In this document: positions 1-35,795 of the stretch, in pieces
Position numbering within the stretch: the first letter of the stretch is position 1
Layout of the letters: each line of letters starts with the position of its first letter
Virus record (IMG/VR): IMGVR_UViG_3300009285_004241
Span: 1 to 35,795 of that record
Source: a virus
Direction: 5' to 3' (one strand)
Length of the DNA: 35,795 nucleotides
The notes under the pieces: model-generated
What the model saw: the letters and a program-made list of their open reading frames with translations, nothing else
The model's database searches: none
Told to the model about the DNA's origin: nothing
Position numbers and translations under genes: made by a program

Positions 1-339
1 GGGGTTACTTCATGACCAAAAACTTACTCCTCATGATCAATTGAGTTGGATACCTTGGGTAAGCTTATCTATTGCTTGCAGTTATACCGCCCACACTTGG
101 TGATTTTCCTCATAGTCTACGTCATGGGGGGGCATTTTCACTTATTGAAAAGGGGTTGAAGAACCTATCCTCTCCACAAACAGGGGGGCCGCCCTGGGCC
201 TGTTGAGGTGGTCCATGGACGGACAAGGGTGCCAGGTGGAACCGGGTGATTTACCGGAAAAATTTCCCTTTACTTTTCTAGCGCGGGCAGGTATAACCAG
301 GAAAAACGGAATTCAACTAGGGGGAAAGGGGGAGCGGAA
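1..339. other. Gene-free leader region
   Basis: I see no convincing gene here. The first 126 bases carry CATGACC, TCATGATC and CTACGTCATGGG words (about 11-17, 32-39 and 117-126) like those in the two inverted-repeat arms at 786-906 and 19302-19420. A GC-rich stretch around 178-206 can form a weak hairpin (AACAGG pairing with CCTGTT) but has no T-tract. The last 70 bases hold a promoter candidate and the ribosome binding site of the sigma-like gene. The region looks regulatory, but that is inferred from motif content only. Confidence 0.6.
269..297 (+). promoter_or_regulatory. Promoter candidate P1 (TTTACT-17-TATAAC)
   Basis: TTTACT at 269-274 and TATAAC at 292-297 are separated by exactly 17 bases, with a GC-rich spacer. 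The sigma-like gene starts 43 bases downstream. The -35 box and its flank (TTTACTT) recur in three other intergenic regions of the window. That recurrence is the main reason to believe it. Confidence 0.6.
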
Positions 340-801
340 ATGATTCATAGGCAACCAGTTCCAATCATTGACTTATCATTATATGAGCCATTGATTGCCC
401 GGGAGGCCCGTTTATTCCTGCACAAGTTCCCGGATGGTAGTCCAGAAGGTCAGCCAGAGGACCTGCACCAGGAGGGCCGCATTGTGCTGTGGAGAGCTTC
501 CTTGAAATGGAAGTCTTCCCGGTCTAGGTCTGGGGAGCCTACGCACTACTTCCGCATCTGTCTCCGTAACACGTTCCGCAAGGTTCTGGCTAGAGCCTGG
601 GGCCTGTACAACCGGCAGGCCCGCATGGCTGAGGACCTGCTCCCGCTCGTGGTGAAGCAGTATCGTGAAGATGGTGTCATTACTTATGACTTGAAGTTTG
701 ACGGGGCTAGGGCTCTGGATAGCCGTGTGGAATTGGGAGAGCGGACACGGAGGTATGGTTCAGGTCCTAGAGACCTTCCCGGGTGGTCATCTACGTCCTG
801 A
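340..801 (+). CDS. Sigma-70 region 2-like protein, possibly frameshifted
   Basis: 153 codons. The ATG has a good GGGGGAG ribosome binding site at 328-334. Residues about 15-90 resemble sigma-factor region 2: an ARLFL stretch, then EDLHQEGRIVLWRAS and HYFRICLRNTFRKVLARAWG, which match the core-RNA-polymerase and -10 binding helices. No region 4 helix-turn-helix is visible, so -35 recognition would be missing. The C-terminus in this frame (after about residue 137) is glycine/serine-rich and looks non-native. The +1 frame from about 755 stays open to a TAA at 838 and reads like real protein (contains RPDLLDFHRNYLKT). That suggests a frameshift near 740-755, either real or a sequencing error. A middle or late phage transcription factor is the likely role. 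It lies next to the motif-rich left repeat arm. Confidence 0.5.
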   Translation: MIHRQPVPIIDLSLYEPLIAREARLFLHKFPDGSPEGQPEDLHQEGRIVLWRASLKWKSSRSRSGEPTHYFRICLRNTFRKVLARAWGLYNRQARMAEDLLPLVVKQYREDGVITYDLKFDGARALDSRVELGERTRRYGSGPRDLPGWSSTS

Positions 802-906
802 TCTCTTGGATTTTCACCGTAACTATTTGAAAACATAAAATCTCATTTCTGAAAACCACCTCACTACGTCATGGATTTAGTCATGGAAGCCTCTCTAGGT
901 CATGAC
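786..906 (+). repeat. Left arm of ~120-bp inverted repeat, with TCATG motifs
   Basis: This segment matches the reverse complement of 19302-19420. Block 786-823 pairs with 19383-19420 at 37 of 38 positions. Block 859-874 pairs with 19332-19347 at 16 of 16. The part after 874 is diverged but keeps a GTCATG and a CTAGGTCATG in register. It includes the 3' end of the sigma-like gene and repeated TCATG words at about 869, 881 and 900. The arrangement suggests operator or iteron-like protein binding sites. Confidence 0.75.
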
Positions 907-928
907 TTTGGGGAGAGGTATCTACAAT
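900..928 (+). promoter_or_regulatory. Weak promoter candidate upstream of the polymerase
   Basis: TACAAT at 923-928 is a good -10 match. The -35 position, 17 bases upstream, is occupied by TCATGA (900-905), the last copy of the repeated TCATG motif of the left arm. A -10 box paired with a phage-specific activator or sigma site instead of TTGACA would fit a phage middle promoter. This is inference from spacing only. Confidence 0.3.
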
Positions 929-962
929 AGAGTGACTTTTTTGCTCTAGTGGAGGCTCAACT

Positions 963-3461
963 TTGGATTGGCCACCGAGGGGTTTGGAAAAAAACTGCCG
1001 GGATTGTGGGGCCTGGAAACAATCTGAGGTGGTCTGTTTGCCCGGGGACGGCCCGGAGGATGCCGGTATTGTTTTTGTGGGGCAGGCCCCTGGCAAGGAG
1101 GAAGAGGATCAGGAACGGCCTTTTGTGGGCCGGTCTGGGCAACTGATTGATTCTTGTATAAGAGAGGCTGGTATGCTGCGGTCAGAGGTCCGTATGACCA
1201 ACGCCGTTCGCTGCCGCACAGTCAATAGTGACCACTCTTCCAACCGCACACCCAAACCCTATGAAATCAAAGCTTGCCGGCCTTATTTGGGGGCGGAGCT
1301 TCGCTCAATCCGTCCCAAGGTGATTGTCACCCTGGGTGCGGAGGGGGCGGAAGCCGTATTTGGGCAACGGTTGACCGGGGGGGTCCAGGCCAACCGGGGC
1401 CGGGTAATTTGGTCGGAGGAGTTTGGTTGCCCGGTGGTGGTGACTTACCATCCCTCTTATGCCCTGCGCCGTCCACAGGAGCGGTTCTGGATAGTGATGG
1501 ACTTGGTAAAAGCCAAGACCCTGTTGGATCAGGGCTGTCTCCCGGAGCCCGCGTTAGTTAGTTATAATGTGGTAGATAGCCTGGAGACTGCCTTTTGGGT
1601 GCGTGATCAAATACTCCGCTGTACTGACAAGGTAGCCTTTGACTGGGAGACTACTGGAATCCACCTCACAAAGTCTTGGGGTTTCCTCATAGCTTTTTCG
1701 TTCAAAGAGCGGGAGTCTTGGGTGTTTCCCCGGTATCAGCAGTTTCTCCGTCCCTACTGGAAAGAGGGGCAGCTGGAGATTTTGGACCGGGAGGTTTTAA
1801 TCCCCATACTCACTTCCGATGTGCCCAAGATTGGGTTCCACGTGGCTTATGACAACTGCATTACAATGAACACGCTAGGGGTTTGGCCTAGCCCAATCAA
1901 GTCTTGTGTAATGATAAAATCCCACCTCCTCTTTAACCACCGGGGCCAAGGAGCCCACGGTCTGAAGGTCTTGTGTGACACTTATACAGATATGGGCCGG
2001 TACGATGATGCTTTGGAGAATTACAGAGCAGAACACAAGATTCCCCCGGATGAGTTATACAAGGTGCCTAACGATATGCTTTGGTGGTACAACGGGGCAG
2101 ATGCGGACGGCACACTCCGGGTGGACAACGTGCTGGACCACAAGGTGGATGATTCTGGGTTGCGGGAAATGTTTGATCAGGAGCGGGTTCCATTGGTGTT
2201 GACATACCAGGAGATGGACCGCACGGGAATCCGAATTGATGTGGACTATCTGCGCCGCATCTCGGGTGAGCTTGAAGAGTCTATGTTCAAGCTCCTGGAC
2301 AAGATTGAGAAGGTTGCCGGGAAGCCTCTTAATCCATCTAGCCCACAGCAGGTTCAAAAGTACCTCTTTGAGGAGCGTGGCCTTCCGGTGTTTGGTCGCA
2401 CGGATATTGGTCAACCCTCTACTAAGGAGGAGTTCCTCAAACTGATAGAGGAAATGGAGCCAACGGTTCCCTTGATTTTGCAATACCGTGCGTATAGCAA
2501 GATTAAAGGCACCTATGTGGATGGGCGAAAGGGGGGCGGTGGGCTGGCCGCCGTGGTGGATGAAGATGGACGGGCTCGGATGAACACCCTACTTCACGGA
2601 ACAGAGACATTCCGGCTGTCCACCCGGAAGCCTTTCCCGATTATGACTTGGCCCCGGAACGTGGAGGGGATGCCGAGTGTCCGGGCTCTGGTCCTGCCTG
2701 ATGAGGGTTGCTCATTTATTGAGGCAGACTACAGCCAGGAAGAGTTCTTGATTGAAGCGATTGCGGCGGAGCAATGGGACTTGGTGGATGCTATGTTGGT
2801 AGACCGGATGGACATCCACGAGATAGTAATGAATTGGATGATGGGGGTGGCCAAGTCCCAATTTGCTGATTTGGTGGGTGGGAAGTGGGTTTTTCATTCC
2901 CATGAAGCCGAGACAAATTACAAGAATATACGGAGTAAGGGGAAACAGGTCAATTTCAGTGTACTGTACCGGGGCGGATACAAGCAGCTTGCTCGTCAGT
3001 TGTGGTGCTCCGAGGAAGAGGCCGCCCATCTAATACAGGATTACTATGACCGCTTTCCGGGGATCAAGCACCATCAGTACCGCGTGATAAAACAGCTGAG
3101 AGAGACCGGGAGGGTGGTAGGGTTGTTTGGCACCTACCGGGAGTTGCCTGGGGTATTCGATGACTATAAATGGGCCCAGTACGAGGCCGAGAGACAGGCT
3201 TGTAATTTTATCCCACAAAATGCGGGGGCTCACATTTTGGCTAGGGCGTTGATCCGGGTAGACCGGAGATTCCGGGAGTCTAAAATACCAGGGGCTCGGG
3301 TGGTGTTTACCTTGCACGATCAATTGGTAGCTCAAGCCCGGCGGGATTGCGTGGAGGAGGCCAGGGGCATAGTGGTGGAGGAGATGCGCCGTCCGATCCC
3401 GCAGTTGGAGGATCGGGCTCCCCACGTGGACGTGGAGATCACGGAACAGTGGGGGGGTTGA
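963..3461 (+). CDS. DNA polymerase I family, fused to family-4 uracil-DNA glycosylase
   Basis: 832 aa replicative polymerase. The TTG start has GGAGG at 951-955, 7 bases upstream. Residues 1-195 are a family-4-type uracil-DNA glycosylase: C12/C15 plus cysteines in VRCRTV and KACRPYL (iron-sulfur ligands), motif A GQAPGKEEED with FVGRSG, and motif B VTYHPSYALR. Residues about 220-400 are a DEDDy proofreading exonuclease: D226-W-E, HVAYD, and YNGAD. Residues about 430-832 are the family A polymerase: motif A DYSQEEF (D589), motif B with R-x3-K and NFSVLYRGG (K661, F665, Y669), and motif C LHDQLV (H785, D786). Motif C has Gln where Glu is nearly universal, and motif B has Arg where Gly follows Tyr. 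A glycosylase-polymerase fusion is known from SPO1-like phages with hydroxymethyluracil DNA, which fits the modification genes downstream. Confidence 0.93.
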   Translation: MDWPPRGLEKNCRDCGAWKQSEVVCLPGDGPEDAGIVFVGQAPGKEEEDQERPFVGRSGQLIDSCIREAGMLRSEVRMTNAVRCRTVNSDHSSNRTPKPYEIKACRPYLGAELRSIRPKVIVTLGAEGAEAVFGQRLTGGVQANRGRVIWSEEFGCPVVVTYHPSYALRRPQERFWIVMDLVKAKTLLDQGCLPEPALVSYNVVDSLETAFWVRDQILRCTDKVAFDWETTGIHLTKSWGFLIAFSFKERESWVFPRYQQFLRPYWKEGQLEILDREVLIPILTSDVPKIGFHVAYDNCITMNTLGVWPSPIKSCVMIKSHLLFNHRGQGAHGLKVLCDTYTDMGRYDDALENYRAEHKIPPDELYKVPNDMLWWYNGADADGTLRVDNVLDHKVDDSGLREMFDQERVPLVLTYQEMDRTGIRIDVDYLRRISGELEESMFKLLDKIEKVAGKPLNPSSPQQVQKYLFEERGLPVFGRTDIGQPSTKEEFLKLIEEMEPTVPLILQYRAYSKIKGTYVDGRKGGGGLAAVVDEDGRARMNTLLHGTETFRLSTRKPFPIMTWPRNVEGMPSVRALVLPDEGCSFIEADYSQEEFLIEAIAAEQWDLVDAMLVDRMDIHEIVMNWMMGVAKSQFADLVGGKWVFHSHEAETNYKNIRSKGKQVNFSVLYRGGYKQLARQLWCSEEEAAHLIQDYYDRFPGIKHHQYRVIKQLRETGRVVGLFGTYRELPGVFDDYKWAQYEAERQACNFIPQNAGAHILARALIRVDRRFRESKIPGARVVFTLHDQLVAQARRDCVEEARGIVVEEMRRPIPQLEDRAPHVDVEITEQWGG

Positions 3462-3473
3462 TAGGGGGGGGAT

Positions 3474-4043
3474 GTGGCGGATTTGATTGTGAGAACTAGT
3501 ATTCCAATTAATGTTGAACACTTTGTTGTTGATCCCCCTTGGCCTAAACACAAAGGGGGATTGAGGGCGGTGCGGCCCAGGCAAGGCCGGGACTTAGATT
3601 ATAAAGTGATGAGCGTTGGAGAAATATTCCAGCTTCTGGATTCTGAAATACTGCCTATGGCTTTAGGCTCTCATAATGTATTTTTGTGGGTGGTGGATGA
3701 GTTCCTAATGGAAGCCGAATTGGAAATGGAAAAAAGATCATACAGACGCCACGCTCGGTTGATTTGGGATAAGGGAAATGGGGTAGCTCCTTGTTTTACT
3801 GTTAGGTTTTCTCATGAATATCTGTTATGGTTCTACAAACCAAGACTTCTTGGGGTGTGTAGTGAGGCGAGAGGAAGGTTTACTACAGTAATTCGTGCCC
3901 CGTCCAGGGAGCATAGTAGAAAGCCTGATGAAGCTTACGCTTTGTTGGATACCCTTTACCCGGGGAGCCCGAAGATTGATGTGTTTAGTAGAGAGGCTCG
4001 GTCTGGCTGGTATCAATATGGGGATGAGGTTACGAGGTGGTAA
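3474..4043 (+). CDS. MT-A70 family adenine-N6 methyltransferase
   Basis: 189 aa. The GTG start lies 12 bases after the polymerase stop, behind a G-rich ribosome binding site; the overlapping ATG at 3472 is closed by an early stop. The DPPW catalytic motif at about residues 20-23 (VVDPPWPKHKGG), followed by NVFLWVV, RHARLIWDKGNG and HEYLLWFYKP, is the pattern of MT-A70-like methylases that transfer methyl from S-adenosylmethionine to the N6 of adenine. Phage members usually methylate genomic DNA against host restriction. The protein is short but all core segments are present. It may act as an orphan methylase, since no restriction partner is nearby. Confidence 0.85.
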   Translation: MADLIVRTSIPINVEHFVVDPPWPKHKGGLRAVRPRQGRDLDYKVMSVGEIFQLLDSEILPMALGSHNVFLWVVDEFLMEAELEMEKRSYRRHARLIWDKGNGVAPCFTVRFSHEYLLWFYKPRLLGVCSEARGRFTTVIRAPSREHSRKPDEAYALLDTLYPGSPKIDVFSREARSGWYQYGDEVTRW

Positions 4044-4090
4044 TGTGTTGACTAGCGGGGTATCTCTTAGGTAAGTGGGATTAGGGAACC

Positions 4091-4167
4091 AGAAACAAGG
4101 GCCGCCACGCCCACGGCGGATGTCATCCTCTGGGGGGCCTGCCGGGTTTCCTTGTTTTTCCGGCAGG
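4091..4167 (+). other. Nested inverted repeats, possible structured RNA or terminator
   Basis: The gap between the methylase and the next gene holds a hairpin CCTGCCGG (4138-4145) / CCGGCAGG (4160-4167), a smaller CCGCC/GGCGG hairpin near 4102-4119, and an outer pairing of AGAAACAAGG (4091-4100) with CCTTGTTTTT (4150-4159). The last overlaps the loop of the first, so the pairings are alternatives. No clean T-tract follows. It could be a weak terminator or an attenuator. Confidence 0.3.
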
Positions 4168-4202
4168 CGGATAACCTTTATTGTCATTGGGGAGGTGGTT
4201 GT

Positions 4203-4700
4203 ATGGTAGAGAAGGAAGGGAAGCTGATTGCTGTAGCTGATATGAAAGACCGCTCCATTAAGATCGTGGAGAGCCTGGGGCGCATCAACCTGGACAACTT
4301 AATGGATGAGGTCGCAGAGGCTGGAGCCCAAACCATATGGTGGTCCACTTTGGCAGCCATGGCCGGGAAGGAGTTGAACACTGCGCAGTTGGCCTTGGAG
4401 AGGCTGAAAGCTGAGGTGGGGAGATCGGCCCGGGTGGATGCAAACCGCCGGGGTGACAAAATCACTGAGAGGGGGGTGGAAGAGTCTGTCTTGACTAGTC
4501 TTGAAGTCCAGAAGCTTCAAGATCACATCGTGGAGCTTCAGTTCAACCTGAGCTTGTTGACCGATGTGAAGTTTGCCATGAACCGGAAGGCCAGCACGTT
4601 GGAAAGCCTGGCCCAGTTGATCGTTCAGGAAGTGAACGCCAGGAAGGGTCCAGCCAAGGAAGGGGGTGCAGGATCGGGAAATCGTAGAAACCCCGTGTAG
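4203..4700 (+). CDS. Small helical protein, possible UvsY-like recombination mediator
   Basis: 165 aa. The ATG at 4203 follows GGAGGTGG (4191-4198). The protein is charged and predicted largely helical: WWSTLAAMAGKELNTAQLALERLKAEV, then a basic RVDANRRGDKITE segment, then SLEVQKLQDHIVELQFNLSLL and a final helix with MNRKASTLESLAQLIV. In order, that is a tryptophan-containing helix, a coiled coil, a basic GxK-TE turn, and C-terminal helices. T4 UvsY and its cyanophage relatives have a similar outline. Position supports it, because a gp32-like and a UvsX/RecA-like gene follow directly. I cannot show homology by eye; it could equally be an unrelated phage structural or nucleoid-type protein. Confidence 0.4.
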   Translation: MVEKEGKLIAVADMKDRSIKIVESLGRINLDNLMDEVAEAGAQTIWWSTLAAMAGKELNTAQLALERLKAEVGRSARVDANRRGDKITERGVEESVLTSLEVQKLQDHIVELQFNLSLLTDVKFAMNRKASTLESLAQLIVQEVNARKGPAKEGGAGSGNRRNPV

Positions 4701-4748
4701 GTGTCCATTTTCCGGATTTTCATCAATCTCAAGGGAGGATTGGCAAGG

Positions 4749-5873
4749 ATGGGTTACAGAAGGGTTGACCCAACAGTTTTCAAGCAAAGATACCAGGAGA
4801 GCCAGGAGCGGGCTGCCCGTCGGGGCGCCAGCTATTGGAAACCCAAAGCGGGGCAGGTTGGGAAGCCGTTCCGGAACGTGGTCCGGGTTTTGCCTCCGCA
4901 CGAGAGTATGGAGGAGGTGTTCCAATACGCCAGGATTCATTTCTCACTTGGCCCTAATGGGGATACAGCCGTTGGGTGCCTGGAGGCTTGGGGGAAGTCT
5001 TGTGAGGCTTGCGCGAATGCTCAGCAGTTGTTTGATCAATCTCGGGCCGAGACTGACCCAAAGCGGGCCGTAGCCTTGAAGGAGCAGGCTTCTACTGTTA
5101 TGGCCAAGGATCGTTGGATGGCCAACGTGGTGGATATGTCCGCTATGGAGCAGGGGGTTCAGGTTTGGGCCTTTGGCCCGGACGTGGAGCAGCGGTTAAG
5201 GCAGTGCTTCTATGACGATAATGGGGAGTTCCGGGACGTGACGGACCCGGAGCAGGGCCGGGATATTATCGTTTCCGTGTCCAAGAAAAAGAGTACGGAC
5301 TTTAATCAGTATGATGAGGTCCGGTGCAAAGAGGTCACCAGTGCATTGGAAGACATGGATTGGCTGGAGCAGATGAAGGATTTGACACTGATGTCCGTGG
5401 AGCCCGCAGAGGCCGATGTGGCTGGGGCCTTGCAGGGAGTCCGTCCATCCGGGGCAACGGAGAGCAGATCCCCGGCCACCACTGCCCCCACATTAGCTAA
5501 GGCACCTCCGCCTGCTAAGACTGCTCCCCCTCCGGCAGCCAAGGCTCCACCTCCATCAACCAAACCGCCTGTCTCAGCCGGGAAGCCTGCGGCCAAACCT
5601 TCAGCCGCAGCCGTGAAGCCTGCACAAAGGGCACCTGCCCTGTCTCGTCAGCCGGTGGGGGAAACCGTGGGTGGTGATGGAGGTCCTTATCAAAATGCCA
5701 GGGCTCACTGCGCTTCGCTGGGGGTTGAGGCTTTTGAAATCACCCCGGAGGAGGTGGACGCGGTGAAGGGGATTCCCCCTTGCTTCAAGTTGTACGCGGA
5801 CGCCGGGGACCAGGCCTGCCAAGGGTGCAAGCTCCTCCTACCGTGCTTGGAGGTAGTGCTTTCAAAAGCATAG
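4749..5873 (+). CDS. gp32-like single-stranded DNA-binding protein
   Basis: 374 aa from the ATG at 4749 (TTG at 4740 is too close to the GGGAGG at 4733). Residues 1-225 match the gp32-like OB-fold family of large phages: RNVVRVLPPHESM, an ARIHF strand, then C-x8-C-x2-C (GCLEAWGKSCEACANA) as the zinc-binding loop, DRWMANVVDM, GVQVWAFG, and DVTDPEQGRDIIVSVSKK. Residues about 240-325 are a low-complexity proline/alanine/lysine linker. The C-terminal 60 residues carry a second cysteine set (PPCFKLY then C-x2-C-x5-C), a probable extra zinc knuckle. gp32 normally ends in an acidic tail that docks partners, so this tail is different. The role is coating of single strands in replication and recombination, working with the RecA-like protein encoded next. 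Confidence 0.8.
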   Translation: MGYRRVDPTVFKQRYQESQERAARRGASYWKPKAGQVGKPFRNVVRVLPPHESMEEVFQYARIHFSLGPNGDTAVGCLEAWGKSCEACANAQQLFDQSRAETDPKRAVALKEQASTVMAKDRWMANVVDMSAMEQGVQVWAFGPDVEQRLRQCFYDDNGEFRDVTDPEQGRDIIVSVSKKKSTDFNQYDEVRCKEVTSALEDMDWLEQMKDLTLMSVEPAEADVAGALQGVRPSGATESRSPATTAPTLAKAPPPAKTAPPPAAKAPPPSTKPPVSAGKPAAKPSAAAVKPAQRAPALSRQPVGETVGGDGGPYQNARAHCASLGVEAFEITPEEVDAVKGIPPCFKLYADAGDQACQGCKLLLPCLEVVLSKA

Positions 5874-5874
5874 G

Positions 5875-6825
5875 ATGGAGCCAAAAAACCCAGTAAATTC
5901 TCAAAAACTAAAGGCCGGGGGGGTGAAAAAGACTCCCCCGGCTGATTCGCTCTCTCTGGTGGATCAGGTAGCTCAAGCTGTAAACAAAGCCCTGGAAAAA
6001 ACTTCTAGGGATGTGAGGTTGTCTGTGTTGGGAGACCCGGGGGCCTATCCTGAGATACATTTCCGCTTTCCTTTAGGGGTTCCAGGCCTAGAAGCCGCTA
6101 TGGGCACCGGAGGTTTTCCGCTTTGCAAGTTGATCGAGTTGTTTGGTCCAGAGTCTTCCGGGAAATCCACCTTGTCTAAATTCATAGCAGCCCAGGCCCA
6201 AAAATCCGGGGTGATCCCAATTGTGGTAGACGCAGAGCAGAGTGGTGATATGGAGTATGACCGCCTGTACGGTTTTGACCCCAAAAGGGCTCTGGGGGGT
6301 CAGGTGGACTACCTGGAGGATGCTTTCCTTTTACTGGCCAGTGGAGTGAAGATTTTGAAGAGTATGAAGCTGCCTGGGCTGGCTATATTGGACTCAGTGG
6401 CAGCGGCACCACTGAAGGCGGAAGCGGAGCGGGCTTTTGATGAAAAGGGCCGCATGGCGGAGCGGGCTGCTTTCCTCTCCAAGGCCGTCCCCAGGTTGGT
6501 TTCCTTGGTGCGGGACTCAAAAATAGGAATCCTGTTTGTAAATCAGATCCGGGACAACCCGGGGGCTCTTCCGTTTCAGGCTAAGACCTACTCTCCGGGG
6601 GGACATGCTCTGCGCCATTTCTGCCACATGCGCCTAGAGATCAAGCGCATTGGACAGGTAACTAAGGGGGAGAGGGTCATAGGGATTAAGAGCAGCATCA
6701 AGGTGGTGAAAAACAAGTTGGCTCCACCCTATCGTAAGTGTGAGGTTGAGATCAATTTCACCACTGGACAGATTACTGACTTGAAGGGGCTGAAGCAACC
6801 GGTCCCCAAGGATGATGAGGAATGA
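5875..6825 (+). CDS. RecA/UvsX-family recombinase
   Basis: 316 aa. The ATG overlaps the end of the previous gene region (TAG G ATG), which suggests translational coupling; an alternative GTG lies at 5923. Walker A GPESSGKST is at residues 91-99, followed by VVDAEQSGDMEYDRLYGF, Walker B-like LAILDSVAAAPL, and ILFVNQIRDNPG at the start of the DNA-binding L2 region. The first 60 residues form a lysine-rich, probably flexible extension. The protein is shorter than bacterial RecA (about 350 aa) and ends in the acidic KDDEE. It would form ATP-dependent filaments on single strands for strand exchange and replication restart, together with the gp32-like protein. Confidence 0.92.
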   Translation: MEPKNPVNSQKLKAGGVKKTPPADSLSLVDQVAQAVNKALEKTSRDVRLSVLGDPGAYPEIHFRFPLGVPGLEAAMGTGGFPLCKLIELFGPESSGKSTLSKFIAAQAQKSGVIPIVVDAEQSGDMEYDRLYGFDPKRALGGQVDYLEDAFLLLASGVKILKSMKLPGLAILDSVAAAPLKAEAERAFDEKGRMAERAAFLSKAVPRLVSLVRDSKIGILFVNQIRDNPGALPFQAKTYSPGGHALRHFCHMRLEIKRIGQVTKGERVIGIKSSIKVVKNKLAPPYRKCEVEINFTTGQITDLKGLKQPVPKDDEE

Positions 6826-7874
6826 GCCGGATTATCACTGGGGATTGGCACGCGCACAATTGGAACAAATTCTCCATGATCTTGGAGGACGGGCGGAATA
6901 GCCGTTTTCAAGACCTGCTCAATGTATTGGATCAAATCTCTGGATATATTGATGAGTATAAGCCGGAAGAGATGATCCACCTTGGGGATTGGACCCATAG
7001 GAGGCACTTCATATCATTCTCTGTCCTACTCCCGTTGTTGGAAAAGACCGTTGCCTTGTGTAATAAGGTGGGGAGGTCTTATTTCCTGGTAGGAAACCAC
7101 GACTGGGAAGATTCTGCCCGTTACAGCAGCGTGGGGTTGCTAGGGATGGTGAGTTCTTTGTCCAGTCATCCTGTTTGTGTGATTGATGGGCCTAGTACGA
7201 TTATTGTGGGGAAAAAACCTCTGCTATTTGTACCCTACTTGCCTGGGGATGGTGTAGTTGATGCGGTGTTGGAAAGTTCCCGGAACATTTCCAAAAAGAT
7301 CCACCGTGCTTTTATTCATTATGCGGCTGAGGGAAAGATGTTGGAGTCAGAGTACCAGCTGCCTAGCCTTTTGAGAAAGACAGGTTTGTGCCATATTGAG
7401 CGCACTTATTTTGGGCACGTTCACAACCCATCAGAAGAGGGGAGCTTGGTTTATGTGGGGGCTCCTATGCATTTTGACTTTGGGGACTCAGGACCAAGGT
7501 ATTGTGTTCTGGAGGAGGACGACGGGGGTATAAAGTGGCTCCCGTTGAGTTACCCCAGGTTTGTGACATGTAGCTACCCGAGGGTCCCCGCAAAATCGTT
7601 TGATGAGCGGGGGTTTCTCCGGGTGCTGGGGGCTCCGGCACGGGAGTTCCAAGAGATTATAGGGTCAGCCAAGTCTATGGGGTGGGATCAGGTGGCCCCG
7701 ATGGAGGCATCTGTACCACCTGAGTTGGTGTTGGCCCTTACCTCCTCTCTCCAAGTGGACAGAGGGTTGCTGGAAAATTATGTAACGGAAAAATACCCTG
7801 ATCTGAGTGGATTGGAGAGGCAATCTTTGATTGATTGGGGGGTTGATTGTTTGAAGAGGGCCGGGGGGCTTTGA
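6822..7874 (+). CDS. SbcD/Mre11/gp47-like nuclease subunit
   Basis: 350 aa. The ATG overlaps the recA-like stop by four bases (ATGA). Calcineurin-type metallophosphoesterase motifs occur in order: GDWHAH (G7-H12), LGDWTHRR, VGNHDW, IHYAAEG, and YFGHVH. These coordinate the two manganese ions of the 3'-5' exo/endonuclease. The C-terminal third would form the cap and the SbcC-binding region. The partner gene lies two genes downstream, as in T4 gp46/gp47 and bacterial sbcCD. The complex processes DNA ends to give 3' tails for the recombinase. Confidence 0.9.
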   Translation: MSRIITGDWHAHNWNKFSMILEDGRNSRFQDLLNVLDQISGYIDEYKPEEMIHLGDWTHRRHFISFSVLLPLLEKTVALCNKVGRSYFLVGNHDWEDSARYSSVGLLGMVSSLSSHPVCVIDGPSTIIVGKKPLLFVPYLPGDGVVDAVLESSRNISKKIHRAFIHYAAEGKMLESEYQLPSLLRKTGLCHIERTYFGHVHNPSEEGSLVYVGAPMHFDFGDSGPRYCVLEEDDGGIKWLPLSYPRFVTCSYPRVPAKSFDERGFLRVLGAPAREFQEIIGSAKSMGWDQVAPMEASVPPELVLALTSSLQVDRGLLENYVTEKYPDLSGLERQSLIDWGVDCLKRAGGL

Positions 7875-7885
7875 GGGGGAAAGCT

Positions 7886-8176
7886 GTGAGACGGGAAATT
7901 GTGATCCAGATACCTCCTTGGAAGGAGTTTAAGGAGGGGATCGAACGGGACCTGACTGTGTTCCGTGGTATAAGTAAAGCCAAGTTCCACAAACGCTCAA
8001 CCTCTGTGGATTTGCCAGAGGTGTTGATTGAGGAATACCAGAGGGTGGCCAAGAGCTTGGGATACTCCTTTGGTGAGGTCATCTCTTTTCTGGCTCTGCT
8101 GGGGGCTGCACACGTAGAGGAGGACATTTCCAAGATTGCCTCCCTACGCCAGCTGCACCGGAGGATGGAACATTGA
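7886..8176 (+). CDS. Small protein, ribbon-helix-helix-like
   Basis: 96 aa from the GTG at 7886, which has AGGGGGA 6 bases upstream. It lies between the two nuclease-subunit genes, and its stop overlaps the start of the SbcC-like gene. Residues about 32-75 (RSTSVDLPEVLIEEY, then AKSLGYSFGEVISFLALLGA) have the strand-helix-turn-helix pattern of MetJ/Arc-type DNA-binding domains: a short strand with alternating residues, then two amphipathic helices joined at GYSF. A dimeric DNA-binding protein or a small accessory factor of the nuclease are both possible. No catalytic residues are evident. Confidence 0.55.
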   Translation: MRREIVIQIPPWKEFKEGIERDLTVFRGISKAKFHKRSTSVDLPEVLIEEYQRVAKSLGYSFGEVISFLALLGAAHVEEDISKIASLRQLHRRMEH

Positions 8177-9912
8177 GATTCTTGAGGTTGAAGGTGGGGG
8201 CCTTTGGGAAGTTCTCCAAGCCGTTTGGGTTGCCGCTTGACCAACAGGGATTGGTGCTAGTAGAGGGCTCTAACCAGGACGGGGGGGACTCCACAGACTC
8301 TAATGGGGCAGGCAAGAGTCTTATGTTTGAGGCAATCCCTTGGTGTTTTTGGAAAAAGATGTCAAGGTATGGAGAGCGCCGGTTGGGCGAGGCAGACGCT
8401 TGCCACCCCAAGCTGGGAGCCGATGTGTTAGTGGAGTTTGAGACCCGGGGCGGGCTTTTCCAGGTCCACCGTACGGAGAAAGTTCCCAAGTTGGGAGCTA
8501 GTTTGTCCGTGAGGGGTTGGTCAGGAGGGGAGTGGAAGCCTTTGGAGGGAGTCTCAGCAGAAAAGGTCCGGGCTAGCGGGGAGCTTTCCTCATTGCTGGG
8601 GTTTGATTACTGTACGCTGCGCTCTGCCCTTTTCTTGCAAGCTTCCGGGTTTGGGTTTGCCAGGGGCACCTATAAGGATCAGTCAGGGATTTTGGAGTCT
8701 GTGCTACAGTTTGACTTGCTGTCCGAGGCAGGGGTTGTAGCCAATGAACGGTCCAAAGAGATTGGCAGCAGTATCTCTATTCTGTCCCACAAGCAGGTTT
8801 TGCTGCAAGAACAGATTCAGGCTGGGGAGGAGCGCCTGGGTGAGTTTTCTGGTCTGGATGAGCGCCGCGCTGAGATTGGAGATTTGGATGCCCAAATTGA
8901 GGCCACGTTAGATGGGTTAAAGATTCTGTCCGGGTTGGAAAAGAAGAAATCGGATCTGTCCGTAAGGCTGCAGAACTTGCAGTCTTTTGCCAACCAGGCG
9001 ACCAGGCGCTGTACGGAGTTCCAGCGTGACCTTCAGTCGTTGGATTCCGTTTTGAGTTTGAGTGGGAAGTCTTGCCCGACTTGTAGGCAGGCTCTGGGGG
9101 CCGCTCACATCAAAGGAATTCAGAAGGACGCGGAGAAGATCCGGAAGAGCCTTGTTGTATCTCAGGCGGAGAGTAATGATTGCTTGGGAAAGCTGGATAT
9201 GTTGGAAGATGAGCTTTCTCAGGTACAAGACAGATTGGCCAAATTGAAATCTGACCAAGAGAGGGTTGAGCTGCTAAAATCCAACCGGGATAGCCTTCAG
9301 AAAGCTTTTGATCAACAGGAGTCTATGAGGCGGGCCGAGGAGGGCCGTCTGAAGAAGGCCCGGGCCGAGTTGGCTGGATTGAAAGAGGAGACTGCTGGCT
9401 TGTGGAAGGAGAAGGCCAGGGCCGAGTTTTGGGAAAAGTCATTCAAGGAGGGCCTCAAAGCCCAAGTCCTGTCAGCCTCTTCCCCGGTGCTGAACCAAGC
9501 CGCCCAGTACTATGCTGATTTGCTCTCCGGGGGGACGATCAACGTGGAGTTCAATCCGCTGCGGGAGAGCAGGAGCCAGGACGTTATCCGGCTGTCCGGG
9601 CCGGTAGCTCCCACCTATGAGGGGTTGTCCTCTGGGGAGAGGCGGAAGGTGGATTTGATTGTAGCTAAATCGCTTAACGCGGTGGCCCGCTGGAGGATGC
9701 CGGAGCCGTTGAATCTCTCCTTGATGGATGAGGTGTTTGATGCCTTGGATGAGAGTGGGCTCCAACAAGTAATCCAAATGATTCATAAGGACTTGGAGCA
9801 GATTGGGACAATTTTTGTGATCACTCACCGGCCTGATTTGAGGTCGATCCTCTCCCCAAACAAGGTCATCACGGTAAGAAGGTCGGGGGGTTGGTCGGAG
9901 GTGCTCCAATGA
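8173..9912 (+). CDS. SbcC/Rad50/gp46-like ATPase subunit
   Basis: 579 aa. The TTG start overlaps the previous stop (TTGA). Walker A SNGAGKS is at residues 43-49. Long coiled coils flank a zinc-hook CPTC at 301-304. The ABC signature LSSGERRKV is at 485-493, Walker B LMDEVFDALDE begins at residue 517, and the switch histidine is in VITHRPDL. The length matches gp46 of T4 (about 560 aa) and is much shorter than bacterial SbcC, so the coiled-coil arms are short. With the SbcD-like subunit it forms an ATP-controlled end-processing nuclease. Confidence 0.9.
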   Translation: MRFLRLKVGAFGKFSKPFGLPLDQQGLVLVEGSNQDGGDSTDSNGAGKSLMFEAIPWCFWKKMSRYGERRLGEADACHPKLGADVLVEFETRGGLFQVHRTEKVPKLGASLSVRGWSGGEWKPLEGVSAEKVRASGELSSLLGFDYCTLRSALFLQASGFGFARGTYKDQSGILESVLQFDLLSEAGVVANERSKEIGSSISILSHKQVLLQEQIQAGEERLGEFSGLDERRAEIGDLDAQIEATLDGLKILSGLEKKKSDLSVRLQNLQSFANQATRRCTEFQRDLQSLDSVLSLSGKSCPTCRQALGAAHIKGIQKDAEKIRKSLVVSQAESNDCLGKLDMLEDELSQVQDRLAKLKSDQERVELLKSNRDSLQKAFDQQESMRRAEEGRLKKARAELAGLKEETAGLWKEKARAEFWEKSFKEGLKAQVLSASSPVLNQAAQYYADLLSGGTINVEFNPLRESRSQDVIRLSGPVAPTYEGLSSGERRKVDLIVAKSLNAVARWRMPEPLNLSLMDEVFDALDESGLQQVIQMIHKDLEQIGTIFVITHRPDLRSILSPNKVITVRRSGGWSEVLQ

Positions 9913-10412
9913 TGGTGTGGGGGCTTACTTCCTATTTGTATGGCGGGATTGACCCAGGGTTGGAGGGGGCTGTAGCTTTAATCACTTATTGGGGGGATGT
10001 GGTTCTCCTGGCAGATACCCCAGTGTTGAAAATTCAGGTGGGAAAGAGTATCAAGTCTGAATACAATGAGACAGCTATGTCCAATCTTTTCACGAATGAG
10101 GGGATTATTAGGATTCAGCGAGTGGTCATAGAGGACGTTCACGCTATGCCGGGACAGGGTGTTGTGTCTGTTTTTCGGTTTGGTGTCGGGTACGGGCTTT
10201 GGAGGGGTATCCTTACCGCCCATAAGATCTCATATGATCGTGTGCCCCCGCAAACCTGGAAAAGGGTTATGATGGAGGGGTTGGGGAAGGACAAAGATGC
10301 TTCTCTGTTGAGGGCCCAGCAACTGTTTCCTACTGCTGATTTGCATTTGAAGAAGCACCATGGGAGGGCTGAAGCCCTCTTGATGGCAGAGTATGGACGG
10401 ATGAAGGCATGA
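9909..10412 (+). CDS. RuvC-like Holliday junction resolvase
   Basis: 167 aa. The ATG at 9909 has GGAGGTG 5-7 bases upstream and overlaps the previous stop (ATGA). The RNase H-like fold of RuvC is indicated by YGGIDPG (first catalytic Asp, D15), VVIEDVHAMPGQGVVSVFRFG (E75 and the following glycine-rich helix start), a WKRVMM segment, and the C-terminal HHGRAEALLMAEYG. In RuvC-type proteins the last motif normally reads H-x2-D/RADA with an Asp; here Glu stands at the likely metal position. It would cut four-way junctions or branched replication intermediates before packaging. Confidence 0.82.
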   Translation: MMVWGLTSYLYGGIDPGLEGAVALITYWGDVVLLADTPVLKIQVGKSIKSEYNETAMSNLFTNEGIIRIQRVVIEDVHAMPGQGVVSVFRFGVGYGLWRGILTAHKISYDRVPPQTWKRVMMEGLGKDKDASLLRAQQLFPTADLHLKKHHGRAEALLMAEYGRMKA

Positions 10413-10424
10413 GGGGATGAAGGT

Positions 10425-11402
10425 ATGAGGGAGATACGAGTCAGGAATGTAAATTATGCTTTGCCGATAGGCTTGAATCTCCTGTTGTTGGAGGGGATAC
10501 GGAGACCTTCCCGGAACGGCCCCGTGTTGGAGTATCCGGAGGCAGTGGCTACGGTGTATGAGAGGCCGCTGGAGCGGGTGCTGTTCAGCCCGGAGCGGGA
10601 TGCCAACCATTATTTCCATTTCTTTGAGTGCCTTCACATGATTGCCGGGCGGAACGATGTAGCTTGGCTGGCGCAATTCAATAAAAAGGTTGTCGAGTAC
10701 AGCGATGATGGGCAGGTATTCCATGGGGCTTATGGGCACCGTTGGAGGTCCTTGGGGATGAATCAGCTAGAGCAAATAGTGGAACTTCTCCGCTCTGACC
10801 CGGGCACTAGGCGGGCTGTGCTCCAGATGTGGAATTGCTCTTGTGATTTGGGTAAAGACAGCAAGGACTTACCTTGCAACACTCACGCCTATTTTAAGAT
10901 CCGGGAAGGCCGCTTGCACATGACGGTTTGCTGCAGATCGAATGATATTATTTGGGGAGCTTACGGAGCCAACGCCGTCCACTTTAGTTTCCTCTTGGAG
11001 TATGTGGCGGCTAGGGTGGGTGTGCCTGTAGGGGTTTACACCCAGATCAGTGATAGTTTCCATATGTACGAAGAGGTGTATGAGAAGCTTTCCGGATTGT
11101 CCTCCTTGTCCGTAAGTCCAGCGCATTGCCTGTATACTGTTGGGGAGGTTGAACCTTTCCCTATCACACCGTTGAATGGCTTTTGGAACTATGGGCTGAA
11201 GAAGTTGTTTAAATCTCCGGAGACTTTTTCTGGACACCGGTTTTTTGATGAGGTGGTACGGCCTTTGTACCTCTCTTTTATAGCCTACAAGAGCAAGGAT
11301 TTCACAAACGCTTTGTGTTGGGCCAAACACTGCGCAGCCAAAGACTGGGGCCGGGCTGCCACGGAGTGGCTGAAGCGCCGTCCTAGTTATCTTGACACAT
11401 AA
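10425..11402 (+). CDS. Thymidylate-synthase-family enzyme, probable dUMP hydroxymethylase
   Basis: 325 aa. The catalytic cysteine is C151 in DLPCNTHAYF. It is followed by the phosphate and pyrimidine-binding block RSNDIIWGAYGANAVHFS (N183 in the base-recognition position) and YTQISDSFHMY near the folate site. The fold uses methylene-tetrahydrofolate to add a one-carbon group to C5 of dUMP or dCMP. Plain thymidylate synthases reduce the group to methyl; the phage hydroxymethylase relatives stop at hydroxymethyl. The retained Asn favours uracil over cytosine (T4-type dCMP enzymes carry Asp). The family motifs alone do not separate synthase from hydroxymethylase. The neighbours (5-hmdU DNA kinase halves, amino acid:DNA transferase, radical SAM) make 5-hydroxymethyl-dUMP the more likely product. 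Confidence 0.85.
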   Translation: MREIRVRNVNYALPIGLNLLLLEGIRRPSRNGPVLEYPEAVATVYERPLERVLFSPERDANHYFHFFECLHMIAGRNDVAWLAQFNKKVVEYSDDGQVFHGAYGHRWRSLGMNQLEQIVELLRSDPGTRRAVLQMWNCSCDLGKDSKDLPCNTHAYFKIREGRLHMTVCCRSNDIIWGAYGANAVHFSFLLEYVAARVGVPVGVYTQISDSFHMYEEVYEKLSGLSSLSVSPAHCLYTVGEVEPFPITPLNGFWNYGLKKLFKSPETFSGHRFFDEVVRPLYLSFIAYKSKDFTNALCWAKHCAAKDWGRAATEWLKRRPSYLDT

Positions 11403-11416
11403 GGGAGCCCTACACC

Positions 11417-11986
11417 TTGAGGATTGGTACCAAGATCCTTTTGTTTGGGACTCATAATTTCTTGCTTCACCCGCTTCTGGTCCTTGTAGCCACACGGATC
11501 ATTTGGGGCTGCTGGCCTGGGTGGAGAGGGGTTGTTTGTATTATGATTCATGATTGGGGTTACTGGGGCAGTTCACACATAGATGGGGAACCACAGAGTG
11601 ATGGGCACCCGAGGTTGGGGGCTGAGATTGCTGGTTGCTTGTTTGGGCTGAAGTATCGTAAGGTGGTGATGTACCACTCCAGAACTTTGGCTAAATTGGA
11701 CAAGGAGCAAACTTCTTGGCTCTGTTGGCCTGATAAAGCTTTTTGGCTCCTTATGCCCAATTGGTTAATTAGCCTGTTGTGCAAGTTGTCTGGGGAGCTT
11801 CAAGAGTATGAACAGACTCCTTACCACTGTGGTTTTGGATTTGACCCGGAGAGGTGGAAGAGGCAGGTTGATAGCTGGTTGAAAGCGGAGGGGATTGATT
11901 TCTTGGGCAAGGTGCCTACCCGTTGGAGGTGTTTGATCTCATACAAAGGGGAAACAGATGGGATTGAACCCGTCTCTGCGCCTTAG
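11417..11986 (+). CDS. HD-superfamily phosphohydrolase-like protein
   Basis: 189 aa. The TTG start has AGGGAG about 10 bases upstream. Putative metal ligands follow the HD order: H in NFLLHPLL, the doublet in IMIHDWGYWG, H in SDGHPRLGAEI, H in VMYHSR, and D in CWPDKAFW. The region between is rich in Trp and hydrophobic residues but has no clear membrane segment. HD enzymes cleave nucleotide phosphates. Within this cluster a dNTP or dNMP phosphatase that lowers the canonical dTTP/dTMP pool, as phages with hydroxymethyluracil DNA do by other means, is a reasonable guess. Substrate unknown. Confidence 0.6.
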   Translation: MRIGTKILLFGTHNFLLHPLLVLVATRIIWGCWPGWRGVVCIMIHDWGYWGSSHIDGEPQSDGHPRLGAEIAGCLFGLKYRKVVMYHSRTLAKLDKEQTSWLCWPDKAFWLLMPNWLISLLCKLSGELQEYEQTPYHCGFGFDPERWKRQVDSWLKAEGIDFLGKVPTRWRCLISYKGETDGIEPVSAP

Positions 11987-12953
11987 CAAGGACCGTAAGG
12001 TCCAAGTTGAGGAGTCAGCTTTGAAATTGTTTTGGTATTGGGTTTGCGAGCGCCACAATATATTTCTCCGCCGCGTGGTCCAAAAACTCCTTCCCCCTTG
12101 GACAAAAGACCTGGTGCTATCCTCTGTGTATTTTACACACCCGTATCGGGAACTGGACCGGTTGACACGGTATCTTATACTGAATATCCTCCCGCACATT
12201 AGGGAGGACCCAAATATGGTTATTTTCAATATTTGGGTGTATCGGTTCTTCAATTTGATTGAGACCTTTGAGTGCTTGGGCGGTTACTCCAATTATTGGG
12301 ACAAAGGTCAGGCTCGGGGGACTCTCTTTCAACGTCAGCAGCAGGGTCAAAAGATCTACACTGGGGCTTTTATGGTCAATTCGGCGGGGTCTAGGCCGGG
12401 TCCGGGCGGGAAACTGGATTTGGTTTTGGACAGGATCGACTGGGTATGGAAACGGATGCCAGAGTATGGAGAAGAGATTAGAGCTTGTAAGACCATGGAA
12501 GAGGCCCATAAGATGATCGACAAGGCCCCTGGAGTGGCTGGGTTTCTGGCTTATGAGATGTTGATTGATATGTGTTACGATCCAAGGGTCCTACCGTTTT
12601 CTGAGGATGAGTGGGTGAATGTAGGACCAGGTGCCAAGCTGGGGTTGAGCTTCTTGTTCCCAGACATTGAAATGAGCAAGGCGGATTGTGTTTCCGCTTT
12701 GAACTGGCTGCGTTGGAACCAGAGGGAACAGATTCATTCCCTGGATCTTTGCCTTTCCGGGCCGGAATTGACCTTAAGGAATGTGGAGCACTCATTGTGT
12801 GAGTTTTCCAAATATTTCCGTGGATTGAATGGGGGAAGGGGAAAGCGCCGGTATCCTCCCCCGGGCCGGCAACCTAATGAGGATTATTCGTTGTGGAAAA
12901 GGCTCCCGGAAAGATTTAGTTATGGGAGGTGTTGGGTAGGGTGTGGAGATTGA
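11958..12953 (+). CDS. 5-hmdU DNA kinase helical-domain protein (hypermodification)
   Basis: 331 aa. The ATG has AAGGGG 6 bases upstream and overlaps the HD gene by 29 bases. The sequence fits the helical domain found in 5-hydroxymethyl-dU DNA kinases and first described among the aGPT-pyrophosphorylase groups: FWYWVCERHNIFLRR, PPWTKDLVLSSVYFTHPYRE, LDRLTRYLI, NIWVYRFFNLIETFE, then a glycine-rich turn and PGVAGFLAYEMLIDM near residue 195. In characterised phages this domain is usually fused to the P-loop kinase; here the P-loop protein is the next, separate gene. The domain probably binds DNA carrying 5-hmdU and helps position the base. Assignment rests on remembered family patterns, not on a search. 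Confidence 0.72.
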   Translation: MGLNPSLRLSKDRKVQVEESALKLFWYWVCERHNIFLRRVVQKLLPPWTKDLVLSSVYFTHPYRELDRLTRYLILNILPHIREDPNMVIFNIWVYRFFNLIETFECLGGYSNYWDKGQARGTLFQRQQQGQKIYTGAFMVNSAGSRPGPGGKLDLVLDRIDWVWKRMPEYGEEIRACKTMEEAHKMIDKAPGVAGFLAYEMLIDMCYDPRVLPFSEDEWVNVGPGAKLGLSFLFPDIEMSKADCVSALNWLRWNQREQIHSLDLCLSGPELTLRNVEHSLCEFSKYFRGLNGGRGKRRYPPPGRQPNEDYSLWKRLPERFSYGRCWVGCGD

Positions 12954-12957
12954 GGTG

Positions 12958-13533
12958 ATGATTGTGAGGTGTCCATTACCTATTCAGAACCGTGCTTGGG
13001 TGGTGGTGAACCTCCGGGGCTCTGGGGGGTCAGGCAAGTCCTACGTGGCTAGAGCATTGATTGAACAGCTTCACGGTCAACCTATAAAAAACCAGGAGGG
13101 TAAAACAGAAGGCTACAAACTGGATCACAATATCTATGTAGTAGGGCGGTATGAAACTCCTTGTGGGGGTTGTGATACCATTAAAACCAGGGAGGAGGTC
13201 ATAGGGCGGGTCAGAAGGTATGCCCGACTTGGAAACGTGTTTTTTGAGGGGTATGTGGTATCAAAAACTTATTCCACTTATGTGGAATTGGATAGGAGTC
13301 TGGGTGGTATGATTTGGGCGTTTTTGGACACCCCGCTGGAGGTTTGTATTGAGCGGATTTATCAGCGCCGGGGTGGAGAGAAAACCAGACTTATTAAGAA
13401 CGCGGAGGTATCTTACGCTTTTGTGGTGAGGTCCAGGGAGAAAGCCATTAGCGATGGGCTAAACGTCTGGGACATTCCTTATCAGAATAGTGTTGATGCA
13501 GTCCTTGGGTTGTTTAGATTGAGTGGTGACTGA
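12958..13533 (+). CDS. P-loop kinase, probable 5-hydroxymethyl-dU DNA kinase catalytic subunit
   Basis: 191 aa from the ATG at 12958 (GGAG at 12945-12948; GTG at 12943 is an alternative). Walker A GSGGSGKS is at residues 21-28. The middle has the pattern typical of 5-hmdU DNA kinases: VVGRYETPCGGCDTIKT, then a helix with EEVIGRVRRYA and GNVFFEGYVVSKTY, where a Walker B-like glutamate follows two phenylalanines. A lid with RIYQRRGGEKTR follows. The enzyme transfers phosphate to the hydroxymethyl group of the base within DNA, making it a leaving group for the next step. It sits directly after the helical-domain gene, so the two likely form one enzyme from two chains. Confidence 0.75.
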   Translation: MIVRCPLPIQNRAWVVVNLRGSGGSGKSYVARALIEQLHGQPIKNQEGKTEGYKLDHNIYVVGRYETPCGGCDTIKTREEVIGRVRRYARLGNVFFEGYVVSKTYSTYVELDRSLGGMIWAFLDTPLEVCIERIYQRRGGEKTRLIKNAEVSYAFVVRSREKAISDGLNVWDIPYQNSVDAVLGLFRLSGD

Positions 13534-14363
13534 TGATTGGCCTGGTGAGGAGGGGAACTCCTATTGAGCCATACTACCTGGGGTGTGGCCGGAGGGTCTG
13601 GGTAAAGAGAGAAGATTTGTGTGTAGATGAGGCCCATTTTAGCAAGCTGAGGGGGGTGGCCGCTCACCTTGAATCAATTCAATCCTCTGTTATTGGGGTG
13701 TTGGATACTGCACACTCTAAGGCTGGATGGGGGGTGACTTATATAGCCAGGTCGCTGGGCAAAAGGGTTGTGGCGTACTACCCCTGCTATAAGGGTGAAA
13801 TCAATTTGAGGGAGAACCAGAGGAACGCAGAGCGGTTGGGCGCAGAGTTGGTTCCGTTACCGGCAGGGCGGAGTTGTATTCTGTATCACTGGTCAAAGGC
13901 TGATCTTCAGATCCGTTACCCGGCTGATTCCTATATGATGCCGAATGCGCTCAAATTGGAGGAGTCCGTTCAGGAGACGGCTCTGGAGGTGAGTACAGTT
14001 CCGGGCGTTTTTTTCCAGGATAGTTGCGTTTGGGTGGTATCGGCGTCCTCTGGGACGTTGGCAGCCGGGGTGATCCGGGGGCTTTATTGGGCTAGTTCCA
14101 AGGCAAAGGTGATTGTTCATCTGGGGTATTCAAGACCCTCTAGTGCGGTGTTGAGGTATCTTTATGGTAAGAGTGGTGGTTTCCCCGGAATCCCCAATGT
14201 GGAGTTGGTGGATGAGGGCTACCAATATAAGGATTTGGTCAGCGCGGAGACCCCTTTTCCGTGCAATCCGTATTATGATCTGAAGGCCTGGAAGTGGCTA
14301 AACAATAACCCTGCGGTGCTTAATGGGTGTAGTAGAGTTTTGTTCTGGAACATTGGATCTTAG
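13533..14363 (+). CDS. PLP-dependent enzyme, fold type II (TrpB/ACC deaminase-like)
   Basis: 276 aa. The ATG overlaps the kinase stop by one base (TGATG). The N-terminus RVWVKREDLC and HFSKLRG (K38, likely Schiff-base lysine) and the phosphate-binding loop SSGTLAAG (172-179) mark the tryptophan synthase beta/threonine synthase/ACC deaminase superfamily of pyridoxal phosphate enzymes. The segment GWGVTYIARSLGKRVVAYYP is the usual cofactor-domain helix and strand. Such enzymes do beta-elimination, beta-replacement or deamination on amino acids. Here it may edit the amino acid attached to the base in DNA or supply the amino-acid donor. It is shorter than the usual 320-400 aa. Confidence 0.8.
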   Translation: MIGLVRRGTPIEPYYLGCGRRVWVKREDLCVDEAHFSKLRGVAAHLESIQSSVIGVLDTAHSKAGWGVTYIARSLGKRVVAYYPCYKGEINLRENQRNAERLGAELVPLPAGRSCILYHWSKADLQIRYPADSYMMPNALKLEESVQETALEVSTVPGVFFQDSCVWVVSASSGTLAAGVIRGLYWASSKAKVIVHLGYSRPSSAVLRYLYGKSGGFPGIPNVELVDEGYQYKDLVSAETPFPCNPYYDLKAWKWLNNNPAVLNGCSRVLFWNIGS

Positions 14364-14378
14364 GGTGGGGGGAATCTG

Positions 14379-15833
14379 ATGATTGAATGGAGAGAGCCAA
14401 TGACGGTTCGCAATCCTGTTTCTGTGGAGAGGCCCGGAGTCCCGGACCTGCTGGATGAAGACCTGGTGAACTTGGAGCACGTAGAGACCCCTCCGGAGAA
14501 GCCCAAGTATGATCGGTTTATGCGGACAGAATCTCACGTAAAACAGGATTGGGTGGTGGACCCGGAGACCGGATGGAGGTATGAGTATTGGGACATCGGG
14601 ATGACCAGGAATTCCACAAGGAAAAAGATGACCAAGGTTTTCTTGGAGCCTATCCCACATATTGTCTTGAGTCAAGATGTACCTCTGAGGGGTTGGTACG
14701 AGTCTAAGTTTGAGCCTAAAAACGTGAGACCGAGACCTTGTTTCACCGAGTCAATTCTCACTTCCCCTTATGGGGGCTTTTGTAGCGTGGGCTGCGCATT
14801 TTGCTACATAAATAATGGGGTGAGAGGCTACCGGGGGCAAGGTGTGACAGTGGTTGATCCATCTTACCCGGACAAAATCAAGAGACAGTTGACCGGGATG
14901 AGGACGGGAGCGGCAGTGTATATGTCCTCATTCATTGATCCATTCCTTGAGTTGGAGGATTATTACCACAACACTGAGAGGACCGCTCGGGCCGTGGTGG
15001 AGGTTGGATTGCCGATTTACTTCTTGACTCGTAAACAGCCTCCGGTTTGGACGTTTGATCTGCTGAAGAAAAACCCGTACAGCTATATGCAGTTTTCTGT
15101 TAACACCCCATCCAGCGATGACTGGAGGAGGCTGTCTCCTCGGGCAGTCCCTTTGGAAACTATGATGGAAAACGTCCGTGCTATGCACGATCACGGGATA
15201 TATGTTTCCATCCAAGTAAATCCAATTGTTGCTGGGGTCACATCGAACGAGGAGATTGTGGAGTTGATCTACAAGTTGGCTGAGGTTGGGGCGGATCATT
15301 TGATTTTCAAATATGTGGAGATTGTGTACCCGGCTGCTCAGGCGATGATCCAACAAATTAAGAATCGGTTTCCGGGGCGGGCGGAAAGGTTTACATCGCT
15401 GTTCACCCAGAATATCGGTGGGGTAAAGACAGTTGACGAGGGCTACCGGAAAGCTGGTTTGGATCTGTTTATGAAAGAGACTAAGCGGGCCGGGGTTACA
15501 ATGTCCGTTTGTTATGAATACGAGTATGAGCGGGGCAAGGATGGGTCTGTGGTTTCAAAAACTGGCGTATCAAAGGGAAGGCAATACACTACATCGGATC
15601 AGTGCCACGGGCACCGGGTTCCTGTATTTTCCAGGCCCTTGGGGGATGTCTTGTTCAAACCAATGGAATTTTGCCACAAATCTGGTTGCCTCCATTGCGC
15701 GGATGACCAAGGGGGAGAGGAGAAAGTGCCCTGTGGAAACCTATTATTGGCTAAGGCCCCGGCCTTGGACCCGGATATGTTGAAGGCTGTAGCGGATCTT
15801 AGCTTAAAAAAATTTGTGAGGAGCCCAATATAG
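14379..15833 (+). CDS. Radical SAM enzyme of the DNA-hypermodification cluster
   Basis: 484 aa. The ATG at 14379 follows a GGGGGGAA ribosome binding site. The radical SAM signature CSVGCAFCY gives C135, C139 and C142 for the 4Fe-4S cluster that cleaves S-adenosylmethionine. The order of barrel segments resembles spore photoproduct lyase-type enzymes: YMSSFIDPF, IYFLTRKQPP, MQFSVNTPS, and YVSIQVNPIVAG. The C-terminal quarter has several more cysteines (DQCHGH, EFCHKSGCLHC, VPCGN), which could bind an auxiliary cluster or zinc. A radical SAM isomerase is part of the known 5-aminoethyl-dU pathway of Pseudomonas phage M6, where it converts an N-linked amino acid to a carbon-linked one. A related rearrangement is the likely job here. 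Confidence 0.85.
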   Translation: MIEWREPMTVRNPVSVERPGVPDLLDEDLVNLEHVETPPEKPKYDRFMRTESHVKQDWVVDPETGWRYEYWDIGMTRNSTRKKMTKVFLEPIPHIVLSQDVPLRGWYESKFEPKNVRPRPCFTESILTSPYGGFCSVGCAFCYINNGVRGYRGQGVTVVDPSYPDKIKRQLTGMRTGAAVYMSSFIDPFLELEDYYHNTERTARAVVEVGLPIYFLTRKQPPVWTFDLLKKNPYSYMQFSVNTPSSDDWRRLSPRAVPLETMMENVRAMHDHGIYVSIQVNPIVAGVTSNEEIVELIYKLAEVGADHLIFKYVEIVYPAAQAMIQQIKNRFPGRAERFTSLFTQNIGGVKTVDEGYRKAGLDLFMKETKRAGVTMSVCYEYEYERGKDGSVVSKTGVSKGRQYTTSDQCHGHRVPVFSRPLGDVLFKPMEFCHKSGCLHCADDQGGEEKVPCGNLLLAKAPALDPDMLKAVADLSLKKFVRSPI

Positions 15834-15851
15834 GCGGATTCGGGGGCACTG

Positions 15852-16826
15852 GTGAAAGAGCTTGACCCTAAGATATTCCACGATATCCTTACATTTGGTA
15901 AGCTCCTAGTGGACACTAAGGACATTGATCCTATCTACCCCCTGTTGTCTAATGTGATAGAGAGGGAGGGGCTAGTCCAGGAGGACGGGCTTTGGCTTTC
16001 GTTTTTGTATCTCTTCTACTACAATGCAGCCTCTGCTTGGGCCACGTTCCAGGAGTTCCCCAGGATGTTGAATATTATGACGGATCAGGGAGAGGGGGCG
16101 TTTCGAGACTGGGAGAAAGATAATCGGGCTGGACTTTCTATTGGAATGGAGCGCCGGGGGCTCCGGGGGGGTAAGGTGGTACCGGTTGTTGCCTTTTTGG
16201 CCAGGATGATAGGGCCGGGGAACCTCCTAAACTGGTTGTCTGACGGGCTAGGCGGGGACCGTAGGCAGAATTATGAGGTTTTGTGGGTTAGGGTGCAGAC
16301 CCTTCCCCAGGTGGGACGCTGGGCCGCATTTAAGTGGCTTGATTTGCTCCTTCATGTTCACAATTTCCACCTGGAAACCCCGGATATGAGGATATCCCAC
16401 TGCTCTGGTCCAAGGCAGGCTTTGGAGGAACTATACCTGGGGGGTCATAACCCGAGGCAGGATTCAGATTATATATTCTCGCTTAATTGTTTGGGTATGA
16501 GGTTAAAAGATCAACTTGAATCCTGTGGGCTTCCCTTAACGTGGGATGAATTGGAGACTGTCCTGTGTAATTTTCACAGTTTGTGCTACGGGAGGTATGT
16601 GGTTGGGCACGATATAGATGAACACCTTGGGCACACTCTCCTTGGGATCGGGGACCAAAGTTCTTGGATGGAAGCTCGGGGCCGCGTCTTTGACCCATGC
16701 CTTTTGGGTGAACTTCATGGTTGGACTGGAATTAGAAAGCCTTTGTTAGGTTTGTATAGGGATAATGGTATCATTTACAACCCTTTAACAGATGATAATG
16801 GGGGTGGATACGTTGGAAGAGGATAA
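15852..16826 (+). CDS. Amino acid:DNA transferase-like protein (aGPT-pyrophosphorylase clade)
   Basis: 324 aa from a GTG. Family-typical segments include DIDPIYPLLSNVIE, GLWLSFLYLFYYNAASAW, a GMERRGLRGGK box, VGRWAAFKWLDLLLHV, ISHCSGPRQALEEL and a late LCNFHSLCYGRYVVG. This matches the group originally named alpha-glutamyl/putrescinyl thymine pyrophosphorylase, related in fold to helical DNA glycosylases. Members in phages ViI and M6 displace the phosphorylated hydroxymethyl group on the base with an amino acid. It would act on DNA after the split kinase. The attached amino acid cannot be read from the sequence. Identification is by remembered pattern, so a profile search is the proper test. 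Confidence 0.72.
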   Translation: MKELDPKIFHDILTFGKLLVDTKDIDPIYPLLSNVIEREGLVQEDGLWLSFLYLFYYNAASAWATFQEFPRMLNIMTDQGEGAFRDWEKDNRAGLSIGMERRGLRGGKVVPVVAFLARMIGPGNLLNWLSDGLGGDRRQNYEVLWVRVQTLPQVGRWAAFKWLDLLLHVHNFHLETPDMRISHCSGPRQALEELYLGGHNPRQDSDYIFSLNCLGMRLKDQLESCGLPLTWDELETVLCNFHSLCYGRYVVGHDIDEHLGHTLLGIGDQSSWMEARGRVFDPCLLGELHGWTGIRKPLLGLYRDNGIIYNPLTDDNGGGYVGRG

Positions 16827-17253
16827 GATTGTGAGAGGTGTCCGGGAGGGTTTGGGAAGCTTATTGTCGCAGGAGATCTGCTCGTCCTTGGAAGCCCTTT
16901 CACAGGACATTGCTGTGGGTGGGACGGTAGAGTTCAGGAATATGGATTTGCCTAGTGTGTCCCCACCAGGGGTGGATGATCTTGCCAGAGCGTTGTTTTT
17001 TGTTGTGAACCTCTACGCTTTGAAAAACCCAAAATATGGAGACAGTTGGTGCCGCCGTGGGGGGCACGGAATTTTCCACAATGTGGCTAGGAAATTTGAT
17101 CGACTAGAGCGGGCGGAGCTAGAGGGGGCTGTTTTCGAGATGGATGAGATTGTGGATTTAGCCGTGTATTCTTGGCTTCAGTTGGCTTGGCACTTGAGCC
17201 ATCGCACGGAAGACTTTGAGGCTTGGGTCCGGAGGGTATTCACTCAGCCTTGA
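16813..17253 (+). CDS. Nmad1 (DUF1599)-like nucleotide-modification-associated protein
   Basis: About 146 aa. The start is uncertain: TTG 16813 has GGGGTGG 5 bases upstream; ATG 16792 lacks a ribosome binding site; GTG 16831 has GAAGAGG. The core KNPKYGDSWCRRGGHGIFHNV..KFDRLER..MDEIVDLAVYSWLQLAW matches the nucleotide modification associated domain 1 pattern (YGDSW, then helices with E and D in ..EIVDLA), an all-alpha fold resembling MazG-type nucleotide pyrophosphatases. It probably hydrolyses or binds a (modified or canonical) dNTP. It closes the cluster: a 238-base gap with a new promoter candidate follows. Confidence 0.65.
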   Translation: MEEDKIVRGVREGLGSLLSQEICSSLEALSQDIAVGGTVEFRNMDLPSVSPPGVDDLARALFFVVNLYALKNPKYGDSWCRRGGHGIFHNVARKFDRLERAELEGAVFEMDEIVDLAVYSWLQLAWHLSHRTEDFEAWVRRVFTQP

Positions 17254-17322
17254 GATTTACTGTAATTGCTTCCACCGGGAACCCCTCAACTTCCTAACTA
17301 GTTGTTTTCAAATCAGTTGTAA

Positions 17323-17347
17323 GCCCTCCGGGAGCGGGCAATCTTTT
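17323..17347 (+). terminator. Weak terminator candidate after the modification cluster
   Basis: GCCCTCC pairs with GGAG-C-GGGC (17323-17339), followed by a pyrimidine stretch with TCTTTTCTC. The stem is short and bulged, and the T-tract is interrupted. The location between the cluster and the next promoter is the main support. Confidence 0.3.
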
Positions 17348-17423
17348 CTCTGTTCTCCCCTTCAACCCTACAAATTTCCTCCAACCTGTTGATATTCCAA
17401 CCTAAAAAACTTAAAAATACCTC

Positions 17424-17454
17424 TTTACTTTCCGTGCCCGGGAACGTGTATTAT
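17424..17454 (+). promoter_or_regulatory. Promoter candidate P2 (TTTACT / TATTAT)
   Basis: TTTACT (17424-17429) is followed by TGTATT at a 17-base spacing or TATTAT (17449-17454) at 19 bases. The -35 context CTTTACTTT and a GC-rich spacer match P1. The first gene with a good ribosome binding site starts at 17492. Confidence 0.55.
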
Positions 17455-17491
17455 AGTCAGGATGGTAAACTTCAAACAAGGAGGAAGGGCA

Positions 17492-17653
17492 ATGGGGCAG
17501 AAAGCTTACATCCAGCGGGCCGGTGGGACCTGGGAGAGTTGGGTGTACACTGAGGAGGGCCGGTTGTTCGTCTGGAACCACAGCCTGGCTGCTCTTCGGA
17601 GGTTTTGGGAGCGGAGAGGGTATTTAATTGTTCTAATTGAGGAGGATGTGTGA
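17492..17653 (+). CDS. Small protein of unknown function
   Basis: 53 aa. The ATG at 17492 follows the very strong leader AAACAAGGAGGAAGGG; an upstream in-frame ATG at 17462 would place that leader inside the gene and would sit at the predicted transcription start. The protein is basic and tryptophan-rich (GTWESWVYTEEGRLFVW, then LRRFWERRGY). No known motif. It is the first gene after promoter candidate P2. Confidence 0.6.
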   Translation: MGQKAYIQRAGGTWESWVYTEEGRLFVWNHSLAALRRFWERRGYLIVLIEEDV

Positions 17654-17742
17654 TGGATATGCAGGATTAGTTTTTTTATCTTATAGGAAGGGAGGTGAGT
17701 TTTTCGTCTGTGGGGTATCTCTATAAACAAGGAGGAAGGGTG

Positions 17743-18426
17743 ATGGTTGAAGGGAAAGAGTCGGTGGTGGCGTATTTTGTGGTGGTGGGGCCGAGCGGGG
17801 TGACCAAGATCCATAGGTGTGAGCGTGGTGAGGAGGCTATGGATTATTTCCATGCCTACGTGACTGGGGATGATGAGGTCCCTATGGCTCTGTCCGAGGG
17901 GTTGATGTCCCATATGCCTGGGGGTGGGTTGGCAAATACATGGAATGTGCTCAACCCGATGAACCCTGTCAAGAAGTTTTCAGACCAAGTCACTGGGATT
18001 GGTCGCATTATGGATTTCTTGGCCCAAATCCACGTTGCTTTGGGGGATTACTCTTTGGGCTCAGAACCAGAGGCCGTGAAGGAGACCAAGCCCAAGGCCG
18101 TGAAGGAGACCAAGCCCAAGGCCGTGAAGGAGACCAAGCCCGGGACCGAGGGGAAGAGGCAGCCGTCTCTCCCCCCAGGCTCTAAGCCTTGCCCCCGTTG
18201 CCGGAGAGAGGGGGTCCGGAGGGCTGCTTCCTTCTTGGTGGTGGGAAAATATCCCCTTCTGGGGTTTCCTAAAACAGGAGGTTTTGCCCCTATCCAGGGT
18301 TTACTCTGCAAAGAGCATATCGAGACAATGAAAGGGGCTGGGGCTCAGTTGAAGCAGTACCCGATTGAGCAGAAAGCGAAGCCGGGGATAGAGGCCCCGG
18401 AGCGGCAGCCAGTTTCTGGGGACTAG
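17743..18426 (+). CDS. Repeat-containing protein with cysteine motif, function unknown
   Basis: 227 aa from the ATG at 17743, preceded by the same AAACAAGGAGGAAGGG leader as the gene upstream (GTG 17695 is an in-frame alternative). Residues 1-105 are globular without a recognised domain. Residues about 108-135 contain three copies of AVKETKP(K), encoded by perfect 24-base repeats, forming a charged linker. The C-terminal part has C-P-R-C and a later LCKEHIE, a likely C2-CH zinc site. An intrinsic terminator follows 22 bases after the stop. The overall plan (globular head, charged linker, zinc tail) suggests an adaptor or nucleic-acid-binding protein, but this is a guess. Confidence 0.6.
   Translation: MVEGKESVVAYFVVVGPSGVTKIHRCERGEEAMDYFHAYVTGDDEVPMALSEGLMSHMPGGGLANTWNVLNPMNPVKKFSDQVTGIGRIMDFLAQIHVALGDYSLGSEPEAVKETKPKAVKETKPKAVKETKPGTEGKRQPSLPPGSKPCPRCRREGVRRAASFLVVGKYPLLGFPKTGGFAPIQGLLCKEHIETMKGAGAQLKQYPIEQKAKPGIEAPERQPVSGD
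18071..18141 (+). repeat. Three perfect tandem copies of a 24-base unit
   Basis: The unit begins AGGCCGTGAAGG and repeats at 18071, 18095 and 18119 (the last copy is one base short). It is in frame and encodes the AVKETKPK linker. It is a recent in-frame expansion within a coding sequence, not a CRISPR. Confidence 0.95.
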
Positions 18427-18448
18427 GGCACGGTTTTTCTGACTTTGT

Positions 18449-18493
18449 GGGCGGATTGCTAAGGTTGGGGAGGTGGGCAATCCGCCCTTTTTT
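18449..18493 (+). terminator. Intrinsic terminator
   Basis: GGGCGGATTGC (18449-18459) pairs perfectly with GCAATCCGCCC (18477-18487), an 11-bp stem, followed at once by TTTTTT. It ends the P2 transcript. Confidence 0.92.
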
Positions 18494-18511
18494 CTGTTGT
18501 AGGAGGGCTGT

Positions 18512-18694
18512 ATGCTGAAAAGGAAAAACCCGCACGCCGTGGAACTGGGAAAACTTGGGGCTGCAAAGGGTGGACGGGCTCGGGCCAGGAAGCTGACCCC
18601 AGAACAACGCTCTGAGGGGGCTCGGGTAGCATCCATGGCTCGTTGGGAGCGGTATCAGGAGCAACAACGGGATGCCAAGGGTACCAAAGCCTAG
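18512..18694 (+). CDS. Small basic KGGRARA-type protein
   Basis: 60 aa. The ATG has AGGAGGG at 18501-18507. The sequence NPHAVELGKLGAAKGGRARA, then LTPEQRSEGARVASMARWERY, matches a widespread family of small basic proteins with the pattern LGxxGGxKGGxARAxKL(S/T)PExRxxxAxxAxxARW. Their function is not known; the charge suggests nucleic-acid binding. It follows the terminator, so transcription must come from read-through or a promoter I could not identify. Confidence 0.75.
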   Translation: MLKRKNPHAVELGKLGAAKGGRARARKLTPEQRSEGARVASMARWERYQEQQRDAKGTKA

Positions 18695-19094
18695 TCGGGT
18701 TGTTAAGCCTAGTCAGTTGTCTTGTCCTGAGTGCGGGGCACCTATGATACGCCGTAGCAGCCACTATGGTATGTTTTACGGTTGCTCCAACTACCCGGCT
18801 TGCAAAGCCACTCATGGAGCTCACCCTGACGGTAAGCCATTAGGGAGGCCAGCTGATAAGGCAACCCGTTTAGCCCGCATCAGGGCACACCGCGCATTTG
18901 ACTCTCTGTGGATTCCCCGCCACATTATGACCAGAGACCAAGCCTATGATTGGCTAAAAGAGGTTATGTCAGTTGTGGAGCCGGAGGCTCACATAGGATC
19001 TTTTTGTAAAGAGCAATGTGATATGTTGATTGATTTGGCCAGGGCCAAGCTCCACGGTTGGGTGGATGGCTTGGGCCGGAAGGCTGTAGGCTAA
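18672..19094 (+). CDS. Zinc-finger-containing protein (DUF3268-like)
   Basis: 140 aa, overlapping the previous gene by 23 bases. A topoisomerase-type zinc ribbon lies at the N-terminus: LSCPECGAPMIRR...FYGCSNYPACKATHGAH, giving four cysteines. It is followed by PLGRPADKATRLARIRAHRAFDSLW, DQAYDWLKEVM and a later AHIGSFCKEQC. This order of ribbon, R-x2-RxxAHxxFD helix and AYxWL helix fits the DUF3268 family of phages and bacteria. Function is not established; single-strand DNA or RNA binding is likely from the ribbon. Confidence 0.75.
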   Translation: MPRVPKPSRVVKPSQLSCPECGAPMIRRSSHYGMFYGCSNYPACKATHGAHPDGKPLGRPADKATRLARIRAHRAFDSLWIPRHIMTRDQAYDWLKEVMSVVEPEAHIGSFCKEQCDMLIDLARAKLHGWVDGLGRKAVG

Positions 19095-19306
19095 CGTCAT
19101 CGACTCCGGATGAGATTGATGATATGTTGGAGTCTATCCAAGCCCACTTTACTTCTTACCTGTCTGATCGGGAAGATCAATTCATTATTGATATAACGGA
19201 TCGGTGGGAGCGTTACCGCCGGTTGACTCCTGGGCAGGTTGGTTGGTTGGAGGATATATTTGAGAGGTTTGCCAGGGGTGACCACTTGAGGAGGGGTAGC
19301 CCATGA
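19058..19306 (+). CDS. Small acidic phage protein, unknown
   Basis: Up to 82 aa; the start is uncertain (ATG 19058 without a clear ribosome binding site, or ATG 19124 after GGATGAG). The conserved-looking part, IDDMLESIQAHF...SDREDQFIIDITDRWERYRRLTPGQVGWLEDIFERF, resembles short phage proteins that pair a DDML helix with an LTxxQxxWLExIYxR motif. No function is known. Its 3' end lies at the edge of the right inverted-repeat arm. Confidence 0.55.
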   Translation: MGGWLGPEGCRLTSSTPDEIDDMLESIQAHFTSYLSDREDQFIIDITDRWERYRRLTPGQVGWLEDIFERFARGDHLRRGSP

Positions 19307-19420
19307 CCTAGCCGGTTTAGCATGACCAAACCCATGACGTAGTGAGGGTGTTTTTGAAATTGACTTTTTTAGTTTTCAGTAGGTTACGGTGAAAATCCAA
19401 GAGATCATGACGTAGATGAC
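19302..19420 (-). repeat. Right arm of ~120-bp inverted repeat
   Basis: This is the reverse-complement partner of 786-906. Reading the minus strand, it begins GTCATCTACGTCATGATC, keeps TTGGATTTTCACCGTAAC, has a diverged AT-rich middle, and ends with CCTCACTACGTCATGG, TTGGTCATG and CTAGGTCATG. On the minus strand it also preserves the reading LLDFHRN..LKT seen in the +1 frame of the sigma-like gene's 3' end, so it looks like a displaced copy of that gene end plus its downstream control region. The following HTH gene starts within it. Confidence 0.75.
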
Positions 19421-19664
19421 TTCCCCGCAAGGTGACGAGAGCAGGAAACGGAAACGGGCTCCCAGGGTAATTTTTGATGACATTAAGGTGATACCATCTA
19501 AGGTGCTAGAGGATTACTTGAGGACTAGGTCATTGGAAAAGACCGCGCTTATTTGGAGGATAGGTCCAACTACCGTGAAGCGGATTGTGGAGCTACAGGG
19601 GGGGCTCATTAATGAGAGGGGCCGACCAAAGGACGATGTTTGGGGGGATGGGGAAACACCATGA
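19416..19664 (+). CDS. Small helix-turn-helix protein
   Basis: 82 aa. The ATG lies inside the edge of the right repeat arm and has no good ribosome binding site. The start is strongly basic (SRKRKRAPR). Residues 30-62, VLEDYLRTRSLEKTALIWRIGPTTVKRIVE, fit a sigma region 4/homeodomain-like helix-turn-helix. It may bind the repeated TCATG sites next to its own start (autoregulation), by position only. ATGA overlap with the next gene indicates coupling. Confidence 0.6.
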   Translation: MTSPQGDESRKRKRAPRVIFDDIKVIPSKVLEDYLRTRSLEKTALIWRIGPTTVKRIVELQGGLINERGRPKDDVWGDGETP

Positions 19665-20416
19665 ACCTGCTGAACCTGCTGGAACCTGGATTGGACCCAA
19701 ATAGCTTAGAATTCTCTTTGGGCAACGCTCTGTGGAAGGTTGGGGCCACATTTGTGGAGCACCGGGGGGAGCGATCAGTATATAGCGTTAAGGGCAAGCT
19801 CATCACTTTGCCTAACAAGTTGAGTAATTCAAGGCAATTAAGGCTTTGGGAGGAGTTTGTTAAGAGGGCCGCAGACGGTAGGTTGGATAATCCACCTGAC
19901 CTTGTTCAAGAGGTCCCAGTGCTACGTAGTCGGCGCGGGAAGGCCGCCGGTTTTCTGCCCGACTGGGAAAGGCTTCGATTGATTGTGGAGTACTTGGGGC
20001 AGGTTAAACCCACTGGAAAAAGTGTATCGGAGTTGCGGGATTATTTCCGGTGGAAACCATTAAGCAGTGGGTCCTTGTCCAGAGTTTTAAAGTTGGGAAT
20101 ATCTACTGGGGTATTGTTTTGTGGTGGTCTAAAGAGGGGAGGCAACCGTTATTTTTTAGTGGATGAATACCATTCTGAGCCTGAAAAGCAGCCGGTAGAG
20201 GTTGACTACCAACAGCCTGACAGGCCTGTGGAGATCCTAGAGAAGACCGTTTTGGAAGTCAACAACGACGATGTGCTGGAGAAGATCCGTGAGATTCTGG
20301 AGGCTTTTCAGCATAGGGCTTCTCATGCGGGCTCCGACTGGTCAACCTTCCAGTTGGGGAAGATTGCCGGTATCTTAGAGATAAGGCCAGGCTCTGAAAG
20401 AGGGGGAAAAGAATGA
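19661..20416 (+). CDS. Unknown protein, possible winged-helix DNA-binding protein
   Basis: 251 aa. The ATG overlaps the HTH gene's stop by four bases; an in-frame upstream start at 19640 is possible. The central part, LRLIVEYLGQVKPTGKSVSELRDYFRWKPLSSGSLSRVLKLGISTGVLFCGG..GGNRYFLVDE, looks like a winged helix: three helices, then a beta-hairpin with GNRYFL. The N-terminal 90 residues are mixed alpha/beta, and the C-terminal 60 are helical and acidic. It may act with the preceding HTH protein in replication initiation or transcription control. No enzyme motif. Confidence 0.5.
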   Translation: MNLLNLLEPGLDPNSLEFSLGNALWKVGATFVEHRGERSVYSVKGKLITLPNKLSNSRQLRLWEEFVKRAADGRLDNPPDLVQEVPVLRSRRGKAAGFLPDWERLRLIVEYLGQVKPTGKSVSELRDYFRWKPLSSGSLSRVLKLGISTGVLFCGGLKRGGNRYFLVDEYHSEPEKQPVEVDYQQPDRPVEILEKTVLEVNNDDVLEKIREILEAFQHRASHAGSDWSTFQLGKIAGILEIRPGSERGGKE

Positions 20417-20619
20417 GATTTATTAAAGACTGGAGGTTGAGAGGGGGGGGCTCGTTAACTTCTTTGGGACTAGATGGGGTCACCTATTTCCCTTCCCGCA
20501 AATCCAATTTACCAAGACCTCTGTGGGATTGTTTTGCCTGGAACGATTGGGTTGTTTATGCTGTGTTGTTTGGGATTGTTATTACTGTGCTAGTATCCAG
20601 CCTTTGGGTTTGGAGGTGA
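20413..20619 (+). CDS. Small single-pass membrane protein
   Basis: 68 aa. The ATG overlaps the previous stop (ATGA) and has GGGGGAA 7 bases upstream. The N-terminal 45 residues are polar and basic. The C-terminal stretch WVVYAVLFGIVITVLVSSLW is one transmembrane helix ending in WR. Function unknown. Confidence 0.6.
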   Translation: MRFIKDWRLRGGGSLTSLGLDGVTYFPSRKSNLPRPLWDCFAWNDWVVYAVLFGIVITVLVSSLWVWR

Positions 20620-20622
20620 GTT

Positions 20623-21003
20623 GTGTGGGAGATTCGGAGCGGGGATCAACTTCCTTATGTGTGGGGCCACGTGGAGGAGTTCATTGAGAAGAGGGGGGAT
20701 GGTGAGGAGGACTTGGGGTTTGTGGTCCCTACAATTGAACTGTTAATTCCTATCCAGGAGCCAGTCAAGAGGGTTGGCCCAAAGGGTATCCCTATTGTAG
20801 GCGGGGGCCTGGTGCAGGTGAGGCGGAGGCCGCTCTGGGTGGGCACGCCTTGGGCCTTCAAAGGGGAATTGTGGAGGTTGGAGGGGCTGCCTTCCCCGGA
20901 GGAGGAGTTGAAGATCCAATGGTTGAGGGTGTTTCCCTACGATGTGGCCAAGGTCCGGGGGGGAGGGGCCGCCTTAGCCTCCATAACGGATGGGAACGGT
21001 TGA
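20623..21003 (+). CDS. Unknown protein
   Basis: 126 aa. GTG start with GGAGGTGAG just upstream. It is rich in beta-branched residues, Pro, Gly and Trp (ELLIPIQEPVKRVGPKGIPIVGGG, PWAFKGELWRLEGLP). A compact beta-rich fold is likely. No motif was recognised. It is the last gene before a stretch (21004-22800) whose codon use is visibly less G-rich. Confidence 0.55.
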   Translation: MWEIRSGDQLPYVWGHVEEFIEKRGDGEEDLGFVVPTIELLIPIQEPVKRVGPKGIPIVGGGLVQVRRRPLWVGTPWAFKGELWRLEGLPSPEEELKIQWLRVFPYDVAKVRGGGAALASITDGNG

Positions 21004-21120
21004 CTATAAGAGATTGGGGGGAGAAAGTGTTTAATGATTTGGGCTCCTGGGGCTCTGCTATCCGAGAGGAAGCAGACCAGCGTCTCTGAGGCTGGATTCG
21101 AGGCTCCCACGAGCCCACTG

Positions 21121-21195
21121 GTTGCCCCGGCTGTGTGGAGCGAGAACACGGAGGCTTCGGCCGTCGATGTGCGCGATGAAGCCAGCCGGGGCAAC
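21121..21195. repeat. 13-bp perfect inverted repeat, with a third copy downstream
   Basis: GTTGCCCCGGCTG (21121-21133) is the exact reverse complement of 21183-21195, with 49 bases between. The core TTGCCCCGGCT recurs at 21582-21592. The copies bracket the gene at 21212-21541, which suggests a module boundary or a structured leader RNA. Confidence 0.8.
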
Positions 21196-21211
21196 TGAAG
21201 GGAGAAGAGGG

Positions 21212-21541
21212 GTGGAACTACTTGACGATTACTTTGCACTGCAACAGCAGATTTATGACCACTTTGGCTACCGTGAAGATTGGCGAGTTATTCCGCTCTA
21301 TGACTCCCGCGAATACTTCTGGCGCGTCCAAGGTGATGGGCCGGGCGAGGTACACTATGCCAAGACGGAGCAGGAGCTTGCCAACGCAACCGGCGACTAC
21401 TACGTAAATGAGATTTACACACAGCGGTTCCTGCGAAAGTGGGTCTATCGCGCCTCCGACTACACGATGGTTTGCGTGGACACTCACACAGACGGCAACC
21501 AGTTCTTGCAAGTGTTTGACAACGAGAAAGAGCGACCGTGA
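21212..21541 (+). CDS. Unknown acidic protein
   Basis: 109 aa from the GTG at 21212, with GGGAGAAGAGG upstream. Aromatic and acidic: LLDDYFALQQQIYDHFGYREDWRVIPLYDSREYFWRV, then GPGEVHYAKTEQEL, YTQRFLRKWVYR and a C-terminal VDTHTDGNQFLQVFDN. The order of short strands suggests a small alpha+beta fold. I do not recognise the family. Its base composition is less G-rich than the neighbours, pointing to separate acquisition. Confidence 0.6.
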   Translation: MELLDDYFALQQQIYDHFGYREDWRVIPLYDSREYFWRVQGDGPGEVHYAKTEQELANATGDYYVNEIYTQRFLRKWVYRASDYTMVCVDTHTDGNQFLQVFDNEKERP

Positions 21542-21613
21542 CCATGTGCTCTACATAGGTGTTTAGGACAGGGGGAAAGAATTGCCCCGGCTACGAGGCA
21601 AAGGGACTACACG

Positions 21614-21799
21614 TTGGCTCCAGAAAACTGCACCACGAGAGAACTTTTGCAAAGTCCTATTTTCAATCTAGCTCTATGCGAGCGGTGCGGGTGGAGTAAA
21701 AGAACAGAGGAAAGATTCCTCCGTGACCCGAATGTAAAGGAACTGTTTGATAGAATCGTGCAGGCTCATCGCTGCGAAAGAGAACAGGAGAAAGCATGA
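21614..21799 (+). CDS. Small cysteine-containing protein, doubtful
   Basis: 61 aa from a TTG with AAGGGA 8 bases upstream. NLALCERCGWSKRTEERFLRDPNVKELFDRI has a CxxC and a helical remainder. It ends 8 bases before the methylase start, so it may be a small partner gene. The start and reality of the gene are uncertain. Confidence 0.4.
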   Translation: MAPENCTTRELLQSPIFNLALCERCGWSKRTEERFLRDPNVKELFDRIVQAHRCEREQEKA

Positions 21800-21806
21800 G
21801 CCTGCA

Positions 21807-22796
21807 ATGTTGAAAGCTCCATTTCCATGGTTTGGCGGGAAGTCCAAGGTCGCCCCGATCGTTTGGGAGAGATTCGGCAAGGTGGCCAACTATGTGGAAC
21901 CGTTCTTCGGGTCGGGAGCCGTGCTCTTGGGACGGCCGCAGACATTCTCAGGAATCGAAACAGTGAATGACAAAGACGGATTTGTTGCCAATTTCTGGCG
22001 GGCTCTGCAACAGGAACCAGAGAGCGTAGCCAAGTACGCTGACCAACCAGTCAACGAGAATGATCTGCACGCCAGGCACATATGGCTAGTTTCACAGAAA
22101 GAGTCTCTGGTTGCTCGGCTAGAGGGCGATCCAGAGTTCTACGATTCTAAAATCGCCGGTTGGTGGGTCTGGGGGATCTGCTGCTGGATTGGGAGTGGAT
22201 TCTGCTCTGGGAAAGGCCCGTGGGGCACCGTGGAAACCGAGGATGGGGCTTGGCAACTGGTCCACTTGAGGAACGCGGGCAGGGGGGTGAACCGGCAACT
22301 GGTCCACTTGAGGAACGCGGGCAGGGGGGTGAACCGGCAACTGGTCAATCGTAATTCTGGCGGACTCTACGGGTGGATGCAGGACCTTGCGGAAAGGCTA
22401 CGATATGTCCGCGTCTGCTGTGGGGATTGGTCCAGGATATGCGGCCCATCCCCGACATACACGCAAGGACTGACTGGGGTGTTTTTGGACCCGTCGTATT
22501 CGGGCGATACGGGGCGGACTCCTGACATTTATGCTGTTGACGATTTGAGGGTTGCGCCTCTTGCCCGAGGATGGGCGATCCAAAACGGTCAAAACCCTCT
22601 GCTACGTATTGCCCTCTGTGGCTATAAGCCAATGGAGATGCCACCCGGATGGAGCGCGGTCAATTGGTCTAGTAAAGGGGGCTATGGAGTAGGTAGGGGT
22701 GGCACCGGTGAGAAGAATAGGCACCGTGAGGTTGTTTGGTTTAGTCCATTTTGCATTGTTCCTCACCGTGAGCCGGTGAGGTTTGACGGGGGTTAG
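21807..22796 (+). CDS. D12-class DNA adenine-N6 methyltransferase (Dam-like)
   Basis: 329 aa from the ATG at 21807, chosen because family members begin APFPWFGGKS; an in-frame TTG at 21747 is upstream. The SAM-binding start is FPWFGGKSKVAP with NYVEPFFGSGAVLLG. The catalytic tetrapeptide is DPSY (VFLDPSYSGDTGRT), a permitted variant of DPPY. Residues 149-176 are a perfect 14-residue tandem duplication (42-base units), which probably lengthens a surface loop of the target-recognition region. It methylates adenine in a short duplex site, most likely for protection against restriction. It lies in the composition-shifted segment and is the second adenine methylase in the window. Confidence 0.88.
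   Translation: MLKAPFPWFGGKSKVAPIVWERFGKVANYVEPFFGSGAVLLGRPQTFSGIETVNDKDGFVANFWRALQQEPESVAKYADQPVNENDLHARHIWLVSQKESLVARLEGDPEFYDSKIAGWWVWGICCWIGSGFCSGKGPWGTVETEDGAWQLVHLRNAGRGVNRQLVHLRNAGRGVNRQLVNRNSGGLYGWMQDLAERLRYVRVCCGDWSRICGPSPTYTQGLTGVFLDPSYSGDTGRTPDIYAVDDLRVAPLARGWAIQNGQNPLLRIALCGYKPMEMPPGWSAVNWSSKGGYGVGRGGTGEKNRHREVVWFSPFCIVPHREPVRFDGG
22252..22335 (+). repeat. Two perfect tandem copies of a 42-base unit
   Basis: Units at 22252-22293 and 22294-22335 are identical, followed by a partial third start (GGCAACTGGTC). They lie in frame inside the D12 methylase gene and encode a 14-residue repeat containing HLRNAGRGVNRQ. Confidence 0.95.
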
Positions 22797-22805
22797 GAAG
22801 AGGAT

Positions 22806-23426
22806 ATGGGATTAAAAAATGACCGTTGGATTCTGGATCAGTCTTCCAGGTACAAGATGATTGACCCGTTTGAGCCGCAGCAGGTGTCACAGTACTGTGG
22901 GAGGTGTGGACCTTTGCCGTCTGAGCCTACTGAATGCCGCCACATAGAGGAGAGGAGAAGAGTGGTGTCATATGGGCTTTCCTCCTACGGGTACGATACC
23001 CGGGTGGCGGATGAATTCAAGATATTCACAAATATCAACTCCACGGTGGTGGACCCTAAATGTTTTGATCAGAAATCCTTTGTGGACTTTAATGGGCCTG
23101 TGTGCATTATCCCACCCAATTCATTTGTGCTGGGTCGCACTGTGGAGCGGTTCCGAATTCCACGGGACGTTTTGGCCATCTGCTTAGGAAAGTCCACTTA
23201 TGCCCGCTGTGGGGTTATCATGAATGTGACCCCGTTTGAGCCTGGTTGGGAGGGGTACGCCACTGTGGAGATTTCCAATACTACTCCCCTGCCTGCCAAA
23301 ATCTATTCCCACGAGGGGATTGCTCAGGTGATCTTCTTCGAGGGGGATGAGCCTTGTTGGGTAGATTATTCCCAGCGGAAGGGCCGTTACCAGAACCAGG
23401 AGGGGGTTGTCCTACCGAAAGTATGA
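22806..23426 (+). CDS. dcd: dCTP deaminase
   Basis: 206 aa. The ATG follows AGGAAGAGG. Family features: [54 protein letters not shown] (with the catalytic Glu of the W-EG-A-T-VEI segment), [10 protein letters not shown] and a C-terminal [11 protein letters not shown] that closes over the nucleotide. An N-terminal insertion with CGRCG and C-R-H (about residues 32-47) is unusual. The enzyme makes dUTP from dCTP; it may be mono- or bifunctional with dUTPase activity. It supplies the dUMP needed by the thymidylate-synthase-family hydroxymethylase, so it links this accessory region with the hypermodification cluster. Confidence 0.92.
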
Positions 23427-23537
23427 GCAACTAATTTGCCGGGAGTTCCAAACAGAGAGATTGAGCCGCTGTCAGGTGTTCGCAAAAAAGAGAGTTCAAT
23501 TGCAAGCAAGCAGTGCCGCGCCAGGAGGTGATGAGAT

Positions 23538-24470
23538 TTGATTAAAGTCGTCCCCTTGGAGGTCAAGCGTGTCTACTTGGAGACTGGCTCCGTGGAGGTC
23601 ACGCGCCACCAGTTCGGGATTGGCTACAGGGAATGCGCGCAGATTCTTCGGCACCAGGGGCTCGAACCCAAGCCGCAGCAGCCGGCCCGGAAGGCAGCCC
23701 TCAAACGCTGTGCCAGGTGCGGCGTCCGTAAGCCGCTCATGGAGTTCTCAAAGTGTACGAAATCCCAGGATGGTCGGCAGTCGTATTGTCGCTCCTGCGC
23801 GGTCGAGGCGAAGGCTGGGAAGCTGGGAGGTCCCTGTACACGGAGTCCACGGCGGAAGGCGGCCAATCCCCAGGTGGACGCCTGGGGACGCAAGCCGAAG
23901 ATTTCACAGGAGCGCCAGGAGAGAGTCAAGCTCGAACGGCAAGTCAAAGCCGGTGGACCACGGGGTGACCAGGCCGCCGAGGAGCTTTACAAGCGGTATA
24001 GGGTAACGTACCCAGGGAAAAATGGGGCGGTGGTGATGATTGAAGTTGTTGGGGACCTTTGGGATCAGCCGGGCTGGCGGGTTGTTACCACGAGCGGTTC
24101 TGTCCGTAAGGATGGGGCTGCTGTGATGGGGAGGGGGGTGGCTCTGGAGGCAAGGAAATTGTTCCCACGCTTACCGTTCCAGTTGGGCATTAAAATCCGC
24201 CGGGAGGGGAATAGGGTGTTCCCTTTCCCCGAGTACCGTCTTGTAACTTTCCCGGTGAAACGCTATTGGTACGAAAAGGCAGACCTTCATTTGATAAGGC
24301 AGAGTTGCGTTGAATTAAAGGTCTTGTCCCGCCTGCTTTCACCTCAGATGAACGTGTATATGGTTCGCCCGGGGTGCGGGAATGGTGGGTTGTCCTGGGG
24401 CGTAGTCAAACCCGTGTTGGAGGAAGTATTCCAGGGGCTGGATTTTATCGTTTTGGTAGAGAGGGGGTAA
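23538..24470 (+). CDS. Zinc-finger/macro-domain fusion protein
   Basis: 310 aa. TTG start with GGAGGTGA at 23524; the nearby ATG at 23531 closes at once. Residues about 8-45 look like a helix-turn-helix (SVEVTRHQFGIGYRECAQILRHQG). Residues 58-90 are a zinc finger (CARCGVRKPLMEF...YCRSCAVEAK), of the kind found in HNH/endonuclease VII-like phage proteins. From about residue 155 a macro domain follows: VVTTSGSVRKDGAAVMGRGVAL, FPFPEYRLVTFPVKRYWYEKADL, and VYMVRPGCGNGGLSW. Phage macro domains bind or hydrolyse ADP-ribose adducts. The N-terminal part differs in base composition from the macro part, so the gene looks like a recent fusion of two sources. Confidence 0.78.
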   Translation: MIKVVPLEVKRVYLETGSVEVTRHQFGIGYRECAQILRHQGLEPKPQQPARKAALKRCARCGVRKPLMEFSKCTKSQDGRQSYCRSCAVEAKAGKLGGPCTRSPRRKAANPQVDAWGRKPKISQERQERVKLERQVKAGGPRGDQAAEELYKRYRVTYPGKNGAVVMIEVVGDLWDQPGWRVVTTSGSVRKDGAAVMGRGVALEARKLFPRLPFQLGIKIRREGNRVFPFPEYRLVTFPVKRYWYEKADLHLIRQSCVELKVLSRLLSPQMNVYMVRPGCGNGGLSWGVVKPVLEEVFQGLDFIVLVERG

Positions 24471-24473
24471 ACT

Positions 24474-24584
24474 GTGGGGGCATTTTGGTTGTGGTTTGAT
24501 CAACTTCCGGATCTTTACGTGGGGGTGTTTTTTGTGGCGGTTGTGGTTGGATGGGTTTTGTTTTCTAGGCCGAGGGGGAAATAG
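24474..24584 (+). CDS. Very small membrane protein
   Basis: 36 aa. GTG start with GAGGGGG about 6 bases upstream; the stop sits directly before the next gene. The sequence is one hydrophobic helix (LYVGVFFVAVVVGWVLF) with a short Trp-rich N-terminus and a basic tail FSRPRGK. It is too short for automatic gene calls but has start, ribosome binding site and spacing of a real gene. Confidence 0.5.
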   Translation: MGAFWLWFDQLPDLYVGVFFVAVVVGWVLFSRPRGK

Positions 24585-24588
24585 TGTG

Positions 24589-25038
24589 ATGCAAACTTAC
24601 CACAATGCTGAGGCTTTTTGCTTAATGCAGTACCAGTGTGATATATGCCACAATATCGTGCAGGATGTTTCTACTGGGGGGACCGGGCGGGTGGAGATTC
24701 GGTTTGTGGCTGGTGCCGACGGGATTGATCGGGAGCAGCCCTCGGGGGGCGGCGCCAGTGAAGAGGTTCCGCCCGAGGAGAAAGCTTTAGACCAGGGCTT
24801 TTTAAAAGCCCGGAAGATCCTAACCTATTTGGAGGAGCAGGGGCACCTGCTGGCTTCAATGGAGATTTACCCGGATGGGAGTTGCCAGTTGAAGATTGTG
24901 CAAGAGTTTACGAGTGAGTTGCGAAGCCGTTTGTCGGATTGGCTGTTTTCTAAGCGGTGGGAAGTGCGGGAGGGAGATAGGCCGTCGGACGATTTAACGG
25001 TCTGGGTATTGACGTCTTGTGGGGGGTTGTTGAGGTAA
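24589..25038 (+). CDS. Unknown protein with CxxC motif
   Basis: 149 aa from the ATG at 24589, 4 bases after the preceding stop. The N-terminal CLMQYQCDICHNIVQ holds three cysteines and a histidine (possible zinc site). A glycine/glutamate-rich linker at about 50-65 leads to a helical then beta C-terminal half (LTYLEEQGHLLASMEIYPDG, SELRSRLSDWLFSKRWEV). No family was recognised. It ends the accessory block: a promoter region and the terminase genes follow. Confidence 0.55.
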   Translation: MQTYHNAEAFCLMQYQCDICHNIVQDVSTGGTGRVEIRFVAGADGIDREQPSGGGASEEVPPEEKALDQGFLKARKILTYLEEQGHLLASMEIYPDGSCQLKIVQEFTSELRSRLSDWLFSKRWEVREGDRPSDDLTVWVLTSCGGLLR

Positions 25039-25119
25039 ATTAGTGTTCAGTTTTGTGAAACTGGCGTAATAACCTTCCTGTAGAGGGCCTTACCTGCCGG
25101 GGCCGTAGCGGTTTTTCAC

Positions 25120-25148
25120 TTTACTTCTGGCGGGCGCGGGGTTAGTTT
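25120..25148 (+). promoter_or_regulatory. Promoter candidate P3 (TTTACT-17-TAGTTT) before the packaging genes
   Basis: TTTACT (25120-25125) and TAGTTT (25143-25148) are 17 bases apart, with a GC-rich spacer and CTTTACTT context like P1 and P2. It lies in the 137-base gap before the putative small terminase. A short CAGTTT/AAACTG hairpin sits upstream at 25048-25063. Confidence 0.55.
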
Positions 25149-25175
25149 CTCTTCTTAAGGGGTGAAACAGCTGAA

Positions 25176-25847
25176 TTGAGGAAATCTGGCCGGCAACAGC
25201 CCAAAACTGCCAATTCTGACAACCAAGTGGCCAAACGGCTACTCCTACCACAACCGCTGCCACCTGCCAACAACGGGGATCACCCTTCCAACAACAAAGA
25301 GAAGAAGCCATTTGGGGGCCGCAACGAATGGACCCTACGGAAGGGTGATCCCCGGTCCCTCCGAGTCTCACAAAGGGGCGGGGATTCCAAGCGGCTGCTC
25401 AAGCAAATTATTAAAGCCAGCCGTTATGAAGAGCAGCCGTCCCGGGTCATATACAAAAAGGTGGAAAGGGCGGAGATCAAGATAATGGCCCGGGCGTTCT
25501 TGGGACAGCCCGACTACCGCCGGTGCCTACTTCAGAGGATCAACGCTGGGGAGGCCCAGCACATCGAGTTGCTGTTGTGGCACTACGCCTATGGGAAACC
25601 TGTGGAGCGCCAGGAGATCAAGTTTCAGGATGTGACCAAGCCCAAGCTGGATGCCACTAAGCTGACCGATGAGGAGCTACGTGAACTGGACCGCCTGCTG
25701 GAGAAGTCTGCTGTGCAGCCGGAGCCGGGGGAAGGAGAGGATGGACACAACTGCCCGTTGGACTATGAGCCGTCCCCGTTTGACCCGGTGGAGGTAAAGG
25801 CCGCAAAGGGTGGGTCTGGCGGTACGGGGAAGGAGCCTTGGGATTGA
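25176..25847 (+). CDS. Putative terminase small subunit
   Basis: 223 aa. TTG start with AAGGGGTG 10 bases upstream (the GTG at 25163 closes quickly). The first 75 residues are Pro/Asn/Lys-rich and disordered. The core KIMARAFLGQPDYRRCLLQRINAGEAQHIELLLWHYAYGKPVERQ resembles proteins encoded just ahead of large terminases, with the IxxGxAxHxExLLxxYxxGKP pattern. A helical LTDEELRELDRLLE and an acidic tail follow. It probably recognises phage DNA to start packaging. Position, two genes before the large terminase, supports the call. Confidence 0.65.
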   Translation: MRKSGRQQPKTANSDNQVAKRLLLPQPLPPANNGDHPSNNKEKKPFGGRNEWTLRKGDPRSLRVSQRGGDSKRLLKQIIKASRYEEQPSRVIYKKVERAEIKIMARAFLGQPDYRRCLLQRINAGEAQHIELLLWHYAYGKPVERQEIKFQDVTKPKLDATKLTDEELRELDRLLEKSAVQPEPGEGEDGHNCPLDYEPSPFDPVEVKAAKGGSGGTGKEPWD

Positions 25848-25897
25848 GCCAGCTGGGTTATTTTGATCAATTGATTTTGTGTAAAAGGGGGGATGAT

Positions 25898-26104
25898 ATG
25901 GGAGTTACGATTGACGAGAGAATGTATGTGGCTCAACTCCGGGAGGCCGTTGATGGCCTGAACAAAATTCTCTCCTTGGGGAGGGAGAGTGGGATTGATG
26001 TGGTGTTAGAATATGAGAGGTTTGAGGTAGCTCGGGTTGGTTCCCCCTCAGATCTTCCGATTTCTGTGGTCAATATCAAGAGGGTGGGCCGGAGTCTTAT
26101 CTAG
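25898..26104 (+). CDS. Small phage protein of unknown function
   Basis: 68 aa from the ATG at 25898, with GGGGGGATGA directly upstream. A helix (YVAQLREAVDGLNKILSLGRESG) is followed by beta strands (IDVVLEYERFEVARVG, ISVVNIKRV). Similar helix-plus-hairpin proteins are common beside terminase and portal genes. Function not known. Confidence 0.6.
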   Translation: MGVTIDERMYVAQLREAVDGLNKILSLGRESGIDVVLEYERFEVARVGSPSDLPISVVNIKRVGRSLI

Positions 26105-26133
26105 CCACATTGGGGAGCCTTGGGACCGAGAAG

Positions 26134-27657
26134 ATGACGCCGGTTGCTGAGTCAGAAACTAGGGAGGGGATCTTTTACCTGGAGGCCGATCCATCCGAGG
26201 TCAAAAAGGAACTGGCTACCCGCCACCTGTACGATTTTGCAAAGCAGGCTTGGAAGGTGGTAGAGCCTTCCACCCCATTTGTGCCAAATTGGCACTTGAA
26301 AGCTTTGTGTGAGCACCTAGAGGCTGTGACCCGTGGAGAAATCCTTCAGCTGATGATCAATATGCCACCCCGGTTCTCCAAGAGTCTGTTTGTCTCAGTG
26401 TTCTGGCCTGCCTGGGTGTGGGTCCGTTACCCGGAGAAGCGGTTCCTGTTTTCCAGCTACAACTACAACCTGTCTATCCGGGATAATGTCAAGTGCCGCC
26501 GTATTCTGGAAAGCCGCTGGTACCAATCCTTTTGGGCGGAGAAGTTCCGGATGACATCCGATCAAAATGAAAAGAGCCGGTTTGAGAACGACCACACCGG
26601 TGTCCGCCTGGTAACGTCCGTGGGCGGTTCTGGAACCGGGGAGGGCGGGGACTTTATCGTTTGTGACGACCCCCACAATATCAAGGACGCCCACAGCGAG
26701 GGCTCCCTAGAGGAGACTTGCTCCTGGTGGGACGAAGTGATGACGTCCCGGGTGAACGACCCCTTGCGGTCCTCTAAGGTGATAGTGGCTCAACGGGTGG
26801 GGTACAAGGACCTTTGTGGGCACCTGCTTAGGAACGGTGGGTTTGACCACTTGTGCCTGCCGATGGTGTACGAAAAAAGGGTGGACTCCAAGCGGCCTGC
26901 GACTAGTATTGGTTGGGAGGACCCGAGGCGTAAGACTGGGGAGCTATTGTGGCCGGAGCGGTTTCCGCCGGGGGTGGTGAAAGAACTCCGCAAACTGGGT
27001 TCTTACGTGTTTGACTCCCAGTATCAGCAACGCCCAGGCTCTGAGGCCGGGGAGATACTGAAGGAGGTCTGGTGGCACTACTACAACGCTCTGCCCCTGG
27101 TTTTTGATGAGATAATTCAGAGTTGGGACGCCGCTTTCAAGGACTTGAAAACTTCTTCCTTTGTGGCTGGGCAAGTGTGGGGCCGCCGGCAGGCTCAGTT
27201 CTACCTGCTGGACCAGACTAGGGACAAATTGGATTTTGTGGGCACCTGCAAGGCCATTGTCCAGATGACTGAGAAGTGGCCCAAGGCCACCAAGAAGCTA
27301 GTGGAGGATAAGGCCAACGGGCCGGCAATTATCAGTAGTATGAGGCAATCGGTGGTCGGGTTGATCCCCGTCAACCCGGAGGGCAGCAAGGTGGCCAGGG
27401 CTTACGCGGTGAGCCCATTGACGGAGGCCGGTAACGTGTTCCTGCCTAACCCACAGGCGGCCCCGTGGGTGAAAGAATTTGTTCGGGAGTGTAAACAGTT
27501 CCCAGGGGGGGAATACAATGACCAAGTGGACGCGGCGACCCAGGCTCTTAGCTATTTGGGTTTGGGAAAGGTTTATCACTCCCCGGAGGCAGCCCCCACA
27601 GTGGTAGGGAAGCGGGTCTCTTATTGGGGATTGGGAGGGAAATCCCGGAGAGGGTGA
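26134..27657 (+). CDS. terL: Terminase large subunit
   Basis: 507 aa from the ATG at 26134; an in-frame TTG at 26110 is the alternative, and neither has a perfect ribosome binding site. ATPase: Walker A-like MPPRFSKS (77-84), LFSSYNYNLSIRDN, GGSGTGEGGDFIVCDDPHN with the Walker B Asp-Asp, and a coupling motif near IVAQRVG. The RNase H-like nuclease: SWDAAFKD, VEDKANGPAII and YNDQVDAATQALSYL, giving three acidic metal ligands. The motor cuts and pumps DNA into proheads. Followed within 18 bases by a small gene and the portal, the usual packaging order. Confidence 0.95.
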   Translation: MTPVAESETREGIFYLEADPSEVKKELATRHLYDFAKQAWKVVEPSTPFVPNWHLKALCEHLEAVTRGEILQLMINMPPRFSKSLFVSVFWPAWVWVRYPEKRFLFSSYNYNLSIRDNVKCRRILESRWYQSFWAEKFRMTSDQNEKSRFENDHTGVRLVTSVGGSGTGEGGDFIVCDDPHNIKDAHSEGSLEETCSWWDEVMTSRVNDPLRSSKVIVAQRVGYKDLCGHLLRNGGFDHLCLPMVYEKRVDSKRPATSIGWEDPRRKTGELLWPERFPPGVVKELRKLGSYVFDSQYQQRPGSEAGEILKEVWWHYYNALPLVFDEIIQSWDAAFKDLKTSSFVAGQVWGRRQAQFYLLDQTRDKLDFVGTCKAIVQMTEKWPKATKKLVEDKANGPAIISSMRQSVVGLIPVNPEGSKVARAYAVSPLTEAGNVFLPNPQAAPWVKEFVRECKQFPGGEYNDQVDAATQALSYLGLGKVYHSPEAAPTVVGKRVSYWGLGGKSRRG

Positions 27658-27674
27658 AGTGGGAGGGACGGATT

Positions 27675-27917
27675 GTGGGAGAGTTGGCTTTTCTTATTTC
27701 TTTGGATTTGTCTGTGAGGTTGGTGGGGGTGGGTAGTGAGCAGGCTGAAGTCCGCTGCCAACTGTACCCGGAGTTCCCGGTGAGAAGCCTGTTGGAGGAG
27801 GACGCTATGGGGGGCTACCTGCACAAGGAGCGCATTTATGCCAGATCTGGGCAAGTGCTTAATGTCCCGGGGCACGGAATGATTCGGATCTTTGTGGAAA
27901 AGTTCAATGGGGCTTAA
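27675..27917 (+). CDS. Small beta-rich phage protein
   Basis: 80 aa. The GTG at 27675 has GGAGGG 7 bases upstream; an overlapping GTG at 27654 is possible. Alternating hydrophobic strands (LSVRLVGVGSEQAEVRC, MIRIFVEKF) and no motif. It lies between terminase and portal genes. Confidence 0.5.
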   Translation: MGELAFLISLDLSVRLVGVGSEQAEVRCQLYPEFPVRSLLEEDAMGGYLHKERIYARSGQVLNVPGHGMIRIFVEKFNGA

Positions 27918-27965
27918 TGTGGTGGCATAGGGTGGTGATTGAGGAGGGGATGGGAGATTGTCAAG

Positions 27966-29471
27966 GTGACAAAGCAGTCGGCTGAGGCAAAAGACAAGGC
28001 ATCTGCTGCGGTAGACTTCTCAGAGTTGGGCCGTTCTGGGATTAGAGCCTACTCCGGGTGGATACGGGATGAGTTCCTGCTGGAGTTGCAGGGCTCCAGG
28101 GGGGCCAAGATCCTCCGGGAGATGTCCGATAATGATGCGGTGGTGGGGGCTATTCTGTTTTGCTTCAAAAGCCTGATCAACCAAACCTCCTACGTCGTTA
28201 AACCGGCCAGCAGTAGCAATGAGGAGGATAGGCGGGCCGCCGAGTTCCTGGACTCCAATATGCGGGATATGTCGTTTAGCTGGACAGATACTATCTCGGA
28301 TTGCCTGTCTTTTCTGGAGTACGGCTGGTGTTTTCAGGAGTTGGTTTACAAGAAGCGTTTGGGCGATTCCCCTGGGAGTGAGTTGGACCCTAACACTGGT
28401 GTGGAGATCAAATTACCTCCTAGCCGTTACGATGATGGGCTGGTGGGGTGGAGAAAGATTGTGTCTAGGGCTCAAAGCTCTCTGTGGAAGTGGGACATGG
28501 ACCCGGCGGGGGGAATCCAGGGGATGAAGCAGCGGGCTCCGGCGGACAACCGGCTGCGTACTATCCCGATTGGAAAGGCCCTGCTTTTCCGCACCACCAC
28601 AGCCCGTAACAATCCAGAGGGCAGGTCTATCCTCCGGAATGCATACCGCAGCTGGTTCTTCAAGAAGAAAATTGAGGAGATTGAGGGCATTGGTATTGAA
28701 CGGGACCTAACTGGGCTCCCGGTGATTATCCCCCCGGAAAACCTGGACATATGGAACACAGCAGACGCTGACTCTGTGACGCTAAAAAATGCGGCTGAGG
28801 AGCTAGTCACTTCGGTTCGCCGGGATGAACAGGAGGGGGTGGTGCTCCCCTTTGGGTGGGAGTTAAAGCTGTTGACTACGGGGGGCCGCCGGCAGTTTGA
28901 CACCAATGCGATTATTTCCCGGTATGATCAGAGCATCGCTATGACTACGGCGGCAGATTTTATTCTGCTGGGTCATCAGCAAGTGGGTTCTTACGCTCTG
29001 TCCTCTGATAAGACCCATATGTTCTCGTTGGCCTTGGGGTACTACCTGGATATCATAACGGGTATCTATAATAGGTACGCCATTCCCCGGCTGTTCAGGC
29101 TCAACCCAAGCTTTAAGATCCGTGAGTTCCCGGTCTTGGAGCACGGGGATGTGGAGACGCCGGACCTGAAGGAGTTAGGGGCATATATCCAGAGCCTGTC
29201 CGCAGCGGGGGCTCCGCTGTTTCCGGACGATGGGCTGGAGAGTCATCTGCGCCGAGTGGCCAGCTTGCCGATATCTAAGCCGGTGGAGGGGGGTCACACT
29301 GGGGAGGAGTTGACTAAGGGCCACCCGGCAGCGGGGGGGTTTGAGTCCTGGGAGCGCGGGGACGGCCTAGACCGGGTAGAAGAAGGGTTACTGAAAGTTC
29401 AGGATGCCCTGAAGAGGATGTACCCGGAGTTGTCTGAGGAGTGGGAGGAGGGGGAGGATGAAAAACCCTAA
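27966..29471 (+). CDS. Portal protein (DUF935 / Mu gp29-like)
   Basis: 501 aa from the GTG at 27966 (GGGAG 9 bases upstream). Features of the Mu-type portal family: an N-terminal helix, MSDNDAVVGAILFCFKSLINQTSYVVKPAS, DCLSFLEYGWCFQELVYKKR (the typical E-x-G-[WF] segment), LRTIPIGKALLFRTTTARNNPEGRSILRNAYRSWFFKK, a helical stem, QVGSYALSSDKTHMFSLALGYYLDII, and a C-terminal wing with acidic EEWEEGEDEKP. The dodecameric portal forms the DNA entry channel at one vertex and nucleates head assembly with the MuF-like protein downstream. Confidence 0.87.
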   Translation: MTKQSAEAKDKASAAVDFSELGRSGIRAYSGWIRDEFLLELQGSRGAKILREMSDNDAVVGAILFCFKSLINQTSYVVKPASSSNEEDRRAAEFLDSNMRDMSFSWTDTISDCLSFLEYGWCFQELVYKKRLGDSPGSELDPNTGVEIKLPPSRYDDGLVGWRKIVSRAQSSLWKWDMDPAGGIQGMKQRAPADNRLRTIPIGKALLFRTTTARNNPEGRSILRNAYRSWFFKKKIEEIEGIGIERDLTGLPVIIPPENLDIWNTADADSVTLKNAAEELVTSVRRDEQEGVVLPFGWELKLLTTGGRRQFDTNAIISRYDQSIAMTTAADFILLGHQQVGSYALSSDKTHMFSLALGYYLDIITGIYNRYAIPRLFRLNPSFKIREFPVLEHGDVETPDLKELGAYIQSLSAAGAPLFPDDGLESHLRRVASLPISKPVEGGHTGEELTKGHPAAGGFESWERGDGLDRVEEGLLKVQDALKRMYPELSEEWEEGEDEKP

Positions 29472-29504
29472 TTTAGAAGTGTGGAAGGTGAAAATGGAGG
29501 GGGT

Positions 29505-29648
29505 ATGATAATGGATATAAAATTTGTCCTAGGTGTTTCGTTACTGGTTCCTCCCTTTGTAGTGATAATTACTTGGCTTATGGTTAAGGGGGGGCTAGTG
29601 GATGCCTTGAAGGCAGGGGGGTGTTGGTCATCGTTATGGTATGGGTAA
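29505..29648 (+). CDS. Small membrane protein 1
   Basis: 47 aa, beginning MIMDIKFVLG, with GGAGG just upstream. One transmembrane helix (VLGVSLLVPPFVVIITWLMV) and a short glycine-rich tail. First of three consecutive small membrane proteins between portal and effector genes; holin-like or envelope-anchoring roles are possible. Confidence 0.5.
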   Translation: MIMDIKFVLGVSLLVPPFVVIITWLMVKGGLVDALKAGGCWSSLWYG

Positions 29649-29809
29649 TGGCTTTGGGGGCTTGGTTGTTGGTTAGCTCTGAGGTATTTGCTAAGAAGCC
29701 CACTCGGCTTCTTGGTTCTGATGTAAAGTCGATACTCCAAATGGGCAGTGATCCTAGTCCGTCTTTTGAACACCTAGAACGGAGGACCAATTACCAGAAA
29801 TGTGCTTGA
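29621..29809 (+). CDS. Small membrane protein 2
   Basis: 62 aa from a GTG, overlapping the previous gene by 28 bases. An N-terminal hydrophobic helix (VIVMVWVMALGAWLLVSSEVFA) that could be a membrane anchor or signal peptide, then a polar basic tail. Function unknown. Confidence 0.45.
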   Translation: MLVIVMVWVMALGAWLLVSSEVFAKKPTRLLGSDVKSILQMGSDPSPSFEHLERRTNYQKCA

Positions 29810-29851
29810 GGAGGAACAGACTAAGGTCCTTTATGATCTGTGGGGTAGAAG

Positions 29852-29983
29852 TTGTTTAAGGCAGTCTTAACCATCGCTCTTGGGATAGCCTTGGCTCCTG
29901 TGATCTTGTTCCTCCTGTTTGAGTTGGTGTCGATTACCTACTTTGTCGTTGATGGATGGAACTCTGGGAGGGTGGTGTTTTGA
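29852..29983 (+). CDS. Small membrane protein 3
   Basis: 43 aa from a TTG with GGGGTAG 5 bases upstream. One strong helix (AVLTIALGIALAPVILFLLFELV) and a short tail. It ends at TGA 29981, overlapping the next start as TTGA. Confidence 0.45.
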   Translation: MFKAVLTIALGIALAPVILFLLFELVSITYFVVDGWNSGRVVF

Positions 29984-30702
29984 GCCTGAAGTCTGTTTTG
30001 GAAAACCGCCGAGCCCTGGTTTTGAGGGTCTTTCAGCTGTCCGAGAGTCTTTTGGATACTGTGCGTAGGATACAGAAATTTGATCCTAACCAACCCAGGG
30101 ATGCGGAGGGGCAATGGTCAGACGCTGGGGGCGAAGGTGTGGGGGGTGGTGGGTCTTCCTCAGTCACAATATCTACTAACACAGCGGCTAGTTTCAACAC
30201 TGTTTTATCTTCTGCTTACAAGGCTCAGGGTGTACAGGATTGGGAAGCCGGAGATTATTTTGAGCAGTTACCTTACAAGGGGTACTTTGGAAATGGCAAC
30301 TCTTTTCTTATCAACAGGGCCTTGCGTTCTGAGAGAAAGCTTGCAAGTGGCCAGAAGGATGTCCACGAATTTCTTTCCAGTAAGATTGGGACACATGGGA
30401 TAACTGTCTCCAGTGACTCTACTTTGTATAGGGCTGTGGATGGAGTGTTTGCCTCTAAGCTGGTAGGGATGAAGGCCGGGGAATCTTTCCGGGATGGTGG
30501 TTGGGTGTCCGCTGCAGGCACTAAGGCTGCTACTAAACAATTTGGTGATGTGGTTATGAAGATCAAACTTGCTCCGCCTGGGCAAAAGGCTTTGGCTTAC
30601 CGTCCGGAAACTGAGCTTCTATTTCCCCCAGGAAGGACTTTCACTGTTGGTTCTGTGAAGCAGTCTGGAAAGAAGACTTTTGTTGAGGTGGTAATGAGAT
30701 GA
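29980..30702 (+). CDS. Mono-ADP-ribosyltransferase (R-S-E type) with phage linker motif
   Basis: 240 aa from the TTG at 29980 (GGGAGGG 7 bases upstream). Residues about 35-52 read FDPNQPRDAEGQWSDAGG, a motif found in many phage head-associated proteins just before a variable domain. The rest is a VIP2-like ADP-ribosyltransferase: R151 in LYRAVDG, S177 in GWVSAAG, then FGDVVMKIKL, and the ExE pair E210-T-E212 in ETELLFPPG. Such enzymes transfer ADP-ribose from NAD+ to a protein or nucleotide. Encoded next to the head genes, it may be packaged in the virion and act on host targets on injection. The linker hints at proteolytic processing; both are inferences. Confidence 0.78.
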   Translation: MSLKSVLENRRALVLRVFQLSESLLDTVRRIQKFDPNQPRDAEGQWSDAGGEGVGGGGSSSVTISTNTAASFNTVLSSAYKAQGVQDWEAGDYFEQLPYKGYFGNGNSFLINRALRSERKLASGQKDVHEFLSSKIGTHGITVSSDSTLYRAVDGVFASKLVGMKAGESFRDGGWVSAAGTKAATKQFGDVVMKIKLAPPGQKALAYRPETELLFPPGRTFTVGSVKQSGKKTFVEVVMR

Positions 30703-31652
30703 AGAGGTATAGACCTGGCTACTTGGGAGAAGAGGGTCTGGACATTATAAATGGAGAAGTTGTGTTTGTGGGGGTGGAAGCCAATAATGCGACTTGGTAT
30801 CATTACACTTCAAAGAGTTCAGCCGAAACAATTGTGAGGGAGGGGTTCAAGACTTCGGATGGTATATTTGGGCAAGGTGTGTATCTCACTGGCGATGAGT
30901 CGGGCTCAGGAATCAACCGGCAGTGGGTGGACACAAAGCTGAAGGTCTCCGTCCGGGCGGAGAAAACTTTAGAGGTTAATGGGTTTTCAGACTACCGAAA
31001 AAAGGTAGATGCCGCAGCGGAGGGTTTAGGCCCATCTTTTGCTGAGAAGGGGCCTCACGAGATCCTGGGGAAATTGGGATATGATTCCGTTCGTGTCAAG
31101 AATAGGGGTGGAAACGGTAAGGATTGGCTCGTAGCTTTCAAACCTTCTATTTTGAGTGCTGAGATTGTAAAAGGCGCTGGGGGCTCCGGGAATTATGGCC
31201 ACACTGGACGCCCTGGTATGGTGGGTGGCTCCTCCGGGGGCCGGGGCTCCGGTGGCTTGGACTCTGCGGACCGGGCAGCCCGTGCTAGGGCCAGCTACAA
31301 GCCAGCCACCGCTGCCGCCCAGAGATTAGGGGAGGGGATGGAAAGCAAGTTGGCCTCTGCGATTGGAGGCCGTGGGCTCCCGGACAACGAGCCATTCGAT
31401 GTGCTGAAGGGGAAGCATATGATCGAAGTCAAGACGATTGTGCGGGGCAAGAATGATAAGATCACTATGCACCCGGAAAGCCTCCGGAGGAAGGTGAAAG
31501 CGGTGAAGCAGGCGAAGGGGACTGCACACACCGTGGTGTTTGACGCCAGGGGCAAGCCGCCCAAGGTGTTTTACCAGGAGGGCCTGGGGAGCTTCCGGTT
31601 GAGGAGCATGAAGGAAACGAGCTTGGGGGAGTTAAAGGCGGTGTTCAAGTGA
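30699..31652 (+). CDS. Two-domain effector: HYD1-like ADP-ribosyltransferase plus nuclease-like domain
   Basis: 317 aa; ATGA overlap with the gene before. N-terminal domain (1-150): WYHYTSKSSAETIV (H35, Y36) and FGQGVYLTG (Y62), followed by HEILGKLGYDSVRVKN; this matches the H-Y-[D/E] class of ADP-ribosyltransferase folds. Residues about 160-180 have the GNYGHTGRPGMVGG linker, again a phage maturation-type motif. The C-terminal half (about 215-317), with EPFDVLKGKHMIEVKTIVRGK, ITMHPESLRRKVKAVKQAKG and THTVVFDARGKPPKVFYQ-type strands, resembles the nuclease-like domain appended to MuF proteins (possible PD-(D/E)xK catalytic residues D and E-x-K). It probably acts with the ART genes around it. 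Confidence 0.65.
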   Translation: MKRYRPGYLGEEGLDIINGEVVFVGVEANNATWYHYTSKSSAETIVREGFKTSDGIFGQGVYLTGDESGSGINRQWVDTKLKVSVRAEKTLEVNGFSDYRKKVDAAAEGLGPSFAEKGPHEILGKLGYDSVRVKNRGGNGKDWLVAFKPSILSAEIVKGAGGSGNYGHTGRPGMVGGSSGGRGSGGLDSADRAARARASYKPATAAAQRLGEGMESKLASAIGGRGLPDNEPFDVLKGKHMIEVKTIVRGKNDKITMHPESLRRKVKAVKQAKGTAHTVVFDARGKPPKVFYQEGLGSFRLRSMKETSLGELKAVFK

Positions 31653-31960
31653 GCTATAGTATTTATGATTCACGTGGGTACGTAGGGGACTTGGCTACGG
31701 TGGAGGGGTTGAAGGAATTGCGAACGTTCCTGGCCTCTCAAGGGCAGGAGGCCAGTCAGTTGAAGATCCTGCTGAACAATGGGCACGTCCGCACCTCTGT
31801 AAAGCTGTTGGAGGAGTTTGGCAACCTGCCGGAGCCTGGGTCAGCTGATGTGAAGAAAACTTTGTTCAACCTTGAGGACTTGGTTGCTCAGTGTGAAGAT
31901 ATTGTTATCATAACCGATGGGGTGTTCGATGAAGGGGAGGGGACGGAGGCCACCGGTTGA
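31649..31960 (+). CDS. Small acidic protein beside the effectors, possible immunity or chaperone
   Basis: 103 aa, GTGA overlap with the effector gene. It contains YVGDLATVEGLKELRTFLASQG, then LLEEFGNLPEPGSADVKKTLFNLEDLVAQCEDIVIITDGV. Similar small proteins often sit next to MuF-family genes. The strongly acidic C-terminus and coupling to toxin-like genes fit an inhibitor that protects the producing cell. No characterised relative is recalled, so this is context only. Confidence 0.5.
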   Translation: MSYSIYDSRGYVGDLATVEGLKELRTFLASQGQEASQLKILLNNGHVRTSVKLLEEFGNLPEPGSADVKKTLFNLEDLVAQCEDIVIITDGVFDEGEGTEATG

Positions 31961-34545
31961 GTTCACTTCTGGGGGTTGTTGCCCCCACAAAATTCCATAA
32001 GGAAAAACTGAAGTTCCCCCCTGATGAGGAACCTCACTACAAGGCAATCCACCGGGCTGCTGACCGGGCCGTGCCCTCTATGGTGACTGAGCTGGAGTGG
32101 GTAATAGAGGGGGTCCGTAGGGCTTTGGACCTGGGGCAGCTGGAGAGGGCCTTGTCTTTACGATCTTGGGCACAGGTGGAGCAGGCAATTCCACTCCAAC
32201 AATTCAATGATTTTTCCTTGATTTACCGTCATATCGTGCGTGGGGTGATGGAGGAGGCTGCCAGGGCTGAGCAGCGCCTGATCAACCGGAAGTTTTCGGC
32301 TGCCGGCGACAGCGGGAAGGTAAGCAAGGCGGAGCCTCCCCGGGTGGTGGGCAGCCTGAACATTACTAACCCTGAAACACTGAAATGGATTGATGAGCAC
32401 GCAGCGGAGCGTGTTACAGCAATTACAGAGGACACCAGGCAGTCCATTCGCACACTGGTTGGGAGGAGCTTCCGGGAGGGAATCCCTCCATGGGACACAG
32501 CCCGCTTGATTCGGGAGCACATTGGGTTGACTCCAAAGCAGTCATTAGCCTTGGCTAATTTCCACACAGGTTTGACCGAACAAGGGCTGCGCGATGATAA
32601 GGTACGGGCTCAGACAGAGCGGTATAGCCAGCGGCTAATTCGGGACCGGGCCTTGACAATTGCCCGGACGGAGACGATTACAGCAGCCAATACAGGTCAG
32701 CAGATGCTATGGGACCAAAACAGCAAGCTCCTACCCAAAGACCGCACCAAGAAAGAGTGGATTGTGACGCCGGACGATGCTCTGTGCCCCTACTGTGCGG
32801 CTTTGGGCTCTAAGCCACCAATTGTAGTGAATACGGAATTCAAATCAGAGATTGGCAACGTGATGAATCCCACTTTGCACCCACGCTGCCGTTGCGCTAT
32901 AGGGTTGGTGTTTGAGCCCGCGCCGGAGGTGACTGAGGAGGAGTTAGAGGAAAAACCTCCGCCCGCTCTCCACCTCTCGGAACAGGCCCAGCAGCTTAGT
33001 TTCCATCGGGAAATACGGGCACGGATTGAGAAAACCCAACAAGAGGCGGTGCGTGAGAAAGTCCAATTTCAGCCTAATGAGGCTGAAGCACAATTGTTGC
33101 TGCGTTGGACTGGTAGCTCATACATCAAGCTTTTGAGTGGGTTGAGAGGAACTGTCCTTGATAGCAATCTTCAGTATCAGTTGGATACCCTTCGGGGTAT
33201 GGCTGAAAAGTATGAATACAATGTGGCCAGAGGAACCCCGCTGTACCGGGGTATGAGTGGGGATGTTGAATCTCTTGGAAGATTCTTGCGTATGAAGAAA
33301 GGGGATGTAGTTGAAATAAACGATACTTTTTCAAGCTTTTCTTCCTCCAGATCTGCGGCATCTCAATTTTCTAGGGGAAGTGATGTTAGTGTACTTGTTA
33401 AATTAGATCACGAGTCCCCTTGGGGTTGGGATATCAAAAAGTTTTCTACGCACCGTTCTGAACGGGAGGTTTTAGTGCCGCGCACTACAGGCCGCGTGAA
33501 GTCAATTAAGGTAAAATCGCTGGCGGGTGGTATGAAAAGGGTAGAGGTTGTAATGGAGGCGGTGGAAAAGCCTCCTCAACTAGGGTACTACGGGCAGAGG
33601 TTGGGAGAGCGGGCGGTTTTGAGTGACGTACTTGAAGTTGGTGATATTGTGGGTAAAGAGGTAGACCGCCGGGCTGGATTACTAACTAAGGAGATTAGGA
33701 GCCGGGGAGAGGCTTTGCGGTCGGAAACATCCCGTTTGATGACTCAGTTGGCAAATCTGGGGAAGTTGCCAGACCAGACAGAAGCGATACGGGTGGAGAC
33801 AAGGCGGTTAGTTAAGAAAATAGACCTTTTGTCCCAGGAGAGGCAGTTGCTTGCCACGTCTTATTCCAGTGTGGAAAAAGAAGCCCTTAAATCTGTACTC
33901 CAGGAGGTGCGCCCTATGGGCATAGGGGGCACGGTGGAGTCAGCTTACCCAAAAATGGCTGCTAACTCTGTGCGTGGTAAGAACCAAGTGACCCCTCTAA
34001 GACCAGATTTTGAGCAGCAGCCGGGCTGGGAAAAGCTTGAAAATAGTTTCCAAGATGTTATAAATTCATTGCCTAGAGATTGGGTAACGGAGTCCTCTAG
34101 GGGGGCTGATGTGGGGAGGTTTGTGTGGGGGGAGAGCTTTGGGGGTTCTAGTAACCGAGCCTTTTACAAATCTCAATATCCGGGAGATGATTGGCGTATT
34201 GGTGTCCCAAATACTCCACACTACGCTTCTACTAAACAGCAACTTACCACGCTCTCCCATGAGCTTGGGCACCGGGTGGAAGACTCTGTGGAAGGGGCTA
34301 GGAATTTTGTAAGGGAATTTTATCAATACCGCACCAAGGGTGAGAAACCAATCCCGTTGGGGAAAGGATATGTTGGTGAAATGACCAAGAAAGATAAGTT
34401 CACTAGTCCTTACATCGGCAAGGTGTACGCCGATGGGAATACGGAGGTCCTTTCTATGGGACTACAGCAGGCCTTGGGGGCGGAGGGATTCGGTGTTGAT
34501 AAAGAGTTCCGTCAGTTTATCTTTGGTCTTTTGGCAGCCGGGTAA
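31957..34545 (+). CDS. MuF-like head protein fused to ADP-ribosyltransferase and HExxH metallopeptidase
   Basis: 862 aa; TTGA overlap. Residues about 115-330 form the SPP1 gp7/Mu gpF-type minor head domain: SLNITNPETLKWIDEHAAER, ALTIARTETITAANTG, CPYCAALGSKPP and the closing HPRCRCAIG. Residues about 425-545 are an R-S-E ADP-ribosyltransferase: R431 in LYRGMSG, S in TFSSFSSSRSA, and E502/E504 in SEREVLV. A coiled-coil region (about 555-655) follows. Residues about 680-862 form a zincin-like peptidase, with LSHELGHRVEDS giving H768, E769 and H772, and a downstream TEVLSMG as third-ligand candidate. MuF proteins bind the portal and can enter the cell with DNA, so the enzyme domains are candidate injected effectors. 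Confidence 0.85.
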   Translation: MSSLLGVVAPTKFHKEKLKFPPDEEPHYKAIHRAADRAVPSMVTELEWVIEGVRRALDLGQLERALSLRSWAQVEQAIPLQQFNDFSLIYRHIVRGVMEEAARAEQRLINRKFSAAGDSGKVSKAEPPRVVGSLNITNPETLKWIDEHAAERVTAITEDTRQSIRTLVGRSFREGIPPWDTARLIREHIGLTPKQSLALANFHTGLTEQGLRDDKVRAQTERYSQRLIRDRALTIARTETITAANTGQQMLWDQNSKLLPKDRTKKEWIVTPDDALCPYCAALGSKPPIVVNTEFKSEIGNVMNPTLHPRCRCAIGLVFEPAPEVTEEELEEKPPPALHLSEQAQQLSFHREIRARIEKTQQEAVREKVQFQPNEAEAQLLLRWTGSSYIKLLSGLRGTVLDSNLQYQLDTLRGMAEKYEYNVARGTPLYRGMSGDVESLGRFLRMKKGDVVEINDTFSSFSSSRSAASQFSRGSDVSVLVKLDHESPWGWDIKKFSTHRSEREVLVPRTTGRVKSIKVKSLAGGMKRVEVVMEAVEKPPQLGYYGQRLGERAVLSDVLEVGDIVGKEVDRRAGLLTKEIRSRGEALRSETSRLMTQLANLGKLPDQTEAIRVETRRLVKKIDLLSQERQLLATSYSSVEKEALKSVLQEVRPMGIGGTVESAYPKMAANSVRGKNQVTPLRPDFEQQPGWEKLENSFQDVINSLPRDWVTESSRGADVGRFVWGESFGGSSNRAFYKSQYPGDDWRIGVPNTPHYASTKQQLTTLSHELGHRVEDSVEGARNFVREFYQYRTKGEKPIPLGKGYVGEMTKKDKFTSPYIGKVYADGNTEVLSMGLQQALGAEGFGVDKEFRQFIFGLLAAG

Positions 34546-34559
34546 GGGGAGGGATCTGT

Positions 34560-34778
34560 ATGGAAGTGAAAGCTTTATTGGATTGGTTGGAAGTGGAAAT
34601 GGATTGGAAGGTGCTGTTTGCGGTGCGCCGTGAGTTGCCTACAGCCCAAGGTGATATTGACGATTGGAAGGCTCTGCATTTTAAGCTGGTTGGGTTGAAG
34701 GCCACCAAGGGGCTAGACCTGAAAGCAATCCAGGACTTACTTATAGGGTGGTTAGGCCCCACTGAGGGGGAGGACTAG
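34560..34778 (+). CDS. Small unknown protein
   Basis: 72 aa. ATG with GGGGAGGG upstream. Helical with several tryptophans (LLDWLEVEMDWKVLFAVRRELP, WLGP) and an acidic end GPTEGED. Unknown function, probably part of the head operon. Confidence 0.55.
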   Translation: MEVKALLDWLEVEMDWKVLFAVRRELPTAQGDIDDWKALHFKLVGLKATKGLDLKAIQDLLIGWLGPTEGED

Positions 34779-34781
34779 CTG

Positions 34782-35072
34782 GTGTTTGCAGTACGGATTC
34801 GGTGGATGGGGAAGGACGATTGGAACCTGGGGTGGGACAATGGGGAGTTGTTTGGAGACATTTCCCCAGCCACTGCTGTCCTGGTGGAAGCCGTGTTGAG
34901 GGAAGGACAACCTTTCGGGCCTCCGGGGGGACCGTACACATTGAACAATCACCTTTCCAGCCCGTTGTCCGCTTTGTTCCTAATGCGGGAGGTCTTTGGG
35001 TTTCAGAACCTGTTAGAGTCCGAAGGGGATGTGCCACAGCTTGACCCACCGCCGGAGGGGTACAAAGTTTAG
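34782..35072 (+). CDS. Small unknown protein
   Basis: 96 aa from a GTG with GGGGAGG 9 bases upstream. Features: RIRWMGKDDWNLGWDNGELFGDIS, PATAVLVEAVLREG, SSPLSALFLMREVF and a Pro-rich C-terminus. No recognised domain. Confidence 0.55.
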   Translation: MFAVRIRWMGKDDWNLGWDNGELFGDISPATAVLVEAVLREGQPFGPPGGPYTLNNHLSSPLSALFLMREVFGFQNLLESEGDVPQLDPPPEGYKV

Positions 35073-35090
35073 GGAGGTGAGAGAGCCGCT

Positions 35091-35291
35091 ATGGGGATCA
35101 CACTGAGCCGTTTGGAGCAGGTGAAGCGGGTTATAATCCGTGAGTTGGACACAAACGACCGGGACTTGGCGCCTGGGGCTCCATTGAAAACCATTACACT
35201 AATCGTGTCGTTTAACGAGGAGACTGGGGCTCCTTACAAAGTGATTTTTCGTAAAGAAACCCAATCCAGCTACAAACCAGTTAGCTTGTAG
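35091..35291 (+). CDS. Small unknown protein
   Basis: 66 aa. ATG about 12 bases after GGAGGTGAG. A helix (LSRLEQVKRVIIRELDTNDRDLAP) and strands (LKTITLIVSFNEETGAPYKVIFRKE). No motif. It is the last gene before a regulatory block. Confidence 0.55.
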   Translation: MGITLSRLEQVKRVIIRELDTNDRDLAPGAPLKTITLIVSFNEETGAPYKVIFRKETQSSYKPVSL

Positions 35292-35329
35292 CTCTTTCTC
35301 CTGGCAACTCCCACTTAACGGTTTTCCCA

Positions 35330-35358
35330 TTTACTTTTTCCTTTCACAATAGTAGATT
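35330..35358 (+). promoter_or_regulatory. Promoter candidate P4 (TTTACT-17-TAGATT)
   Basis: TTTACT (35330-35335) and TAGATT (35353-35358), 17 bases apart. Unlike P1-P3 the spacer is AT-rich. The -35 box is followed by TTTT. It points into two hairpins, the second a strong terminator. Confidence 0.6.
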
Positions 35359-35370
35359 ACATTACAAAGA

Positions 35371-35390
35371 TTGCTCTGCCGCCGGAGAGC
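35371..35390 (+). ncRNA. Candidate short RNA leader hairpin before the terminator
   Basis: TGCTCT (35372-35377) faces AGAGC (35386-35390) across the loop GCCGCCGG. With P4 upstream and the terminator downstream, the expected transcript is about 100 nt. The loop GCCGCC could pair with GGCGG at the start of the terminator stem (35400-35404), an attenuator-like competition. Confidence 0.35.
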
Positions 35391-35399
35391 GTTCGCACG

Positions 35400-35465
35400 G
35401 GCGGTCAACCTTTAGGGGGGTTTCTCCCCCTCAAAACTCCTTAAAGGTTGACCGCCTTTTTTGTT
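35400..35465 (+). terminator. Strong intrinsic terminator
   Basis: GGCGGTCAACCTTTA (35400-35414) pairs perfectly with TAAAGGTTGACCGCC (35442-35456), a 15-bp stem whose loop carries a GGGGG/CCCCC mini-hairpin, followed by TTTTTTGTTTTTT. It lies between P4 and the ChaB-like gene, so that gene is read through, attenuated, or separately expressed. Confidence 0.93.
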
Positions 35466-35481
35466 TTTTAGGAGATTGATC

Positions 35482-35742
35482 TTGCCTTACAGTAGCAATA
35501 GGGACCTGCCCGAATCAGTGCGGAATGCTCTGCCTGTGGAAGCCCAGTCCTTGTGGCGCAAAATCTTCAACGGTGCTTACAAGCAAAATGAGGACGATTC
35601 AGCCGCTGCCGCTATTGCTTGGTCTGGCCTAAAAATGGCAGGCTGGAAAAGAAAATCCTTATTATGCTCCATGGCCAGAACTAGCAGATATTTCAATTTC
35701 AAACCATTGTTCAAAAATTTGCAATTTCTGCTATCACGGTAG
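35482..35742 (+). CDS. chaB: ChaB-like protein, 3' end replaced
   Basis: 86 codons from the TTG at 35482, preceded by GGAG (35471-35474); an in-frame TTG at 35461 lies in the terminator T-tract and is rejected. PYSSNRDLPESVRNALPVEAQSLW, FNGAYKQNEDD and AIAWSGLKMAGWKRK match the ChaB family (normally about 60-80 aa). E. coli ChaB was named as a calcium/proton transport regulator; phage and insect-virus copies are of unknown function. Family similarity stops at GWKRK (about 35655). The remaining 28 codons fall in AT-rich sequence that is coding in another frame, so the natural C-terminus appears lost at a junction. Confidence 0.75.
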   Translation: MPYSSNRDLPESVRNALPVEAQSLWRKIFNGAYKQNEDDSAAAAIAWSGLKMAGWKRKSLLCSMARTSRYFNFKPLFKNLQFLLSR

Positions 35743-35795
35743 TAAGCAAGATAATTCTTTTATTTCGATAGATGATTATCTTTTTATTTTAAGCT
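35651..35795 (+). CDS. Fragment of an unrelated radical SAM protein (foreign tail)
   Basis: From about 35651 the composition drops to roughly 30% GC by hand count. The frame beginning at 35651 stays open to the window end and reads PYYAPWPELADISISN, then HCSKICNFCYHG, a CxxxCxxC radical SAM cluster motif, and ISIDDYLFIL. Upstream this frame has a TAA and no start codon, so only an internal piece of the gene is present. It is a different, AT-rich protein from the radical SAM enzyme at 14379. Either a recombination or insertion junction or an assembly chimera explains it. Confidence 0.6.

Follow-up and report, generated by a model that had tools for sequence, protein, structure and literature searches.

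A phage thymidine hypermodification cluster probably of the M6 type, with a transferase from a second deep clade

Does a run of eight viral genes that reads as a thymidine hypermodification pathway lead to the base already described from Pseudomonas phage M6, or to a new one? The window, i.e. the whole stretch of DNA analysed, comprises 35,795 bases and comes from an IMG/VR virus record that is classed as a linear, probably incomplete sequence. Genes for a DNA polymerase, a UvsX-like recombinase, SbcC/SbcD-like proteins and a RuvC-like resolvase lie upstream of the cluster, and terminase, portal and head genes lie downstream, identifying the window as a tailed phage. Between 10425 and 17253, the eight ORFs are intact, all on the + strand and tightly packed, with neighbours either overlapping or standing 12–18 bases apart (gaps from −35 to +18 bases), an arrangement like that of a single operon. 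A sequence-only reading had named eight consecutive genes here, and all eight were found at those positions. Gene identities, computed here along with M6 counterparts and catalytic motifs, agree with that reading throughout, six of them by Pfam and PHROGs profiles and the weaker HD and Nmad1 calls by homologues:

10425..11402, + strand: TS-family pyrimidine hydroxymethylase, predicted dUMP 5-hydroxymethylase (PF00303, phrog_5131)
11417..11986, + strand: small HD-like putative phosphohydrolase of an uncharacterised viral family (motif conserved in 80 homologues)
11958..12953, + strand: HMUDK_hel / aGPT-Pplase1 helical protein (PF18723, 4.7e-59)
12943..13533, + strand: 5-hmdU DNA kinase, P-loop (PF18748 HMUDK_HMUD1, 7.5e-9)
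13533..14363, + strand: fold-II PLP enzyme, predicted C-glycyl-T decarboxylase (PF00291, phrog_7093)
14379..15833, + strand: radical SAM (rSAM) enzyme, predicted N-glycyl-T to C-glycyl-T isomerase (PF04055, phrog_9252)
15852..16826, + strand: amino acid:DNA transferase (ADDT) of clade B, predicted 5-PmdU glycinyltransferase (PF18724, 3e-16)
16792..17253, + strand: Nmad1-family (DUF1599) accessory protein (family members match PF07659)

Six core enzymes in the window correspond one-to-one to gp51–gp55 and gp58 of the 5-NedU pathway of M6/YuA (Mesyanzhinovviridae), bearing out the earlier view of the locus as an M6-like cluster for thymidine hypermodification. M6 DNA contains 5-(2-aminoethyl)deoxyuridine (5-NedU) (PMC6449724), and phage SN1, 97% identical to M6, carries the same cassette of hydroxymethylase, aGPT-Pplase1, kinase, rSAM enzyme, PLP enzyme and aGPT-Pplase2 (PMC9476957). 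With good confidence, we regard the window cluster as an M6-type module with 5-NedU as its most likely product.

The TS-family protein (PF00303, 1.3e-18; phrog_5131, 1e-101) has 48% identity to M6 gp58, and its closest solved structure, also its best PDB match, is the CMP 5-hydroxymethylase MilA. Residues C151, R171, S172, D174 and N183 and the SDDG motif at 93–96 are identical in M6 and PaMx11, while in alignment MilA has Asp at the position of Asn183; in TS-family enzymes, Asn at that position is suited to uracil and Asp to cytosine. The helical protein is the counterpart of M6 gp55 (28%, 2e-21), with no match in a PDB search, and the kinase is that of gp54 (36%, 2e-25), with a Walker A motif, GSGGSGKS, that aligns with M6; PF18723 and PF18748 are both above cutoff for this pair. 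The PLP enzyme (PF00291, 4.6e-9; phrog_7093, 2e-62) matches M6 gp52 with 47% identity over 284 aa (1e-76) and has an invariant Lys38 in an FSK motif. Its neighbour, the rSAM enzyme (PF04055, 3.4e-8; phrog_9252, 4e-123), has 45% identity over 460 aa to M6 gp53; the CxxxCxxC motif (C135/C139/C142) and the C-terminal cysteines C432/C437/C440/C452 are invariant in the family, and a PDB search with the rSAM alignment gave no match. The profile check that the sequence-only reading had proposed places both the helical protein and the transferase inside the families it had named.

For the window phage we infer the following reactions, substrate amino acid and end product. The TS-family enzyme would make 5-hydroxymethyl-dUMP, polymerised into DNA as 5-hmdU, which the P-loop kinase and its helical partner would convert within DNA to 5-PmdU. 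The glycosylase-fold transferase would then replace the phosphate of 5-PmdU with glycine, joined via its nitrogen, giving N-alpha-glycyl-T; the rSAM enzyme would turn this into C-alpha-glycyl-T, and the fold-II PLP enzyme would decarboxylate the latter to 5-(2-aminoethyl)-dU, i.e. 5-NedU. Lee et al. (2021) reportedly described the same late steps, with glycine placed onto activated 5-hmdU before an rSAM enzyme isomerises and a PLP enzyme decarboxylates. A share of thymidines would be modified, with TG/TC probably the main contexts, as they are in M6; phage DNA would thereby be shielded from restriction. For M6, restriction sites that resist cleavage indicate a preference for TG/TC, and on 5hmdU DNA its purified 5hmdU kinase acts at TG (PMC6449724). 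Elsewhere in the window, a dCTP deaminase-like gene (22806–23426; PF22769, 8e-33) might supply the hydroxymethylase with dUMP, and M6 too has a putative dCMP deaminase. Two putative adenine methyltransferases (3474–4043 and 21747–22796; MT-A70, 1e-14, and D12 class, 1.5e-6) mean that this DNA may carry a second type of modification.

Departures of the gene set from that of M6 had been read as a sign that the final base may be new. Most of them proved to be features of M6 itself: its kinase parts are likewise separate genes (gp54 and gp55), its gp52 is the same fold-II PLP enzyme and its gp53 the same rSAM enzyme, and an HD gene (gp59) directly follows its TS gene (gp58). With these features present in M6, the grounds for a new base fail, and we rejected the split kinase and the fold-II PLP enzyme as marks of a new pathway. 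The HD gene was rightly called a difference only in that the two HD proteins belong to different families; the Nmad1-like ORF is indeed absent from M6. Neither speaks for a new base. The window further differs from M6 in gene order and in its transferase, which falls in the other deep clade from gp51.

The HD-like ORF has no match of its own in Pfam or PHROGs, and its weaker identification draws on residues conserved across 80 IMG/VR homologues (loci L122–L201), among which H13, H18, H45-D46, H64, H87 and D106-K107 are invariant. PF01966 (HD) matches only below cutoff, in 2 of the 80 and in a Manatee Spring homologue, and the AF2 model, built from one sequence, is poor (pLDDT 41). The TTG start agrees with the family N-terminus, M[KR][IV]GTK. 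In IMG/VR this viral family spans at least 95 contigs, and Pfam and PHROGs give it no match above cutoff. Near its 80 homologues we found no kinase, HMUDK_hel, PLP or transferase genes; a TS gene is close to two of them and an rSAM match to one. Comparison with the YfbR-like HD nucleotidases M6 gp59 and PaMx11 gp52 by blastp, hmmsearch and hhalign likewise gave no match. As a pathway hallmark the protein was rejected, given that its family is not associated with modification genes and that any similarity between it and the M6 HD protein was undetectable. Its place downstream of the TS gene is reminiscent of M6 and PaMx11; the protein may be a nucleotidase, and may stand outside the pathway.

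Scans with the PLP protein and an rSAM alignment returned 83 distinct rSAM loci, viral or metagenomic. Single-sequence scans with the rSAM and HD-like proteins found few or no relatives, and alignment queries found many. Counting was confined to the 26 loci flanked on each side by at least 8 kb, the window and M6 among them; part of the locus set was found through its PLP gene. ADDT is present in 26/26, the kinase in 25/26, HMUDK_hel in 24/26, and TS and PLP genes in 23/26 each. The module is thus widespread, and nearly all well-flanked rSAM loci carry the other genes. An Nmad1-like ORF occurs in 7 of the 26. The window ORF itself does not match PF07659 (Nucleotide modification associated domain 1), but two of the six members of its family alignment do (best 1.8e-7), and the hydroxymethylases of Glutamicibacter phage Montesquieu and of one further locus (L038 and L067, respectively) carry an Nmad1-like domain as a fusion. 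The Nmad1 protein probably aids or controls the hydroxymethylase step.

Several loci vary in composition. Lysinibacillus phage LysYB1 (L043:18-6234) groups rSAM, kinase, HMUDK_hel, TS and Nmad1-like genes; neither a PLP nor a transferase match turned up in the 12 kb scanned. Two tandem PLP genes stand beside the rSAM gene at L027:9085-10810, a 20 kb locus without a transferase or kinase match. In three loci (L016:6827-9334, L022:4482-6887 and L027:6672-9245) the rSAM gene seems to hold an intein-like insertion, the proteins being 801–857 aa long; PF14890 (Intein_splicing) is above cutoff in L016 and below it in L022 and L027. Two contigs of an Anaerolinea MAG (L118 and L121) carry an rSAM gene very close to that of M6 (tree distance about 0.05) and probably represent phage DNA that was assigned to the MAG by binning.

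The transferase has only 25% identity to M6 gp51, against 45–47% for the rSAM and PLP enzymes and their M6 counterparts. Its AF2 model, built from 14 sequences (pLDDT 84), has three significant fold matches in the PDB, all to the PaMx11 5-PmdU glycinyltransferase (8z2m/8z2n; E 1e-5, with prob 1.00 for 8z2m), and the next plausible matches, 8-oxoguanine DNA glycosylases, fall far below significance. In a tree of 66 transferases, two deep clades separate with support of 100/100: M6 and PaMx11 fall in clade A, and the window falls in clade B with nine other rSAM-bearing loci and the actinophages Kozie and Phelemich. We know of no biochemically tested member of clade B. It is conceivable, though unlikely, that the clade-B enzyme loads not glycine but another amino acid, and that the shared rSAM and PLP enzymes then yield a different, possibly undescribed 5-substituted deoxyuridine; the chance of a different base comes down to this one enzyme. 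The deep separation of clade B from the clade of the M6 and PaMx11 glycine enzymes would fit such a change, as would the low identity to gp51, whereas every residue invariant across the family is kept in the window protein and the two clades interchange on the trees of the downstream enzymes. The clade label changes 6 times on the rSAM tree, at least 3 of them forced by well-supported branches, and 4 times on the PLP tree, at least 2 of them so forced. Labels are more clustered than shuffles on both trees, so the swaps are real without being frequent. Among the three nearest relatives of the window rSAM enzyme, L035 has a clade-B transferase, and L046 and L047 have clade-A ones. Such swapping suggests that either clade feeds the same downstream enzymes.

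Some known systems have other late enzymes. The glycyl-T/5-aminomethyl-dU pathway of PaMx11 (gp46–gp52; PDB 8z2m) has hydroxymethylase, kinase, HMUDK_hel and glycinyltransferase in common with the window, but an FAD enzyme and an acetyltransferase gene in place of the rSAM and PLP enzymes, neither of which had a match in the stretch scanned. Kozie and Phelemich carry the closest isolate relatives of the window transferase (31–33%), with the kinase adjoining and, in the stretch scanned, an FAD oxidoreductase related to PaMx11 gp47 instead of rSAM and PLP enzymes (L039:879-3273 and L040:1670-3869); this set likely represents a 5-aminomethyl-dU type module. The pairing of clade B with a PaMx11-like FAD enzyme, together with the A/B swapping, argues for glycine in both clades, and the simplest reading would be that both yield the same product, glycyl-T. 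For the window transferase itself, the modelled fold, the invariant residues and the clade swapping all argue for glycine. Salmonella phage ViI is more distant: its 5-NeOmdU pathway shares a kinase and a PLP enzyme with the window, Vi01_182 matches the PLP profile weakly (9e-7), and no rSAM or ADDT match was found in the 50 kb scanned (105–155 kb). By published LC-MS, its end product is a different one (PMC6449724).

One late enzyme might be inactive or poorly expressed, leaving a simpler end product such as 5-hmdU, glycyl-T or a mixture. Other phages do stop elsewhere, as PaMx11 does with its transferase and FAD enzyme, but in the window all ORFs are intact and tightly packed, and the catalytic Lys, the CxxxCxxC motif, the Walker A motif and the TS Cys are kept, making this outcome very improbable. 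The PHROG names of the rSAM and PLP families, 'DNA repair photolyase' and 'threonine dehydratase', would suggest repair or amino-acid enzymes with no role in base modification, an idea to which we give almost no credence, as the M6 counterparts belong to a cassette tied to hypermodified thymidine (PMC6449724, PMC9476957) and the rSAM gene accompanies the transferase in every well-flanked locus.

Returning to 5-NedU as the favoured product, the window cluster adds a new member to a protection system that is known and widespread, and good grounds for expecting a new base from it are lacking. With about 80 distinct loci carrying an M6-type rSAM gene, the M6 pathway is no curiosity of Pseudomonas phages, and its two interchangeable transferase clades offer a concrete and cheap test of the amino acid that each one loads.
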